Source: Alphaproteobacteria bacterium
GTDB taxonomy: Bacteria > Pseudomonadota > Alphaproteobacteria > UBA9219 > RGZA01
Length of the DNA: 64,000 nucleotides
Direction: 5' to 3'
NCBI GenBank assembly: GCA_033762625.1
Contig: JANRLI010000007.1
Coordinates: forward strand, 1-64,000
Shown here piece after piece: positions 1-64,000 of the stretch; the stretch's first letter is position 1; the number at the start of each line of letters is the position of its first letter. The notes under the pieces were generated by a model. The model was given only the letters and a program-made list of their open reading frames with translations, was not told where the DNA came from and searched no databases. The position numbers were made by a program, and so were the translations under genes.

Positions 1-168
1 TTTATTGATGGGTGGCTTGCCACGCTGCACAACCCATGTGGCCAGAAACAGAATGATGCTGCCTGCAATGCCAATTGCGCCCCAGCTTCCGCCCGTAAAT
101 GTGCCAAGCGTAACCGCCAGGATGAACATCAATAAGGCAAAGGCGCCAATCATATTCGTTGTGCTCAT
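1..168 (-). CDS. Small two-helix membrane protein (3' end beyond window)
   Basis: This partial gene starts at an ATG at 166-168 and stays open through base 1, giving at least 56 residues. Two hydrophobic stretches are visible, roughly residues 6-22 (FALLMFILAVTLG) and 29-45 (GAIGIAGSIILFLATWV), followed by a basic QRGK segment. The start overlaps the stop of the upstream glycosyltransferase as ATGA, so the two are probably translationally coupled and co-transcribed. No known family is recognised. It could be a small subunit or accessory protein of envelope glycan synthesis, but that rests only on its neighbour. Confidence 0.6.
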   Translation of the reverse strand, partial: MSTTNMIGAFALLMFILAVTLGTFTGGSWGAIGIAGSIILFLATWVVQRGKPPINK

Positions 169-1226
169 GCGGCGCTGGTTTTTGATTGTTTGAATTTATT
201 GAGTAGGTGCTGGTAATGGGCAAGCCAGCGCTGGGTCACGGCTTCCTTGGTGAAGTTTGCCACATATTCCGCATAGCCATTGGCGACCGTTTTTTCTTGC
301 AAGGCTTTATCATCCAGCATGCGGCGGATGGCAGCGCCCAGCGAAGGCGCATCATTAATCGGCACCATCAGGCCGTTATGTTCATTTACAATATGTGCGG
401 CGGGGCCTGCGCTTTCACACGCAACAAACGGAACCTTTGCGCTCCAAGCTTCCAGAATAACGGTACCAAATGGTTCGTAATTCGATGGCATGGCGCATAT
501 ATCTGCCGCCTTTAGCAACGCGCCGCGATCGGTGCGCCAGCCCAAAAACCGTACGCGGTTTTCAATGCCAAGTTTTGCTGCCAAGGCTTCCAGTTCCTTT
601 TGCATCGGGCCATCGCCTGCAAGCCACAGATAGCAGTCTGCAAAATCCTTTGTCGCATGCATAAGTGTATCTAGACCCTTTTTAGGGTGAAGACGCGATA
701 GGGTAAGAATAACTTTTGCATCTGCGGGTGTATTTAATGTGGCGCGGTCAAGCGCAGGCGCATCAATAATTGAAGGGAAGGTGGGGATATAGGTTGCATC
801 TTGTGCTGCAACGCCTTCACGGATGGTATGGGCAATAATATCCTTGGTCACGCCGACATAATCGGTGCAATGCGCGTAATGCTTGATGACTTCGTAATTG
901 CCAAACCAGCCAATCAGCGGGCCAGTTTTTGCGGCGGAGGCTGGAACCAGACTTGCCGCGCGGCGCATCCAGCAATGGATGATGTCCGGCTTTTCACGGG
1001 CAATCACCTGTTTCATTTTGTGGCGTTGCCACGGGCGAAAAGGGTTATGGAGAACTTCCGGTGCCATGCGAATGCCGGCGGCTTTCAATTCATTATAGCG
1101 CGGCGCGGTTTCGCGCATGACTACGCATTGATTAATTCCCTTTTCATGTAAGGCGAGCATCACGTCGGTTGAATAAACCTCCGCCCCGCCATTGCCGTTA
1201 CCCGCCATGATGTGAAGAATGCGCAT
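165..1226 (-). CDS. GT4-type glycosyltransferase
   Basis: This 353-residue protein has the two-Rossmann GT-B layout. The N-terminus MRILHIMAGNGNGGAEVY matches the acceptor-binding start of GT4 enzymes. The C-terminal donor domain shows LTLSRLHPKKGLDTL near residue 180 and the family EX7E motif (EPFGTVILE) near residue 275, followed by a conserved GPAAHIV loop. Such enzymes transfer a sugar from a nucleotide-activated donor to LPS, capsule or another glycan on the cytoplasmic face of the membrane. The donor and acceptor cannot be told from the sequence. It overlaps a small membrane protein gene by four bases. Confidence 0.85.
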   Translation of the reverse strand: MRILHIMAGNGNGGAEVYSTDVMLALHEKGINQCVVMRETAPRYNELKAAGIRMAPEVLHNPFRPWQRHKMKQVIAREKPDIIHCWMRRAASLVPASAAKTGPLIGWFGNYEVIKHYAHCTDYVGVTKDIIAHTIREGVAAQDATYIPTFPSIIDAPALDRATLNTPADAKVILTLSRLHPKKGLDTLMHATKDFADCYLWLAGDGPMQKELEALAAKLGIENRVRFLGWRTDRGALLKAADICAMPSNYEPFGTVILEAWSAKVPFVACESAGPAAHIVNEHNGLMVPINDAPSLGAAIRRMLDDKALQEKTVANGYAEYVANFTKEAVTQRWLAHYQHLLNKFKQSKTSAA

Positions 1227-1343
1227 GAATAATCCTGCTCGCTAACTGGCGGCAGATTGGCATGGCGCGACCCGAAATCTCTAATCCTTTTTTTGGAGAA
1301 TTATTTTGGTCTTGTTTTGACTAAAACGGCTGGATCATGGTAG

Positions 1344-1358
1344 GAACATAACATGAAC
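1344..1358 (+). promoter_or_regulatory. Candidate LexA (SOS) box overlapping the polymerase start codon
   Basis: The sequence GAAC-ATAACAT-GAAC is a perfect GAAC-N7-GAAC direct repeat, the LexA operator form known from alphaproteobacteria. The second half overlaps the ATG at 1353-1355, and the first half overlaps the AGGA ribosome-binding site at 1342-1345. A bound repressor would cover the translation start region. Eight fixed bases would occur by chance about once or twice in a window this size, but finding one exactly here before a Y-family polymerase is persuasive. Confidence 0.6.
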
Positions 1359-2666
1359 AACGCGCCATTGCAAGATAACCAAGTTGGCTGGCTTTTGCTG
1401 GATTTAAACTCGTTTTTTGCATCCTGCGAACAGCAGGAGCAACCGCATCTGCGCGGTAAGCCGATTATCATCGTGCCGATGATGAGCGATGGCACCTGCG
1501 CGATTGCCGCAAGTTATGAAGCCAAAAAATTCGGCATCAAAACCGGCACCAAAGTATATGACGCCAAACAACGCTGCCCCGATTTAATTCTGGTGCAGGC
1601 GCGGCACAAAATTTATACGCAGTACCATCATAAAATTATCGCGGCGGTCGAGTGCTGTATTCCGGTTGAAAAAGTTTTGTCGGTGGATGAAATGGCGTGC
1701 CGTTTGGAACCGCAAGAACGCCATGTGGAAGTCGCTAAGGATCTCGCCCATAAAATCAAACGCGTGATAAGCGAACAGGTGGGGGAATGCCTGACCTGTT
1801 CTATCGGCCTTGCGCCCAACATGTTTTTGGCAAAGGTTGCCAGCGATATGCAAAAGCCCAATGGCCTGACGGTCATCACCAAAAACGATTTGCCGCATGC
1901 CCTTTACAAACTGAAATTGATTGAAATATGCGGCATTGGGAGGCAGATGGAAAAACGCCCTAACCATGCGGGCATCTGGACGGTGCCGGATTTAATGGCA
2001 ACCCCGCGCGGGCAAATGCGCCTGATATGGGGCGGGGCGCATGGCGTGTTGTTCCATGAATTGCTGCACGGCGCGGATTTGCAATTGCCATCATCCGGCC
2101 TTACCAAAAGCATGAGCCATCAACATGTGCTGGAACCCAAATTGCGTACCATGGCAGGGGCGATGGATTTTTCGCATCATTTATTGGCAAAAGCGGCAGA
2201 GCGCCTGCGCAAAGGTGAATATTATTGCAGCCGTTTAGTGTTGCATGTTTCATTTAAAAATAACGAGCAGAATTCCGAAATCAATCAGTGGGGCAATTGG
2301 GCAGGGTGGGGCAATGAAACATCGTTCCCTGAAACGCAGGAAACGAATTACCTGATGCACCGCCTGCGGGAGTTGTGGCAAGACGCAATGCGCCCGCCCT
2401 ATATCCAAATGAAACCGCTGAAAGTTGGCGTGGTGCTGTGCGGATTAGTGCCAAAGGAAGCGCACCAGCCGGATTTATTTGCACCGCCCGAAAAGGTATT
2501 TGAACGGCCATTGCCCAGGCCAACCGCGCCGCTTAATCATCTGGTGGATGAAATCAACGCACGTTATGGCCGCCATACCATTAGCTTTGGCATGCGCGGC
2601 AGTGAAGCCAAAAAGTTTACCGGCCATGCCGCATTCCAGCGCGTGCCGGACGAGTGGGAGTATTGA
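1353..2666 (+). CDS. Y-family (UmuC/DinB-like) translesion DNA polymerase
   Basis: This 437-residue protein carries Y-family catalytic motifs. LLLDLNSFFASCEQ at residues 14-27 gives Asp17 and a Phe steric gate at residue 22, and VLSVDEMACRL near residue 110 gives Asp112 and Glu113. The DLNSFFASCE form is closer to UmuC than to DinB. A helix-hairpin-helix-like ICGIGRQMEKR lies near residue 193. These enzymes copy damaged templates with low fidelity. An SD-like AGGA at 1342-1345 and a LexA-type box overlap the start. It ends one base before a convergent methyltransferase gene. Homologues are often misannotated as type VI secretion protein ImpB; this is a polymerase. Confidence 0.88.
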   Translation: MNNAPLQDNQVGWLLLDLNSFFASCEQQEQPHLRGKPIIIVPMMSDGTCAIAASYEAKKFGIKTGTKVYDAKQRCPDLILVQARHKIYTQYHHKIIAAVECCIPVEKVLSVDEMACRLEPQERHVEVAKDLAHKIKRVISEQVGECLTCSIGLAPNMFLAKVASDMQKPNGLTVITKNDLPHALYKLKLIEICGIGRQMEKRPNHAGIWTVPDLMATPRGQMRLIWGGAHGVLFHELLHGADLQLPSSGLTKSMSHQHVLEPKLRTMAGAMDFSHHLLAKAAERLRKGEYYCSRLVLHVSFKNNEQNSEINQWGNWAGWGNETSFPETQETNYLMHRLRELWQDAMRPPYIQMKPLKVGVVLCGLVPKEAHQPDLFAPPEKVFERPLPRPTAPLNHLVDEINARYGRHTISFGMRGSEAKKFTGHAAFQRVPDEWEY

Positions 2667-2667
2667 G

Positions 2668-4149
2668 TTACCCGGCGACTAGCCCGTCTTGTGCAAGTTT
2701 GCGCATAATCTCCGGCAGTGCGGTGGTATCGCCTTCGGGGATATAGGATTTTACGGCTTCGATAATCTGCGGAATGTCGTGATAGCCATCCATGTTACAA
2801 AGGGCTACGCGCTCCATCATATTCAGCGGGCGAACGTCCATGCGCTGCGTCATCGCCCATTCCTGCTGTGACGCCTGATACCGCGCGAGCGGAAATGCAA
2901 TCGGGCGCGGCGAAATGCTGGCGCAATGCTGCATGGGCTCCTGCAACAAGGTAAAGCCACCCGCGAATACCAGCATCAGAATTTTTTCCATGAACGCCTG
3001 TTGACCAGCACTGGGCAGCGCATCAATAAACGGCGCCAGCGGCATGGATTGCCCGGCTTGTTTATCCAATTGTTCAATCAACCGCGCCACATCACCATCG
3101 CTGCCATTCATATCCAGCTTTCCCGCTACGCGGTAGGCTTTGGCGCCGTCTGCTGCGGTTTCAACCGTGAAATGCGACAGCACATGCATGGCGCGCAGGA
3201 TGCTTGGCGGAACATCGGCGCGCAGCGGCGCGTCTTTGCGGCAGAGCAGCGCGCTGCGAAAGCGGCGGCTGGTGATGAAATCGATATATTGTTCTTGGCG
3301 AACGCGGTCAGTTGTTGCGGACAGCAACGGCAGTAGTTCAGGCGGCGGGTTAACCTTGCCCTGCGTCGTCAAATCCGTATCCGCGATATAAGAAAGCCCA
3401 TGCGCGTTTGCCATTTTCACGAAGTCTTGCAGATAGAACGCATGATTATTTTCTTCCAAATGATCGTGCAGCAAATACGCATCCGGCTTGTTCTTGATGG
3501 TGTCTTGCTCGCTTTGCAAAAAGGCTGAATAGGCAGAACCGCGCGGCGCGGTAATGGCGGTGACGGTGCGCAGCATATCGCGCGCGCTAACTGCTTTGGC
3601 TTGCGGTGATGGGGCGTTCTCGCTGTGAAACAGCATCATATCGCGCACCATGCGCACCATGTGCCAGCCCGGCAATGCATTAAAGCTGATATAGGCAACG
3701 CCGTGGGGCGACAGCCGGTTGCCGCACATTTCCATTAGCTTTGCTTGAATTGGCGGCGCCACCCACGACAACATGCCATGCGCAATGATGTAATCGAACT
3801 GGCCCCACGATGCCGGAATATCGGAAAGCGAAATCGCCTCCAGCTTGACGTTGGGCAGCGCAAGCGTCGCCGCATGGCGCTTTGCCGTTTCAATCTGGCG
3901 GGCGGACATATCAATGCCCACGCATTCGGCATGTGGGAACAGCGCCGCGATGCCGATGATGTTCACGCCTTCGGCGCAGCCAATTTCAAGAATACGTGCT
4001 TTGGTAGGTGAAGCGGGCTTCAACCCATAAAGAGCAGCCAGACCCTGTAACAATAACGGATTGGTTTCAGGGTATGGATAGCTGGCATACGGCATTGCAT
4101 CGTATGCGTCGCCTGTATTGTTGTTGTTTTGTAAGGGGTTTAGTGCCAA
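2668..4149 (-). CDS. SAM-dependent methyltransferase with regulatory domain
   Basis: This 493-residue protein begins with a YDAMPYASYPYPETNP segment and then a class I SAM-binding motif, ILEIGCAEGVNIIGIA, near residues 52-67. An acidic GIDMS follows at the end of strand 2 and AHGMLSWV near residue 125. The central part resembles the methyltransferase regulatory domain (MethyTransf_Reg) that follows this catalytic domain in related proteins; the substrate is unknown. The reading frame begins with TTG at 4147-4149, and the conserved N-terminus supports a start upstream of the first ATG at 4095. It lies three bases downstream of the restriction-methylation gene on the same strand, so the two may be co-transcribed. 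Confidence 0.8.
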   Translation of the reverse strand: MALNPLQNNNNTGDAYDAMPYASYPYPETNPLLLQGLAALYGLKPASPTKARILEIGCAEGVNIIGIAALFPHAECVGIDMSARQIETAKRHAATLALPNVKLEAISLSDIPASWGQFDYIIAHGMLSWVAPPIQAKLMEMCGNRLSPHGVAYISFNALPGWHMVRMVRDMMLFHSENAPSPQAKAVSARDMLRTVTAITAPRGSAYSAFLQSEQDTIKNKPDAYLLHDHLEENNHAFYLQDFVKMANAHGLSYIADTDLTTQGKVNPPPELLPLLSATTDRVRQEQYIDFITSRRFRSALLCRKDAPLRADVPPSILRAMHVLSHFTVETAADGAKAYRVAGKLDMNGSDGDVARLIEQLDKQAGQSMPLAPFIDALPSAGQQAFMEKILMLVFAGGFTLLQEPMQHCASISPRPIAFPLARYQASQQEWAMTQRMDVRPLNMMERVALCNMDGYHDIPQIIEAVKSYIPEGDTTALPEIMRKLAQDGLVAG

Positions 4150-4152
4150 GTA

Positions 4153-6549
4153 TTAATCTCTCAAGAAGCCCAATTCATAGACCATGGGAACTAGTTTTTC
4201 AGTCAATACTCTATAAGCCAATTCAAAGTTTGCAAATGATGTTTCCTTGCCGTCACCGCTATCATTACGTTTTTTTAAGGCATTGCGAATTTGATACCAC
4301 CCCACATCAGGACGATTGAGCTTGAGTTCATCGCGCACATTATGGGTATCGGTTTCAGCAAAATACGCACGCCATAAATCACGCCCTGTTGCTAATACAG
4401 CTTTTGCTTCGGGCGAAAGCTTTTTATCAGATAAGTAGCGCACCATAAAATCGGACTCAAATCGACTAGGCGCGTTCACTTCAGTTTCGGTATAAGGGAT
4501 AAAGTGGTTTACGATTGACCATGTTTTTCCATTCCATTCCAAGCCATCAGCGCTAGCAGTTCTATTGCATCTATTGAATAGCATCCATATCAGGCAATCG
4601 TTCTTAAATTCATCGGAAAGGGGTGCGGTTGGCTGCAAAAACTGGTCACGGTCGTTTTGCCAAGTTGGGACAACTAAACGGCGAACAGAAAAAATGATCG
4701 TAGCCTGCCAAAGATTTTCAGCATTTACATAAAAACCATCACCTTGTCCATAAGGTGATGAGAATAGAACTGTCTGTTGCTCTGCATGTTGTAAATCATT
4801 TTTTCCACAGTACATATAGGCAATCGCACCATCAGACCAAGTGCTTACTCTTGGCTTTGAAGTCGCAGCTGTTATTCCATTTTTAAGCGGGATCGCAAAT
4901 ATCCCGTTTGTTTTAGGTCGAGCCAACCAGACATTTAAATAGGATTTGTTAGGCAAATTAAAAAATGCCTTTTCACCAATTGGATTTGCCTGTTTATCCA
5001 AGACTTCCACAGAAATATCAGTAATAGGGCTTCTTATAGTGGCAGCTTGACTTGTTTTCCAAATCAAAAATCCAATAGGAAATTTTCCTGATAATCCTTC
5101 AAATGCCTTGTTATGCACTATGAACCCGCCTAAATATTTTGCGTTCCAAGCATGTCTAAATTTTTCAAAGTTTGGAGCATTTACATATTTTAATGTACTA
5201 AACATAGCCAAGGTCGCATTAGGAATTTCTTGAGCTATGCGGGCAACAAACTGTGTAAACAGTTCATTGCTAGCCTTGCCATATTTTTCCATTGCGGTTG
5301 CTGCGAATTTTGTTTTAGCAACCCCACTTTTATTTTCTGTATCTAATTCCGCAGATGTATTACCCCTAGTTCCAACCTCCGCATAAGGCGGGTTAATTAG
5401 AACCAGAATTTTTTTGCCTTCTGCGATAGCCTTGCGCAGACCATCAGGAATTTTGTTGGTCAGGCTGTAATCAATCTGTCCGAAATCATCAATATCATCA
5501 TTCAGATAATCATATTGAAACCGTGTTGCAGCAACGCACGTTTTTGTTGCCTTCATTACATTCACATCTGCTTCATCCAGCGTGCTCATGTAAATATTGC
5601 GTGGATTAGAATGTTTAACTTCCAGATTGCCGACGCCGCAACACATATCCCAAACAATATATTGGCTCTGCCAGTTTTTTCCCAAAGTTTCCGTCAATTT
5701 ATCATACGCTTTATCGACCACATGCAGTGGGGTGTAATACGCGCCTTTGAATGCCCGTTCGTCTAAAGGAATTAAACTATCTCGCCGTTCAAGTAGGTAA
5801 TTGCGATATTCTTCAGCGGGCGGGCGGTGATAAATTGCCCAGAAGCGACGATAGCCTTCTTTGCTGCCCAGCTCGTAATTTTTTCCGTTCAGTTCAAAAA
5901 CGGGCTGATTATTCGCATGCAGCAGACGTGCGGGAAGATTGTCATGTGTGGAAACATTTCCATCACTCATAATATCTGCAAAGAATAAAAGATTATAATT
6001 TTCTTCTTCTACTCCTTTTATTTCGCGCCCGATCATTCCTACCCATTTATCAAACACCTGCTTTAGATTGTCGGGTGTGATTTGTGTGCGAATAATATCG
6101 CCTTTTTGGATGGCGGCCTTTACGGTTGAAACGAATTCCTCGCCATGTTCGGCAATTTTGAAGGATACAAAATAGGTTCCGATAAAAGCTGAAACCTGCT
6201 CTAGTGCTTCCTTTGGATATTGGCTGGCTGATCTTCCCCACTTGATTGTTTTTTTATCTAGAAACGGCAGCACGTTAGCCGTTTTCATAATTGCAGCTTT
6301 TTCTGTATCAATCACAGCAAGAAATGGCGGTACTTCTTCGCCTTTATTCCGAGCGACCTGAACATAGTGCAGTAATTGCGTAAACATTGCGTAGGTGGAG
6401 GTGGGCTTGTCTTTCGCTTCAAACCATATTTCTTTGGTTTGAATATCAATCAGGTTTTTACTGACGTTCTTTAGCCCAAGAGCCTTGATGTAAATATCCT
6501 TCACATCTTCTTCGGTTTTGGCTTCTTTGAGTATTTGATAAAGGGTCAT
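4153..6549 (-). CDS. Type IIG-like fused restriction endonuclease/N6-adenine methyltransferase
   Basis: This 798-residue protein combines two activities. The N-terminus has a PD-(D/E)xK-like pattern, Asp35 followed by Glu44-Ala-Lys46, as expected for a nuclease. The middle holds an amino-methyltransferase: motif X-like GAYYTP at 269-274, SAM motif I DMCCGVGNLE at 301-310, and catalytic motif IV NPPY at 386-389. The last 350 residues are probably the DNA-recognition region. Such single-chain enzymes both methylate and cut DNA and need no separate partner; none is present here. The gene looks more AT-rich than its neighbours and sits near a tRNA, which suggests horizontal gain. The target site is unknown, and the nuclease assignment is less secure than the methylase. 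Confidence 0.75.
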   Translation of the reverse strand: MTLYQILKEAKTEEDVKDIYIKALGLKNVSKNLIDIQTKEIWFEAKDKPTSTYAMFTQLLHYVQVARNKGEEVPPFLAVIDTEKAAIMKTANVLPFLDKKTIKWGRSASQYPKEALEQVSAFIGTYFVSFKIAEHGEEFVSTVKAAIQKGDIIRTQITPDNLKQVFDKWVGMIGREIKGVEEENYNLLFFADIMSDGNVSTHDNLPARLLHANNQPVFELNGKNYELGSKEGYRRFWAIYHRPPAEEYRNYLLERRDSLIPLDERAFKGAYYTPLHVVDKAYDKLTETLGKNWQSQYIVWDMCCGVGNLEVKHSNPRNIYMSTLDEADVNVMKATKTCVAATRFQYDYLNDDIDDFGQIDYSLTNKIPDGLRKAIAEGKKILVLINPPYAEVGTRGNTSAELDTENKSGVAKTKFAATAMEKYGKASNELFTQFVARIAQEIPNATLAMFSTLKYVNAPNFEKFRHAWNAKYLGGFIVHNKAFEGLSGKFPIGFLIWKTSQAATIRSPITDISVEVLDKQANPIGEKAFFNLPNKSYLNVWLARPKTNGIFAIPLKNGITAATSKPRVSTWSDGAIAYMYCGKNDLQHAEQQTVLFSSPYGQGDGFYVNAENLWQATIIFSVRRLVVPTWQNDRDQFLQPTAPLSDEFKNDCLIWMLFNRCNRTASADGLEWNGKTWSIVNHFIPYTETEVNAPSRFESDFMVRYLSDKKLSPEAKAVLATGRDLWRAYFAETDTHNVRDELKLNRPDVGWYQIRNALKKRNDSGDGKETSFANFELAYRVLTEKLVPMVYELGFLRD

Positions 6550-6622
6550 AATCTTCCAGTAAAGGTGATGCTTTTAAAGCTGTTCAGGATATATTATGAC
6601 AATTTAGATGCTTGCGGGATTG

Positions 6623-6648
6623 TAAAAACATGCTAAGGCATGTTTTTA
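6623..6648 (-). terminator. Perfect hairpin with T-run between tRNA-Glu and the restriction gene
   Basis: An 11-bp perfect stem (6623-6633 with 6638-6648) with a four-base loop ends in five A or T residues on each side. Read on the minus strand it forms a stem ending in a run of T, so it can act as a terminator in front of the restriction-methylation gene. Confidence 0.5.
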
Positions 6649-6683
6649 TCCTCGGCAAGCCTCGGACTTGCTTCGCTGCGCAT

Positions 6684-6702
6684 AAAACAGCTTCGCTGTT
6701 TT
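6684..6702. repeat. Short hairpin AAAACAGC-TTC-GCTGTTTT
   Basis: An 8-bp perfect inverted repeat has a three-base loop, a T-run on the plus strand and an A-run on the minus side. It is one of several hairpins packed between 6600 and 6780. It may be a weak bidirectional terminator. Confidence 0.45.
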
Positions 6703-6704
6703 TA

Positions 6705-6720
6705 CGAACCCGCGGGTTCG
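6705..6720. repeat. 16-bp perfect palindrome CGAACCCGCGGGTTCG
   Basis: This is a perfect palindrome whose right half runs into GGGTTCGAATTC, resembling the T-arm of a tRNA. It lies 60 bp from a real tRNA-Glu. It could be a remnant tRNA 3' end or a protein-binding site; neither is proven. Confidence 0.5.
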
Positions 6721-6741
6721 AATTCACGTGTATGAGCGCTA

Positions 6742-6778
6742 AAACTAAAAAAGAGCCCAGCGGGCTCTTTTTTAGTTT
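6742..6778 (-). terminator. Strong bidirectional terminator after tRNA-Glu
   Basis: A 17-bp perfect stem (6742-6758 with 6762-6778) has a three-base loop. The GAGCCC/GGGCTC core is flanked by six A and six T. It begins two bases beyond the tRNA CCA end on the minus strand, as expected for a rho-independent tRNA terminator. Confidence 0.85.
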
Positions 6779-6780
6779 AA

Positions 6781-6856
6781 TGGCGACCCCTACGGGATTC
6801 GAACCCGTGTTACTACCGTGAAAGGGTAATGTCCTAGGCCTCTAGACGAAGGGGTC
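6781..6856 (-). tRNA. tRNA-Glu (anticodon TTC)
   Basis: Read on the minus strand this is a 76-base cloverleaf. The acceptor stem GACCCCT pairs with AGGGGTC. The anticodon loop CTTTCAC carries TTC. The T-arm is ACGGGTTCGAATCCCGT, the discriminator base is G, and CCA is encoded at the 3' end (6783-6781). It charges glutamate and reads GAA and GAG codons. A strong hairpin terminator follows. Translated read-through of this tRNA gives the spurious peptide GFEPVLLP. Confidence 0.97.
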
Positions 6857-7058
6857 GTGATGAGGCTTTGCTTTAAAGAGTGCATTGAATAATCGCTTCG
6901 GCTGCATAAATCAAGCGCTTTAGCGATGTCGCCTCAAGTCTTTTAAAACAGGCCTAAACCCCAATAATCGGGCGGGGTTTGGCGCTGTAAAAACCCGCCC
7001 CAAATCACCCCAATTGCCTTAAACGATTAATAAACCTTCTATCGGCAAAGCTGGAGGC

Positions 7059-7793
7059 ATGAGTGATGCCGATTTTCAGGAACAGCAAGACCATTACGCC
7101 AAGGTCTTCACCCAAGTGGGGGATTTGGTAACGCCGCCGCGTTATTACGTGATGGGCGACAGCCACAGTCTGTTTTTTGCGGGCGCGGAGCAGGTGCTGG
7201 ATACCCATACTGTCTTTGGCCCCATTCATCAGGGGGTGCGCGTTATTCACATGGGCTCTGGCCTTGCGACTTCGCTGGCCAAGGCTGGCGGGCGGAATTT
7301 ATCGCGCGAGAAAATTGCCAAGGCGTTGCCCGAAGTTACGGCGAATGGCAATCCGCCCATCGTATTGGTGTTTGGTGAAATGGATTGCCGTTTCCATATT
7401 CGCCAACGTGCGCAAGCCGCGAATAACGACACGGTTGATGGCTGGGCTATGTCGGCGCAGGTGACGGCACTGCGTTACATTTCATTTGTGATGGAATTAA
7501 AACTGAACGGGTTTAAACCGTTCGTGTATGCGCCCGTTGCCAGCACGCCGCGCCCTGCGGATGCGCATCGCTACCTTACCATCGGCACGACGATGGAGCG
7601 CAACTGGCTAACCATTCAGTTCACCGGCATGCTGCGTGAATTATGCCGTGCGCGTGGGATTGAGGTTATTTCACTTATCGACAAACTGGTGGATGAAAAG
7701 CTGAATACCGTGCCGGATTTTTCCAGCGATGATGTGCATTTAAGCCAGCGTTATTGGCCATTGTGGGAATCGCGCACTAAAGGCCTTCTATAA
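7059..7793 (+). CDS. SGNH/GDSL-like hydrolase domain protein
   Basis: This 244-residue protein has the SGNH block I motif MGDSHS near residues 32-37, FGEMDCRFH near residue 106, and a C-terminal SSDDVHLS (D-x-H) near residue 228. The Ser, Asp and His of an esterase-type catalytic triad can therefore be placed. No signal peptide is visible, so it probably acts in the cytoplasm or at the inner membrane face. Such proteins deacylate or acylate lipids and glycans; the substrate here is unknown. It is upstream of livG on the same strand with a 30-base gap and is probably an independent function. The 6857-7058 stretch before it shows no further gene. Confidence 0.65.
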   Translation: MSDADFQEQQDHYAKVFTQVGDLVTPPRYYVMGDSHSLFFAGAEQVLDTHTVFGPIHQGVRVIHMGSGLATSLAKAGGRNLSREKIAKALPEVTANGNPPIVLVFGEMDCRFHIRQRAQAANNDTVDGWAMSAQVTALRYISFVMELKLNGFKPFVYAPVASTPRPADAHRYLTIGTTMERNWLTIQFTGMLRELCRARGIEVISLIDKLVDEKLNTVPDFSSDDVHLSQRYWPLWESRTKGLL

Positions 7794-7823
7794 ACCCTGT
7801 TTTCGTAAGCGCAAACAGCGGTT

Positions 7824-8681
7824 ATGCTGGCTGGCATGTCCTTTGTTCCCAATCCTACGCAAAACACAACCACAGCGCCTAATCTTGTTGAGGCGCGCCG
7901 GCTGACCAAACGCTTTGGCGGGTTGCTGGCGGTTGATAATGTAAGTTTTGTAATTAAACCGAAAGCCATCACCGCCATTATTGGCCCCAACGGTGCGGGT
8001 AAGACAACCGTGTTCAATTGCCTGACCGGATTTTATCGCCCCACATCCGGCACGCTTACGGCATATACGGGCGTTGGCGGTGCTGCGTTTGACCTTGCGA
8101 AATTGCCAACCCACCAAATTGGTGTAAAGGCAGGCTTGGCGCGCACATTCCAGAACATCCGGTTGTTCAAGCGCCTGTCGGTTCTGGAAAACGCATTGGC
8201 AGGCCAGCATGGTGCGCTGATGAAGGCATCAGGCTTTAGCGTGGCGGGTTTGTTGAATTTGCCATCCTACCGCGCGGCTGAACGTATGGCGGTTGAAAAA
8301 GCACGTTTTTGGCTTGAAAAGCTGGGCCTGATTGATTTAGCCGATGCGGAGGCAGGCAGTTTGCCCTATGGCGCGCAGCGGCGGTTGGAAATTGCGCGCG
8401 CATTATGTATGGACCCAAAATTATTATGCCTTGATGAACCAGCGGCGGGGTTGAACCCGCAGGAATCCGGTGCGCTGGCTGAATTTTTAAAAAGCCTGCG
8501 CGATACGTTTGATGTATCGGTGCTGCTGATTGAACATGATATGAGCGTGGTCATGGGCATTTCCGACCATGTGATTGTACTGGATCATGGCGCAAAGATT
8601 GCCCAAGGAACAGCAGCGCAGGTGCGTGAAAACCCCGAAGTCATCAAAGCGTATTTAGGGGTGGATGATGAGGCCCAATAA
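7824..8681 (+). CDS. livG: Branched-chain amino-acid ABC transporter ATP-binding protein LivG
   Basis: This 285-residue ABC ATPase has Walker A GPNGAGKTT near residue 54, the LivG-type insertion around GVKAGLARTFQNIRLF, a signature-like LPYGAQRRLEIARAL, Walker B LLCLDEPAAGLNP and a switch His in LLIEHDMSVVM. LivG energises import of leucine, isoleucine and valine, or related substrates, through LivHM. Alternative starts are the ATGs at 7824 and 7836. It overlaps or abuts livF and is followed by a binding-protein gene. No permease gene lies in the cluster. Confidence 0.9.
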   Translation: MLAGMSFVPNPTQNTTTAPNLVEARRLTKRFGGLLAVDNVSFVIKPKAITAIIGPNGAGKTTVFNCLTGFYRPTSGTLTAYTGVGGAAFDLAKLPTHQIGVKAGLARTFQNIRLFKRLSVLENALAGQHGALMKASGFSVAGLLNLPSYRAAERMAVEKARFWLEKLGLIDLADAEAGSLPYGAQRRLEIARALCMDPKLLCLDEPAAGLNPQESGALAEFLKSLRDTFDVSVLLIEHDMSVVMGISDHVIVLDHGAKIAQGTAAQVRENPEVIKAYLGVDDEAQ

Positions 8682-9408
8682 CATGTTGTGCTTTAAAGAT
8701 GTATCATCATCATATGGCCCGGTTGATGTGCTGCATCATGTCAGTTTGGATGTGCAGCAGGGCGAAATTGTCACGCTGATTGGCGCAAATGGTGCAGGTA
8801 AAACCACATTGTTGATGACACTGTGCGGTAATCCGCGCGCAAAAACCGGCACCATTACGTTTAATGGCCGCGATATTACCTATTTGCCAACCGATGAGAT
8901 TATGCGCGGGCGCATCGCGCATGTGCCAGAAGGCCGCCATATCTTTCCGCGCATGACGGTTTTGGAAAATCTGCAACTGGGCGGCTATTTTGAAAGCGCC
9001 GCACATAACGCGCAGGATCTGGAAAAAGTTTTTACCTTATTCCCGCGTTTACAAGAACGCATGAAACAAATTGCTGGAACATTATCCGGCGGGGAACAGC
9101 AAATGCTGGCACTGGGCCGCGCCATGATGTCGCGCCCCGCGCTGCTGTTATTGGATGAGCCATCACTGGGTTTAGCGCCGCTGATTGTAAAGGATATTTT
9201 TGCCAGCCTTAAACGCCTGAATGAAACCGAAAAACTGACCATCTTTTTGGTGGAACAAAATGCCAATGCCGCGCTGAAATTGGCGCATAAAGGCCATGTT
9301 TTGGTGGGAGGGTGTATTACGCTTTCCGGCACGGGCCAAGAATTACTCAACCATCCCGCAGTGAGAGCTGCGTATCTCGAAGGTCATCACGAAAGGAAGT
9401 CTGCATGA
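8665..9408 (+). CDS. livF: Branched-chain amino-acid ABC transporter ATP-binding protein LivF
   Basis: This protein of up to 247 residues is the second ATPase of the Liv-type importer. It has Walker A GANGAGKTT, the LivF-typical HVPEGRHIFPRMTVLENL, signature LSGGEQQMLALGRAM and Walker B LLLLDEPSLGLAP. The start is uncertain: ATG at 8665 overlaps the livG stop and has an AGGGG just upstream, while ATG at 8683 (MLCFKDV) better fits homologous N-termini. The stop overlaps the next start as ATGA, indicating one operon with the binding protein. Confidence 0.9.
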   Translation: MMRPNNMLCFKDVSSSYGPVDVLHHVSLDVQQGEIVTLIGANGAGKTTLLMTLCGNPRAKTGTITFNGRDITYLPTDEIMRGRIAHVPEGRHIFPRMTVLENLQLGGYFESAAHNAQDLEKVFTLFPRLQERMKQIAGTLSGGEQQMLALGRAMMSRPALLLLDEPSLGLAPLIVKDIFASLKRLNETEKLTIFLVEQNANAALKLAHKGHVLVGGCITLSGTGQELLNHPAVRAAYLEGHHERKSA

Positions 9409-10490
9409 AGAAGTTTTTACTCGCGCTGGGTTTGGTATGTGTTGCGTCTGCCGCGCATGCAGATATTTCAATTGGTTTAATCGCGCCACTTACGGGGCAA
9501 TATGCCGTGTTCGGCGAACAAATTAAAAAGGGTGCGGAGCAAGCGGTGAAGAATATCAATGCCGCTGGCGGCGTACTGGGCCAGCAATTGAAACTGGAAA
9601 CCGCGGATGATGCGTGCGACCCCAAACAAGCCGTCGCCGCCGCCAACCAGATGGCAAGCAAGGGCGTTAAATATGTTGTCGGCCATTATTGTTCGGGTTC
9701 GGCCATTCCATCATCCAAAGTGTTGATGGAGGAAAAGGTGCTGCTCATTTCGCCGGGTGCAACCAACCCCAAATATACCGATGAAGGTAGTGACACGGTG
9801 TTCCGTGTATGCGGGCGCGATGACAAGCAGGGCGGGGTAATCGCGAATGAAATCGTTACAAAATATAAAGGCAAGAATGTTGCGTTGCTCAATGATAAAT
9901 CAGCCTATGGGCGTGGCTTGGCCGATGAAGTGAAGCGCGAATTGAACAAGGCGGGGATTACCGAAGCCAAATTTGAATCCTTCGCCGCAGGGGAAAAGGA
10001 TTATTCGGCAATTGTCGCCAGTCTGAAGCAAGCGAATATCGATGTGGTGTTCATCGGCGGTTATCACACCGAAAGCGGGTTGATTACACGCCAATTGCGC
10101 GAAGCAGGTTCCAAGGCGCAGGTCATTGGCGGCGATGCATTGGTGACCAATGAATTCTGGTCCATCACCGGCAATGCTGGCGAAGGCGTGTTGATGACCT
10201 TTGGCCCAGACCCACGCAAGAATGCCGATGCGAAAACCGTGGTGGCAGAATTCCATAAGCAAAACTATGAGCCGGAAGGTTACACGCTCTATTCCTATGC
10301 ATCGGTTCAGATATTTGCCGATGCCATTAAAAACGCAGGCGCGAATGATGTAACCAAAGTGACCAAAGCCATGCATGGCGATAAATTCAAAACCGTATTG
10401 GGTGAATTAGGCTTTGATGCCAAGGGCGATGTGCTGGCACCCGCCTATGTGTTGTATATCTGGAAAGATGGGAAGTATGCGGAGCGGTAA
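9405..10490 (+). CDS. Periplasmic branched-chain amino-acid binding protein (LivK-like)
   Basis: This 361-residue protein has a clear Sec signal peptide, MKKFLLALGLVCVASAAHA, cleaved before DISIGLIAPLTGQYA. The mature part is a two-lobed Peripla_BP_6 protein with the usual GVLGQQLKLETADDACDP and SPGATNP segments. It captures branched-chain or related amino acids in the periplasm and delivers them to the Liv permease. The start at 9405 is chosen because it gives the signal peptide, has an AGGAAG ribosome-binding site and overlaps the livF stop as ATGA. The frame is open upstream to 9312, but that part lies inside livF. Confidence 0.9.
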   Translation: MKKFLLALGLVCVASAAHADISIGLIAPLTGQYAVFGEQIKKGAEQAVKNINAAGGVLGQQLKLETADDACDPKQAVAAANQMASKGVKYVVGHYCSGSAIPSSKVLMEEKVLLISPGATNPKYTDEGSDTVFRVCGRDDKQGGVIANEIVTKYKGKNVALLNDKSAYGRGLADEVKRELNKAGITEAKFESFAAGEKDYSAIVASLKQANIDVVFIGGYHTESGLITRQLREAGSKAQVIGGDALVTNEFWSITGNAGEGVLMTFGPDPRKNADAKTVVAEFHKQNYEPEGYTLYSYASVQIFADAIKNAGANDVTKVTKAMHGDKFKTVLGELGFDAKGDVLAPAYVLYIWKDGKYAER

Positions 10491-10502
10491 TCACTCGGCA
10501 GT

Positions 10503-11234
10503 TTACTGGCTGGCCTTCATATCCGCCAATTCGTCATTGTATTCCTGCGCGTAATCGCAGTTCTTCATGTGATCGAACCACGGGCCGCCGCGTGTGTAAT
10601 GCACGATGGAGGGCGGGGTGGCTTCTTTCTTGTTATGGCCTTCCAGCCAGTTCCAGCGCGTGGGCAGGCTGCCAATCTCCTCATCCTTCAGCCAGCAAAA
10701 ACGGTGCAGATCACGCCCCGGCACGGTGTTGATGAGTTCCACGGTCAACGCGTTGTTCGATGGATGGTCAGTATTGAACATCATCAGCGATGACCAGTTC
10801 TTGCGCGCATAGCGTACCTGCATCTGCGCATCCATCTTCACGGTTTCGGTCGGTTCATGCACGTGTTGCACGCACATCACGGCGTATTTGGGGTCCGCTA
10901 ATTTCAACAAATTGGCAATATCATCGAGCCACAAAAAATCGCAGTCACAAAAGATCGCCCACTGCGTTGCCGGAAAATGCGATTTGCTGAGAATGGGCGT
11001 GAGAAAGCGGGAGATAGCGAATTCGGTGCTCATCGGCGCATCGGAGATCAGATCGAACATTTGCCCGTTGCGTTTAGAATAAAGCCGCGTGTAGCGTTTT
11101 TGCGCGCGCATTTCTGGCAACTTAATCGGCGCGATGTCCACAGGGATGCTGGCCCGCTTTTTTACCGAATGAACACATACATTATATGCTTCGTCTTCGC
11201 GGGGATCATATCCGACAAATAAAGAAACAGGCAT
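10503..11234 (-). CDS. Glycosyltransferase-like protein with DxD motif
   Basis: This 243-residue protein starts at ATG 11234 (MPVSLFVGYDPRED); the longer frame would need a TTG. It resembles GT8-like nucleotide-sugar transferases. The N-terminal FVGYDPREDEAYNV, the DCDFLW motif near residue 97 (a metal and sugar-nucleotide binding DxD), and a C-terminal HYTRGGPWF with a possible metal-binding His all fit a GT-A fold. It has no signal or membrane segment, so it is probably cytoplasmic and acts on a glycan or sugar lipid. The substrate is unknown. It converges on the liv operon with a 12-base gap. Confidence 0.6.
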   Translation of the reverse strand: MPVSLFVGYDPREDEAYNVCVHSVKKRASIPVDIAPIKLPEMRAQKRYTRLYSKRNGQMFDLISDAPMSTEFAISRFLTPILSKSHFPATQWAIFCDCDFLWLDDIANLLKLADPKYAVMCVQHVHEPTETVKMDAQMQVRYARKNWSSLMMFNTDHPSNNALTVELINTVPGRDLHRFCWLKDEEIGSLPTRWNWLEGHNKKEATPPSIVHYTRGGPWFDHMKNCDYAQEYNDELADMKASQ

Positions 11235-11335
11235 GGCGCACCAAAAGGGCAAGAGGGACTGGTAAATTATTACAGTCCATTTATATTAGTATTGAGTTAA
11301 CACCCGCCGCAACCCTTCGTGCCCAGTTGAACATT

Positions 11336-11869
11336 ATGTCGCCTATTATCCTTCCCTATAAGGGTGTTATGCCCACCATTGATCCCACAGCCTATATTGC
11401 GCCTGGCGCCGTTGTGGTGGGCGATGTGCATATTGGTGCACATAGTTCCGTGTGGTTTGGCTGCGTTCTGCGCGGTGATGTGAATGTTATCCGCGTGGGT
11501 GCGCGCACCAATATTCAGGATGGGACGATTGTGCATGTGACCTATGGCGGTCAAGGCACGCATATTGGTGATGATGTGACGATTGGCCACATGGCCCTTT
11601 TGCATGATTGCACGCTGGACGATCACTCCTTCATTGGTATGAAAGCCGCGATTATCGATAAGGCGCGGGTAGAGAGTTTCGCGATGGTGGGGGCAGGCGC
11701 GTTGGTAACCCAGAATAAGGTCGTGCCATCCAAACAATTATGGGTTGGTTCGCCTGCCAAATACGCGCGTGATTTAAAGGACGAAGAAATCGCTGAAATC
11801 AAGCATCGCGCGGAGCACTACGTGAATATCGCCGCGAATTACATGGCGCATATTGCGTGTGTCAGTTAG
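11336..11869 (+). CDS. Gamma-class carbonic anhydrase family protein
   Basis: This 177-residue protein is a left-handed beta-helix of hexapeptide repeats (for example GDVHIGAHSSVWFGCVLRGD). The zinc-site region HVTYGGQGTHIGDDVTIGHM carries His residues and is followed by ALLHDCTLDD, matching gamma-CA/YrdA proteins. Members either hydrate CO2 or bind metal without proven activity. The start is placed at ATG 11336 because homologues begin near MSPIILPYKG. It overlaps the 3' end of the convergent PHA synthase gene by 8 bases. Confidence 0.88.
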   Translation: MSPIILPYKGVMPTIDPTAYIAPGAVVVGDVHIGAHSSVWFGCVLRGDVNVIRVGARTNIQDGTIVHVTYGGQGTHIGDDVTIGHMALLHDCTLDDHSFIGMKAAIIDKARVESFAMVGAGALVTQNKVVPSKQLWVGSPAKYARDLKDEEIAEIKHRAEHYVNIAANYMAHIACVS

Positions 11870-13691
11870 CCTTTACACGCACATAACTGCCGGGTGCATC
11901 TTCAATCGCATTTTTGGCTGGATGGCGTGCCGGAACTTGTTCACCCGCATAATGGGTAAGCCATGATACCCATTCCGGCCACCATGAGCCGTCATGTTTT
12001 ACCGTTGCGCCCATCCAGGTGTCCGGGCTTTTGGGAAGGCGCGGATTGGTCCAATAATTATATTTATTTCCCGTCGCCGGATTAACTACGCCTGCAATAT
12101 GGCCTGAAGCCGAAAGTGTGAAGCGTACAGGGCCTTTCATCAGCAATGAACCCGCATAGGTTGATTTCCACGGCGAGATATGATCATCGCGCGTGGAAAG
12201 GAAAAAAGCTGGCGTGTCGATAAGGGTAAGGTCAATTACGGTGTTTTTCAGCTTCATCTGACCTTTGGCCAGTTTGTTTTGCTGATACATCTCGCGCAGA
12301 TAAAAACTGTGCATGGCAGCGGGCATGCGGGTGGAATCCGAATTCCAATATAACAAATCAAACGGGAAGGGTTCTTTGCCCATCAAATAATTATTTACAA
12401 CAAACGACCATATAAGGTCATTGGCGCGCAGCATATTGAAGGTTGTGGCCATGGCATTGGCATCAAGATAGCCTTGCGCGCTCATGCGTTCTTCCATGGC
12501 CTGCAATTGTTCATCATCAATAAATACCGATAACTCTCCGGCTTCCGCAAAATCGAGCATGGTGACCAGATAGGTTGCACAGGCAACCGTTGGCAGTTTC
12601 GCTTTTTCATCCGGATGTTTGGCAAGATAGGCCAGCATGCAAGCAAGCAATGTGCCACCAAGGCAGTAGCCGACAATATTGATATTGGCTTCCCCCGTTA
12701 TGCGTGCGATTTCTGTCATCGCCGCCATGGGACCTTCGGTCATATAGTCTTCGAACGATTTATTCGATAGGGATTCATCCGGGTTTACCCAAGAAATAAT
12801 AAATACGGTGTGGCCTTGTTCCAGTAAATATTTGACGTAGGATTTCTTTTCTCCCAGATCAAGGATGTAATACTTGTTAATCCAGGGCGGGATAATGAGC
12901 AGTGGTGTAGCAAACACATTTTCCGTGAGCGGTGAGTACTGGATAAGCTGCATCAAATCGTTTTGATAAATAACCTTCCCCTTGGTGGTGGCAAGATTGC
13001 GCCCGACTTCAAAGGCTTTTTCATCCGTCATGGCGATTTTCAATTCGCCGTTGCCGCGTTCCAGATCATTGAGAAGATTTTCAAGCCCCTTGATAAGATT
13101 TTCGCCACCGGTTTCAACGGTGCGTTGCAAAACATCAGGATTGGTCATTAAAAAATTGCTGGGCGAAATCGCATCAACAAACTGGCGCGTGTAAAAATCG
13201 ACCTTGCGCGCGGTTTTATCATCGAGGCCCTTGGTTTCACGTACTGTATTTTGCAGCCAACGTGCCGAAAGCAGATAGGATTGCTTGATGTAATCAAACA
13301 CCGTTCCTTCGTTCCAACCCGGGCTTTGGAAGCGGCGGTCGTTTTGCGCAGGAGAAATAACAGGCTGCACATGTTGCTCGCCCATGAACCGCATAGCGGT
13401 TGCGTTCCATAATTTCAGATAATCTTGCCAAAGATTGATGCTCGCTGTTATCAGCTTGTCGGGGTTTTGCATCATCGCCTGCGTCAAATCGAGGAAGGCG
13501 GCAGAGATATTTGCAATCTCCATCTGGCTCGCATGGGTCTTGTTTTCCTGCTGGCGTTCCAAGAACTCACGCATCAATTTCTGGCTTTGCTCGCCAATGC
13601 GCACCATGGCTTTGGCCAGTTCCACGGGGTCTGGGACCTTAACTTCTTCCTTGTTTTCGGATGAGGGTGGCTTGGTTTTCTTGGTGCTCAT
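11862..13691 (-). CDS. phaC: Class I poly(3-hydroxyalkanoate) synthase
   Basis: This 609-residue enzyme polymerises (R)-3-hydroxyacyl-CoA into PHA storage granules. The lipase-like box GYCLGG places the catalytic Cys at about residue 343. Asp lies in STRDDHISPW and His in SGHIAGVVNP, completing the triad. The tail WWPEWVSWL is family-typical, and the length matches class I. The N-terminus is charged and probably granule-associated. No phaA, phaB or phasin gene lies nearby. It overlaps the carbonic anhydrase gene at the 3' end and is transcribed away from the lipoprotein-hom operon. Confidence 0.95.
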   Translation of the reverse strand: MSTKKTKPPSSENKEEVKVPDPVELAKAMVRIGEQSQKLMREFLERQQENKTHASQMEIANISAAFLDLTQAMMQNPDKLITASINLWQDYLKLWNATAMRFMGEQHVQPVISPAQNDRRFQSPGWNEGTVFDYIKQSYLLSARWLQNTVRETKGLDDKTARKVDFYTRQFVDAISPSNFLMTNPDVLQRTVETGGENLIKGLENLLNDLERGNGELKIAMTDEKAFEVGRNLATTKGKVIYQNDLMQLIQYSPLTENVFATPLLIIPPWINKYYILDLGEKKSYVKYLLEQGHTVFIISWVNPDESLSNKSFEDYMTEGPMAAMTEIARITGEANINIVGYCLGGTLLACMLAYLAKHPDEKAKLPTVACATYLVTMLDFAEAGELSVFIDDEQLQAMEERMSAQGYLDANAMATTFNMLRANDLIWSFVVNNYLMGKEPFPFDLLYWNSDSTRMPAAMHSFYLREMYQQNKLAKGQMKLKNTVIDLTLIDTPAFFLSTRDDHISPWKSTYAGSLLMKGPVRFTLSASGHIAGVVNPATGNKYNYWTNPRLPKSPDTWMGATVKHDGSWWPEWVSWLTHYAGEQVPARHPAKNAIEDAPGSYVRVKAN

Positions 13692-13781
13692 GACATATTA
13701 ATAAATAGACTTGCAACGCGGGCCCAGCGTAGGCATTTTACAAAGGGCACTTTATAGGTCTTCTTTAGGAAAAACAACGAG

Positions 13782-14204
13782 ATGCGACTTTTCTTTCAAC
13801 TATTTTGTGGGGGCATGCTTTTATGCCTCGCCGCATGTGCGGATACGGAATGGCCGCAATGGATCAGCGGTGAGCCGACCAAGGAACAGCTAGATGCCTA
13901 TAAAGGCCCAATTCCGATGCCAGATAACAAAACGGAAGGGAAGTCTTGGCCCAATTTGGCCGATGTGCCTGCGCGCCCGAAAGTGATTTTAGCTGAAACA
14001 CAAAAGGACGCTCTCGTTGCCGAAATGAACGAAGAAAATGCTGCGGGCTTAGCGGAAATTGAGGCATATAATGCCGCCAACCCTCCGCAGGTAAAACAAA
14101 GTGTAAAATCAGCACCCAAAGTATCGGTAAAAAAAGCAGTAAAAAAGAAAAAGCCAAAAGTAAAAAAGCCAAAAGTTAAAAAGAAAGCAGCCCATCATGA
14201 GTAA
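13782..14204 (+). CDS. Predicted lipoprotein with lysine-rich tail
   Basis: This 140-residue protein begins with a signal sequence and the lipobox LAAC (Cys19), so it is probably lipidated and anchored in the membrane. The mature start ADTEWPQWISGEP is followed by an acidic helical middle and a C-terminal tail of about 40 residues rich in Lys-Lys-Pro-Lys repeats, ending AAHHE. Such tails may bind anionic envelope polymers or DNA, but the function is unknown. The gene overlaps hom by 8 bases, indicating co-transcription. Confidence 0.65.
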   Translation: MRLFFQLFCGGMLLCLAACADTEWPQWISGEPTKEQLDAYKGPIPMPDNKTEGKSWPNLADVPARPKVILAETQKDALVAEMNEENAAGLAEIEAYNAANPPQVKQSVKSAPKVSVKKAVKKKKPKVKKPKVKKKAAHHE

Positions 14205-15492
14205 ATCACCACTACGCCTTGGAATTGCGGGTCTTGGACATGTAGGCAGCGAAGTTGCGCGTATTATTGAAACGCAAGGCGCGCATCTTGCCCGTCGGGG
14301 TGGCCGCGATATTGTGGTGACGGCAGTGTCTGCGCGCGATAAAAACAAACAGCGCAGCTGCAAGTTAACGGGCGTTGCATGGGTGAATAACCCCGTTGAA
14401 CTTGCTGCGCATAAAGATGTGGATGTGGTGGTGGAATTAATCGGCGGCAGCGAAGGCGTCGCGCGTGAACTTGCCACGGCTGCCCTTAAAGCAAGCAAGC
14501 CCTTCATTACCGCCAATAAAGCATTGCTGGCGCATCATGGTGTTGAATTGGCCAGTCTTTCCGAAAAGCATAATGTGCCGTTGTATTGCGAAGCAGCGGT
14601 GGCGGGCGGTATTCCGGTAATTAAAACCCTGCGTGAATCCTTGGCGGGTAATGCGGTTAAAGAAATTTATGGAATTCTGAACGGCACGTGCAATTACATC
14701 CTTACCACCATGCGTGAAACGGGCAGGGCATTTGCCGATGTTCTAGCGGATGCGCAGAAATTAGGTTACGCCGAAGCCGACCCGACGTTTGATATTGATG
14801 GAATGGATGCCGCGCATAAACTAGCCATTCTTTCATCATTGGCATTCAGCTCGCCCGTTGATTTATCAGCGCTGTCGGTGAGCGGTATTCGTAATATCAG
14901 CTTGGCCGATATTCATTTTGCCGAGGAACTGGGGTTCCGCATTAAATTGTTGGGCGTTTCGCGCCTGACCGAAAAGGGGCTGATGCAGCGCGTATCGCCA
15001 TATATGGTGCCGCTCACCGAACAACTTGCGCATGTGGAAGGCGCGCTCAACGCTGTCTTTATCGAAGGTAGCGCAGTTGGCCCATTGACGCTGATTGGCC
15101 GCGGGGCAGGTGCGGCGGCAACAGCATCCTCCGTGTTGGGTGACGTTATTGATGCAGCCAATGGCGGCGCACCGCCAGCCTTTGGCGTTTCGGTTGCCAA
15201 TATGAAGGCGATTAAATCATTGCCGGATGCTGACAGTGTCGGCGCATTCTATGTGCGTTTGATGGTGGCAGATGAACCGGGTGTGCTGGCCGATATGGCG
15301 GCGATTCTGCGCGATGCACGCATCTCCATCCAGTCGCTTTTGCAAAAGGGCCGTAATGAAGCAGGCCCTGTTGCGGTAGTGTTCATCACCCATGACAGCA
15401 ATGAAAAAGCAATGGCCGAAGCGTTGAACAAGCTTGGTAAAATGCCGTCTGTGCTGGAAGCGCCATGCGTTATTCGCATCTTGCCTCATTAA
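14197..15492 (+). CDS. hom: Homoserine dehydrogenase
   Basis: This 431-residue enzyme reduces aspartate semialdehyde to homoserine for threonine and methionine synthesis. The NAD(P) site GIAGLGHVGSEVARI is at residues 8-22. The homoserine-dehydrogenase core has GILNGTCNYIL and DPTFDIDGMDAAHKL with conserved Asp and Lys. An ACT domain starts near residue 350 (VADEPGVLADMAAILR) and probably binds the feedback inhibitor threonine. The start overlaps the lipoprotein gene. The hom, glpX, recJ order is familiar in alphaproteobacteria, although a GNAT-like gene interrupts it here. Confidence 0.96.
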   Translation: MSKSPLRLGIAGLGHVGSEVARIIETQGAHLARRGGRDIVVTAVSARDKNKQRSCKLTGVAWVNNPVELAAHKDVDVVVELIGGSEGVARELATAALKASKPFITANKALLAHHGVELASLSEKHNVPLYCEAAVAGGIPVIKTLRESLAGNAVKEIYGILNGTCNYILTTMRETGRAFADVLADAQKLGYAEADPTFDIDGMDAAHKLAILSSLAFSSPVDLSALSVSGIRNISLADIHFAEELGFRIKLLGVSRLTEKGLMQRVSPYMVPLTEQLAHVEGALNAVFIEGSAVGPLTLIGRGAGAAATASSVLGDVIDAANGGAPPAFGVSVANMKAIKSLPDADSVGAFYVRLMVADEPGVLADMAAILRDARISIQSLLQKGRNEAGPVAVVFITHDSNEKAMAEALNKLGKMPSVLEAPCVIRILPH

Positions 15493-15502
15493 AGGAAGCT
15501 AA

Positions 15503-16342
15503 TCAGCAAATTTTGTTGGCCGGTTTTGCTGGATTTCGAACTAATGATTTGGGATTACGCAATGGCACACCGTACTTTTCATGTGCATCCATTTGCATGG
15601 CGATTAAATCTTTCATTTGTTCAGGTCCGGTCGTAAAGGTGAGGCCGCCCGCATAAAATTTATTGTCATTTGCCGGTACGCCGCCGTTGACCAGCGGTTC
15701 TGAATAGAGTGCATAAAAATCTTGGGCAAAAAGAGATACGGTAGTTGCCTTGTCTTCGTCGCTTTGGCCTGCACCCCATTTTACGATAAGCCTTAAATCC
15801 TGACGTTGATAAACACCATCTTGGTCTGGAATAAGCAACGGTGATCGCCAATCATTCAATGCCAGCGCGTTAGCTGGTACAGCGCCAGGAACTTTATTCG
15901 CACGTTCAACAAACACGCCCGAAGCTGCATCATGACCGTGTTCCTGTGCTAACGCATTGATGGCTTTCAAGGCTTGGCCATTAAGTTGCGTCAGTATATT
16001 TTTATTGCGGAATTCTTCGTCAATCCCTGCATAGGTAATATTCGCGCTGTTGCTATTTTCGTGATAAATGCCAAATGCGAAACCGATAACCTTGCCAGCT
16101 TCGTTGCGGGCAATTGTAACAGTTGCGTTGTGCTGTCCTGTACGCGATTGCACCCCTTTTATTAAGCGTTCCCACGCATCTTTTGTTTCTATTGAGGCAT
16201 AAATCGTCTCGCCAGTGGCTGGGTTTATCGTTGGATCATCAAAAATGGCAGGAGCGTGTTTAAGAAATGATGCGTAAGCATCATTTAGGATTTTGGCGTC
16301 GAAATTACGTCGATCAGTAGTTTCATACGTGATTGTTGACAT
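15503..16342 (-). CDS. Possible GNAT-type acetyltransferase
   Basis: This 279-residue protein has a stretch resembling the GNAT acetyl-CoA domain: VTIARNEAGKVIGFAFGIY then ITYAGIDEEFRNKNILTQLNGQAL around residues 95-145, including an RNKNIL loop that could be a degenerate pyrophosphate-binding segment. The usual R/Q-x-x-G-x-G/A is not intact, so activity is uncertain. The C-terminus has no recognised domain. It lies between hom and glpX on the opposite strand, breaking an otherwise conserved order, so it may be a late insertion. Confidence 0.4.
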   Translation of the reverse strand: MSTITYETTDRRNFDAKILNDAYASFLKHAPAIFDDPTINPATGETIYASIETKDAWERLIKGVQSRTGQHNATVTIARNEAGKVIGFAFGIYHENSNSANITYAGIDEEFRNKNILTQLNGQALKAINALAQEHGHDAASGVFVERANKVPGAVPANALALNDWRSPLLIPDQDGVYQRQDLRLIVKWGAGQSDEDKATTVSLFAQDFYALYSEPLVNGGVPANDNKFYAGGLTFTTGPEQMKDLIAMQMDAHEKYGVPLRNPKSLVRNPAKPANKIC

Positions 16343-16536
16343 GAGCCTATTCTATCACACACGTTTGAAAGTATTGGCTTGCTCTAAAGGCGCCGTATTC
16401 TGCCATGACTCGGCTTTTTTAAGCATTTGCCAGCAGAACAATAAAACCAATAGGAAACGCACCTTTATTATTTTGCAGTTTCATTTTTTTCTAAAAGCCT
16501 TAAAAGAGTTAACCATATTTCAAAGCAAAGGCAGCC

Positions 16537-17547
16537 ATGCAAACACTTCGTAAATCGGATAGCCCAATGACCATCGAAACATCCCCCAAAGTTATGGACC
16601 GCAACCTCGCCATTGAACTGGTGCGTGTGACGGAAGCGGCTGCGCTTTCGGCATCGCTGCTGGTTGGGCATGGTGATGAAAAGAAGGCCGATCAGGCGGC
16701 AGTGGATGCGATGCGCAAGGCGCTGAACGTATTACCGATTGATGGAACCGTTGTAATTGGTGAAGGCGAACGCGATGAAGCGCCGATGCTTTATATTGGT
16801 GAGAAAGTAGGTAAGGGCGGTGCGCAGCTTGATATCGCGCTTGACCCGTTGGAAGGCACAACGATCACTGCAACCGGTGGCCCCAACGCGCTCGCCGTTA
16901 TTGCCATGGCCGAAAGCGGTGGGTTCCTGAACGCGCCAGACGTCTATATGGACAAGATTGCGATTGGCCCGAATTATCCCGAAGGCATTATTGATTTGGA
17001 TAATTCCGTCCAGCAAAACATTAAAAACATTGCACAGGCACGCAAGGCTGAACCATCGGAATTGCTGGTGTGTATTCTTGACCGTCCGCGGCATCAGGAA
17101 CTGATTGCAAAAGTCCGTGAAACAGGTGCGCGCATCATGTTGATTGGTGATGGCGATGTTAGCGCCGTGATTGCAACCACCTCGCCTGAAACGGGCGTTG
17201 ATGTGTATATGGGTACAGGCGGAGCGCCGGAAGGCGTGCTGGCTGCTGCTGCGCTGCGCTCCATTGGCGGGCAGATGCAAGGCCGTTTGCTGTTCCGCAA
17301 TGATGAAGAAAAAGCCCGCGCTGCACGTTGGGGCGTGAAGGATTTGAACCGCAAATATAACCTGATGGATTTGGCAAAGGGCGATGTGATGTTTGCTGCA
17401 ACCGGCGTCACCACTGGCCCTATGTTACGCGGCGTTCGCCGTTTCCCCGGCGGCGCATATACGCATTCAGTGGTCATGCGTTCCAAAACCGGAACCGTGC
17501 GCTACATGGAAGCGCATCATAATTTCAGAACCAAACCGTGGTCGTAA
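16537..17547 (+). CDS. glpX: Class II fructose-1,6-bisphosphatase
   Basis: This 336-residue enzyme dephosphorylates fructose-1,6-bisphosphate in gluconeogenesis. It shows VTEAAALSASLLVGHGDEKKAD, VVIGEGERDEAPMLYIGE and DPLEGTTITATGGPNALAV, the metal and substrate loops of GlpX-type FBPases. The ATG at 16537 has AAAGG five bases upstream; an alternative ATG at 16567 gives MTIETSPKVMDRNLAIE. The stop overlaps the GTG start of recJ by ten bases, so the two are coupled. Alphaproteobacteria commonly use this enzyme class, often as a sole FBPase. Confidence 0.94.
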   Translation: MQTLRKSDSPMTIETSPKVMDRNLAIELVRVTEAAALSASLLVGHGDEKKADQAAVDAMRKALNVLPIDGTVVIGEGERDEAPMLYIGEKVGKGGAQLDIALDPLEGTTITATGGPNALAVIAMAESGGFLNAPDVYMDKIAIGPNYPEGIIDLDNSVQQNIKNIAQARKAEPSELLVCILDRPRHQELIAKVRETGARIMLIGDGDVSAVIATTSPETGVDVYMGTGGAPEGVLAAAALRSIGGQMQGRLLFRNDEEKARAARWGVKDLNRKYNLMDLAKGDVMFAATGVTTGPMLRGVRRFPGGAYTHSVVMRSKTGTVRYMEAHHNFRTKPWS

Positions 17548-19274
17548 GCAAATCGCTCACTAACCGTGAATGGATAGTGCAGCCAAGCGATGACCGTTTG
17601 GCGCTGACCATACAGCAGCGCCATGCTGTGCCGGATATTGTGGCGCGTGTGATGACCATTCGCGGCGTTTCACTTGATGATGCGGCTGATTTTCTAAATC
17701 CCACGCTTCGTGCCTTGCTGCCAGATCCATTCCATTTAAAGGATATGGATAAGGCTGTATCGCGCATGATTGCTGCAATAACCAATAAGGAAAAAATTTG
17801 CGTCTTTGGGGATTACGATGTGGATGGCGCAACATCATCCGCACTGCTCATCCGTTTTTGTCGCGCAATTGGCGTTGAACTTTCCTATTATATTCCTGAC
17901 CGCATGACGGAAGGGTATGGCCCCAATACGGCTGCTTTGCAAAAGCTTGCCAGTGATGGCGTAAAGTTGGTGATTACGGTTGATTGCGGGCAAACCGCGC
18001 ATGAACCATTGGCGGCTGCGAAAGAAGCAGGTGTTGATGTGATTGTGCTCGACCATCATGCGGGTGAACCCAAATTGCCGCCAGCCATTGCCGTTGTGAA
18101 TCCCAACCGGATTGATGAAACATCATCGCACCGCCACATCGCGGCGGTAGGCGTGACGTTTTTATTTCTTGTGGGATTAAATAATAAATTGCGCGAACAG
18201 GGCATGGCGACTGCCGCAAACTTGATGGATGAGCTGGATATTGTTGCGCTGGGCACTGTGTGTGATGTGGTTTCGCTAACGGGTATCAACCGGGCTTTTG
18301 TGCGCCAAGGCCTACGCGTCATGGGGCGCAGCAATAATATCGGTATCAAGGCATTGCTGAATGTTGCACGTAACAAAGGCATGGCAGATACCTATACGGC
18401 GGGGTTTGTACTTGGCCCACGTGTTAATGCCGGTGGGCGCGTTGGCAAATCCGATTTGGGGACGCGTTTGCTGAGTACGACCGATGAAAATGAAGCGCAC
18501 CAACTTGCTGTGCAGCTTGAACAATTGAACGAAGAACGCCGCGCGATAGAAGCGGATACGCTTGAGCAAGCATTAAACATGATACCTACCACCAAAACCC
18601 ATGCAGCGTTTGTGGATGGTGATGGCTGGCATCCCGGTGTAATCGGCCTTGTCGCATCGCGGGTGAAGGACCGTTTTAATTTACCCGCCTTCGCTACCGC
18701 TTTTGATGGTGATGTGGGGAAAGGCAGTTGCCGTTCGATTAAAGGTATTGATATTGGAGCGTTGATTATCGCCGCGCGGCAGGAAGGGCTGTTGGTCAAT
18801 GGCGGCGGCCATGCGATGGCGGCCGGCTATACCATTGCCAAAACTGCATATCCTGCATTCAAACAATTCATCGAAACGCGCCTTGCAAAAGTTTTGGCCG
18901 AAACGCCACTGGAACCGACCTTGATGCTTGATGGATTGTTATCACTTGGCGGTGTGACGGTAGAATTGGCAGAAAAATTACAGCAGCTTGCGCCATTTGG
19001 CGCAGGAAATCCTGAGCCGCGCTTTGCGATGATGGATGTAAAATTACTCCGCGCTGATTTGGTGGGTGCAAACCATTTGCGCCTTGTGTTCAGCAGTGAA
19101 ATGGGCGGCACATTAAGTGCAATTGCTTTCCGAGCGATGGATCATGAAATGGGCAAAGCCCTGATTGATTTAAAAAAGGGTAGCCGTGTCAATGTGGCGG
19201 GGACTATCCGCCTGAACACCTATGCCATGCGAACCGATGTGCAGTTGGTCGTGGAAGACGTATCAATAGTCTAG
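17538..19274 (+). CDS. recJ: Single-stranded-DNA-specific exonuclease RecJ
   Basis: This 578-residue 5'-3' exonuclease functions in recombination and mismatch repair. The DHH catalytic motifs are present: DYDVDGATSSAL near residue 93, an ITVDCG and VLDHHAG, and GPRVNAGGRVG. The DHHA1 domain carries GGGHAMAAGYTI. The start is a GTG at 17538 inside the end of glpX; the following RSLT-like N-terminus fits homologues (SLTNREWIVQ). The C-terminal OB-like domain ends in LVVEDVSIV. Co-expression with glpX is likely because of the overlap. Confidence 0.94.
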   Translation: MVVSKSLTNREWIVQPSDDRLALTIQQRHAVPDIVARVMTIRGVSLDDAADFLNPTLRALLPDPFHLKDMDKAVSRMIAAITNKEKICVFGDYDVDGATSSALLIRFCRAIGVELSYYIPDRMTEGYGPNTAALQKLASDGVKLVITVDCGQTAHEPLAAAKEAGVDVIVLDHHAGEPKLPPAIAVVNPNRIDETSSHRHIAAVGVTFLFLVGLNNKLREQGMATAANLMDELDIVALGTVCDVVSLTGINRAFVRQGLRVMGRSNNIGIKALLNVARNKGMADTYTAGFVLGPRVNAGGRVGKSDLGTRLLSTTDENEAHQLAVQLEQLNEERRAIEADTLEQALNMIPTTKTHAAFVDGDGWHPGVIGLVASRVKDRFNLPAFATAFDGDVGKGSCRSIKGIDIGALIIAARQEGLLVNGGGHAMAAGYTIAKTAYPAFKQFIETRLAKVLAETPLEPTLMLDGLLSLGGVTVELAEKLQQLAPFGAGNPEPRFAMMDVKLLRADLVGANHLRLVFSSEMGGTLSAIAFRAMDHEMGKALIDLKKGSRVNVAGTIRLNTYAMRTDVQLVVEDVSIV

Positions 19275-19345
19275 ATTTATTGTCAAAAAAGGCCAATAAA
19301 ACAGCCGCTTACGCTTCGTAAACGATTTTATGTTAGAATCGCACT

Positions 19346-19813
19346 ATGGACAAACATACGCAAATCACGCTGCGCGAAGCGAAACAGAAAATGACCAAAA
19401 ACGGCACTTTCGCCGCGAAGGTTCCGTTTATTGTTTGGCTTATGGAAAATCCCCAATCCCCTTTTTGCCTGCCAGGTTCCATCAGTCTTGCTCAGCATGA
19501 TTATGTGCATTGCATGTTAAAAGCGAATATGCGTTTGCCCGGCGAAGCCTTTGTTATTGGGTTTACCATGGGCTGTGACAGCCGCATGAACGCATTTCAT
19601 TTGTGGCTATTTAAAATAATCAGCTGCAATTTTTATCCGCGCCAATATCGTTTCCGTGGACGCCGCCATTGGCTGGTGTTCAAACGTGGCTATGATTTGG
19701 CCAAGAAAACTCAAGTGCGTGATCTGGATAAATTCGATTTCGAAAGCTGGCTGGATAAACCCATTGAACAGCTGCGCATGTTTTTCTTTGGATCGCGCAG
19801 TATTCCGGCGTAA
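19346..19813 (+). CDS. Small COQ4-like protein (HDxxHx11E motif)
   Basis: This 155-residue protein is not annotated by any close family I recognise, but it contains HDYVH (51-55) followed by exactly eleven residues and Glu67. That is the zinc-ligand motif HDxxHx10-13E known from the ubiquinone-biosynthesis scaffold COQ4. The surrounding GEAFVIGFTMG matches the hydrophobic segment expected after it. The rest is basic and may associate with membranes. A role in ubiquinone assembly is plausible but inferred from the motif alone. It sits between recJ and the convergent parE. Confidence 0.5.
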   Translation: MDKHTQITLREAKQKMTKNGTFAAKVPFIVWLMENPQSPFCLPGSISLAQHDYVHCMLKANMRLPGEAFVIGFTMGCDSRMNAFHLWLFKIISCNFYPRQYRFRGRRHWLVFKRGYDLAKKTQVRDLDKFDFESWLDKPIEQLRMFFFGSRSIPA

Positions 19814-19819
19814 TGCCCC

Positions 19820-21808
19820 TTAAACGTCCAATTCCTTGGCAAAATGCGCGTTTTCCTGAATAAACTTGAAACGGCTTTCGGGTTTTTTGCCCATTAATGC
19901 TTCCACCAGATCCTCGGTGATCTTGACATCATCGCGTTGATCAGGGTCGTGGGCATTGGGTAATACCACGCGTAATAATGTGCGTTTCTTCGGGTCCATG
20001 GTGGTATCGCGCAATTGCGCAGGCTGCATTTCACCAAGACCTTTAAAACGGCTAACCTCAACCTTTGCATTCTTGCCGAATTCTTTTGCCAGCAATTCAT
20101 CCTTATGCGCGTCATTGCGCGCATAGAACATCTTCGTGCCGTGCATCAGGCGGTAAAGTGGTGGTTGTGCCAGAAATAAATGGCCGCCCGCAATCAATTG
20201 CGGTATTTCGCGGTAAAAGAAGGTCATCAACAATGCAGCAATATGCGCGCCGTCCACGTCAGCGTCGGTCATGATAATGATGCGTTCATAGCGCATTTTA
20301 TCGGATGCGAATTCCTTACCCATCGGGCAACCCATCGCCAAAATCAAATCACTGAGTTCCTGATTGGCGCGCATTTTTTCGGATGTCGCACTGGCGACGT
20401 TCAAGATTTTGCCGCGTAAAGGCAAAATCGCCTGTGTTTCACGGTTGCGCGCTTGCTTGGCTGAGCCGCCGGCGCTATCGCCTTCCACGAGGAATAATTC
20501 GGTTCCTTCAGGTTCGGTTCTGCTGCAATCTGCAAGTTTACCGGGCAAGCGCAACTTGCGTGTTGGGGTTTTGCGTGATTGTTCCTTGGCGAGCGCACGT
20601 TTCAAACGCTCATCCGATTTATAAATCATCGCATCAATCAGCTTCGCGCTTTCCGCCGGATTTGCGGTAAGCCAGTGATCGAAATGGTCTTTCACAACCT
20701 GATCAACCCAGCGTGCGGCTTCAGCCGTTGCCAGCTTTTCCTTGGTCTGGCCTTGGAATTGCGGGTCTGGGATGAAGGCAGAAAGCAGCATAACTGCGCC
20801 ATCGAGCAAATCATCGCTGGTGACTTGGGAGATTTTTTTCTTGCCAGTTAAATCGCCATAAGCGCGAAGGCCGCGCAGCAATGCGCTGCGCAAACCGCTT
20901 TCATGCGTACCGCCTTGCGGTGTTGGAATGGTATTGCAATAGGAATGCGAAAAACCATCTTCGCCATCATCGGGCCAAGCTACGGCCCATTCGACCTTAC
21001 CGCCTTTGACAGGTAAATCGGCCATGCCACCAAACGCGTTTTGCGTAACGGTGCTGCGGCCTTCAATCGATGTTTTTAAATAATCTTCCAACCCGCCGGG
21101 GAAGTGGAATATGGCGGTTGCTGGAATATCCTTTTGGCCTTCCAGCAGGCTTTCATCACAGCTCCAGCGGATTTCAACGCCGCGGAACAGATAGGCTTTT
21201 GAGCGTGCAAGACGGTAGAGCAGGGCAGGTTTAAACTTTGCCTTTGCGCCGAAGATTTCCAAATCGGGGCGGAAACGTACGGTGGTCCCGCGTTTATTGG
21301 GCGCTGCGCCAACTTTTTCGAGTTTGGATTTTGGATTGCCGCGGCTGTATTTCTGGCGCCAAAGCACTTTGTCACGCGCAACTTCCACTTCCAGATGTTC
21401 GGAGAGTGCGTTTACAACTGAAATGCCCACACCGTGCAACCCGCCGGAGGTTTGATAGGCTTTTTGGGTGAACTTTCCGCCCGAATGCAGCATCGTCAAA
21501 ATAACTTCCAAGGCTGATTTGGTCGGGTATTTGGGGTGCTTATCAATTGGAATACCGCGGCCGTTATCGCTAATGCTTAAGGTGCCATCGGCGGCCAAAT
21601 CCATTTCGATGCGGTTGGCAAAGCCGGCCACGGCTTCGTCCATCGCGTTATCCAGTACTTCGGCCACGAGATGGTGCAGGGCTTTCTCATCCGTGCCGCC
21701 AATATACATGCCGGGGCGGCGGCGTACGGGTTCAAGCCCTTCTAAAACCTCAATATCATCTGCCGTATATTGTGCAGCCTTTGCCGCGTTCCCGAATAAA
21801 TCAGCCAT
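19820..21808 (-). CDS. parE: DNA topoisomerase IV subunit B
   Basis: This 662-residue GHKL ATPase forms topoisomerase IV with ParC and decatenates daughter chromosomes. ATP-site motifs are EVLDNAMDEAVAG, DNGRGIPIDKHPK and GGLHGVGISVVNAL. The C-terminal TOPRIM domain has LVEGDSAGGSAKQARNR, ILPLRGKILNV and MTDADVDGAHI. Length and the N-terminal YTADDIEVLEGLEPVRRRPGMYIG fit ParE rather than GyrB. No parC lies nearby. It converges on the COQ4-like gene with a six-base gap and shares the 21809-21910 intergenic region with the divergent DUF3108 gene. Confidence 0.93.
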   Translation of the reverse strand: MADLFGNAAKAAQYTADDIEVLEGLEPVRRRPGMYIGGTDEKALHHLVAEVLDNAMDEAVAGFANRIEMDLAADGTLSISDNGRGIPIDKHPKYPTKSALEVILTMLHSGGKFTQKAYQTSGGLHGVGISVVNALSEHLEVEVARDKVLWRQKYSRGNPKSKLEKVGAAPNKRGTTVRFRPDLEIFGAKAKFKPALLYRLARSKAYLFRGVEIRWSCDESLLEGQKDIPATAIFHFPGGLEDYLKTSIEGRSTVTQNAFGGMADLPVKGGKVEWAVAWPDDGEDGFSHSYCNTIPTPQGGTHESGLRSALLRGLRAYGDLTGKKKISQVTSDDLLDGAVMLLSAFIPDPQFQGQTKEKLATAEAARWVDQVVKDHFDHWLTANPAESAKLIDAMIYKSDERLKRALAKEQSRKTPTRKLRLPGKLADCSRTEPEGTELFLVEGDSAGGSAKQARNRETQAILPLRGKILNVASATSEKMRANQELSDLILAMGCPMGKEFASDKMRYERIIIMTDADVDGAHIAALLMTFFYREIPQLIAGGHLFLAQPPLYRLMHGTKMFYARNDAHKDELLAKEFGKNAKVEVSRFKGLGEMQPAQLRDTTMDPKKRTLLRVVLPNAHDPDQRDDVKITEDLVEALMGKKPESRFKFIQENAHFAKELDV

Positions 21809-21910
21809 GAAATAACCCAGATTTCCCCAAATAATGAAACTATAATAAGCGTGTATCGCCCGCCAGTATTAGGCTAAAGATATAGCATTGAAACAACTTA
21901 TTTACGTAAT

Positions 21911-22810
21911 GTGATGAAGCTGAGCTCTGAGTCTGTCAAACTGAAATTTTTAGCCTTATTATTCATGTGCTGCCTTATCGGGCAGGCGCACGCTGAAGCG
22001 CTGCCAAATGTTAAAAACCTGAAGCTTAGCTATAGCGTTTATTTGGGCGGGATTCATGCCATGGATGGGGTGGTGGGCTTTACCAAAGCGGCAGGTACTT
22101 ACAAAATCAACCTGACGACTGGAACGCAAGGGTTCTTGCGCCATTTAGCGCCATGGGATGCGGAGATTTCATCCAAGGGACGTTTTGTAAAGGCGGCGGT
22201 GCTGCGTCCCAGTGGTAGCAATGTTATGACGAAGTGGAATAACAAGCCGTATAATGTGGGCTTTGCATATAACCGGAATAAGATAAAGGCATTGTTCAAT
22301 CCCCCTGAAGGCGATGGCAATAACGAACATGTGCCGGAAGAAATGAAGCTTGGCGCATTGGACCCGTTAAGCGGGGTGCTGCAAGTGATTTCAAATACGA
22401 CCTATAACGGTGAATGCAATCAAAATGTGCCGATTTACGATGGGCACCGCCGGTTTGATCTAACCTTAAGCAATAGCGGCGAAGAGGATTTGGACGGCGA
22501 AGATTATTCGGTGTTCACCGGCACAGCGCAGCGCTGCATTGTTGATTTCAAAATGCTGGCTGGTTCGCGCAAAGACCGCGAAGGTAGCCATTTCTGGCAA
22601 GACGGAACAGATAACAACAATAACGGCAAAGTAAATGGCCGTTTCGGTAATTCAAGCCGCCCGCCTGTCTATATCTTCCTTGGCAAGGTGCGCGATGATT
22701 TGCCGGAAATTCCAGTACGCGCTGAAACCAGCACGGTGTTTGGCGGTATTGTCGTGCACCTTACCAAGGTTGAAGGCGGCGGCGGAAAAACGCTGACCAT
22801 CCCCGATTAA
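21911..22810 (+). CDS. DUF3108 domain periplasmic protein
   Basis: This 299-residue protein has a signal peptide (LALLFMCCLIGQAHA before EALPNVKNLK). The mature part starts LKLSYSVYLGGIHAMDGVVGF and continues as a beta-rich protein typical of DUF3108, a family of alphaproteobacterial periplasmic proteins of unknown function. LDPLSGVL and TAQRCIVDFKMLAG segments are conserved. It probably acts in the envelope. Its stop overlaps the convergent unknown gene by four bases (TTAA). Confidence 0.7.
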   Translation: MMKLSSESVKLKFLALLFMCCLIGQAHAEALPNVKNLKLSYSVYLGGIHAMDGVVGFTKAAGTYKINLTTGTQGFLRHLAPWDAEISSKGRFVKAAVLRPSGSNVMTKWNNKPYNVGFAYNRNKIKALFNPPEGDGNNEHVPEEMKLGALDPLSGVLQVISNTTYNGECNQNVPIYDGHRRFDLTLSNSGEEDLDGEDYSVFTGTAQRCIVDFKMLAGSRKDREGSHFWQDGTDNNNNGKVNGRFGNSSRPPVYIFLGKVRDDLPEIPVRAETSTVFGGIVVHLTKVEGGGGKTLTIPD

Positions 22811-23175
22811 TTGATAATCGCAGGCTGGCCTATGCGTGCGACCGCGCTTAAGGCAACTTTCATGGCATAGGATGGAATGTATTGCGGGGGCATTCCGTTA
22901 ACAAGATTGCTTGTTACACGGTAGATTTCATAGGTGCCCACCTTGTCAAAGCGCTCACCAATCGGTTCAGCCCAGAACCGCGCAGCAGCATAGCCCTTTT
23001 CATGCCAGTAAACTTCCAGCCGCTTTGCCAAAGCCATGGCACCTTTTTGCGTAAGGTATTCGCCAAGATTGGTTTTTTGTTCGCGCTCCCCGGTATCTAG
23101 GGGGCTATCATTTTGGTCCAATGAAATAAGGATATTCTTGACTTTCTGACCACATTTCTTAATACGAATTGCCAT
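22807..23175 (-). CDS. Conserved-looking protein of unknown function (122 aa)
   Basis: This 122-residue protein shows no recognised domain. It is basic at the start (MAIRIKKCGQKVKN), then has a helical YLTQKGAMALAKRLEVYWHEKG and a small hydrophobic SYAMKVALSAVARIG tail. It lacks a signal peptide or membrane helix. It is divergent from the XRE regulator gene across a 270-base intergenic region that contains operator-like dyads, so it may be a target of that regulator. The stop overlaps the DUF3108 gene. Confidence 0.55.
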   Translation of the reverse strand: MAIRIKKCGQKVKNILISLDQNDSPLDTGEREQKTNLGEYLTQKGAMALAKRLEVYWHEKGYAAARFWAEPIGERFDKVGTYEIYRVTSNLVNGMPPQYIPSYAMKVALSAVARIGQPAIIN

Positions 23176-23328
23176 ATACTATCTCCTTATTATTGTTACA
23201 TTTTAAATAAGTATCCCACTTGGTTCCTTGGGTAAGTGAGACAGCGAAGGGCTGGCATCCAAACACAATCGGACCAAAATTATTGATATCTGTGTACTAG
23301 GGGCGCGGGGGCGAGTGCAACAAGATAA

Positions 23329-23388
23329 TTTGTTTCAATTAACAAAAAATTAGTAAAAATTTGTTGAATAATACAAATCTGCTTGTAT
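23329..23388 (+). promoter_or_regulatory. Twin TTTGT-N8-ACAAA operators upstream of the XRE gene
   Basis: Two identical-geometry dyads occur at 23329-23346 and 23360-23377. Both read TTTGT-N8-ACAAA, and they are offset by exactly 31 bp (three helical turns). A further dyad ATACAA-N6-TTGTAT lies at 23371-23388 and overlaps a possible -10 (TATAGT at 23386). Spaced paired sites are typical of XRE/Cro-type repressor operators, so they probably autoregulate the gene at 23446 and perhaps the divergent gene at 23175. Confidence 0.55.
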
Positions 23389-23445
23389 AGTCAAATTCAG
23401 GTTCTGCTGGGTTTTCAGTTTAATTCCACAAAATGGTAATACATC

Positions 23446-23910
23446 ATGCCGCATAGGAAATCAGGGTTGGGTCAGCGCGTTCGCCAGCTACGCGAGGAGC
23501 GCGGGTGGAGCCAGAATGATCTGGCGGCGCAATTACCCGGTGTCAAACAGCAATCGGTTGATCAGTTGGAAAACGGCAAAGTGGCACGGCCACGTTTTTT
23601 ACCGGAACTGGCCACCGTGCTGCGTACATCGGTGCAATGGCTGTTGACCGGCGATGGCCAGCCAACGGTTAAAAGGGGGCATGCCGGTGATACGACAATT
23701 GATGCAGAATTACTGCGCGATGTAATGATTGCTGTTGAAAAGGTGTTGGCACACAATTCAACCAAGATAGATGAAAAACACCGCGCGGAAATGATTGCAG
23801 TCCTTTATGACATGATGCGCAACGAAGAAAAAGCGACGGCTGAAAAGATGCAACAGGCCGCCAGCAACATTATCAGCTATAGTAAATTCCTCAAGCGCGG
23901 TGGACACTAG
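23446..23910 (+). CDS. XRE-family transcriptional regulator
   Basis: This 154-residue protein has an N-terminal HTH_3 domain (residues 4-60): LGQRVRQLREERGWSQNDLA, the turn LPGVKQQSVDQLENGK and the third helix, as in phage-repressor relatives. A C-terminal helical half (LRDVMIAVEKVLAHN and a long MQQAASNII helix) likely mediates dimerisation. The region just upstream carries paired dyads with spacing suited to a dimer-binding repressor. Targets are unknown; the adjacent divergent gene is a candidate. Confidence 0.85.
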   Translation: MPHRKSGLGQRVRQLREERGWSQNDLAAQLPGVKQQSVDQLENGKVARPRFLPELATVLRTSVQWLLTGDGQPTVKRGHAGDTTIDAELLRDVMIAVEKVLAHNSTKIDEKHRAEMIAVLYDMMRNEEKATAEKMQQAASNIISYSKFLKRGGH

Positions 23911-23933
23911 AACATAAGATTATCGTATTGCCG

Positions 23934-24281
23934 TTAGTGCTTTTGTTGCTGGGCAATAAATTTAAGTGCTTGGGTCAGTTGTCGCCCTTTTAAATCCTGT
24001 AATTGTTCAATATTGAAATGAGTGAGCAATCGCTGCGTGATTTGCTGTTCTGTTTCATGAGTTTCATGGATGCTAAGCAATATCACATTACGAATAGCTG
24101 TGTACTCGTTGATATCAATCGGTCGATTGAATTCGCGCAACCCATAACCCCAAATGATGATGCTTGAAATCAAGCTGATAAAAATGGTCAGGTTGGCGAT
24201 GCGCTTTTTACGTTCACATTGTTTGATGCATGGTAAAAGACTTTTTACCATATCGGCGATGCGTTCCTGTCGCGCTTCCAT
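23934..24281 (-). CDS. Small single-pass membrane protein of unknown function
   Basis: This 115-residue protein has a cytoplasmic basic N-terminus (CIKQCERKKR), one transmembrane helix at about 29-48 (NLTIFISLISSIIIWGYGL), and a mainly helical C-terminal domain rich in Gln and Leu (QLQDLKGRQLTQALKFIAQQ). It resembles no family I know. It converges on the XRE gene. The 24282-24509 stretch upstream of it is AT-rich, shows no other gene, and should hold its promoter. Confidence 0.5.
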   Translation of the reverse strand: MEARQERIADMVKSLLPCIKQCERKKRIANLTIFISLISSIIIWGYGLREFNRPIDINEYTAIRNVILLSIHETHETEQQITQRLLTHFNIEQLQDLKGRQLTQALKFIAQQQKH

Positions 24282-24509
24282 AAAAGCCCCTAGTTATGTG
24301 CATATGCTAGCAGAATCATCTGTGGTGCATGAATTTCTGAATGCGATGGTAGTAGGGTATGATAAACAAAATTTTAATATGTGATGTCGTGATTAATGTG
24401 CATTAGCCAAAGTAAATATGGCCAGCATGCAAGTTGTAAAATGCAATATGAGATAAACATTTTTTATTTTTTATTCGCGGTTTTATTTTTATAAAGTGCG
24501 GTGCAGCAT

Positions 24510-25190
24510 TCAAATTAGTTGTAACGCCAGTCTGCAATCATGCACATGGATGGCATAAGCAGCCGGTTTTAAATCTGCCGGCCAATCGTGATTATAGCCA
24601 TAGGTCAGGATGATGGATGGAATGCCGGCGTCGCGCGCGGATAGGGCGTCATTCGGGCTATCGCCAATCATCACGGCATCGTCATTTGCAATTTTGAATT
24701 CATGCAGCACATGTAAAATTGGCATCGGATGTGGCTTGCGTTCACGCAACGTATCGCCGCCAATAACGATATGAAAATAGTCCGCCAGCTTCAGTTGCGC
24801 CAGAATGCGCCGTGCGGCGGCTTCGTGTTTGTTGGTCACCACGGCCAGCTTTGTGCCGTTTTCAAATTCGGTTTGCAGAAACTCCAGCATGCCAGGATAA
24901 ATACACTCAGGTTTGGCGATAATCCCTTCGTAAATCTTCAAGAATCGCTGCATCAACGCAGGCACACGGTCAGGGGTGAGTGGTTCGACCCCATTGTCTG
25001 TCGTGAGTCGCCATGCTTTCTCCAGCATGACCTTTAAGCCATCCCCCGTGCAGGATTTCATTTCATCCAGCTTGATTTGGCGGCGGTTTTCTTCAGCTAG
25101 CAGGATATTCATTGTCGCGCATAAATCGGGCGCACTGTCGATAATGGTTCCATCAAGGTCAAAAAGAATGGCTTTAAAGCGGTGGGGCAT
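24510..25190 (-). CDS. gph: Phosphoglycolate phosphatase (HAD family)
   Basis: This 226-residue HAD hydrolase has motif I FDLDGTIIDSAPDL at residues 8-21, motif II in VVTNKHEAA, and motif III and IV in GERKPHPMPIL-like TLRERKPHPMP and MIGDSPNDALSARDAG. It dephosphorylates 2-phosphoglycolate from DNA-damage repair and oxygenation side-reactions. The start is put at ATG 25190 (MPHRFKAILFD); a longer frame uses GTG at 25226. It is divergent from glmU across about 60 bases. Confidence 0.82.
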   Translation of the reverse strand: MPHRFKAILFDLDGTIIDSAPDLCATMNILLAEENRRQIKLDEMKSCTGDGLKVMLEKAWRLTTDNGVEPLTPDRVPALMQRFLKIYEGIIAKPECIYPGMLEFLQTEFENGTKLAVVTNKHEAAARRILAQLKLADYFHIVIGGDTLRERKPHPMPILHVLHEFKIANDDAVMIGDSPNDALSARDAGIPSIILTYGYNHDWPADLKPAAYAIHVHDCRLALQLI

Positions 25191-25250
25191 GTGATAAAAC
25201 AGTTCTCCTAACCATAAACTTGCCACAGACCATCTGCATATAAAACCCTT

Positions 25251-26576
25251 ATGTCAAAAGCTGCTTCACTTGCCTGTATTATTCTCGCCGCTGGTCAAGG
25301 TACGCGTATGCGTTCCACAAAAGCCAAGGTACTGCATGAAGTTGCGGGCTTCCCGATGATTACGCATGTGCGCCGCGCGTGCGAAGCATTAATTCCATAT
25401 AAGATTGTCGGCGTGATTGGTCCTGATGCGCCCGAAGTTGGCGAAGCAATTGCGCCGCATGCTTCCGTTATTCAAAAAGAGCGCAAAGGCACAGCGCATG
25501 CCGTGCTTGCTGCCAAAGATGAATTGCGTGGCTTCCAAGGCCGCGTCTTGGTGGTCTATGGCGATACGCCGTTGCTGCGCCCTGAAACTTTAAGCGCATT
25601 GGTTGGGCAGGCTGCGCCCGTTAGCGTCTTGACCTTTGAACCCGAAGATGCCGCGCAATATGGCCGCGTTTTTTTAAGCAGTGAAGGGTTGGTTGAACAG
25701 ATTGTGGAATATGCTGATGCCAGCGCCGCGCAGCGCGCTAACAAACTGTGTAATGCAGGGGTGATGGCGTTTGATAGCAATGTGCTGTGGGAAATTCTTT
25801 CCGAAATCAAACCGCAAAACGCCAAAGGCGAATTTTATCTGACCGATGCAGTGGCGATTGCGCGGGCAAAGGGGTTGGCATGCGGTTACGTAAAAGGCGA
25901 AGCTGAAGAAGTGCTTGGTATTAATAGCCGTGTTGAACTTGCCAGCGCTGAGCAGATTATGCAAAAGCGTCTGCGCAACGCACTGATGGTACAGGGCGTG
26001 ACGCTTATCAATCCTGATACCGTTCATCTATGCGCCGATACGCGCATCGCTGCGGATGTGACCATTCATCCCTATGTTGTATTCGGCGCATCTGTTGTGG
26101 TCGATGAAGGTGTTGACATTCTTTCCTTTAGTCATCTGGAAGGTGTGCGCGTTAAAAAGGGCGCGCGCATCGGGCCTTATGCGCGTTTGCGCCCCGGCAC
26201 AGTGATAGGGGAAACCGCGCATATCGGCAATTTTGTTGAAATCAAGAAAGCCAATATCGAAACGGGCGCGAAAATTAATCACCTGACCTATGTGGGTGAT
26301 GCGCGGGTGGGCGCGCGCACCAATATTGGCGCGGGTACAATTACTTGTAATTATGACGGGTTTCACAAACATCACACCGATATTGGCGCTGATGTATTTG
26401 TGGGCTCCGATACAGCACTTGTCGCGCCAATCAAAATCGGTGACCGCGCAACCATTGCCGCAGGCAGCACGATTACTGAAAATGTACCCGAAGATTCACT
26501 TGCGATTGCCCGCACCAAGCAAACCGTCAAGGACGGCTGGGCCAAACGCTTCCGCGATAAAAAAGGCGGCAAATAA
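25251..26576 (+). CDS. glmU: Bifunctional GlcNAc-1-phosphate uridyltransferase/acetyltransferase GlmU
   Basis: This 441-residue enzyme makes UDP-GlcNAc for peptidoglycan and LPS. The N-terminal pyrophosphorylase signature is ILAAGQGTRMRSTKAKVLHEVAG (residues 11-33). The C-terminal hexapeptide beta-helix (from GVRVKKGARIGPYARLRPG) carries the acetyltransferase site with the NYDGFHKHHT catalytic His region. GlmS and the NagA/NagK-like genes in this window handle the same sugar pool. It abuts the convergent deaminase gene with no gap. Confidence 0.95.
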   Translation: MSKAASLACIILAAGQGTRMRSTKAKVLHEVAGFPMITHVRRACEALIPYKIVGVIGPDAPEVGEAIAPHASVIQKERKGTAHAVLAAKDELRGFQGRVLVVYGDTPLLRPETLSALVGQAAPVSVLTFEPEDAAQYGRVFLSSEGLVEQIVEYADASAAQRANKLCNAGVMAFDSNVLWEILSEIKPQNAKGEFYLTDAVAIARAKGLACGYVKGEAEEVLGINSRVELASAEQIMQKRLRNALMVQGVTLINPDTVHLCADTRIAADVTIHPYVVFGASVVVDEGVDILSFSHLEGVRVKKGARIGPYARLRPGTVIGETAHIGNFVEIKKANIETGAKINHLTYVGDARVGARTNIGAGTITCNYDGFHKHHTDIGADVFVGSDTALVAPIKIGDRATIAAGSTITENVPEDSLAIARTKQTVKDGWAKRFRDKKGGK

Positions 26577-27794
26577 CTAAGTGCGTGTCGGTTCTGGTCG
26601 TGCGGCCGGGGCAAGACGCGCAGCAGGTACTTTGCACATAATGGTGTGCCCTGAGAAACGTGCAGTCATTTCATCTGCATAAGCGGCAAGGGCAGGGTCG
26701 CTCGCAAGGCCGTTATACAAAATCGCTGCGCCTTCACGGGCGAGTTTTTCACGCCATGCGTGCTGCGCTATATTTTCGAATGGCATCACCCGCAGTACTG
26801 TTAGGTAACTGTCTGCGCGGTTGTAGCCAGACCATAATGCCTTGGCAAAAGACGGATTTGGAACTTCCGGTGTTTCACGCAGGGCAGAGGAAGCGTGCAC
26901 AACGCCGCCAACACACATAATTCGCGATACGCCTGCCCACTGCGCTTCGGCAAGCAGTAAGGGCCCAGGGCTATGAATAGCGGTATAAAGTACTGCTTCC
27001 TTTTGTGGCGCGTCGTCACGGTTGCCAAGCATCCACGGGGTTGGCAGCTTTTGATTGTTTTGCCTATCACAGGCAGTACGAATGGCGGTTACTTCGGCGC
27101 TGGCAAATAAATCATGATTACGGTGGTCGCGGCCTTCAATCTGCACATTGGCGCCATGCAGGAATGCAATGGGACGGCTATCGGCCTGCGCAATCATCAA
27201 CCGTCTTTTAATGTCTTCGGGCAAATCGGTTATATGTCTGTGCTCAACCTTTACCATACACGCTTGGCTGGACGTTTGCAGGCGGCGAATGTTGTCCAGC
27301 ACATATGGCGCATCATTAAACCCTGCGATTTGTGCAGTGTCTTCAAAAGTTGCGCCATAGGTCACAACGAACTTTCCTTTTTCCAGAAGACCCTTGCTGA
27401 CCAAATCACGGGCAACGATTTCCTGCTTGGCATGGCATGCAGGGCAGCTTTGACCGCTGGATGTGCACAGCACCGCTACGTTGGTTTTTCCCTGTTTCTT
27501 GAATTCGCCCAGCGTATAGCGAAGGGCGCGCTGGTTATCGGGGGATAATGCTTCGGCTTCGGCATGCTGGCTTGCGATACCGGTTTTTAACACCGCGTTT
27601 GCAGCTAATGTTCCAACCTGAACGCGTTCACCGGTATCTAAATCGATGACGTGCAGCGATGCGCCAAACGGGCCGCCGCGGCTTGCTTCTACATTCGCTT
27701 TCGCAAACTGGTCGGTAGCATGAAGCTGCTCGAGTAAAAAATCAGGGTCAAGCTGGCTGGTAATATCGCTGATACGATGCATATCGTTTCTCAA
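26577..27794 (-). CDS. Two-domain cytidine/guanine-deaminase-like protein with degenerate second half
   Basis: This 405-residue protein has two deaminase-fold halves. The N-terminal half keeps the zinc and proton-shuttle residues: GGPFGA (40-45), His77-Ala-Glu79 and the CPAC pair Cys117/Cys120. The C-terminal half is recognisable but has Ser232-Ala-Glu234 in place of HAE, and the PCxxC-equivalent segment near 275-285 (SPGPLLLAEAQW) has lost both Cys residues, so it is predicted inactive. The substrate could be guanine, cytosine or a tRNA base; GGPFGA favours a guanine-deaminase-like enzyme, which is a guess. ATG alternatives are residues 1 and 5. Confidence 0.6.
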   Translation of the reverse strand: MRNDMHRISDITSQLDPDFLLEQLHATDQFAKANVEASRGGPFGASLHVIDLDTGERVQVGTLAANAVLKTGIASQHAEAEALSPDNQRALRYTLGEFKKQGKTNVAVLCTSSGQSCPACHAKQEIVARDLVSKGLLEKGKFVVTYGATFEDTAQIAGFNDAPYVLDNIRRLQTSSQACMVKVEHRHITDLPEDIKRRLMIAQADSRPIAFLHGANVQIEGRDHRNHDLFASAEVTAIRTACDRQNNQKLPTPWMLGNRDDAPQKEAVLYTAIHSPGPLLLAEAQWAGVSRIMCVGGVVHASSALRETPEVPNPSFAKALWSGYNRADSYLTVLRVMPFENIAQHAWREKLAREGAAILYNGLASDPALAAYADEMTARFSGHTIMCKVPAARLAPAARPEPTRT

Positions 27795-27893
27795 AATAAA
27801 TTAGGGTAAATATCCCCGCAGTTTAGTTTGAGATTCCATCCACCGCAACGGGTGGATCAGTCAGCTATACTTTCGTTCTCGCGTTAACAATAA

Positions 27894-28922
27894 TTAAACC
27901 GGTATCCTGAAAATCGGAATAATCGTGCTGCTTCGCGGCGCATAACTGTAAGGTGCGTTATAAGGCGCTGAATAACCCGCCATGCGTGGTGGCTCGCGGT
28001 AATATTGCTGCTGCGCCTGATATTCGCGTGATTTCATATATTCATTTGCGAATGAAGCGCGAAGGAAATCTTCATTTGCCCGTACATCGATTGCGAATGG
28101 GCTTTCAACACGTTGTCCTGAGGCATCTACCGCTGGCGCGAAGCTATCGTTGAAATGACGCAGGTCACTGCCAAGTGCTTGCGGGTTCATGCGACCCATG
28201 CGCACGGCTTCTAATGCTTCCTGCGTAAACACACCGGTAGGATCCATCTGTCTTCCACCGTCCTGCATCAGTGCATAGGTGATTTGCTTGAATAATCTGC
28301 GTTCATCCGGCGATGTTGGCAGGGTGATGTTGGTGCGCAAGGTTACGCGGTCTTCTTCACGGCCTTCCATGGCTGCATTCATAAAGCTTCTGAATTGTGC
28401 AGGGGTGAAAGGGTCGGGCATTGCGCCATTATTATATGGCGCGCCATTTGGACCATATGCAGGACTATACGATTGAGGACGACGCATTCCAAGCAAACCA
28501 CCAATCGCAGTGCCTGCCAAAAAGCCAGGCAAAAAGCCTCTATTGTTTGGTTGCGAATGATGATGGCGCGATTGAGGATAACCGGTCCGGTAATGTTGGT
28601 GTGCATAGGGTGGGCGGTGTTGCGTATGCACTGGTTGATAGCCTGTGCGATACACAGGCGCAGAGCTTGGCGATGCATAAACGTGTTGATGTTGTCTTGG
28701 CGCTGCGCTTGGCGTTGCATAAACGTGTTGATGTGGTCTTGGCGCTGCGCTTGGCGTTGCGCGATGGACAATCGGGGTGGCTCTGATTACCGGGGGCGCA
28801 CTTGGCGTGCTTCTTACAATAACAGGGGCCGCGCTGGGCGAGGCCTTTATAACCGCAGGACCAGCACTTGGGGTTGCATATCTGTGAACCACTGGCATTG
28901 GTCTGGCGGTTGGTGTTGGCAT
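27894..28922 (-). CDS. Repeat-rich protein with 14-residue His/Pro repeats
   Basis: This 342-residue protein has an N-terminal low-complexity part (about 140 residues) rich in Ala, Pro, Ser and His. It contains repeats such as ATPSAAPRQHQHVY and ends with a Gly-rich hydrophobic GFLAGTAIGGLLGM. The second half (from PDPFTPAQFRSF) looks folded, with long helices, and is free of repeats. No signal peptide is evident. Histidine-rich repeats could bind metal ions, but this is speculative. It starts at ATG 28922, and a GGAG lies 11 bases upstream. Confidence 0.5.
   Translation of the reverse strand: MPTPTARPMPVVHRYATPSAGPAVIKASPSAAPVIVRSTPSAPPVIRATPIVHRATPSAAPRPHQHVYATPSAAPRQHQHVYASPSSAPVYRTGYQPVHTQHRPPYAHQHYRTGYPQSRHHHSQPNNRGFLPGFLAGTAIGGLLGMRRPQSYSPAYGPNGAPYNNGAMPDPFTPAQFRSFMNAAMEGREEDRVTLRTNITLPTSPDERRLFKQITYALMQDGGRQMDPTGVFTQEALEAVRMGRMNPQALGSDLRHFNDSFAPAVDASGQRVESPFAIDVRANEDFLRASFANEYMKSREYQAQQQYYREPPRMAGYSAPYNAPYSYAPRSSTIIPIFRIPV
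28675..28758. repeat. 42-bp tandem repeat inside the repeat-rich gene
   Basis: Two near-identical 42-bp units lie head to tail (28675-28716 and 28717-28758) and encode the 14-residue repeat ATPSAAPR-HQHVY. Flanking coding DNA carries partial, more diverged copies. In-frame unit length shows that the array can grow or shrink without breaking the gene. Confidence 0.7.
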
Positions 28923-29148
28923 TCATAAACTCCCGTCTAGCTGTTGGAGAATCTCTGCTCTCTTGAAACTAATGTAACATTCGTTTTTACGGACATTACT
29001 TTCGTCATTAGTTAATTGGTTAATTGATGCGTTTCCTAAAGAAAAAGCATGAAATGTTTTGTCAGGGATTGTTGTTCTTTGATTTGGGAGCTTTGCGTTT
29101 ATACCTTAACTCCTTCGTCTAACTCCTTACGCGCCTTTAAGAAAACTC

Positions 29149-30972
29149 ATGTGTGGAATTGTTGGTGTTATTGCAAACCGTCCTGTGGCCAGTCTTGTTC
29201 TGGAAGGGCTAAAGCGTCTTGAATATCGCGGCTATGACAGCGCAGGCATTGCGACCTTATCGGGCGCAACAATCGAACGCCGCCGCGCGCAGGGAAAAAT
29301 CAGCAATCTTGATGCCAAGCTACAGCAGGAACCCTTGCCCGGAAATATCGGCATTGGCCATACGCGCTGGGCAACGCACGGTAAGCCAAACGAAACCAAT
29401 GCACATCCGCATGCGACTAAACGCGTAGCGGTGGTGCATAACGGTATTATCGAAAATTACAAGGAACTGCGCGCCGAACTGGAAAGCAAAGGCTGCACGT
29501 TTCAAAGCGATACAGATACCGAAACTATCGCGCATCTTTTAACATTATATATTGAAGAAGGTATGACGCCCGCAGATGCAACCGCCAAAGCACTTAAACG
29601 GCTGGAAGGCGCATTTGCATTGGCATTGTTGTTTTCAGGCGATGAGCATTTATTGATTGGTGCACGCCGTGGCAGCCCGCTGGCAATTGGTTATGGTGAT
29701 GGGGAAATGTATTTGGGTTCTGACGCGCTTGCGCTTGCGCCGCTTACCAACCGCATTACCTATCTGGAAGAAGGCGATTGGGCCGAGATTAAGCGCGATA
29801 GCGTTGTGGTGCATGATGCGAGTGATGCGGTGGTAAAACGCCCTATCCAGCAAACATCACTTTCCGGTGCGATGATTGGTAAGGCGGGCTATCGCCATTT
29901 CATGCTGAAAGAAATTTTTGAACAGGCGGGTGTGATAGGCGATACGCTGAATTCATTGGTTGACCCTGCAACGGGCGAATTGCAATTGCCTGATTTGCCA
30001 TTTGATTGGAAAGATTTAAGCCGCATCACCCTTATTGGTTGCGGCACGGCGCATTATGCGGGCGTGGTTGCCAAATACTGGTTTGAACAAGTCGCTAAGC
30101 TGTCGGTTGAAACCGACATTGCATCCGAATTCCGTTACCGCGAAGGGCCGATGCCAAAGGGCGGCGTGATGATTGTAGTGTCGCAAAGCGGTGAAACAGC
30201 AGATACGCTTGCGGCTATTCATTATGCCAAATCACAAGGCCAGAAGATTTTAGCAATTGTGAATGTGCTTGGTTCATCCATGACGCGGCTTGCCGATGTG
30301 GTTGTTCCAACGCTGGCGGGCCCGGAAATTGGGGTTGCATCAACTAAAGCGTTTACAACGCAGCTTGTTGTATTGGCTATTCTGGCATTGGATTGCGCGA
30401 TGAAACGCGGCGCCCTTACCAAAGATGAAATGGCAAAACATATAAAAGCGCTGCGTGAAGTACCAAGTGATATTAACGCGGTGGTGCAGCAGCACGAACA
30501 AATCCGTGAGCTGTCGCAGTCATTGGCCGAAGCGCGGGATTGCATTTATCTTGGGCGTGGCCTGAATTATCCCATCGCACTCGAAGGCGCATTAAAGCTT
30601 AAAGAAATTTCATATATTCACGCCGAAGCTTATGCAGCCGGTGAATTAAAGCATGGCCCCATTGCATTGATTGATGAAGATATGCCGGTGGTGGTGCTTG
30701 CGCCGCGCGATGCATTGTTCGAAAAGACCGCATCGAATATTCAGGAAGTCATGGCACGGGGCGGGAAGGTGATTGTGTTCTCACACGAAGAAGGCGTGAA
30801 ATCAATTAATCCAAAGCCGTTCTGGAGCATGGCCTTGCCCGATGTCGATAGTTTTGTATCGCCATTACTCTATGCCGTACCGATGCAATTACTGGCGTAT
30901 TATACTGCCATGGCAAAGGGAACGGATATTGACCAACCGCGTAATTTAGCGAAAAGCGTGACCGTTGAATAA
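29149..30972 (+). CDS. glmS: Glucosamine-fructose-6-phosphate aminotransferase (isomerising)
   Basis: This 607-residue enzyme forms glucosamine-6-phosphate from fructose-6-phosphate and glutamine, the first step to UDP-GlcNAc. The glutaminase half starts MCGIVGVI with nucleophile Cys2, and has GHTRWATHG and HNGIIENY. The isomerase half has two SIS domains with SQSGETADTLAAI and the C-terminal AKSVTVE of the family. Upstream (28923-29148) is an AT-rich leader with a tandem GTTAATTG repeat at 29011-29026; no ribozyme-like structure is evident. Confidence 0.96.
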   Translation: MCGIVGVIANRPVASLVLEGLKRLEYRGYDSAGIATLSGATIERRRAQGKISNLDAKLQQEPLPGNIGIGHTRWATHGKPNETNAHPHATKRVAVVHNGIIENYKELRAELESKGCTFQSDTDTETIAHLLTLYIEEGMTPADATAKALKRLEGAFALALLFSGDEHLLIGARRGSPLAIGYGDGEMYLGSDALALAPLTNRITYLEEGDWAEIKRDSVVVHDASDAVVKRPIQQTSLSGAMIGKAGYRHFMLKEIFEQAGVIGDTLNSLVDPATGELQLPDLPFDWKDLSRITLIGCGTAHYAGVVAKYWFEQVAKLSVETDIASEFRYREGPMPKGGVMIVVSQSGETADTLAAIHYAKSQGQKILAIVNVLGSSMTRLADVVVPTLAGPEIGVASTKAFTTQLVVLAILALDCAMKRGALTKDEMAKHIKALREVPSDINAVVQQHEQIRELSQSLAEARDCIYLGRGLNYPIALEGALKLKEISYIHAEAYAAGELKHGPIALIDEDMPVVVLAPRDALFEKTASNIQEVMARGGKVIVFSHEEGVKSINPKPFWSMALPDVDSFVSPLLYAVPMQLLAYYTAMAKGTDIDQPRNLAKSVTVE

Positions 30973-30975
30973 GCG

Positions 30976-31374
30976 CTAGCTCGCGCGTTCTTCAAATTGC
31001 GGCGCGTTATCGCAGATGTCATACCATTCGGCTTTCGAACCGACATAAATATGCATAGAAACTTTGGCGCTAATGGGCGTATCGAGCGATCCAATTCTGA
31101 TGCGCACCATATCCGGTATTGCTTTGCGTTTGCTGAATAGTGCCGAGCCGCACTGCGTACAAAAATACCGGTCTGCGCCGCCTTCATATTCAAAGGCTTT
31201 CAATTTATCTTCACCCTTCACAATCTTGAATTGGTTAAGCGGCAAGGGTGCTACTGCATTAAATGCCGCGCCGTTTGATTTGCGGCAACGCTTGCAATGA
31301 CAGTAATAAAATTGTTCGATATCGCCGCTCAGTTCATAGGCGACAGCGCCGCACAGGCAACTTCCCTTATGCAT
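30976..31374 (-). CDS. GFA-family zinc-binding protein
   Basis: This 132-residue protein carries the Cys pattern of the glutathione-dependent formaldehyde-activating (GFA/CENP-V) fold: SCLCGAV at residues 5-11, CHCKRCRKSNG near 30-40, and FCTQCGSAL near 80-88. These bind structural and catalytic zinc. Members activate formaldehyde-glutathione adducts or bind other thiols, but most are uncharacterised. It converges on glmS with a three-base gap and lies 11 bases downstream of the DUF3147 gene. Confidence 0.85.
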   Translation of the reverse strand: MHKGSCLCGAVAYELSGDIEQFYYCHCKRCRKSNGAAFNAVAPLPLNQFKIVKGEDKLKAFEYEGGADRYFCTQCGSALFSKRKAIPDMVRIRIGSLDTPISAKVSMHIYVGSKAEWYDICDNAPQFEERAS

Positions 31375-31385
31375 AATCAGTTCTC

Positions 31386-31736
31386 CTACAAAAGATTAAT
31401 TCCAAATTGTTTGAGGATGATGCTGAACAGGCCAAAGCAAATCATGGTCAGCACAACGCATAACCCAAGGGTGGGCCAAAATCCGAAGCGTTCAAGCAGC
31501 AACGGGAACGCCAAAAACATGGGAAGGGTGGGGATCACATACCAAAACGTATAATAGGCGTGGTTGGCGATTTTTTCCTGCGGCTGCTTTTCGATATATA
31601 ACCAGATCAAGGTCAGTATGGTGATGAGTGGCAAGGCGGCAATAAACCCGCCAAGCTTATCGCTGCGTTTAGCGGCTTCCGAGATGAGTACCACAACGCC
31701 AGCCGTTAAAAAATATTTTGTAACTATCCAGAACAT
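31386..31736 (-). CDS. DUF3147 family membrane protein
   Basis: This 116-residue protein has four predicted transmembrane helices (for example WIVTKYFLTAGVVVLISEA near the start and LGLCVVLTMICFGLFSIIL near the end) and a conserved SDKLGGFIAALPLITI segment after the first helix, fitting DUF3147. Family function is unknown. It is co-directional with the downstream GFA gene. It is divergent from the DAHP synthase gene. Confidence 0.7.
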   Translation of the reverse strand: MFWIVTKYFLTAGVVVLISEAAKRSDKLGGFIAALPLITILTLIWLYIEKQPQEKIANHAYYTFWYVIPTLPMFLAFPLLLERFGFWPTLGLCVVLTMICFGLFSIILKQFGINLL

Positions 31737-31820
31737 GTGCCCTCAAATTGTTGACATATATAAGCATATAATAGGATTTTTCCTCTTATCTTTTCGATTT
31801 TGGTACCCTATATTCTAGAG

Positions 31821-33215
31821 ATGACCCAAAATTCGAAATGGACCCCAGATAGCTGGAAATCAAAGCCCGACCCGCAACGCACGGTATATCCAAGTGAAAC
31901 AGCGCTGGATAGCACGGTTGAACGCTTGCGTAATTATCCCCCGCTGGTCTTTGCAGGTGAAGCGCGCCGTTTAAAGGCAAGCCTTGCCAAGGTTGCGGCA
32001 GGTGAAGCGTTTTTATTGCAAGGCGGCGATTGCGCCGAAAGCTTTGCTGAGTTCCATCCCAATAATATCCGCGATACCTTCCGCGTGATGTTACAGATGG
32101 CGGTCATTCTAACATTTGGTGGCGTTACGCCGGTGGTGAAGGTTGGCCGCATGGCCGGCCAGTTTGCCAAGCCGCGTTCTGAAGCCACTGAAAAGCAGGG
32201 CGATGTGTCCTTGCCAAGCTATAAGGGCGATATCATCAATAATATCGATTTCGATGCCAAAGGCCGTGCGCCGGACCCCGAACGTATGGTTCAGGCCTAC
32301 AACCAATCAGCCGCCACGCTGAACCTGCTGCGTGCATTTGCGCAAGGGGGATATGCCGACCTGCACAAGGTTCACCAATGGACACTTAATTTTGTCGATA
32401 AAAGTCCGGTGGGTGAGCGTTACCGCGATTTGGCAAGCCGCCTTGATGAAGCGCTGGCATTCATGGGCGCATGTGGCCTGACATCTGAATCTGTGCCGCA
32501 GTTACGCGAAACAGAATTTTTTACATCGCATGAAGCATTGCTGTTGCCATATGAGCAAGCATTGACGCGCGTCGATAGTACCAGCGGCGATTGGTATGAT
32601 GTTTCCGCGCATATGCTGTGGATTGGTGACCGCACACGTGCACCGGATGGCGCGCATGTGGAGTTTCTGCGCGGCGTTAAAAATCCGCTTGGCCTCAAAT
32701 GCGGTCCATCCATGCAGATTGATGATCTGCTAAAACTCATTGATATCCTCAACCCCACCAATGAAGCAGGCCGCCTCACGCTGATTGTGCGCATGGGTTC
32801 GGACAAGGTTTCTGAAAAGCTTCCTGCATTATTGCGCGCAGTGAAGAAGGAAGGCCGCACGGTGGTGTGGGCCAGTGACCCCATGCATGGCAATACGGTC
32901 AAAACCGCGTCAGGTATCAAGACACGCCCGTTTGACCGCATTATGTCAGAAGCAAAAAGCTTCTTTACCGTCTGCCAAGCCGAAGGCGTACACCCCGGCG
33001 GCGTACATTTGGAATTAACGGGCCGTGATGTGACCGAATGTCTTGGCGGTTCGGTTGCCATTAGCGAAAGCAATCTGGGCGACCGGTACGATACCCATTG
33101 TGACCCGCGTTTGAATGCCAGCCAGGGAATTGAGTTGGCATTCCTTTTTGCCGAATTCCTGAAGGCGCAGCGCAACAACGCCAAAATCAAAAACGTAACC
33201 GAACGGTCAGCATGA
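31821..33215 (+). CDS. Class II 3-deoxy-7-phosphoheptulonate (DAHP) synthase
   Basis: This 464-residue enzyme condenses phosphoenolpyruvate and erythrose-4-phosphate at the entry of the shikimate pathway. It is the plant/bacterial type II form: [40 protein letters not shown] and the long [15 protein letters not shown]. The start is ATG 31821 ([12 protein letters not shown]). The stop overlaps the gmhA start as ATGA, so it heads an operon with gmhA and gmhB. Regulation by aromatic amino acids is likely but not visible. Confidence 0.93.
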
Positions 33216-33793
33216 AACAGACTATGAAAAATTTGGCTGCAAAGGCATTTGCAGAAAGCGCTGCCAACTTTTTAAAGCTTCAGGATTTGGCTGGATTGAT
33301 TGCCGATGTGGGAATGGATTGCTCGGATGTATTGAAAAAGGGCGGCCATCTGTTTTTTTGTGGTAATGGCGGTTCTGCTGCTGATGCACAACACATTGCT
33401 GCTGAACTCGTTGGGCGTTTTTTAAAGGAACGCAAACCTCTGGCAGCCACTGCCTTATCCTGCAACACATCGACCTTAACGGCAGTCGGCAATGACTATG
33501 GGTATGATGTTATCTTCTCCCGCCAAATTGAAGGGCTTGCAAAAAAAGGTGACGTGTTGTTTGCCATTTCAACCAGCGGCAACAGCAAAAACGTGGTGTT
33601 GGCGGTGATGTCCGCCAAATCCATGGGTGTAAAAACGATTGGTCTTACTGGCAGCAAAGGCGGCAAGCTGGCTGAGCTATGCGATGTATGCATCAAAGTG
33701 CCATCCGACCACACGCCGCGCATTCAGGAAATGCACATTGCCGTTGGGCATATGGTATGTGAAATCATTGACGAAGTGTATCTTGCCGAATGA
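33212..33793 (+). CDS. gmhA: Sedoheptulose-7-phosphate isomerase
   Basis: This 193-residue SIS-domain protein converts sedoheptulose-7-phosphate to D-glycero-D-manno-heptose-7-phosphate, the first step of LPS heptose synthesis. [20 protein letters not shown] is the family active-site segment, followed by [10 protein letters not shown] and a C-terminal [19 protein letters not shown]. It overlaps both neighbours by ATGA, so translation of DAHP synthase, GmhA and GmhB is coupled. Confidence 0.93.
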
Positions 33794-34293
33794 AGTCACA
33801 GCCTGCCATCTTTTTTGATAGAGACGGCGTAATTAATACCGATATCGGCTACGCCTATTTGCCCGAGCATATTAAGTGGGTGGATGGCGCCATGGATGCA
33901 ATCAAGCTTGCCAATCAACGCGGCTATCTGGTGTTTGTGGCAACCAACCAATCCGGTGTTGCGCGTGGCATGTACACGGAAAGTGATGTTCATCACCTTC
34001 ATGCATGGATGCAAAAAGAATGCCTTGAACATGGTGCGGTTATTCATAGTTTTGCGTTTTGCCCGCATCATGCAACCGAAGGGCAGGGCGCATACAGGCA
34101 AGCGTGCAGTTGCCGCAAGCCAAGCCCCGGTATGCTGCTTAGCCTTGCCAAGGCGAATGAAATTGATATGTCGCGCAGCATGATGATCGGTGATAAAGAC
34201 AGCGATATGCAGGCGGCCAAGGCAGCAGGTATCGCCGGTCACCTCTATAAAGGTGGTAACCTCAAGCAATTCCTAGCGCCGCTTATTACATAA
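33790..34293 (+). CDS. gmhB: Heptose-1,7-bisphosphate 7-phosphatase
   Basis: This 167-residue HAD phosphatase removes phosphate 7 from heptose-1,7-bisphosphate. Motif I is FFDRDGVINTD (residues 8-18), followed by ATNQSGVARGMYTE and a Cys-rich zinc loop (FCPHH...CSCRKPSPGM), both typical of GmhB. Motif III/IV is MIGDKDSDMQAAKAAG. It overlaps gmhA by four bases. Genes for the kinase/adenylyltransferase and epimerase are not in this window. Confidence 0.93.
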   Translation: MKSQPAIFFDRDGVINTDIGYAYLPEHIKWVDGAMDAIKLANQRGYLVFVATNQSGVARGMYTESDVHHLHAWMQKECLEHGAVIHSFAFCPHHATEGQGAYRQACSCRKPSPGMLLSLAKANEIDMSRSMMIGDKDSDMQAAKAAGIAGHLYKGGNLKQFLAPLIT

Positions 34294-34433
34294 TTTTCCG
34301 GCATTCCTAAAATTTGAAATAAATTCATTTTGAACTCTGCGCATCGTTAAGTGCCGTTTAAGCACGATGCGGTATGGTTAAGTATCAAAATTTTATTTTA
34401 GAGATTTACTCGTTATTTTTTTGGGGAAGCATT

Positions 34434-34739
34434 ATGAAAAAGATTATAGCACTTGCAGTGGTGGCTTTGCTGGTTTCAGGTACTAGCGCAATGGCACAAC
34501 CACAAGCAAAAGAAATTGCATATGTCACCAGCTGCGCTAAAGGCGTGCATGTGTATGATAAAGTAACCGACAGTGTGACCTGCGGCAAACCAGCCATGTC
34601 AGGCACCGGATATGTGATTGAAATGGCAACCGATGCTAAAGGTAATGCGCAATGCCCGAAGGGTTATAATTATATCGGTCATGTGCAAGGCAGCCAGATG
34701 GGTTCAGGCTTGCAACATTATGCCTGCGTAAAAGGGTAA
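34434..34739 (+). CDS. Small secreted cysteine-containing protein
   Basis: This 101-residue protein has a Sec signal peptide (KKIIALAVVALLVSGTSAMA) and a mature part with four cysteines (VTSCAKG, VTCGKP, AQCPKG, YACVKG) and several Gly. The start is ATG 34434, the only one giving the signal peptide; a GGGGAAG ribosome-binding site precedes it. The function is unknown. It differs in pattern from the cysteine-rich trio at 37-38 kb. It is followed by a large palindromic element. Confidence 0.6.
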   Translation: MKKIIALAVVALLVSGTSAMAQPQAKEIAYVTSCAKGVHVYDKVTDSVTCGKPAMSGTGYVIEMATDAKGNAQCPKGYNYIGHVQGSQMGSGLQHYACVKG

Positions 34740-34742
34740 TAT

Positions 34743-34861
34743 AATCTCTACTGCGGCGTTAGCTTTTTGGCGCTTTCTGCGCTTCCGGTGCTCACGTACT
34801 TAGATGTACGCTGCGCGCCGGTTCTCGAAACCATCCAAAAATCCTTAGCCGCAGCGAGATT
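34743..34861. repeat. Large imperfect palindrome between convergent genes
   Basis: About 60-base arms pair imperfectly around GTAC-TTAGAT-GTAC (34796-34809). Outer anchors are AATCTC against GAGATT and CTGCGGC against GCCGCAG; inner matches include TTTTTGG against CCAAAAA, TTTC against GAAA and CCGG. It lies between two convergent genes and could fold into a long hairpin that ends transcription from both sides. It may also be a copy of a dispersed palindromic element. Confidence 0.6.
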
Positions 34862-34880
34862 CTAAATAGAAATCGGGTTA

Positions 34881-35552
34881 CTAAAAACCGCCGGGCGGCT
34901 TGAAGTTCATGACTTGCCCGGCTTTTTCGCTCTTCGTGACATTCATAAACTGCTGATTAGCGGCCGATTGCATAAATTGGCCGAATTGCGTTGGTGCGCG
35001 GTTACTGGATGATTTTTCAGCCATCATCAGATTGAACAGAATGCCCGGCAAGCCGCCATCTGCTACTTTGCCGCTCCGAATACCTTCATCTTGACGTGCC
35101 TTTGGCCCCCAGAACAGCTCCAGAATACGGCTATCGCCGCTGCCGCGCTTTTTCTTCTTCACGGGATTGCCAAATTCATCAAGCTCTGCGGTCGCTTCAT
35201 CCCAGCTTAACTCATCCCATGCAATGCCAAGGAAATTCTGGATGGTGGACGACATAAACGGAAAGTTGTGCAGGATATCGCGGAACATTTCCGCGCAGAT
35301 ATAAATCGCATCTTCTTCCAGCTTCTTGATGTTGGTTTTTTCTTCATCGGTCTTATGACCCTTGCGGATAGCTTCCACTGGAACCATGCAGGTGTCTTTG
35401 AGTTTTTTGGCGAGTTCGCCAATTTGTCCGGCGCGATCATACTCGCCATTTTCGCGGTAGATTTCTTCGATCGTGCGAAAGCGCTTTACAAGACATTCCG
35501 ACCAATACCACCAGTCGTTAAATGGTGCGCGTTCATTATACTTTTCTGGCAT
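34881..35552 (-). CDS. Unknown protein, second of a tandem paralogous pair
   Basis: This 223-residue protein is mostly helical and has no signal peptide. Its residues from WWYWSECLVKRFRTIEEIYRE onward, FRDILHNFPFMSSTIQ and LFWGPKARQDEGIRSGK line up with the neighbouring gene at 35568-36185 (LKRCADVYKENGED, FRDTLNVLPAISQDMQ, IFKGPHRTTNEGIAAGV), so the two arose by duplication. Divergent N- and C-termini suggest different partners. Function unknown. It lies 15 bases downstream of the other paralogue and after aroC, probably in one transcript. Confidence 0.65.
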   Translation of the reverse strand: MPEKYNERAPFNDWWYWSECLVKRFRTIEEIYRENGEYDRAGQIGELAKKLKDTCMVPVEAIRKGHKTDEEKTNIKKLEEDAIYICAEMFRDILHNFPFMSSTIQNFLGIAWDELSWDEATAELDEFGNPVKKKKRGSGDSRILELFWGPKARQDEGIRSGKVADGGLPGILFNLMMAEKSSSNRAPTQFGQFMQSAANQQFMNVTKSEKAGQVMNFKPPGGF

Positions 35553-35567
35553 ACGGTAAACCTAAGG

Positions 35568-36185
35568 TTAGCTGATGCCGGTTAGCGTTTCTTTTTTGCG
35601 CGGCTTATAGGAGCTGTCGGCGCGTTCCAATGGCTGTGGTCCGCCGCCGGTTCCCGTTGCACTGCTGCCTGCAGCAGCCTTGCCGAGACCTTTTTGCAAG
35701 TATTCATCGCCGCCGACATTTGCTTCATCAAGCAAATTGGCAAGCACCCATGGCAGGGTACCGTATTCATCCGAAACGCCCGCGGCAATGCCTTCATTCG
35801 TGGTCCGGTGCGGGCCCTTGAAAATATCCATCGCGGCGCGGCCCGAGCAATTGCCATAGCATGAGGAATTGAGCAAACGCTGCATATCTTGGGAAATGGC
35901 GGGCAGTACGTTCAGCGTATCGCGGAAGATTTTTTGTAACACGGTCAATGACAGTAGATACAGTTTTTCGACGCCGCCTTTTACATCGTAATTGCGCTGC
36001 GCAAGTTCCTGCGCATGCGATACGGGATCAATAAACAACTCAAGGCGTTCCAGAAGGGCGGTGGCTTTGCCAGCATCCTCTCCGTTTTCCTTATATACAT
36101 CGGCGCAACGCTTCAGCTGGCGTTCAAGGGCCTTGGCCCAGATCTGCCATACTTCATAGGTTGATTTTTGGTGCATACCTTCCAT
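35568..36185 (-). CDS. Unknown protein, first of a tandem paralogous pair
   Basis: This 205-residue protein begins MEGMHQKSTYEVWQIWAKAL and has a long amphipathic helix pair, then LYLLSLTVLQKIFRDTLNVL, then IFKGPHRTTNEGIAAGVSD and a Gly/Ser-rich tail (AAAGSSATGTGGGPQ). The conserved middle matches the adjacent gene. No family is recognised and no catalytic residues stand out. Its start has no strong ribosome-binding site in view. Genomic context (after aroC) gives no clear function. Confidence 0.65.
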   Translation of the reverse strand: MEGMHQKSTYEVWQIWAKALERQLKRCADVYKENGEDAGKATALLERLELFIDPVSHAQELAQRNYDVKGGVEKLYLLSLTVLQKIFRDTLNVLPAISQDMQRLLNSSCYGNCSGRAAMDIFKGPHRTTNEGIAAGVSDEYGTLPWVLANLLDEANVGGDEYLQKGLGKAAAGSSATGTGGGPQPLERADSSYKPRKKETLTGIS

Positions 36186-36224
36186 GGCTGCCCTTAAGCG
36201 TTAACATTTAAACCAAGCTTTATT

Positions 36225-37298
36225 TTAGCATTTTGAACTGCGCGCACGCAATAGATGATCAGCTAGAACGCAGGCAACCATTGCTTCCCCGATAGGGACA
36301 GCGCGGATGCCCACGCAGGGATCATGGCGTCCTTTTGTAAGTATTTCAGTATTTTTGCCAGCTTGGTTAATGGTGTTTCGCGGCGTTAATATTGAGCTAG
36401 TAGGTTTGACCGCAAAACGCAGCACAATGTCCTGTCCGGACGAAATGCCACCCAATATCCCGCCTGCATGGTTGGATGCGAAACTAATTTTGCCTTTTTG
36501 GCTCCGCATATCATCGCTGTTTTCTTCACCTGTTAATGCGGCTGCGGCAAAGCCATCGCCGATTTCAACGGCCTTAACCGCGTTGATGGACATGATGGCG
36601 CGTGCCAGATCGCTATCCAGTTTGTCGTAAATGGGTTCGCCCAACCCAACAGGAACACCGCTTGCTACAACTTCGATAATCGCGCCGACGGAGGATCCTT
36701 TTTTCCGGACGTTATCCAGATAATCTTCCCACTTCGCTGCTGCTTTTTTATCGGGGCAGAAGAACGGGTTTTTATCAACCTGTTTCCAATCCCAATTCTC
36801 GCGATCAATTTTATGCGGCCCAATTTGCACCAATGCACCACGCACTGAAATTTTCTTGCCAAGAATTTTACGCGCAATTGCGCCAGCTGCGACGCGGCAC
36901 GCGGTTTCGCGCGCTGATTGCCTGCCACCGCCACGATAATCACGAATACCGTATTTCATTTGATATGTATAATCGGCATGGCCTGGGCGGTATTTTTCCT
37001 TGATGTCGCCATAATCTTTTGAGCGCTGATCAACATTCTCAATCATCAGGCTGATGGGGGTGCCTGTGGTTTTTCCTTCAAATACACCGGACAAAATTTT
37101 CACCGCATCGGGTTCTTGGCGCTGTGTGGTGTAGCGCGATTGTCCCGGGCGGCGTTTATCAAGGAAGCCTTGAATATCGGCTTCGCTTAACGGGATAAGG
37201 GATGGGCAGCCATCAATTACAACGCCAATTGCCGGGCCGTGGCTTTCGCCCCATGTCGTAAAACGGAATAAAGTGCCAAAACTATTTCCTGCGGTCAT
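36225..37298 (-). CDS. aroC: Chorismate synthase
   Basis: This 357-residue enzyme converts EPSP to chorismate, the last common step of the aromatic pathway, using reduced FMN. Family signatures are [44 protein letters not shown]-like [19 protein letters not shown] and [17 protein letters not shown]. It lies two bases downstream of the cysteine-rich protein gene, so it is read from the same transcript as fabI. Confidence 0.95.
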
Positions 37299-37300
37299 TC

Positions 37301-37909
37301 TTAATGCCCCATTACTGGCGCGGGAGCAGGAAGCGGTGCAGGCGCCGTTGGTGTTGATGAAGGAGTGGATGTGGTCGTTGATGATGGGGTTGAGGGAGCA
37401 GCCATTGCAGCTGCACCAGATGCTGATGGTGCCTTTGTGGTTTTCTTTACCGCTTTCTTTTTTGGTTTCTTGTTAGTTGCGGGTTTTTTTGCTGTTGATT
37501 TCTTTGGTTTCGATTTATGCGTTTCGGTCACGACGGTATGCTGGGTTGTAATTGTCAGCTCTTCGGTTTGCGCAACAGGGAATGAAAAACCGCAATGCTT
37601 TGCATCGGTCAAGCATACGCATGGACGATCTGCGGTTGGTGCTGCATCTGGGTCAACGCAGGCATTGCTTGCTTCCTGCAAGGCTAGGCATTTGATGGTA
37701 TCGGTATCATTCGCAGTGCAGCCCACAATGCAATCACGGTCAGTTAAGCATGTTTCACCGGTTACTTTGCCAAGACGTGACACAGGCCACACAGTTGGGT
37801 AGGCTTTAATCGCAGGAACACCAAAGCCTTGCTGATTGGCGAACGCATCACCCGCAATGAACAGCGTGAACAAAAGTAGCGTGATGAGTTTAACCAATAA
37901 ATGCCGCAT
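37301..37909 (-). CDS. Secreted cysteine-rich paralogue 3 with basic, Ser/Thr/Pro-rich tail
   Basis: This 202-residue protein has a signal peptide (residues 1-25, ending DAFA). The folded domain has eight cysteines: Cys54, 60, 64, 74, 84, 97, 99 and 106. It follows the family pattern VTG-x2-C-x5-C-x3-C-CL-C-C-x-C-L-x-D-x2-H-C-G. The C-terminal 80 residues are a Lys-rich then Ala/Ser/Thr/Pro-rich tail. It is likely exported and disulfide-bonded. The tail suggests attachment to the cell surface or to an anionic polymer. It is two bases upstream of aroC. Confidence 0.7.
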
Positions 37910-37923
37910 TTATTTTTTCCTAA

Positions 37924-38253
37924 CTAATGATTGGATGGAAATGCATAACCGCAATGTTTTGAGTCTTGCAAGCATTCGCAAGCAAGGCCGCCCGGCGGTG
38001 GGCTCTCTGCATCGCTGCAATTACTGCTACCTTCACCGGTGCTCAGGCACGTAACGGCAAGCTTATCACCCTTGTTTGTGCAGGCCTGCCAGCAATCCTC
38101 ATTTGTTTTGCAATCGCCGCCTGTAACATTGCCAAGACGTGAACCTGTTTTTGGTGTGGGGTAGGGAACAGGCGCAGCCTTGCCATAGCCATAAGCCAAC
38201 GCAGAGCCACTAAGCACACATGTAACCAGTACCAACGCGATTAGTTTTAACAT
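37924..38253 (-). CDS. Secreted cysteine-rich paralogue 2
   Basis: This 109-residue protein has a signal peptide (residues 1-20, ending SALA) and the eight-cysteine domain at Cys48, 54, 58, 69, 79, 92, 94 and 101, with the same spacings as its neighbours. Conserved features are SRLGNVTGGDC, the ACECL-type C-x-C-L, and KHCGYAFP at the end. It carries no tail and appears to be the minimal form of the family. It is nine bases from paralogue 1 and 14 from paralogue 3. Confidence 0.7.
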   Translation of the reverse strand: MLKLIALVLVTCVLSGSALAYGYGKAAPVPYPTPKTGSRLGNVTGGDCKTNEDCWQACTNKGDKLAVTCLSTGEGSSNCSDAESPPPGGLACECLQDSKHCGYAFPSNH

Positions 38254-38262
38254 GGTTCACCT

Positions 38263-38589
38263 CTATCTTCCTAGATACTCGGGCTCGATATAGCCGCAAT
38301 GATGGACATCCGGCAAGCAACCGCATGTCAACCCGTAATTAGGAACGTGGCTATCGTCAACCACGCGCTTTCCTGCCTGTTTACGCGTGAGGCATAGCAT
38401 CGTGAACTTTTTTTGGTCCTTTGATGTATAGCCGTTAACGCATTCTTTGTTCTGGTTGCATTTTCCGCCAGTAACTTTTCCAACAGAAGAAAGCGGACGC
38501 ATCACGTATTTGTATTGTTGCGCGTTTGCAAGCTGAGCACTGCCAAGGAACAGACAAACACACATCAAGACAAATACGAATTTAGCCAT
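38263..38589 (-). CDS. Secreted cysteine-rich paralogue 1 (lacks two cysteines)
   Basis: This 108-residue protein has a signal peptide ending near ANAQQ and six mature cysteines at 44, 50, 66, 89, 91 and 98. Aligned by the conserved spacings, the third and fifth cysteines of its relatives are replaced by Tyr54 and Val76. The other conserved features VGKVTGGKC, CGCL and HHCGY are kept. Loss of a matched pair suggests they form one disulfide. It overlaps the fabI stop by eight bases, so translation is probably coupled to fabI. Confidence 0.7.
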   Translation of the reverse strand: MAKFVFVLMCVCLFLGSAQLANAQQYKYVMRPLSSVGKVTGGKCNQNKECVNGYTSKDQKKFTMLCLTRKQAGKRVVDDSHVPNYGLTCGCLPDVHHCGYIEPEYLGR

Positions 38590-39448
38590 TCGCCGCCTTT
38601 ATCGCGTTCATGTTATTCAGCATTTCGCCAAGCGCTACGGTCTCGTCCACCGCCACCATGCCGACGGCGTGATAGCCGGCATCCACATGCACAACTTCGC
38701 CTGTGACGCCCGTGCCCATGTCCGATAACAAGAACAAGCCCATATTGCCCACTTCAACCTGCGTTACATTTTTCTTTAATGGCGCGTTGATTTCGTTCCA
38801 GCGCAGGATGTGGCGGAAATCGCCGATACCGCTTGCGGCAAGGGTTTTAATCGGGCCAGCAGAAATTGCATTCACGCGAATGCCTTGGCCGCCCAAATCA
38901 ACCGCAAGATAGCGGACGCTTGCTTCCAGTGCGGCTTTGGCAACGCCCATCACATTATAATGCGGCATCACACGTTCCGCGCCGAGATAGGAAAGGGTTA
39001 GCATAGACCCTCCGTTTTTCATCAGCGGCGCTGCTTTCTTGCACACATTGGTGAAGGAGAAGCATGAAATATCCATGGTGTTGAGGAAGTTTGCGCGCGT
39101 TGTATCGACATATTTGCCGTCCAATTCGTTTTTGTCGGAGAAGGCAACGCAGTGAACCACAAAATCAAGCCCGCCCCATTTTTGTTCAATCGTTTTGAAC
39201 AAACGGTCCATGCTTTCATCATCCTGCACATCCGCCTTTTCAATAATCTTTGCACCAAGCTGTTCAGCCAGCGGCACAACGCGCTTTGCCAACGCATCAA
39301 TTTGATAGTTCAGGGCAAGTTCCGCGCCTTGGGCCGCAGCAACTTGGGCGATACCGTATGCAATTGATCGGTCATTGGCTACACCCAGAATAAGGCCGCG
39401 CTTACCCTTCATCAGCGTACCTTTTACGGGTTCATTAACGTCGTTCAT
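38582..39448 (-). CDS. fabI: Enoyl-[acyl-carrier-protein] reductase (NADH), FabI type
   Basis: This 288-residue short-chain-reductase-like enzyme performs the last step of fatty-acid elongation. The NADH site is GLILGVANDRSIAYGIAQ (residues 19-36). The catalytic region YLGAERVMPHYNVMGVAKAA contains the Tyr-x6-Tyr-x6-Lys of FabI, distinguishing it from FabG. The triclosan-sensitive FabI class is inferred from this pattern. It heads the run of minus-strand genes that contains the cysteine-rich trio and aroC. Confidence 0.94.
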   Translation of the reverse strand: MNDVNEPVKGTLMKGKRGLILGVANDRSIAYGIAQVAAAQGAELALNYQIDALAKRVVPLAEQLGAKIIEKADVQDDESMDRLFKTIEQKWGGLDFVVHCVAFSDKNELDGKYVDTTRANFLNTMDISCFSFTNVCKKAAPLMKNGGSMLTLSYLGAERVMPHYNVMGVAKAALEASVRYLAVDLGGQGIRVNAISAGPIKTLAASGIGDFRHILRWNEINAPLKKNVTQVEVGNMGLFLLSDMGTGVTGEVVHVDAGYHAVGMVAVDETVALGEMLNNMNAIKAANG

Positions 39449-39487
39449 TGAAAAACCTCAAGGGGATAAAAAGATTCGAAAGAATGA

Positions 39488-39513
39488 ACCGCAAAAGCTA
39501 GAGCAAATGCGGT
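39488..39513 (-). terminator. Possible terminator between dnaJ and fabI
   Basis: ACCGCA (39488-39493) pairs with TGCGGT (39508-39513), with an additional inner GCT/AGC pairing. On the minus strand the hairpin is followed by T-rich sequence. It could end the dnaJ transcript before fabI. Confidence 0.4.
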
Positions 39514-39540
39514 CTTTTGGCAAATTGCATCTTCTAAAGC

Positions 39541-40494
39541 TTAATTAATACCTGCTTTTTTGCGCGGGTCATAGGGGTGGTTGTGTGACCATTTTTCCAT
39601 AAACTTGACCAATTGTTCATCATGAACGTCGGGCAGCATGACGCGCATTTTTACATATTGATCGCCGCGCACACCTTGCGGGTCAGAAATGCCTTTGCCG
39701 CGAAGGCGCAAATTGGTTCCAGTGTTGGCGCCTTTTGGAATTTTGATTTCCGCACTGCCTTCCAAAGTGGGAACAGAAACGGTTGCCCCCAAAATGGCTT
39801 CGTAAATGGTGATTGGAATTTCGCACAACACATCCATTCCCTTGCGTGAGAAAAACGGATGGGCATCAACCTGAATTTCGATAATCGCATCACCCGCACG
39901 GCCTTCTTGAAAGCCCGCATAACCTTGTTGTTTCAAACGCAACTTTGTGCCGCTTTCGGTGGCTGCGGGCACGTTGATTTCGATGGTTTTGCCTGTGCCC
40001 AGTGTGATGCGTTTTTTGGTGCCTAGCGCTGCTTCGGTAAAACTTACACGTAAGGTTTCAGTAAGGTCGGAGCCTTTTGCCTTTTCGCGTGCATTAGCGA
40101 ATGGGTCAGCGCCTGCGCCCCAATTTCCATGGAAGCGGGTGGATTTGGCCTTCATTCCGCCAAACAGATCGGCAAAAATATCTTCCGATGAAAAATCACC
40201 CATCGGATCGTTAAACGGGTTTTGCGCGCGCGCATTGCGTGCGGCGTTATAATTTTGCTGCGCGGTGCGGGCATTGCCCATGGCATCGGTTTCGCCGCGG
40301 TCATATTTGGCGCGTTTGGCTGTGTCTCCCAGAATATCGTAAGCGCCGTTTACTTCCTTGAATTTGGCTTCAACATCTTTTTTGCCGGGATTTAAATCCG
40401 GATGGTATTTTTTAGCGAGCGCACGATAGGCGTTTTTAATCTCGTCATCGCTTGCGCTGCGACTAACTCCAAGAATTTCATAGGGATCACGCAT
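39541..40494 (-). CDS. DnaJ-like co-chaperone (CbpA type)
   Basis: This 317-residue protein has an N-terminal J domain with the invariant HPD (KKYHPDLNPG near residues 29-38), which stimulates DnaK ATPase. A Gly/Asn linker follows, and then a C-terminal substrate-binding domain (EIQVDAHPFFSRKGMDVLCE, GATVSVPTLEG) without the Cys-rich zinc finger, so it is a type II J protein rather than DnaJ itself. A terminator lies just upstream of its start, so it probably has its own promoter. Confidence 0.88.
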   Translation of the reverse strand: MRDPYEILGVSRSASDDEIKNAYRALAKKYHPDLNPGKKDVEAKFKEVNGAYDILGDTAKRAKYDRGETDAMGNARTAQQNYNAARNARAQNPFNDPMGDFSSEDIFADLFGGMKAKSTRFHGNWGAGADPFANAREKAKGSDLTETLRVSFTEAALGTKKRITLGTGKTIEINVPAATESGTKLRLKQQGYAGFQEGRAGDAIIEIQVDAHPFFSRKGMDVLCEIPITIYEAILGATVSVPTLEGSAEIKIPKGANTGTNLRLRGKGISDPQGVRGDQYVKMRVMLPDVHDEQLVKFMEKWSHNHPYDPRKKAGIN

Positions 40495-40516
40495 TAATCA
40501 AGAACCACCAAAAGAA

Positions 40517-40558
40517 AAAGACCGTCGCCATTATACTAAACAAACGGCAACGGTCTTT
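40517..40558 (-). terminator. Rho-independent terminator of the 17-kDa antigen-like gene
   Basis: AAAGACCGTCGCC (40517-40529) pairs with GGCAACGGTCTTT (40546-40558), with a single mismatch and a 16-base loop. On the minus strand a T-rich run follows, making an efficient terminator after the gene that stops at 40581. Confidence 0.75.
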
Positions 40559-40580
40559 CAATGATTGCTACAGCGTCAGA

Positions 40581-41066
40581 TTATTGCTGAATCTGCCATG
40601 AACCATCGGGTTGGCGGCAAGCGGTGCCATAAGCATTTTGCTGTCTGCCCCCGATATTGACGGTTTGGTTGAATTCACGGCAATAGCTGCCATCGCTGGC
40701 TTGGCCATCACGAACAGGTGTGAAGCTACCGGAATTGCCGTTTTGCGGGTTGTTCCACGTAATGGTTTTGCCAACCGGAGCATCGTAGGCACGGTATTGG
40801 GCTTTTTGAAGCGCGGCTCTGTCGGCGTTATCAAGGGATGAACCGATTTCATTGCCAAGCCATGCGCCAGCAACTGCGCCAAGCGCCGTCATGACCACAT
40901 TGCCGGTTCCTTTGCCGAATTGGTTGCCCAGCAATGCACCACCACCAGCACCAAGCAATGTGCCGCCAGTTTGTTTGCTGCCCCAGTTGTCTGTTTGGCA
41001 TGCGCCCAGTGAAAGCGATGCAAGCAATAATAATGCAATGGAGGTAGTGGAGAGGGTGCGTTTCAT
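40581..41066 (-). CDS. RT0821/Lpp0805-type surface lipoprotein
   Basis: This 161-residue protein has a lipoprotein signal with lipobox LGAC (Cys23). A glycine-zipper segment LLGAGGGALLGNQFGKGTG spans about residues 36-54. A C-terminal domain follows (SDGSYCREFNQTVNIGGRQQNAYGTACRQPDGSW) with two conserved Cys. This matches the family that includes Rickettsia RT0821 and Legionella Lpp0805. It is probably an outer-membrane-anchored lipoprotein of unknown function. Confidence 0.85.
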   Translation of the reverse strand: MKRTLSTTSIALLLLASLSLGACQTDNWGSKQTGGTLLGAGGGALLGNQFGKGTGNVVMTALGAVAGAWLGNEIGSSLDNADRAALQKAQYRAYDAPVGKTITWNNPQNGNSGSFTPVRDGQASDGSYCREFNQTVNIGGRQQNAYGTACRQPDGSWQIQQ

Positions 41067-41187
41067 TTCGTGACCTTTTTTAAAAGTTTAATGGGCAGGG
41101 TTGTGTCAATTTGCGCATCATGTTCTAAGTTATTAAGTATATAGTCAATAAGGCGAGACTTTGACGAAAACAAGTAGAAGGTATGAT

Positions 41188-41802
41188 ATGGAACACGATA
41201 ATCCGGCGCGCCCACCCATTTCTGGCGATAACCCCTTTGATTTATTTGCGCTTTGGTTTGCCGAAGCAGAAAAAAACGAAATAAACGACCCTAATGCAAT
41301 GGCTCTTGCCACGCTTGGGGATGAAGGCTTCCCGAGCTTACGAATCGTACTGCTTAAAGGCTATGACGCAAACGGATTTTGTTTTTTTACCAACACCTTA
41401 TCGCGCAAAGGTAAACAGCTGTTGGGTTCGCCCAAAGCTGCACTAACCTTCCACTGGAAATCCATTCGCCGTCAGGTGCGCATTGAAGGAAGCGTGGAGC
41501 GCGTGAGTGAAAAGGAGGCGGATGATTATTTCAATTCGCGGCCCCGTGGCAGCCAGATTGGTGCATGGGCTTCGCTTCAATCATCGCATCTTGATGCACG
41601 CAGTGTTTTGGAAAATCGCGTGAAGGAATTTGAAGAAAAATATAAAGGCGTTCCGGTACCTCGCCCACCGCATTGGTCGGGTTACCGTGTTGTGCCACGT
41701 TTCATCGAGTTCTGGCAAGATATGCCGTTTCGCTTGCATGACCGTGTTGTTTTTACAAAAAATTCAAACGGTAATTGGGCGCAAGAACGCCAGTATCCCT
41801 AA
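41188..41802 (+). CDS. pdxH: Pyridoxamine 5'-phosphate oxidase
   Basis: This 204-residue FMN enzyme makes pyridoxal 5'-phosphate. FMN-binding segments are PSLRIVLLKGYDANGFCFFTNTLSRKG and ALTFHWKSIRRQVRIEG, with the C-terminal PHWSGYRVVPRFIEFWQ motif conserved. The start is ATG 41188, preceded by AGAAGG, rather than the in-frame TTG at 41161. The gene is divergent from the surface lipoprotein and its stop overlaps the next convergent gene by four bases. Confidence 0.92.
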   Translation: MEHDNPARPPISGDNPFDLFALWFAEAEKNEINDPNAMALATLGDEGFPSLRIVLLKGYDANGFCFFTNTLSRKGKQLLGSPKAALTFHWKSIRRQVRIEGSVERVSEKEADDYFNSRPRGSQIGAWASLQSSHLDARSVLENRVKEFEEKYKGVPVPRPPHWSGYRVVPRFIEFWQDMPFRLHDRVVFTKNSNGNWAQERQYP

Positions 41803-42911
41803 TTTGGTTCCATTTTTGGACCCAGCTGGTCGTAATGGTGCGTGTGGCGTTTATGTTCCGCTTCGACCTTCTCTTTAATTATCGGATTGTTTTGTAGCAC
41901 GACAGAATTGGGTGTGTTTGCGAGATTGTTCATCGCTTGCGCGTTATTCAACAATTCATTCAATGCACCAGGCGTGTTTTGCAGGCTATCCACTGCGCTA
42001 TGGTTGTTTTCCAATAAATCAGGAATTTCAGGACGGTTTTGCAACTGGTTGTCCGGTCTGCGGGCTTCGGGCTGTTTGTTCTGCAACTCGGGTTGTTTGT
42101 TTTCTAATTCGGGTTGTTTGTTCTGTAATTCATTCGCGGCTTTGACGTATGGATCGTAGTTTAAATCGGCGCCTTTAAAGATCTCTGGTAATTCTTTGAA
42201 GTTATTGATGATGATACTCAAACGCTCTTTGAGATAATCTGCCTGGGTGAATTCATACGCTAAGATTAGGGATGACAACGCCATGAAAGCAGCGCTTGAT
42301 GTGCGTTCACTTTGGGCTATTGCTTCTTCTGATTTATCGTGTTGGTAAATGCTGCGGATATGGCTTAATGCACGCTGTAATGCTCCCGTAAAGCCTTCTT
42401 CATTGGCGCCGCCTTCAACATCTTCATTCCGCTCGAGCAGCATGTCCAATGTTGTACCCATATAATGCATACGGCGCATCAGCAATTTGCGTTCCATGGG
42501 CGGGTCGATGCCATCAATCCCGTAAAGGATAACCATAATGTCGCCTGTTTCATCGTTCAGGCGTAAAATGCGTTCCTTGCGTGCGAGCAACAGCGCTTCA
42601 TTATAGACCACTTCATGTTCAGGCGTACTGGCGGTTGCATCAACGATCAACGGGCCTTCATGTTCCGGCATATGGTTCAAAATGATATCCAGCTCTTGCC
42701 GCGCCATACCCTTGCTAAGGCTAAGTACAATGACATCCCATTTATGCTGGATTGCATGCAGGCGAATGGTGGTTTTCAGTGTGGGGATGAAGGATAAATC
42801 TTCTCCCTTGAAGATAATAGGGACCATCCGGTCGATAGATTCCAACACATGGTTCAGGCTACCGAACGTATCGAAATGCAGCGGATTGGTTTTGACTGGA
42901 GTGCGTTTCAA
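41799..42911 (-). CDS. Unknown protein with Asn/Gln-rich short repeats
   Basis: This 370-residue protein has a helical, charged N-terminal half (LHFDTFGSLNHVLESIDRM, EALLLARKERILRLND) with no recognised family. The second half holds a 7-residue repeat ELQNKQP (three copies) and then Asn-rich repeats such as LLENNHSAVDSLQNTPGAL. No signal peptide. The low-complexity part may be flexible. It lies downstream of thrS on the same strand, separated by two bases, so it is probably in that operon. Confidence 0.45.
   Translation of the reverse strand: MKRTPVKTNPLHFDTFGSLNHVLESIDRMVPIIFKGEDLSFIPTLKTTIRLHAIQHKWDVIVLSLSKGMARQELDIILNHMPEHEGPLIVDATASTPEHEVVYNEALLLARKERILRLNDETGDIMVILYGIDGIDPPMERKLLMRRMHYMGTTLDMLLERNEDVEGGANEEGFTGALQRALSHIRSIYQHDKSEEAIAQSERTSSAAFMALSSLILAYEFTQADYLKERLSIIINNFKELPEIFKGADLNYDPYVKAANELQNKQPELENKQPELQNKQPEARRPDNQLQNRPEIPDLLENNHSAVDSLQNTPGALNELLNNAQAMNNLANTPNSVVLQNNPIIKEKVEAEHKRHTHHYDQLGPKMEPN
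42069..42131. repeat. Triple 21-bp tandem repeat
   Basis: Three 21-bp units (42069-42089, 42090-42110, 42111-42131) differ by only a few bases. Each unit encodes seven residues of the ELQNKQP type on the minus strand. They are in-frame and could vary in copy number. Confidence 0.7.
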
Positions 42912-42913
42912 TT

Positions 42914-44860
42914 CTACTTCTCCAACGGGGTTTTTGCCTCATCCTTCAATTTGGCGATCGCATCGCTCAAGCTTAGCAATTCCTGATTTTCACCGCCAAG
43001 GCGACGAAGTGCCACAGTGCGATTTTCGGCTTCCTTTTTACCAACAACCAACATCAGCGGCACCTTTTTCAAGGAATGCTCGCGGATCTTGTAATTGATT
43101 TTTTCATTGCGGATATCAATATCGGCGCGCAGACCTGCGGCTTTACATGCGGCTAATACTTCGCGCGTATAATCATCCATATCATTGGTGATGCCAGCAA
43201 CCACCACTTGCAATGGTGCAAGCCAAAGCGGGAATTTACCGGAGAAATGCTCGATCATAATCCCGATGAAGCGTTCCATGGAACCAAGCATCGCGCGGTG
43301 AAGCATGACGGGGCGGTGTTTGTTACCGTCTTCGCCGATGTAATGCGCATCAAGCCGTTCGGGCAGAACGAAATCAAGCTGCAACGTACCGCATTGCCAT
43401 ACGCGGCCAATCGCATCGGTCAAATGGAATTCAATCTTGGGTCCATAAAACGCGCCTTCATTCGGAATTTCTTCGAATGTCATGCCTGCGGCGGTTAATG
43501 CTTTGCGCAACCCATCTTCAGCTTTATCCCAGATTTCATCCGTGCCGCCGCGCACATCAGGGCGCAGCGCAAGCTTAATGGTGACGTTTTCAGTTGGAAA
43601 ACCCAAATCTTCATACACCTTCATTTGCATGGCGCAGTATTTCAAGCTTTCGGCCATGACTTGATCTTCACGGCAGAAGATATGCGCATCATCCTGCACA
43701 AAGCCACGCACACGCATAATGCCGTGCAAACTGCCCGATGGTTCATTGCGGTGGCATGAACCGAATTCCGCCATGCGGATGGGTAAATCGCGGTAGCTCT
43801 TCATGCCCTGATTGTACACCTGAACATGGCAAGGGCAGTTCATGGGCTTGATGCCGAACATGGTTTCTTCATCCAGAACCACGCGGAACATTTTATCGCC
43901 ATACATATCCCAGTGACCGGACTTAATGAACATGCTGCTGTTCACCAGTTGCGGAGTTTTCACTTCCACATAGCCATCTTGCTGAATGCGGGCGCGGATG
44001 TAGTTTTCAAGTGTGCGATACAACGTCCAACCATGAGGATGCCAGAAGATGGAGCCCGCCGCATCGTCTTGCAGATGGAAAAGTTCCATTTCTTTGCCAA
44101 GGCGGCGATGGTCGCGCTTTTCGGCTTCTTCGAGTTGTGTTAGGTGAGCCTTCAATTCAACTTCATTACGCCACGCGGTGCCGTAAATCCGTTGCAATTG
44201 CGCATTCTTTGCATCGCCGCGCCAATAGGCGCCCGCAACCCGCATCAGTTTAAAACCATTACCGATTTTTCCCGTACTGGGCAAATGCGGCCCGCGGCAT
44301 AAATCATACCAATCGCCTTGACGGTAGATGGTGATGGTTTCCGTTGATGGCAAATCCTGAATGATGATGGCTTTATATTTTTCGCCTAGCCCCTCGAAAT
44401 GCTGGATAGCTTTGTTTCTATCCCACACTTCTCTGGTGAAGGGGCGGTCGGCCGCAATAATCTGCCGCATCTTCGCTTCAATTTTTTCCAGATCTTCTGG
44501 CGTAAAGGGTGTGTCGCGCGCGAAGTCGTAATAGAAACCGTTTTCAATTGCGGGACCAATCGTAACCTGCGTGCCGGGATAAAGCGCCTGTACAGCTTCG
44601 GCCATGACGTGTGCAGCATCGTGGCGGATGATTTCGAGTGCTTCCGGCATATCGCGTGTAATTATCGCAACCTTTGCGCCATCATGCAGTGGCAGTGTTA
44701 AATCGCGCAATTCGCCATCAATTCGCGCGGCAATTGAAACCTTGGCAAGGCTTTTGGAAATGTTGTTGGCAAGATCAAACGCAGTTGCGCCTTGCGGCAA
44801 TTGACGCACATTGCCATCGGGTAGGGTGATGCTGATCATTTTTTCGGCTGGCTGGTTCAT
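42914..44860 (-). CDS. thrS: Threonyl-tRNA synthetase
   Basis: This 648-residue class II synthetase charges tRNA-Thr. The N-terminal TGS domain ([23 protein letters not shown]) precedes the editing domain, whose [12 protein letters not shown] supplies His residues. The catalytic core has [37 protein letters not shown] (motif 2) and [15 protein letters not shown], with a C-terminal anticodon-binding domain ([11 protein letters not shown]). Cysteine in [12 protein letters not shown] fits the zinc site. Confidence 0.96.
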
Positions 44861-44882
44861 ATGTCTATCTTATCAAGTGAAT

Positions 44883-46115
44883 TTAATTTTGTATCTCACG
44901 AAGTTCGCGGTACGTATCAATAACATCTTCAATCATTTGCTTGCGGTCAAAGTTGTTTTCAACAAATGAACGGGCGCGAAAGGCAAAGGATTGTCGTTGT
45001 TCGGTGGAAAGTTTGAGGCTGCGTGCGAGCGCCGCAGTAAGGCGGTTAACCTGATCTGCCGGCAACAGCACGGTTGCGTTGTCACGCAGCATAATTTCGC
45101 CAAGGCCGTTGCGGTCAAATGCTACAATCGGCCGGCCCATTGCCTGCGCTTCAATAAGTGCACGTAAAGACTCTTGGCCCTGAAAGCCGGTTACCAAAAC
45201 AGTGTGCGCAAGCCACAATGCCGGAATGCGGTCTTGCACATCGCTGGTTACAATCACATGGGTTAGCAAACCAAATGCCGCAACCCGTTTGATGATAAAT
45301 GCGCGTTCTTCTTCCGGCACAAATAATATGGTGGTGATGTTGCGTTCCTTCAATTCCTTGAAGGCGGTCGCCATGGTATCGAAAATAACCGGATCCAGCG
45401 GGCAGTCAGGCACAACGACAATCGGGTGGTCATCCGGTAATTGCCAGTTCTTTTCCAATGTCATGATTTTTTGGGGGGATATGCGGTCATAATGTACAAC
45501 CCCCAGATTGATGCCGGGAATAATGGTGCGCACAACGCTTTCCGGCAGGCCAAGTTGCTGCAACAATTGTTCACGTGCATAGCTGGATGGGACAATGATC
45601 CGCGCAAAGCTGCGCAGAATTTCCGCGTTACGTCCCGCCAGCACCGAGATGATCGGCTGGTTAAGTGAAATGGCGGTGTGCATGCCCGTTTTCAGCATGA
45701 CTTCATATGCAAAACGCGACAGCGAGAAATCAAGCGCATGGATAAAATGAATATGTTGTTCACGTGCCCAGCGCACCAGTTGAAATACCGCGACCATATG
45801 ACCAAGCGCGGATGCGCGCATATCCGGCAGCATTTTGTGTGGAATTTTCTGGCGTTGCAGTTCCAACTTCAACAAGCCACCGGGGGAGGCAATAAAGGGA
45901 TGACCGCCTTCGGCTCTTACGCGGATTGCCAAATCAACGGCCTGACGGCCCAGCATCGCATTGTTCAAATCGGGGCTGAGAATAAGAATGCGGGCATTGA
46001 GCGATTTATTGACTTCCGCATTCGCGCCAACAGGCGGCGCAGCCTTTCCGCCAGCCTTTTTCGCTGGGGCTTCCTTTTTAATCTTCGTCTGGACAGCCTT
46101 AGGATTTGCCACCAT
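44883..46115 (-). CDS. Glycosyltransferase with Lys-rich N-terminus
   Basis: This 410-residue GT-B protein has a basic, Ala/Lys-rich N-terminal extension (IKKEAPAKKAGGKAAPP) before the GT domain that begins ARILILSPDLNNAM. The domain contains IIPGINLGVVHYDRI and a C-terminal QESLRALIEAQAMGRPIVA that stands in for the usual EX7E segment. It is probably cytoplasmic and modifies LPS or another glycan. It is divergent from the alpha/beta hydrolase across 27 bases. Confidence 0.75.
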   Translation of the reverse strand: MVANPKAVQTKIKKEAPAKKAGGKAAPPVGANAEVNKSLNARILILSPDLNNAMLGRQAVDLAIRVRAEGGHPFIASPGGLLKLELQRQKIPHKMLPDMRASALGHMVAVFQLVRWAREQHIHFIHALDFSLSRFAYEVMLKTGMHTAISLNQPIISVLAGRNAEILRSFARIIVPSSYAREQLLQQLGLPESVVRTIIPGINLGVVHYDRISPQKIMTLEKNWQLPDDHPIVVVPDCPLDPVIFDTMATAFKELKERNITTILFVPEEERAFIIKRVAAFGLLTHVIVTSDVQDRIPALWLAHTVLVTGFQGQESLRALIEAQAMGRPIVAFDRNGLGEIMLRDNATVLLPADQVNRLTAALARSLKLSTEQRQSFAFRARSFVENNFDRKQMIEDVIDTYRELREIQN

Positions 46116-46142
46116 AGTTTACCAACAACCTGTACGAACAAA

Positions 46143-46922
46143 ATGCCAATAGAAAAAACCGAAGAACAATTCCAATATAAAACCTTAAAGGCAAATAACC
46201 AAACCATCGCTTATCGCGTTGATGGACGCATAAGTGACGGGCCGAATCCCGTTAAGCCTAACCTGTTATTTTTGCCCGGTTTCTTTTCCGATATGATGGG
46301 CTCAAAAGCAAGCTTTTTAGCGGCGCGTTGCATTGCCAATAATCGCCAGCTTACACGGTTTGACTATTCGGGGCATGGCAAATCATCTGGCCAATTTATA
46401 GATGGCTGTATCGGTGACTGGTTTAAGGATGCGCTGGCCGTGCTGGATGAGGTCACGACGGGTAAGCTCATTCTAGTTGGCTCCAGTATGGGTGGGTGGA
46501 TTATGTTGATGCTGGCATTGGCGCGCCCCGAACGGGTTCAGGGGTTGGTAGGCATAGCGGCTGCGCCCGATTTTACTGAAGATTTGATGTGGGATTTATT
46601 TACGCCCGAACAGAAAACCGAAATACAGGAGAAGGGCGTGATTTGGGAACCATCGGAATATGGTGCGCCAGTTCCCTATACGCTCAAATTGGTACAAGAT
46701 GGGCGGGAACATTTAGTGCTGCGCGCGCCAATTGCGATCACCGCGCCTGTCCGCCTTATTCAGGGCAAGCAGGATAAAGATGTGCCATGGGAAACCGCCG
46801 AGAAATTAAGGAAGCGATTGCAAAGCAAAGATGTGCGGATCCTTTACGTAGAAGATGGCGAGCATCGTTTATCGCGTGATGAAGATCTAGAACTTTTATG
46901 GAAGGCAGTGGAAAGCCTATGA
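46143..46922 (+). CDS. Alpha/beta hydrolase (ABHD10-like)
   Basis: This 259-residue protein has the nucleophile elbow LVGSSMGGWIML near residue 117 and an oxyanion region LLFLPGFFSDMMGSKASFL, with His in DGEHRLSRDED at the end. The pattern resembles ABHD10/palmitoyl thioesterase-type hydrolases. Substrate unknown. The true start is ATG 46143; the frame extends back to 45678 inside the opposite-strand glycosyltransferase, which is spurious. The stop overlaps the next start as ATGA. Confidence 0.75.
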   Translation: MPIEKTEEQFQYKTLKANNQTIAYRVDGRISDGPNPVKPNLLFLPGFFSDMMGSKASFLAARCIANNRQLTRFDYSGHGKSSGQFIDGCIGDWFKDALAVLDEVTTGKLILVGSSMGGWIMLMLALARPERVQGLVGIAAAPDFTEDLMWDLFTPEQKTEIQEKGVIWEPSEYGAPVPYTLKLVQDGREHLVLRAPIAITAPVRLIQGKQDKDVPWETAEKLRKRLQSKDVRILYVEDGEHRLSRDEDLELLWKAVESL

Positions 46923-47710
46923 CGGAATATAACATTTATCAGGTAGATGCGTTTGCAAATGCTGTATTTAAGGGAAATCCCGCAGCAGTTGTGCCGTTAA
47001 CGGAATGGCTGCCGGATGAAACGCTCTTGAAAATCGCGCAGGAAAATAATCTTTCTGAAACCGCTTATTTTGTTGCAAAGGGTGATGGATATGAATTGCG
47101 CTGGTTTACAGTATTGGGCGAGATTGACTTATGCGGGCATGCAACGCTTGCATCATCTTATGTTATTTTCACGTATCTGAGGCATCCATCCGATACCATT
47201 CATTTTTATACACGGCAGGTGGGGGATTTATATGTCCGCAAAGCGGGTGATTTTTTAACGCTGGATTTTCCTGCGCGTCCTGCGCCGCCTGTAGATACCG
47301 TGCCGCCGCAATTGATTACCGCGCTGAATGGCAACGTGCCACAGGAGGTATATATGGGGCGCGACTATTATGTGGTTTATAAGGATGAAGACATTATCAG
47401 GGCAATTAATCCGGATTTTGAAATTATCGCCACAAAATTGGGACGGCGCGTGTGTATCACTGCGCCCGGCACAACAACAGATTTTGTCAGCCGCTTCTTT
47501 TGTGCACGGGATTCTATGCCTGATGACCCTGTCACCGGTTCATCGCATTGCACGTTGGTTCCATATTGGGCGAAACGGCTAAATAAATCGGAGTTTATGG
47601 CAGCGCAGTTATCTGCACGTGGTGGCATTTTAAAATGCAGACTTGAAGGGCAGCGTGTGCTGATAGCAGGGCAGTGTGCGCCGTATTTAGTGGGTAAGAT
47701 TTTTATTTAG
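46919..47710 (+). CDS. PhzF-family isomerase/epimerase
   Basis: This 263-residue protein matches the PhzF fold (diaminopimelate-epimerase-like). VDAFANAVFKGNPAAVV lies at the start, NLSETAYFVAKG carries the catalytic Glu, GEIDLCGHATLASSYV the conserved Gly-His-Ala, and DDPVTGSSHCTLVPYW the second active-site loop. Substrates vary widely and are not predictable. It is coupled by ATGA overlap to the hydrolase and converges on the histidine kinase with an 8-base overlap. Confidence 0.85.
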   Translation: MTEYNIYQVDAFANAVFKGNPAAVVPLTEWLPDETLLKIAQENNLSETAYFVAKGDGYELRWFTVLGEIDLCGHATLASSYVIFTYLRHPSDTIHFYTRQVGDLYVRKAGDFLTLDFPARPAPPVDTVPPQLITALNGNVPQEVYMGRDYYVVYKDEDIIRAINPDFEIIATKLGRRVCITAPGTTTDFVSRFFCARDSMPDDPVTGSSHCTLVPYWAKRLNKSEFMAAQLSARGGILKCRLEGQRVLIAGQCAPYLVGKIFI

Positions 47711-49385
47711 GCTTCAGCAGCGTAAAATAAAAAATACTGCCTTCATTGGGCTTGGAGGTTAGCCATAACTTCCCACCCATGCGTTCCACGGTTTTTTTGC
47801 ACATGGCAAGCCCGATCCCCGTGCCTTCGAATTGTTGCTGGGTGTGCAGGCGTTTAAAGGGCTCAAAGATTTTGTTGAAGTAAGCAGGGTCAACGCCAAT
47901 ACCGTTATCCTGCACGCTGAACTGCCATGCATATCCCACGTCTTCACATCCGATATGGATACGCGATGCGATATCTTCACGCCGATATTTAATTGCATTG
48001 CTAATCAGATTTTGCATAAGCCGCGCGAATTGCCCTGCATGATGCGTGATGCTGGGTAAGTTATCGGCAGTAATAGTAACTGCCGATTGTTCGATGGGTT
48101 GCTGTAAATTTTCCAGCACACGTTTAAGTTCTGTAGTGCAATCAAACACTTCCGGCTTGGAAGCTTCGTAATCAATACGTGCATAGTCCAGCAAGGCAGA
48201 AATCATCTGCTGCATGCGTGTGGATGCCGCCATAAGGATATTCAGATATTCCTTTCCGGTTTCATCAAAAACCAACCCGTATTTTTGCTGCAATAATTTG
48301 GCAAAGCTGGCGATGGTGCGCAGCGGTTCCTTCAAATCGTGTGAAGCGACATAGGCAAAATGTTCCAATTCATTATTGGTTTTTTCCAGTTTTTCTAGAA
48401 TATGGGCGGTTTCGCGTGCGGCCAGTACTTCCTGCTTTTGTACATAATTATTCAATGCCATATAGCCGATAGATACAACAAAGCAATAAATGAAGAATAA
48501 ATAGAAAATGGTGAAGACGCGGCCATCCTTATTTTCCTTGATACGCTTTTTAAGATGCAGCGCGAGCAGGTCGGTTGATGAATCAAACGCGGCCGCATAG
48601 GCGTTTATGACCTGCGTACTGCGTTCAAAAAATTCTTGCCCTGTAAACCGCATGGGGTCACGAATGACGGCCTGCATCAGCTCTCGGTAAAAGGCGTTGG
48701 CGGCTTCAAAATCCGCATTGTTGGGGCCATAGATTGCATCGAGCGTTTTGGTGTTCTGCACGATGTTGCTGGCGCGGCTTAAATTGTCATGCATGGTTGC
48801 CAGTTGCATTAACCGGCTTTGAATAACATCCAATTCAATGCTGTTTCGGTTGATGAGTGCTTTGGTGATGCTTCCACGTGTGATGGCGATTTCTTCGGTA
48901 ATCTCCGGAATCAGGTTTACGGTAATATCGCCCAGATAATAGCTGGCCATCTCAGGATCGAGAATAAGGGTGGAGTTATCCCCCACATCGCGCATGATGG
49001 TTTTTAAATCCTTTATCTGCTGCGTGCGTTCTTCAAAAGTCTGTGGTTCACTTTTTTGAAAGCTGCTCCAGCGAAGCGGCGGCAACAAACTGCTGCCTTC
49101 CATAGTATTGATGGCTTGTCGGGTTTCATTGATGATGGCCATATTCTTTTCAAGCAGCTCAATAAAATAGCCATTGCCCTTGGCGGCTGGGGCGGAGCTG
49201 CCGCGCACATTTTCTAACGCCAGCATCAGATTATAAAGTTCACGCTGGACAGCAACGCCCTTTAATTCTTTTTGGGTAGCTTCGATGAGGCGGTTTTTAT
49301 CCTCCAATAAAAAATATCCGCCCAGCACAAAGACTGCGGCGAGGGCAGAGATCAGGATAAAAGTGGCGTCACGAATGCGATTCAT
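47703..49385 (-). CDS. Transmembrane sensor histidine kinase
   Basis: This 560-residue protein has a transmembrane helix at 8-26, about 260 residues of extracytoplasmic helical sensor containing DPEMASYYLGD (143-153), and a second helix at about 291-311. A HisKA domain follows with His349 in YVASHDLKEPLRT, then an HATPase with NLISNAIKYR and GTGIGLAMCKK. The phospho-acceptor context is the phytochrome/Cph1-type. The start is ATG 49385; an upstream open frame to 49523 is unlikely. The divergent HTH-receiver gene 64 bases away is the likely partner. Confidence 0.9.
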   Translation of the reverse strand: MNRIRDATFILISALAAVFVLGGYFLLEDKNRLIEATQKELKGVAVQRELYNLMLALENVRGSSAPAAKGNGYFIELLEKNMAIINETRQAINTMEGSSLLPPLRWSSFQKSEPQTFEERTQQIKDLKTIMRDVGDNSTLILDPEMASYYLGDITVNLIPEITEEIAITRGSITKALINRNSIELDVIQSRLMQLATMHDNLSRASNIVQNTKTLDAIYGPNNADFEAANAFYRELMQAVIRDPMRFTGQEFFERSTQVINAYAAAFDSSTDLLALHLKKRIKENKDGRVFTIFYLFFIYCFVVSIGYMALNNYVQKQEVLAARETAHILEKLEKTNNELEHFAYVASHDLKEPLRTIASFAKLLQQKYGLVFDETGKEYLNILMAASTRMQQMISALLDYARIDYEASKPEVFDCTTELKRVLENLQQPIEQSAVTITADNLPSITHHAGQFARLMQNLISNAIKYRREDIASRIHIGCEDVGYAWQFSVQDNGIGVDPAYFNKIFEPFKRLHTQQQFEGTGIGLAMCKKTVERMGGKLWLTSKPNEGSIFYFTLLKPK

Positions 49386-49449
49386 TCGGCATGAGACCTG
49401 TTGAATGTGCTTTATTGCGTTTTTTGGAACTTGACCATAAACTATTCGT

Positions 49450-50154
49450 ATGACGCAACAACCTTCTATTGAACAATTTGTCGGCAATAAAATACGCGAA
49501 CGACGCAAGCTCTTAAAGCTCAATCAAACCGAGCTTGCGACCATGTTAGGCATTTCCTATCAGCAAGTGCAGAAATACGAAAGCGGGGCAACAACCCTGA
49601 CGCTTGGGCGGCTCATGCATATCGCGCAGATCCTGAATGTCCAGCCGAATTTCTTTTACGATGGCGCGCCAACCCCTGATGTGGCGGGGCAGCTGCCAGC
49701 GAGCGAAGTTATTACTAAAACACGCAAGCGGCCGTTGCAGGTATTGCTGATCGAAGATAATTCCAGCGATGAAATTCTTTTCAAAAACGCAGTCGAGCAA
49801 TGCGGTATTGCCGCTGATATCCATTGCATGCAGCAACCCGACCGGGTGATGGATTTTTTGCAAAACCATGACACAAAATATGGTCGCGCGCGCCCGGATG
49901 TGATTGTGCTTGATCTAAATCTACCTAAAATAAGCGGCATGGAACTGTTGCGTCTTATTAAAAAGAACCAGCAGCTTGCTGATATTCCGGTGATCATTTT
50001 GACCAACAGTATCCGCGTGCAAGAAATGCAGGAATGCTATCGTTTGCATGCAGCAGGCTTTATCCAGAAATCCATCGACTTTGACGAGTTCTGCGAAGAC
50101 ATCGCAACAGCCATGAAATACTGGGCAAAAACCGTTATCCTGCCAGCGGCCTGA
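49450..50154 (+). CDS. HTH-receiver fusion response regulator
   Basis: This 234-residue protein joins an XRE-type helix-turn-helix (residues 10-70; ERRKLLKLNQTELATMLGIS, QQVQKYESG) to a C-terminal receiver (96-230). In the receiver, Glu102 and Asp103 are the acidic pair, Asp155 in VLDLNLPK is the phosphoacceptor, and Thr185 and Lys207 (FIQKS) are the switch residues. Its receiver resembles Rcp1-type single-domain regulators, but these normally lack a DNA-binding domain, and most response regulators carry the effector at the C-terminus. It overlaps the next gene's start by one base. Confidence 0.9.
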   Translation: MTQQPSIEQFVGNKIRERRKLLKLNQTELATMLGISYQQVQKYESGATTLTLGRLMHIAQILNVQPNFFYDGAPTPDVAGQLPASEVITKTRKRPLQVLLIEDNSSDEILFKNAVEQCGIAADIHCMQQPDRVMDFLQNHDTKYGRARPDVIVLDLNLPKISGMELLRLIKKNQQLADIPVIILTNSIRVQEMQECYRLHAAGFIQKSIDFDEFCEDIATAMKYWAKTVILPAA

Positions 50155-51041
50155 TGATGATACATATTGGTTTGGATCTGGGTGGAACAAAAATTGCGGG
50201 TATCGCGCTTTCACAGAATGGTGCGGTGCTGGGGCATCACCGCATTGCAACGCCGCAAACTTATCCTGATATTTTAAAAGCGTGTACAGATTTAGTGGCT
50301 AAGCTGAATATAGCTAACGACACCGTGCAGCGCGTGGGGATTTGTACGCCGGGCGTGATTGATACCGATAAAGGCGTAATTACGTTTTCGCCAAACGTCA
50401 CGGCGCTAAAAGACAAGCCATTCCGTGATGATTTATCCAATGCCCTGAATGTTCCCGTTTATATTGCAAATGATGCGGCGTGTTTTACGTTATCGGAAAG
50501 CAGGGATGGCGCCGGCGCAGGCGCACGCATTGTCTACGGCGTAATCCTTGGCACCGGCGTTGGCGGTGCATTGGTGGTCGATCAAAAAATGCCATCGGGG
50601 CCTCACCGTGCAAATGAATGGGGGCATGTGGCGTTTCCCTTTCCCGATAAGGATGACGTGCCCGCAATGTGTGGCTGCGGGCGGGTAGGGGATATTGAAA
50701 GCTACCTATCCGGTCCGGCACTGCACCGTCAGCTTGCTGAAAAGCTGGGGCGTGCGATTGGCAATGATGAATTGCTCGCAGGTATTAATGCAAATGACGC
50801 CGCGATTATGAGCGTGATGGAGCGTTATGCAACGCGCCTTGCCAAGGCGCTGGCAATGCTAATCACGATTGTTGACCCGGATGTGATAGTTCTGGGTGGC
50901 GGCGTAAGCAATTTGGATATTATTTATAAACTTGTCCCGCCGCTGATTGGGAAATACACGCTATCACCTGTTGTAAAGACAAAGATTATAAAGGCCAAAC
51001 ATGGTGATGATAGTGGCCTTCGTGGTGCGGCGTGGTTGTAA
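50154..51041 (+). CDS. ROK-family sugar kinase (NagK-like)
   Basis: This 295-residue ROK protein has the phosphate loop LDLGGTKIAGIAL, the catalytic Asp107 in IANDAACFTL, the glycine-rich VILGTGVGGAL and the zinc His158 in EWGHVAF. The zinc signature CxCGxxGCxE is changed: CGCGRVGDIE has Asp180 in place of the third cysteine. It probably phosphorylates N-acetylglucosamine or a related sugar, as supported by the convergent nagA. Its start overlaps the HTH-receiver stop. Confidence 0.8.
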   Translation: MMIHIGLDLGGTKIAGIALSQNGAVLGHHRIATPQTYPDILKACTDLVAKLNIANDTVQRVGICTPGVIDTDKGVITFSPNVTALKDKPFRDDLSNALNVPVYIANDAACFTLSESRDGAGAGARIVYGVILGTGVGGALVVDQKMPSGPHRANEWGHVAFPFPDKDDVPAMCGCGRVGDIESYLSGPALHRQLAEKLGRAIGNDELLAGINANDAAIMSVMERYATRLAKALAMLITIVDPDVIVLGGGVSNLDIIYKLVPPLIGKYTLSPVVKTKIIKAKHGDDSGLRGAAWL

Positions 51042-52178
51042 CTAGGCTGCGTTTCCGCCAATAAAGACATGCTTTAAATTCATGCCGTCATCAAAGGCAA
51101 TAATATCTGCGCGCGCGCCAACGACAAAACTACCGACTGTTTTTTCAATACCAAGGAATTGTGCAGGGAAATAACTTGCCATGGCGAGTGCATGTTCCAG
51201 TTTAAATCCGGCCTGCTGCACGGCGTAACGCACGCATTCGAACAAGGTGAAGGCACTACCTGCCAATGCGCCGCGTTCATCGACGCATTTTCCATTTTCA
51301 GCTCTGATGTATTTGCCTTGCAAGGCGAAGGGCTGTTGCGGGTGCTGGCCAGAAGGTGGCATCGCATCACTGACCAAAAACAATTTGCCATTTGGTTTCG
51401 CCTTATCTGCTAAACGCAGCATATCTGGCGCAACATGGGCGCCATCAGCGATAATACCGCACCACAATTCATCATCATTGAGTGCTGCGCCACTAAGGCC
51501 AGTTTCTCTGGCGCTCATACCGCCCATGGCGTTGAACAGATGGGTAATGCCAGTTAATCCTTCATTTTTGGCCTGCGCCAGCTGGTCTTTATTGGCGGCG
51601 CTGTGGCCAGCCGCGAGGATTGCGCCTGCATCGCGTAGTTTTTTCAATTCGCCTTTTTGAAATATTTCCGGCGCAACAGTAATTAAACAAACACCCAAAC
51701 CAGAAAATTTCTGAGAGTGCAAAAACGAAGTGTTGGCTTTGGCGATAATGTCTTTTTCATGAATACCGCTGCGTTCCGGATTTAAAAACGGCCCTTCGAG
51801 ATGTATCCCCATCACACCATTTTTTTGCCCATATTCGCGGATAGTGTTTATGGCGATGGTAGTTTTTTCCGGTGTATCGGAAATAAGTGTTGGTAAAAAC
51901 GAAGTCGTTCCTGCCTCGCGGTGCGCTTTTGCAATCCCATCAATGCCGTTTGCAGAGATGTTATCATTGAACAGAATTCCGCCCCCGCCATTGACCTGCG
52001 CATCCACCAGCCCTGCTGCAAGTGTAAGGCCGGCAAGCTTGATGGTTTCAGCGCCAGCAGGAATGGCGCTTGCGTGGCACATGCCTTTGATAAGGCCAGC
52101 TTCCACCAGCAAAGCCTGCCCCATGGTCCGGTTGCCTTGCGAAACAATGCTTTCGCCTATAAACGCTTTAAAACTCAT
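51042..52178 (-). CDS. nagA: N-acetylglucosamine-6-phosphate deacetylase
   Basis: This 378-residue amidohydrolase removes acetyl from GlcNAc-6-P in amino-sugar recycling. It has LVDAQVNGGGGILFND, the HLEGPFLNPERSGIH metal/substrate loop, AAGHSAA, GITHLFNAMGGMSARE and the catalytic Asp in LVSDAMPPSG. It abuts the ROK kinase stop. Together they turn salvaged GlcNAc into glucosamine-6-P, the product GlmS makes de novo. Confidence 0.93.
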   Translation of the reverse strand: MSFKAFIGESIVSQGNRTMGQALLVEAGLIKGMCHASAIPAGAETIKLAGLTLAAGLVDAQVNGGGGILFNDNISANGIDGIAKAHREAGTTSFLPTLISDTPEKTTIAINTIREYGQKNGVMGIHLEGPFLNPERSGIHEKDIIAKANTSFLHSQKFSGLGVCLITVAPEIFQKGELKKLRDAGAILAAGHSAANKDQLAQAKNEGLTGITHLFNAMGGMSARETGLSGAALNDDELWCGIIADGAHVAPDMLRLADKAKPNGKLFLVSDAMPPSGQHPQQPFALQGKYIRAENGKCVDERGALAGSAFTLFECVRYAVQQAGFKLEHALAMASYFPAQFLGIEKTVGSFVVGARADIIAFDDGMNLKHVFIGGNAA

Positions 52179-52259
52179 CTTTTTTCTTATGTTTGAAACG
52201 AAGCCAGAGTCAGGGTATATCTTGCAGCTTAATTAACAGGATAATCATAGGTTAGTACA

Positions 52260-52985
52260 GTGGCTAAAACGAACACGATCCCCAAAAACATTCCGGAAAA
52301 AAACGTCCCAATCGATGTTGACGCGCAGGCGCTGATTGATGAAGTGGATGCTGAGGTAAAAGCCGAACAGGTCAAGAATTTCTTTACCCGTTATGGTAAT
52401 TTTATTGCTGCCCTGATCATTGCCATTATTGTCGCGGTTGCTGCTGGCAATACTATGATGAATATGCGCATTCAGGAACAGGAAAAGGATTCTGAGCAAC
52501 TGATTACACTGCTTGATAAAGATCTTGATAAGGTCAGCGGCGATGAAGCCAAAGCCACTATTCTGGATTTGGGTAAAATGGCAACTGCAGGAAGCGGGGA
52601 GGGGCACCGTGTTGCCGCAGGACTTGGCGAAGCTGGTAGCTATTTCAAGCAAGGCAATATCGAAGCGGGATTGAAGGCGTTGGCAGCATTAAGCTCCGAT
52701 GGTTCGATTAAACCGCTTTACCGCGATTATGCAAAGCTGCTTTCTATCCGCGCACGTGCCGATAAGGATGATGCACAAAAGCTGATTGATGAAATGCAGC
52801 CGCTGCTGGATGCAAAGAACCCATGGCATATTAGCGCACTGGAATTATCAGCTGTTTTATACGCAAAGCTGGGCCAAAAGGACAAAGCCATTGAACAGTT
52901 GAACAAGATGGTGATTGACCCTGAAGCATCAACCGCTGTGGTCGAACGCGCAAAGCTTTTAGGCCGCGTTTATAAAGCCCAATAA
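52260..52985 (+). CDS. YfgM-like tetratricopeptide membrane protein
   Basis: This 241-residue protein starts at GTG 52260. It has a cytoplasmic N-terminal ALIDEVDAEVKAEQVKNFF, one transmembrane helix (YGNFIAALIIAIIVAVAAG, about 42-60), then periplasmic TPR-like helices (VAAGLGEAGSYFKQGNIEAGLKALAALS). It heads the yfgM-bamB-der cluster known from many proteobacteria. In E. coli YfgM associates with the SecYEG translocon and chaperones; the same role here is inferred. Confidence 0.75.
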   Translation: MAKTNTIPKNIPEKNVPIDVDAQALIDEVDAEVKAEQVKNFFTRYGNFIAALIIAIIVAVAAGNTMMNMRIQEQEKDSEQLITLLDKDLDKVSGDEAKATILDLGKMATAGSGEGHRVAAGLGEAGSYFKQGNIEAGLKALAALSSDGSIKPLYRDYAKLLSIRARADKDDAQKLIDEMQPLLDAKNPWHISALELSAVLYAKLGQKDKAIEQLNKMVIDPEASTAVVERAKLLGRVYKAQ

Positions 52986-53021
52986 ACTATTCCCGAGTAA
53001 CCTCAACATTAAACAACCAGC

Positions 53022-54347
53022 ATGGTTAGACTATTCATCGTATTACTGGCATCGGTTGTTTTGCTCACCGGTTGCGAAGGCCTGTTTGGCAAGGAATCCG
53101 GCCAGCGCGGAGCCTTGCCTGGCAAACGTAGCGATGTGTTTTCAACCGAACGTGCATTAAAGGCCGATGCGGATGCCGCCGCTATTCCTGTTGAAATTCC
53201 TGCAGCGCAAGATGTGGTCGATTGGCCGCAACCCGGCGGGTCATTGGCGCGTGTGCATGGGAACGCAACGCTGTCAGCTGATCCCCGTGAAGTCTGGTCG
53301 GTTTCAATTGGTTCCGGCTCCAATTCCGATGGCGCATTAACGGCTGTGCCGATTGTTGCAGCAGGCAAGATTTTTACGGTGGATGCATCAGCGCGCGTTT
53401 CCGCATTTTCTGCGCAAAACGGTGACCGCATATGGGAAACACGTATTCCTGAACAGCGCCCTGATGATGCCACCATCGCAGGCGCTGGCATCGCGTATGA
53501 TCAAGGTAAATTGGTGGTCACAACCAGCTATGGCTTTGTTGTGGAATTGGATGCCACAACGGGTAAGCAAATATGGCAACGTAATTTGCAAACCCCTGTG
53601 CGTAATGCGCCGATTATTGTGGATGGCAAAGTTTACGTCATCAGTTTGAATAACACCCTGCAGGAACTTTCGTTTGCCGATGGTTCATTGGGCTGGAATC
53701 ATTCGGGCATTCAAGAATCTGCTTCCTTTCTTGGCACGGCAAGCGCAACGGTAACCGATGATTTGGTGATCGTACCCTACAGCAGCGGCGAAATTTTTGG
53801 CTTGCGCCGCTTCAACGGTCGCATGGCATGGCAAGAAAATCTTGCCAGTACCAAACGCGTGGGCACATTGCCTGCGATGGCCGATATCGAAGGCCAGCCT
53901 GTACTGTATAACGGCCGTGTGCATATCATCAGCCATTCGGGGCGTTTTGTCGCGTTGGATGAACGGAGTGGCAAACGCATATGGGAAGCAGATGCGGGCA
54001 GCGTGCAAACCCCGTGGTTTGCAGGGAACAGTATTTTCCTTGTGACCAGCGAAAATCAACTTGCTGCGCTTTCCGTTGATGATGGACATGTGCGCTGGGC
54101 AATTGATTTGCCGCGCTATATTGACCCTGAAAATCGCACCGAAACCATTGCATGGGTTGGCCCTGTATTGGCGGGCGGAAAATTATGGCTTGGCAATTCG
54201 CTGGGCGAATTCAATAGCTATAATCCTGTGAACGGAAAACTGATTGCCACGCGTACGTTCTCTTCGCCTATTTATCTTCCGCCGATTGTTGCTGCCCGTA
54301 CGATGTACGTGCTGACCGATGATGGGCGCTTAACGGCTTTGCGGTAA
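53022..54347 (+). CDS. bamB: Outer-membrane protein assembly factor BamB
   Basis: This 441-residue lipoprotein has lipobox LLTGC (Cys18) and a PQQ-type eight-bladed beta-propeller with repeated GKLVVTTSYGFVVELDATTG-like blades. It is a component of the BAM complex that inserts beta-barrel proteins. It lies between the YfgM-like gene and der, the standard order, with 36- and 6-base gaps. The 5' leader shows no special structure. Confidence 0.92.
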   Translation: MVRLFIVLLASVVLLTGCEGLFGKESGQRGALPGKRSDVFSTERALKADADAAAIPVEIPAAQDVVDWPQPGGSLARVHGNATLSADPREVWSVSIGSGSNSDGALTAVPIVAAGKIFTVDASARVSAFSAQNGDRIWETRIPEQRPDDATIAGAGIAYDQGKLVVTTSYGFVVELDATTGKQIWQRNLQTPVRNAPIIVDGKVYVISLNNTLQELSFADGSLGWNHSGIQESASFLGTASATVTDDLVIVPYSSGEIFGLRRFNGRMAWQENLASTKRVGTLPAMADIEGQPVLYNGRVHIISHSGRFVALDERSGKRIWEADAGSVQTPWFAGNSIFLVTSENQLAALSVDDGHVRWAIDLPRYIDPENRTETIAWVGPVLAGGKLWLGNSLGEFNSYNPVNGKLIATRTFSSPIYLPPIVAARTMYVLTDDGRLTALR

Positions 54348-54353
54348 TATACC

Positions 54354-55721
54354 ATGCTGAAAGTTTCCGTAATTGGCCGCCCGAATGTCGGTAAATCCAC
54401 TCTATTTAATCGCTTAGCTGGTAAAAAGCTTGCGCTGGTGCATGATGAACCGGGCGTGACGCGTGATTGGCGCGAAGCATCCGGAAGCTTGTTTGACTTA
54501 GATTTTACCGTGCTAGACACCGCGGGTGTTGAAGAAGCTGATAAGGAAAGCTTGGCTGGTCGTATGACCGCAACGACCAAATCCGCGCTCGAACAATCAG
54601 ACATTGCGTTATTTGTGGTGGATGCACGGGCAGGCCTTACGCCAACCGACCGCGATGTAGCTGGCATTCTGCGTAAAAGCAGTAAGCCGATTATTTTGAT
54701 TGCCAATAAATGCGATAATAATCTGCCAGAAGGGTTTGATGAGTTGCATGCGTTGGGTCTTGGCGAACCGGTTGCCATTTCCGCCGAGCATAATATGGGT
54801 ATGCGCGATTTATATGAAGCGCTGAAGCCGTATATTGATCGCGAACAGCTCAAGATTGATGAGGATGTTCGCGCGGATGGCGATGAAGAAGGTGAAGAGG
54901 CGGAAGAGCATAAACCCCTGCATCTTGCTATTATCGGGCGTCCGAATGCCGGTAAATCAACATTGGTCAACGCATTGCTGGGATATGACCGCATGCTGAC
55001 AGGGCCCGAAGCAGGCCTGACGCGCGATGCCGTGCATATTCAATGGGATTATGAAGGTCAGCCCATTCGGCTGGTAGATACCGCAGGGCTGCGCCGCAAT
55101 ACCAAAGTGCATGAAAAAATTGAAGAAATGTCTGTTGCCGAAACCGAACGCGCCGTACGGCTTGCACATGTTGTAGTCTTGGTGGTGGACGCAACGGAGA
55201 TGTTCGAACATCAAGATTTGCATTTGGCGCAAATGGTGGAACGGGAAGGCCGCGGCCTTGTCATCTGCATCAACAAATGGGATTTGGTTCCGAATAAGGA
55301 AGAAGTGACCGCGTTTCTTCGTTCCTTCCTTGATAAAAATATTGCGCAATTGCCTGATATTCCCATTGTGATGACCATGGCAACCAAAGGCCAGAAGCTG
55401 GATAAGCTGATGGCAGCAGTATTTGAAATTCATGAAAAATGGAACAAGCGCATTTCCACCAGTGAACTAAACCGCTGGCTGCAACCCTTGCTTGACCATC
55501 ATCCGCCCCCATTAACGGCAGGTCGCCCGATTAAAATCCGCTATATGACGCAGATTAAAACGCGCCCGCCTACATTCAATATCTGGGTCAACAAACCCAC
55601 GAATTTGCCGGAAACATATATTCGTTATCTGGCGAACGATTTCCGCCGCACCTTTGATATGGGCGGCGTGGTGCTACGCTTTTACACCAAGAAAAGCGAT
55701 AACCCGTATGTGGATGATTAA
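54354..55721 (+). CDS. der: Ribosome-biogenesis GTPase Der
   Basis: This 455-residue protein has two tandem GTPase domains: GRPNVGKSTLFN (residues 8-19), DTAGVEE and NKCD, then GRPNAGKSTLVN, DTAGLRR and NKWD. A C-terminal KH-like domain follows (RFYTKKSDNPYVDD end). It functions in assembly of the 50S subunit. Its stop touches the convergent basic protein gene. Confidence 0.96.
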   Translation: MLKVSVIGRPNVGKSTLFNRLAGKKLALVHDEPGVTRDWREASGSLFDLDFTVLDTAGVEEADKESLAGRMTATTKSALEQSDIALFVVDARAGLTPTDRDVAGILRKSSKPIILIANKCDNNLPEGFDELHALGLGEPVAISAEHNMGMRDLYEALKPYIDREQLKIDEDVRADGDEEGEEAEEHKPLHLAIIGRPNAGKSTLVNALLGYDRMLTGPEAGLTRDAVHIQWDYEGQPIRLVDTAGLRRNTKVHEKIEEMSVAETERAVRLAHVVVLVVDATEMFEHQDLHLAQMVEREGRGLVICINKWDLVPNKEEVTAFLRSFLDKNIAQLPDIPIVMTMATKGQKLDKLMAAVFEIHEKWNKRISTSELNRWLQPLLDHHPPPLTAGRPIKIRYMTQIKTRPPTFNIWVNKPTNLPETYIRYLANDFRRTFDMGGVVLRFYTKKSDNPYVDD

Positions 55722-56306
55722 TTATATGTGGGCACGTTTTGCGCGGCTGCGGCGTGCCTGTAATTGCGCGTATTGAAACTGCGTTGGCCTTCCACCCGGC
55801 TTGATGACGATGTCATCTTTCTTGAATAGCTTATCCAGCCTTTTGCGCGTGCGGCGATAGCCCGTCAATTGCCCTTTGAGACGATTAACGTCGAAAGTTT
55901 GTGCTTCACTGAAATGCGCTGCAACTGCCAGACGTTCCATTTGACGCAGACGGCGGATGGTTTGGTAATTAATCGGCTCAAGCGGATTTAAATCATCATC
56001 TGCGGTTACATGCGCCAGTTTTTTGGCGTGATTTTCAAATTTATCGGCAATCTGCGTGAAGGATTTAATGCAGCCAGCACGAAACGCATCCAGCACATAT
56101 TCACGTTTCAGATGTTTCAGAGTTGCCGCAAGCGCTTTGTCATCATTCACCAATGATTCAAACAAACGCAGCGCCACAGAAAAGTGCGCGCCATAGCGGA
56201 ATTTTTTGCTACCGCGTGGTAACTTTTTGAGAATATCAGTTAGTTCGCGCAGCTTATCGTCAACTGGCTCATGCGCAATTTTTTCACGTATAACTTTGCT
56301 AATCAT
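55722..56306 (-). CDS. Basic protein of unknown function
   Basis: This 194-residue protein is very Lys/Arg-rich and mostly helical (KVIREKIAHEPVDDKLRELTDILKKL; a C-terminal QARRSRAKRAHI). It may bind nucleic acid, but I see no recognised domain. The start is placed at ATG 56306; a longer frame needs a TTG inside a probable promoter (TATAGT at 56345-56350). It abuts der and is transcribed towards it. Confidence 0.5.
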   Translation of the reverse strand: MISKVIREKIAHEPVDDKLRELTDILKKLPRGSKKFRYGAHFSVALRLFESLVNDDKALAATLKHLKREYVLDAFRAGCIKSFTQIADKFENHAKKLAHVTADDDLNPLEPINYQTIRRLRQMERLAVAAHFSEAQTFDVNRLKGQLTGYRRTRKRLDKLFKKDDIVIKPGGRPTQFQYAQLQARRSRAKRAHI

Positions 56307-56382
56307 TCGTTTTTTATGAGAAATGCAGTTTAATATGCGCGCACTATACAAAGATACGCTGCGCTCTGCGAGTTTTTATATT

Positions 56383-57042
56383 TTAACCGTTTACATATCT
56401 TAACGCGATGTCGGCGGGCTTATCCAATTGGCTTTGATCCTCGCCAGGATAGGCGTTGCGGCGAAGCTGCGTAGCCATTACGCCAGGGTCGAATACATCA
56501 ACTTTAAAGCCTGCCTGCTTAGTTTCTACGGCGTAGCTGGCGGCCAATTGATTAAGGGCCGCTTTACTTGCACCATACGCGCCCCAATATGCATCGCCCA
56601 AACTGCTGCATGTCACGAAGGTGATGTGCGGATTTCCCGCGTTACGCAACAAAGGATCTAGATGGCGCAGCAAACGTATATTTGCAGTCACGTTTACATC
56701 CATCACTAATTGCCAGTCTTTTTCGGTTGTGTGCGCAACAGGGCTTGAGGGGCCAATCGTTGCTGCATTTAAAATCAAACGGTGTAACTTTCCAAAGCGT
56801 TCAAACAAGGTTTGCCCCAGCATCGCAAAAGATGTGTCAGGCGAAGTGAGATTGAAGGGAATGAGTGTTGCGTTGTGCCCCGTCGCTTTTTTGATTGAAT
56901 CATCCAGCTCTGTGAGGCCACCTTGTGTCTTCGCAAGTGCAATAATGTGATCGCCACGTTTGGCATGTTGCGTTGCAAGAAAAAAACCAAGACCGCGAGA
57001 AGCACCGGTAATTAGCGTGTTTTTTTTGCTGTTGTCTTGCAT
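56383..57042 (-). CDS. Short-chain dehydrogenase/reductase
   Basis: This 219-residue SDR protein has the nucleotide site TLITGASRGLGFFLA (residues 10-24), the NAATIGPSS motif and a catalytic Tyr-x3-Lys in YGASKAALNQLAASYA with Ser upstream (TCSSLGDAYWG). The substrate is unknown. It is divergent from the GTG-started gene at 57152. Confidence 0.85.
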   Translation of the reverse strand: MQDNSKKNTLITGASRGLGFFLATQHAKRGDHIIALAKTQGGLTELDDSIKKATGHNATLIPFNLTSPDTSFAMLGQTLFERFGKLHRLILNAATIGPSSPVAHTTEKDWQLVMDVNVTANIRLLRHLDPLLRNAGNPHITFVTCSSLGDAYWGAYGASKAALNQLAASYAVETKQAGFKVDVFDPGVMATQLRRNAYPGEDQSQLDKPADIALRYVNG

Positions 57043-57151
57043 GACGATGTGGATAGTTTTGTTAAAAAAATGCTGCGCTGCGAGTTCATAAATAATTAGG
57101 TTTCATCCATCAATGATGGCGTATTGCTATTATTGAGAAGGAGGCTGCCCC

Positions 57152-57568
57152 GTGTCAATAAGTGCGTCAACGCAAGTGAGCCTGCATTTTGCCAAAGCTG
57201 TTCGCAATTGCATTTCGGAAAATCCTGTCATTACCAAATCGCTCGCCGAATTGGGTTTAGTGAATGCAAAAGTTACCGTCATTCACCAGAAGGGCACCGA
57301 TAATCGTCAGGTGAATGTATGCTTTGATTTGGCAGAAGGCGATAACATTGAAGGCATCGCACGTAAATTCGGAATAGGGGTTGTGCCGGCCGTGATGCAG
57401 CAGCTGCAAAAGGAAGGTGTCGCCGAAAAACCAGCAACAGAATTTTTCTGCGTGCCGCAAACGCCCGATCATCAAAAAGATGCCGTGGTTGCTATATTTT
57501 CGTTTGGCGAGAATATGAAATATACGACGATGGAAATGGGCAGCGCTACTCAGCCGCGGCCGAATTAA
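57152..57568 (+). CDS. Protein of unknown function (138 aa, GTG start)
   Basis: This 138-residue protein starts at GTG 57152, backed by a strong AAGGAGG ribosome-binding site seven bases upstream (57138-57144). It contains a beta/alpha mix with one clear helix (LNHFAKAVRNCIS-like start) and acidic loops, but no family motif is recognised. Its last 23 bases overlap the 3' end of the convergent purF, so both genes share the coding DNA there. Confidence 0.55.
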   Translation: MSISASTQVSLHFAKAVRNCISENPVITKSLAELGLVNAKVTVIHQKGTDNRQVNVCFDLAEGDNIEGIARKFGIGVVPAVMQQLQKEGVAEKPATEFFCVPQTPDHQKDAVVAIFSFGENMKYTTMEMGSATQPRPN

Positions 57569-59045
57569 GGAAGGAAAGCTGTTGTTCATCCATTCGGCTA
57601 TTCAAATCGGTCAGCGCCGTCGGATATTCACCGCTGAAACAGGCATCGCAATAGCTTGGCTTCTCTGGATCGCGTTTTTGCTCACCCACAGCGCGGTATA
57701 AACCATCAAGCGAAATAAACGCCAAGCTGTCAGCGCCGATCAACTTGGCCATTTCATCCACGCTGAATTTATGTGCCATCAGTTTTTCTTTTTCCGGTGT
57801 ATCGATGCCGTAGAAGCAGCTGAATTTGGTTGGCGGTGATGAAATGCGCATATGCACTTCTTTTGCACCGGCTTGCCGTACCATTTCTACAATTTTTGTT
57901 GATGTTGTGCCGCGCACGATTGAGTCATCAATCAAAATCACGCGCTTGCCTTCCAGCATGGCGCGGTTGGCGTTGTGTTTTAAACGCACGCCCAAATGGC
58001 GGATATTGTCGGTAGGTTCAATAAAGGTACGGCCCACATAATGGTTGCGGATAATCCCGAGTTCAAAGGGCAAACCGCTTTGCGCAGCATAGCCAATAGC
58101 AGCTGGAACGCCGCTGTCGGGTACAGGTACAACGATATCGGCCTTCACATGTGCTTCGCGCGCAAGCTGCATCCCGATGCGTTTGCGAACTTCGTAAACG
58201 GAATGGCCTTGCATAAAGCTGTCGGGGCGGGCGAAGTAAATATATTCAAATACGCAGAAGCGGGATTGTTTTCTTTCCGATGGTGCCTTTTCAAATGGAC
58301 GGAAACTGGTTACGCCATGTTCGTCCAGCATCACCAATTCGCCAGCTTCAATATCGCGTACAAAATCGGCGCCAATAATATCCAGCGCGCAGGTTTCGCT
58401 GGCCAGCACATAGGTGTCCCCGGTTTTACCCAATACCAACGGGCGAAGGCCCAAGGGATCACGCACACCCATAATGCAGGTTGGCGCAAGACAGACGAGC
58501 GAATACGCGCCTTCAATCTGTTTTACCGCGTCAATCAAACGATCAATTGGGGATTGCTGCGCAGATTGCGCCATTAAATGAATAACCACTTCGGTATCAG
58601 TGGTGGAGTGGAACAAGCTGCCGCGTTTAATCAAATCCTTGCGCAAGCTGTAGGCATTGGTGAGGTTGCCATTGTGGGCAAGCGCAAAACCGCCAAATTC
58701 AAAATCGGCAAAAAAGGGTTGCACGTTACGCAACGCCGTTTCGCCTGTGGTGGCATAACGGTTATGCCCAATCGCCATATGGCCCATCAAGCGGCGGATA
58801 ACGCCTTCCTTATTGAAGTTTTTGCCAACATGCCCCAACGCGTGATGCGCATGGAAATGTTCGCCATCATAGGTAACGATACCGGCCGCTTCCTGTCCAC
58901 GATGTTGCAGGGCATGAAGGCCAAGCGCAGTAAGGGCGGATGCATCCTTGTTGTTGTAAACCGCAAATACGCCGCAATATTCGTGCAAACGATCATCATC
59001 GAATGGCGAAGTGGTGAGATGCGGCGATGGTTCGTCGTTCATCAT
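57546..59045 (-). CDS. purF: Amidophosphoribosyltransferase
   Basis: This 499-residue enzyme makes phosphoribosylamine, the first purine step. A short propeptide precedes the nucleophile Cys in LHEYCGVFAVYN. Glutaminase signatures are RYATTGETALRNVQPF and HNGNLTNAYSLR; the PRPP site is VILIDDSIVRGTTS. Its start overlaps the CvpA stop as ATGA, giving the familiar cvpA-purF operon. Confidence 0.95.
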   Translation of the reverse strand: MMNDEPSPHLTTSPFDDDRLHEYCGVFAVYNNKDASALTALGLHALQHRGQEAAGIVTYDGEHFHAHHALGHVGKNFNKEGVIRRLMGHMAIGHNRYATTGETALRNVQPFFADFEFGGFALAHNGNLTNAYSLRKDLIKRGSLFHSTTDTEVVIHLMAQSAQQSPIDRLIDAVKQIEGAYSLVCLAPTCIMGVRDPLGLRPLVLGKTGDTYVLASETCALDIIGADFVRDIEAGELVMLDEHGVTSFRPFEKAPSERKQSRFCVFEYIYFARPDSFMQGHSVYEVRKRIGMQLAREAHVKADIVVPVPDSGVPAAIGYAAQSGLPFELGIIRNHYVGRTFIEPTDNIRHLGVRLKHNANRAMLEGKRVILIDDSIVRGTTSTKIVEMVRQAGAKEVHMRISSPPTKFSCFYGIDTPEKEKLMAHKFSVDEMAKLIGADSLAFISLDGLYRAVGEQKRDPEKPSYCDACFSGEYPTALTDLNSRMDEQQLSFLNSAAAE

Positions 59046-59677
59046 TTGGGTGCGGCGCTCTTTGTACTGTTTAGAATATTTTGTAACATATCTGAATTCT
59101 TATCGGTTTCGTCTGTGATTGCCTGGCCGCTTTCAACAGCATCTTCGCTATTTTCCTGCGTGTTTTTGGCTTTCTTTTCCATTAATTCGCGCTGTTCTTC
59201 AGGGATAAGGTTTTTGACCATGTCTGCGCCATAGGCGAGGGCAGGCTTGGTATTCGCTTCCTTTAGCCAAACAGGTTGTTTTTCTTCCGGCAGCAACCAC
59301 GATATAATCAGATAGATAATCGAGATCAGAAGATAGCCACGCGCTGCACCAAACAAAAATCCAAAGGAGCGGTCAATCGATGTGATGTGTTCACCTTTGA
59401 TGAAGCTGCGGATGTACATGCTAAAGGGAATAAGCAGCAATAACACACCGCCGAAAATTACAAGGCCACCCGCAAAATCGCGCAGCTGGGGTTGGTGGAC
59501 ATGCTGTTCGAGATAAGGCGTGACAAGCGCGTATTGGGTAAAGCCCAGATAGGCAGCAATCGACCATGTACCAAGGGAGAGAGATTCACGAACAAAACCA
59601 CGAATGAAAGCAAGACCGGCAGAAAGCAGAATGATGATAATGACGATAATATCGACTGCTGTATTGGGCATGGTCAT
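59042..59677 (-). CDS. cvpA: CvpA-family inner-membrane protein
   Basis: This 211-residue protein has four hydrophobic segments (AVDIIVIIIILLSAGLAFI, LGTWSIAAYLGF, GGLVIFGGVLLLLIPF, YLLISIIYLIISWLL) and a charged C-terminal tail. It belongs to the CvpA family linked with colicin V production and envelope stress, and is co-translated with purF. Starts at ATG 59677 or 59671; the upstream frame needs TTG. Confidence 0.88.
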   Translation of the reverse strand: MTMPNTAVDIIVIIIILLSAGLAFIRGFVRESLSLGTWSIAAYLGFTQYALVTPYLEQHVHQPQLRDFAGGLVIFGGVLLLLIPFSMYIRSFIKGEHITSIDRSFGFLFGAARGYLLISIIYLIISWLLPEEKQPVWLKEANTKPALAYGADMVKNLIPEEQRELMEKKAKNTQENSEDAVESGQAITDETDKNSDMLQNILNSTKSAAPK

Positions 59678-59807
59678 CTGGCTCTTTCGCAAGGGGGAGT
59701 TAACGAACGCGGGACACGTTCTAACTCACCTTATTAACTGGGCGGCGCATCATAACGCAAGGGCTTGAAACTATATAGTCCAGTGAAAGGGTATTTTCCA
59801 AAAAATA

Positions 59808-61262
59808 CTAACCTGCAAAACGCTTTAGCGGCGGTTTTTGACCTTGCATGTCACCTCTGTTTTTACCCCGTTTTTGTTGTGGAATCTGGCCGAAAAGTGC
59901 CCTTAATTCGCTTACATGACGAAGCTGGGTGAGTCGCAGGCCGTGCGACGGCATGGTTTTGCCTTCCTGCATGGTGGGGATGATGGCCTGCTTAAAGCCT
60001 AGCTTGGCGGCTTCTTTCAACCGTTGCTCAATCATTGAAACGGGGCGGATTTCGCCGGACAAGCCAACTTCCCCGAACATAATTGCATCTTCGGGCACCG
60101 ATTCATCACAAAGGGACGACATAAGGGCAGCGGCAACGGCCAAATCCGCGGCAGGTTCTGCAACGCGCATACCGCCCGCCACATTCAGATAAACATCATT
60201 TGGTCCAATGCCGACCCCTGCACGGGTTTCCAAAACCGCAAGCAGCATGGCAAGGCGCGCATTATCCCACCCCACACTGGCGCGGCGCGGATTGCCAAGC
60301 GCGGATGGTGCAACCAGCGCCTGAATTTCAATGAGCATCGGGCGTGTACCTTCCATGCCAGCAAAGACAGCCGTGCCGGTGGCTTCCGTTGAACGGTTGG
60401 CAAGAAAAAGTGCAGATGGATTTTTGACTTCCTGCAAGCCCAAACTACTCATTTCAAATACGCCGATTTCATCGGTCGCGCCGAAACGGTTTTTAACCGC
60501 GCGCAAAATACGGAATTGATGGGTACGCTCACCTTCGAAATACAACACGGTATCCACCATGTGTTCCAATACGCGCGGGCCGGCCAGCGTACCTTCCTTG
60601 GTCACATGGCCGACCAGAAGCAGCACGGAACCATGCTTTTTTGCCGCATTGATCAGTTCCTGCGATGACAAACGCACCTGCGCCACCGTGCCGGGCGCGC
60701 TATCCAATACATCGGTGAACATGGTCTGGATTGAATCAATCACAATCACATCGGGCGCATCATGCGCATTTAATGTTGCGACGATATCGCGTACATGGTT
60801 GCTGGCCGCAAGATGCAGCTTGGCATCGGCAAGGCCAAGACGCGCCGCGCGCAGCCGGATTTGGTCGATCGACTCTTCGCCCGACACATAAGCGCAATTA
60901 TATTTTTGTGAAAGTTTGGCAAGCGCCTGAAGCAGCAATGTGGATTTGCCAATACCGGGGTCACCGCCAACCAACACTGCGGAACCTGGCACTAAGCCGC
61001 CGCCACATACGCGGTCGAATTCGCTAATGTCGCTGACGCGGCGGGGAAGGGGCGTTGATGTTCCCTGCAATTCGACAAACTCAACACCTTTTGATTTTTT
61101 GCCCGATGAACTTTTTCCGCCCGCCAAACTTTTGCTAGGGCCAACACTGGCAACTTCCTCCACCATCGTGTTCCAACCGCCGCAGGCTTCGCATTTACCC
61201 GCCCATTTGGGCGAAACCCCGCCGCAGCTTTGGCAGACATAGGTGTTTGAGTTTTTTGCCAT
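59808..61262 (-). CDS. radA: DNA repair protein RadA
   Basis: This 484-residue protein has an N-terminal zinc finger (YVCQSCGGVSPKWAGKCEAC), a RecA-like core with Walker A GGDPGIGKST and Walker B VIVIDSIQTM, the RadA-specific KNRFG motif (AVKNRFGATDEIG) and a Lon-like C-terminal domain. It drives branch migration in recombination. Its 61263-61342 upstream stretch is short and without another gene. Confidence 0.95.
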   Translation of the reverse strand: MAKNSNTYVCQSCGGVSPKWAGKCEACGGWNTMVEEVASVGPSKSLAGGKSSSGKKSKGVEFVELQGTSTPLPRRVSDISEFDRVCGGGLVPGSAVLVGGDPGIGKSTLLLQALAKLSQKYNCAYVSGEESIDQIRLRAARLGLADAKLHLAASNHVRDIVATLNAHDAPDVIVIDSIQTMFTDVLDSAPGTVAQVRLSSQELINAAKKHGSVLLLVGHVTKEGTLAGPRVLEHMVDTVLYFEGERTHQFRILRAVKNRFGATDEIGVFEMSSLGLQEVKNPSALFLANRSTEATGTAVFAGMEGTRPMLIEIQALVAPSALGNPRRASVGWDNARLAMLLAVLETRAGVGIGPNDVYLNVAGGMRVAEPAADLAVAAALMSSLCDESVPEDAIMFGEVGLSGEIRPVSMIEQRLKEAAKLGFKQAIIPTMQEGKTMPSHGLRLTQLRHVSELRALFGQIPQQKRGKNRGDMQGQKPPLKRFAG

Positions 61263-61342
61263 AAAGTCGCGCTCCGGATAGAGTGTTCACTTTATGTTCT
61301 AGTCGATATGATGCGCTAAATCAAGCGGATTTTTGAAGGGCT

Positions 61343-61501
61343 TTACGATGCCTTTTTAGATTCCTGATAGCCAGCCTTGAGCTGTTCTAACACAGCTGAT
61401 GCTTCATCATATTTGCCGGCCTGAATATCTTTCATGGCCTTTTCAACGGAAACCAAAACTTCTTCCAGTTGCTTGACGCATTTTTCTTTGAGTTCGGTCA
61501 T
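61343..61501 (-). CDS. Very small charged protein (52 aa)
   Basis: This 52-residue protein starts at ATG 61501, preceded by AGGA. Its sequence is a single amphipathic helix (KCVKQLEEVLVSVEKAMKDI, then QAGKYDEASAVLEQLKAGYQ) with no known family. The longer frame upstream to 61582 has no supporting start and is rejected. The function is unknown. Confidence 0.55.
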   Translation of the reverse strand: MTELKEKCVKQLEEVLVSVEKAMKDIQAGKYDEASAVLEQLKAGYQESKKAS

Positions 61502-61673
61502 TGGGAATTCCTGAGCTGTTAGGGTAACATCTATTCCAATATTTAAGCCTTTTCTGGCGTGTGACAAGCAAAAAACGGCCAAAAGCCAAGCGATATGTGC
61601 GCAAGTAATTAAACCGTTTTCAGGGGCGGTTATTCCTTTATGCTTGCTTACTCAAATATTTATATAACGTATT

Positions 61674-62855
61674 ATGGAACCGCATATTGAAATTCTGAAA
61701 GACCTCGTTGCGTTTGATACAACGAGTCACAAATCCAATTTGATGATGATTGATTACATCCGCGCCAAGCTTGCGGTGTGTCATGGCGTGCGCACGCATC
61801 TGGATATGAATGCGGATGGCACAAAGGCGAATTTGATTGCCAGCATTGGCCCCGAAGTGGATGGCGGTATTTTATTATCCGGCCACACGGATGTGGTTCC
61901 CGTCGATGGTCAGGCGTGGGATACCGACCCGTGGACGCTAACGCAAAAAGCAGATGGTTTTCTATATGGGCGCGGCACAACCGATATGAAGGGGTTTGTA
62001 GCCTGTGTGCTATCGCAAGTGGAAGCGTGGTCAACAAGCAAGCTTACCAAGCCTATTCATCTGGTGTTTTCGTTTGATGAGGAAGTGGGATGCAAAGGTG
62101 TGATTACAGCGATTGATGTTTTGAAGGCGCAACACATCAAACCGGATTTGTGTATTGTGGGTGAACCCACCGAAATGCAAATGGCGGTTGCGCATAATTC
62201 ACGTGCCAAAATCTGGTTCAATGCCAGTGCAACTGGTGGTCATGCATCGAAGTACAATGACCCAACGATTACCAGCGCGCACGACGTGATGACTGTTTTG
62301 TCTGGAACACTGATGCGTACGCGGGGTGAATATGGAGCCTTGTTGGGCGATGAAATGCTGGGCCATGCATCCATGGCATCCACGGGCGTTAAAACACCCT
62401 ATACCAATAATGTTATCCCGTCTGGGTACGAAAACCATTATGATTTTCGTGGTCGTCCCGGCATCACTCCGGCTGCGTTAGAAAATTTTTTCAGTCATAC
62501 GGCGCATGCAGCTGTAGTCGAATATAAAACGCTGATGGATAAAAGTGGCCATGCCGATTTAACCGTGCGCGTTGAAATGATGAACCCCGGATTTAAATGT
62601 ACGGACGACGCGGCAATTAAAATGGGGCAATTATTCGTGGGTAACGGCGAAGCGATTACCGTACCTTATGTATGCGAAGCGGCGCGGTTCTGGGATGCGG
62701 GGTTTGTTAAAACCATTGTGGTGGGGCCAGGAAATATTCTTCAGGCACATCAACCGAATGAATATATTGATCCTGCGCAGCTCAAAGCATGTAATGATTT
62801 TTTAGGCCGTGTGGTTGCCAGCATCACTGCGCCTTCACAAGCGCCTGCGCCTTAA
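61674..62855 (+). CDS. argE: Acetylornithine deacetylase
   Basis: This 393-residue zinc peptidase (M20 fold) releases ornithine from N-acetylornithine for arginine synthesis. Metal and catalytic motifs are LLSGHTDVVPVDGQAWDTDPW, GRGTTDMKGF, DEEVGCKGVITAI and GEPTEMQMAVAH. The ArgE-type C-terminus PGNILQAHQPNEYIDP is present. It converges on the Mla-type ATPase gene with a one-base gap. Confidence 0.9.
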   Translation: MEPHIEILKDLVAFDTTSHKSNLMMIDYIRAKLAVCHGVRTHLDMNADGTKANLIASIGPEVDGGILLSGHTDVVPVDGQAWDTDPWTLTQKADGFLYGRGTTDMKGFVACVLSQVEAWSTSKLTKPIHLVFSFDEEVGCKGVITAIDVLKAQHIKPDLCIVGEPTEMQMAVAHNSRAKIWFNASATGGHASKYNDPTITSAHDVMTVLSGTLMRTRGEYGALLGDEMLGHASMASTGVKTPYTNNVIPSGYENHYDFRGRPGITPAALENFFSHTAHAAVVEYKTLMDKSGHADLTVRVEMMNPGFKCTDDAAIKMGQLFVGNGEAITVPYVCEAARFWDAGFVKTIVVGPGNILQAHQPNEYIDPAQLKACNDFLGRVVASITAPSQAPAP

Positions 62856-62856
62856 A

Positions 62857-63642
62857 TCAGTTCTTTAAAATTTGCATTTGAATGGGGCCTTCGGCGCGGC
62901 CATGGATGAATTGATCAACATAGGCGTTGCCTGAATGATCAACATCTTCTTTCTTACCATTCCAGATAATCTGGCCTTGGTAAATCATCGCGATGCGATC
63001 GGCGATTTTGCGCGCGCTGGCCATGTCATGCGTAATCGAAATGGCGGTAGCGCCAAGTGTATGCACGCATTTCACAATCAGATCATTGATCACGTCGGCC
63101 ATAATCGGGTCAAGGCCAGTGGTTGGTTCATCAAAGAAAATGATTTTAGGATCTGCGGCAATCGCGCGGGCAAGGGATACACGTTTTTGCATCCCGCCGG
63201 AAAGTTCTGACGGAAATAAATCAGCGACATCTGCGCCTAAGCCGACTTGCGAAAGTTTATCAACCGCGATGTCTTTGGCTTGCTTGGCGGGCATGCGGCG
63301 TGCCTGCATTAATTTAAACGCTACATTTTTCCAAACGGGCAAGCTGTCGAATAACGCGGAGCCTTGGAACAACATGCCGAATTCATCAAGCAATACATCG
63401 CGTTTGCGGCCCTGCACGGTGCGGGTTTCGTTACCATCAATTTTAATGGAGCCGCTATCCGCTTCCAGAATGCCCAGAATGCATTTCAGCATCACGGATT
63501 TCCCCGTGCCCGAACCGCCGATAATGACAAGCGATTGGCCTTTTTCAACGCTGATATCAACGCCATTCAAAACTTTTTTATCGCCAAAGGCTTTGCGGAC
63601 ATTTTTCAGTTCAATTTTTGGAACGGTATTTGTCATGTTCAA
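62857..63642 (-). CDS. ABC transporter ATP-binding protein (MlaF-like)
   Basis: This 261-residue ATPase has Walker A GGSGTGKSVM, signature ELSGGMQKRVSLARAI and Walker B IIFFDEPTTGLDP, all in the MlaF/Ttg2A form, followed by an ITHDMASARKIAD switch. It powers phospholipid transport between membranes. It is immediately downstream of the MlaE-like permease gene with no gap, supporting one operon. Confidence 0.88.
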   Translation of the reverse strand: MNMTNTVPKIELKNVRKAFGDKKVLNGVDISVEKGQSLVIIGGSGTGKSVMLKCILGILEADSGSIKIDGNETRTVQGRKRDVLLDEFGMLFQGSALFDSLPVWKNVAFKLMQARRMPAKQAKDIAVDKLSQVGLGADVADLFPSELSGGMQKRVSLARAIAADPKIIFFDEPTTGLDPIMADVINDLIVKCVHTLGATAISITHDMASARKIADRIAMIYQGQIIWNGKKEDVDHSGNAYVDQFIHGRAEGPIQMQILKN

Positions 63643-64000
63643 TTACTTCGCAAAGAAGATGCCGGTCAGCAAATAATTGCTGATAAGGATAAGGATGGAT
63701 GAAGAAACAACCGCATTTGTGGTTGCCGCGCCCACGCCTTGCGCGCCGCCCTTGGAATTGAACCCGAAATAGCAACCCATAAGGGTAACGATAAATCCGA
63801 ACACCGATGCTTTTACAAGTCCGGATATAACGTCCATATTTTCAAGATAACGCCATGTTTGATCGACATAGTTGGCGGCATTAAAATCCAGACGATACAC
63901 GCTCACCAAAAATCCGCCGAATACGCCGATGATATCAGCCAGCAACACAAGGGCAGGGAGCATCGCTGTACCAGCCACAATCCGCGGCACTACGAGATAT
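63643..64000 (-). CDS. MlaE-like ABC transporter permease (partial, 5' end beyond window)
   Basis: Only the C-terminal part is present (about 119 residues); the frame is open to base 64000. It is membrane-embedded, with PRIVAGTAMLPALVLLADIIG and SILILISNYLLTGIFFAK segments and the conserved GCYFGFNSKGGAQGVGAATT loop of MlaE/YrbE permeases, in the right place next to MlaF. Confidence 0.85.
   Translation of the reverse strand, partial: YLVVPRIVAGTAMLPALVLLADIIGVFGGFLVSVYRLDFNAANYVDQTWRYLENMDVISGLVKASVFGFIVTLMGCYFGFNSKGGAQGVGAATTNAVVSSSILILISNYLLTGIFFAK

Follow-up and report, generated by a model that had tools for sequence, protein, structure and literature searches.

Organization of the locus

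The window, which is the whole stretch of 64,000 nucleotides analyzed here, contains a gene for an XRE regulator and, divergent from it, a gene for a protein of 122 residues (Table 1). The region before the XRE gene has a GC content of 33-34%. The genomic neighbours encode a DUF3108 protein, a HAD phosphatase and a GlmU-like protein, and no sign of a prophage is seen among the neighbouring genes looked at. A convergent gene for a protein of 115 residues (23934-24281), a segment of which looks membrane-spanning by eye, lies downstream of the XRE gene, and a similar frame of 120 residues is present at the same place in the G001 genome. The window is part of a draft genome with named relatives among metagenome-derived alphaproteobacterial assemblies. 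The family set used for comparison consists of five genomes, which are three of the window's genus, its own among them (G000, G001 and G002), and two of a sister genus (G003 and G004). The XRE gene is present in all five.

Table 1. Positions of the genes, predicted operators, dyads and promoter elements
Feature	Position	Strand	Remarks
Divergent gene, 122 aa	22807-23175	-	Conserved in the family
Possible third site, ACAAGATTGCTTGT	22901-22914		Perfect ACAA-N6-TTGT; 3' part of the divergent gene, three genus members
Conserved regulatory core	23318-23392		Six ACAA/TTGT half-sites; 41 of 76 alignment columns invariant in five genomes
O1, proposed operator, ACAAGATAATTTGT	23320-23333		ACAA-N6-TTGT; 434-operator form
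TTTGT-N8-ACAAA site 1, TTTGTTTCAATTAACAAA	23329-23346		Perfect match; O1 right half and a separate ACAA half-site (23342-23345)
TTTGT-N8-ACAAA site 2, TTTGTTGAATAATACAAA	23360-23377		Perfect match; -35 region and O2 left half
-35-like TTGAAT, XRE promoter	23364-23369	+	Adjoins block AAAAATTTGTTGAA, invariant in five of five genomes
ATACAA-N6-TTGTAT dyad, ATACAAATCTGCTTGTAT	23371-23388		
O2, proposed operator, ACAAATCTGCTTGT	23373-23386		ACAA-N6-TTGT; between -35 and -10 of the XRE promoter
-10-like TATAGT, XRE promoter	23386-23391	+	16-bp spacer; overlapped by O2
XRE regulator, 154 aa	23446-23910	+	434-type HTH (about residues 8-70); C-terminal part predicted helical
Deacetylase-gene site, G000	L063 1474-1489 (contig C2)		AACAA-N6-TTGTT
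Deacetylase-gene site, G002	L043 1501-1516 (contig C6)		AACAA-N6-TTGTT

Dyads before the XRE gene

The initial annotation had described twin TTTGT-N8-ACAAA dyads 31 bp apart before the XRE regulator, and both are present with this spacing. When the 145 bp before the XRE gene are dinucleotide-shuffled 20,000 times, the two sites never turn up together, a count made for a pattern that was picked after it had been sighted. When the arms and the gap are left free, a repeated dyad with 5-bp arms is found in 2.1% of 4,000 dinucleotide shuffles of the same 145 bp. One dyad is repeated within 60 bp in the whole window, as compared with 0, 2, 0, 0 and 0 in five shuffled windows, and TTTGT-N8-ACAAA with one mismatch permitted occurs five times in the window, as compared with 4.2 times expected. 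The 2.23-Mb genome contains four perfect TTTGT-N8-ACAAA sites, two of which are at the XRE locus, and nine copies of the reversed control pattern. Because of these shuffle and reversed-control counts, the dyad repeat by itself is weak evidence, roughly what can come out of searching 64 kb. It is given meaning by its position before the XRE gene and by the conservation of the region.

The shorter pattern ACAA-N6-TTGT occurs six times in the window, as compared with 1.47 times expected, and six is reached in none of 100 shuffles. Three of the six sites are located elsewhere, at 30355, 47474 and 63707. Two others are proposed here as operators and designated O1 and O2. O1 is enclosed by a 16-bp palindrome, AACAA-N6-TTGTT, at 23319-23334. 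The initial annotation noticed the ACAA-N6-TTGT pattern once, as an ATACAA-N6-TTGTAT dyad overlapping its sites and covering a possible -10, and overlooked the copy at 23320-23333.

The conserved core contains six half-sites, or boxes, designated a to f from left to right, of which a, c and e are ACAA and b, d and f are TTGT. The successive steps between them in the window are 10, 12, 19, 12 and 10 bp. Sites 1 and 2 of the TTTGT-N8-ACAAA type are the b+c and d+e pairs respectively, and O1 and O2 are the a+b and e+f pairs respectively.

Conservation of the regulatory core

In the alignment of the five genomes, 18 of the 24 core columns inside the half-sites are invariant, and 23 of the 52 outside. 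Half-sites a, d and f are perfect in all five genomes, b is perfect in four, and c and e are perfect in three each. In the sister genus, half-site e has been lost, and this applies to both pairings. The mirror-symmetric order of the half-sites in the window, ACAA-TTGT-ACAA / TTGT-ACAA-TTGT, and the steps given above would be accounted for by an inverted array of two 29-bp arms under a tetramer or larger assembly, but this arrangement is unlikely, given that only a, d and f are perfect throughout.

All eight fixed bases of O1 are kept in four of the five orthologues and seven of the eight in the fifth (G004, one mismatch). The fixed bases of O2 are all kept in the three genus members, and seven and five of the eight are kept in G003 and G004 respectively. 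A scan upstream of the orthologues for the TTTGT-N8-ACAAA pair finds site 1 perfect in two of the five and site 2 perfect in three, although the left halves of both are kept in all five save for one base in G004. Counted per base from the alignment of the five genomes, O1 matches at 39/40 and O2 at 36/40, as compared with 46/50 and 44/50 for sites 1 and 2. Conservation alone thus gives O1 and O2 only a moderate advantage as the predicted binding units.

A perfect TTTGT-N8-ACAAA double with 5-35 bp between its sites is found in one of 32 genomes of the order, which is the window's own. It is not found in the closest relative, and the 31 genomes without the perfect pair include a sister genome with a 94% identical regulator. 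The exact 31-bp repeat is not kept either, since in G003 the left halves are 32 bp apart. A perfect ACAA-N6-TTGT double with 30-60 bp between its sites is found in five of the 32 genomes, and the reversed control in none. This double precedes the XRE gene in G000, G001 and G002 and is imperfect in G003 and G004. The perfect doubles of G005 and G014 are located elsewhere and are taken for chance occurrences. More distant XRE homologues from the order (L009, L013 and L016-L018) were considered as further orthologues and rejected, as they have a different recognition helix and none of the four box patterns upstream.

The XRE promoter (23364-23391) is located at the same position and with the same spacer length in all five aligned genomes. 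Its -10 is TATGGT in G003 and TATATT in G004, and CTTGTAT at 23382-23388 is invariant in all five. A promoter scan of the region lists three promoter-like sites, as compared with 4.6 in its shuffles, and thus without excess. The scan lists no promoter on the leftward strand, and a convincing -10 is not seen after box a. Box a, which in the leftward reading is TTGTTGAAA in G003 and G004, could be the -35 of a leftward promoter. An Rfam search of 22700-24600 gives no match to an RNA element at the gathering score. Between 23200 and 23300, the stretches TTCCnTGGGTAAGTG and CCAAACnCAATCGGACC are kept by the three genus members, and the alignment shows neither of them in the sister genus; these intergenic stretches have no Rfam match.

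DNA-binding domain of the XRE regulator

The regulator belongs to the XRE family by its matches to HTH_31 (41.8 bits, cut-off 27) and HTH_3 (37.9 bits, cut-off 23) of Pfam. No S24 peptidase or autocleavage domain is found among its 10 Pfam matches at E values up to 1. Its best sequence match in the PDB is the 434 repressor (residues 8-74, E value 9.6e-15), and the match to 434 Cro is weaker (2.5e-6). A family-profile search gives 434 repressor entries at 1e-18 to 7e-17. The model of the regulator superposes on 434 Cro (Z 12.4, 1.1 Å, 65 residues) and on a 434 repressor variant (Z 12.3, 0.9 Å, 64 residues). The fold alone cannot single out 434, because the P22 c2 repressor ties in the fold search (Z 12.0). 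The fold-search results span mainly residues 4-72 and barely probe the C-terminal part, for which the helical prediction is of lower confidence.

The segment KQQSVDQLENGK...RPRFLPELA of the regulator aligns with TQQSIEQLENGK...RPRFLPELA of the 434 repressor. Gln28, Gln29 and Gln33 of the 434 repressor contact DNA, and Q35, Q36 and Q40 of the XRE regulator, which are invariant in all five orthologues, occupy their positions. The RPRFLPELA and WLL.G stretches, which make the dimer in 434, are likewise kept in the regulator. This result implies a 14-bp ACAA-N6-TTGT geometry for the binding site, rather than TTTGT-N8-ACAAA.

Recognition helix and upstream sites in outside relatives

The relation between recognition helix and operator was examined at 68 loci with relatives of the regulator outside the family, which fall into 55 clusters by similar upstream regions. 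These loci include all 22 viral-contig loci, 16 of 35 phage records, 5 of 17 plasmid records and 2 genome-contig loci outside the family, plus 16 and 7 further loci. The 250 bp upstream of each was used, measured from the protein match and not from the start codon. ACAA-N6-TTGT is present upstream in 10 of the 13 clusters with all three glutamines, in one of the two clusters with QQ only, and in none of the 39 clusters with other residues. The corresponding counts for TTTGT-N8-ACAAA are 0/13, 1/2 and 0/39. One cluster cannot be aligned over the helix and carries neither pattern. When the gap of ACAA-Nn-TTGT is varied from 2 to 12, n is 6 in 16 of the 21 sites of the three-glutamine class. The difference between 10/13 and 1/41, for which the two QQ-only clusters are pooled with the others, gives a Fisher value of 1.2e-7, which is not a clean probability, because three of the 13 clusters are from one genus (L119-L121), the 434 group itself is one of the 13, and the upstream stretch is measured from the match. 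The QQ...Q helix thus appears to pair with ACAA-N6-TTGT across phage and chromosomal relatives.

In the initial annotation, each of the two TTTGT-N8-ACAAA dyads would be bound by one dimer of the regulator, cooperatively and on the same DNA face. Perfect in the window as these sites are, they are rejected as the operator on account of the pair in one of 32 genomes, of the alignment of the five genomes and of the helix-matched clusters; the type of the helix and the outside relatives favour ACAA-N6-TTGT as the binding unit, and binding in the way first proposed is very unlikely. The same-face argument survives loosely, with the steps between half-sites given above and with O1 and O2 53 bp (54 bp in G003), or about five helical turns, apart.

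It is also very unlikely that the conserved block is mainly a core promoter with A/T-rich DNA upstream of it, or the site of another regulator, with the XRE regulator acting elsewhere: the two strictest blocks, AAAAATTTGTTGAA and CTTGTAT, do coincide with the -35 and -10, and the GC content of the region (33-34%) agrees with this reading, but O1 is kept to the extent given above although it lies upstream of the promoter, and the link between helix and operator in the relatives speaks against a mere core-promoter block.

Proposed model for autoregulation

The region is probably an autoregulated promoter of a chromosomal XRE regulator with a 434-type domain, for which O1 and O2 are the predicted operators. 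A dimer would bind each 14-bp operator with one recognition helix per half-site. Occupancy of O2, between the -35 and -10 and over the -10, would block RNA polymerase and repress the regulator's own gene. O1, which is better conserved, would probably serve cooperative binding, or reach a leftward promoter of the 122-residue gene, or both. Autoregulation, which the initial annotation had already suggested, is likely, because the XRE gene has sites in its own promoter, one of them over the -10, in a block conserved before five orthologues; autorepression in particular is likely, because the -10 that O2 overlaps belongs to a conserved promoter. The sequences and their conservation, the kinship of the protein with 434 repressor and the association of helix and operator among relatives are observed, whereas binding, repression, cooperativity and control of the divergent gene are inferred. 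The roles of O1 and O2 may be balanced differently in G003 and G004, because O2 is degraded there. Several results count against this model. Besides the degraded O2 of the sister genus, the O1 mismatch in G004 and the lack of an excess of promoter-like sites, the operators are spaced unlike those of 434 (53 bp as compared with 22-23 bp) and miss the second R of the Sf6 operator note. Three of the 13 glutamine clusters have no ACAA-N6-TTGT site, and the extra half-sites at 23342 and 23361, the latter of which adjoins the -35, are unaccounted for by O1 and O2. Overall, the locus would be an ordinary kind of switch of a well-known type, with well-supported details.

Divergent gene and possible further targets

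The divergent gene is found in five of 33 genomes of the order, the same five as the XRE gene, and not in the other 28. Among 385 genomes sampled from the class, a 58-residue piece of its product is present in two, which both belong to the window's genus. The middle of the protein (about residues 39-99) is strongly conserved, and the searches made find the protein only in the family. It has no Pfam, NCBIfam or HTH match, no match in the phage collection and a single weak match to a PHROG of unknown function (E value 0.002), and its model is poor (mean pLDDT 48.2). Control of this gene by the XRE regulator is plausible.

A possible third site, ACAAGATTGCTTGT, lies within the divergent gene. Four of the five codons at this site agree between G000 and G001, as compared with 23 of 51 in the block compared, and its conservation may reflect codon conservation or chance. 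Genome-wide counts of AACAA-N6-TTGTT and of its reversed control are 9 and 7 in G000, 9 and 11 in G001, 7 and 4 in G002, 2 and 28 in G003, and 3 and 0 in G004. Given these counts, single sites of this form carry little weight. In G000 and G002, one such site with conserved flanks precedes a polysaccharide deacetylase (DUF3473) gene, about 31 bp ahead of its likely start. None is present in the 320 bp before the deacetylase gene of G001, even with up to two mismatches, and no polysaccharide deacetylase gene is found in G003 or G004 at an E value of 1e-20. This gene is a possible second target of the regulator.

A wider scenario joins these elements, in which the chromosome of one alphaproteobacterial family would have acquired a 434-type repressor domain that lacks the autocleavage domain and forms a two-promoter switch with the 122-residue partner, with the six half-sites as a mirror array and possibly distant sites in the partner gene and before the deacetylase gene. 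As a whole it is unlikely.

A predicted operator is obtained from sequence alone for an uncharacterised regulator. Which half-sites pair is decided by the recognition helix and not by visual dyad symmetry, and the pairing of QQ...Q with ACAA-N6-TTGT could aid the annotation of other XRE genes. The orphan 122-residue gene, observed to date in a single family, gains its first candidate regulator.

Comparison with known systems

The 434 record marks OR2 and OR3 as features, and the record of phage Sf6 gives for the right operator three sites that follow ACAARNNNNRTTGT and notes identity to 434. In each record, ACAA-N6-TTGT is matched perfectly at two sites and with one mismatch at a third. O1 and O2 conform to ACAA-N6-TTGT and to the first R of ACAARNNNNRTTGT and miss the second R, which the first 434 site likewise misfits. 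The operator form rests on the Sf6 note, the OR2 and OR3 features of 434 and the sequence, because the passages of PMC3317979, PMC8163980 and PMC5977221 concerned do not state the operator letters.

The locus resembles 434 CI and OR in the DNA-binding domain, the recognition glutamines, the ACAA-N6-TTGT sites before the repressor gene and the presence of a divergent gene opposite. It differs from them in that no S24/LexA-like C-terminal domain is detected in the 154 residues of the regulator, in that two operators are 53 bp apart whereas OR has three at 22-23 bp, and in that the divergent protein has no HTH match whereas 434 has a divergent cro. For these three reasons the regulator, which carries a 434-type DNA-binding domain, is not classed among the lambdoid CI repressors. 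434 Cro, a short repressor, lacks a protease domain and acts at the same operators as CI. The XRE regulator shares the HTH fold of Cro but is about 80 residues longer than its 71-residue chain, and the extra part is predicted to be helical. The alphaproteobacterial relatives L024 (249 residues) and L119-L122 (frames of 221-261 residues) are longer than the XRE regulator, and their C-terminal domains are guessed, from their length and from reading L024, to be of the S24 type. Like the XRE regulator, these relatives combine the QQ...Q helix with ACAA-N6-TTGT upstream.
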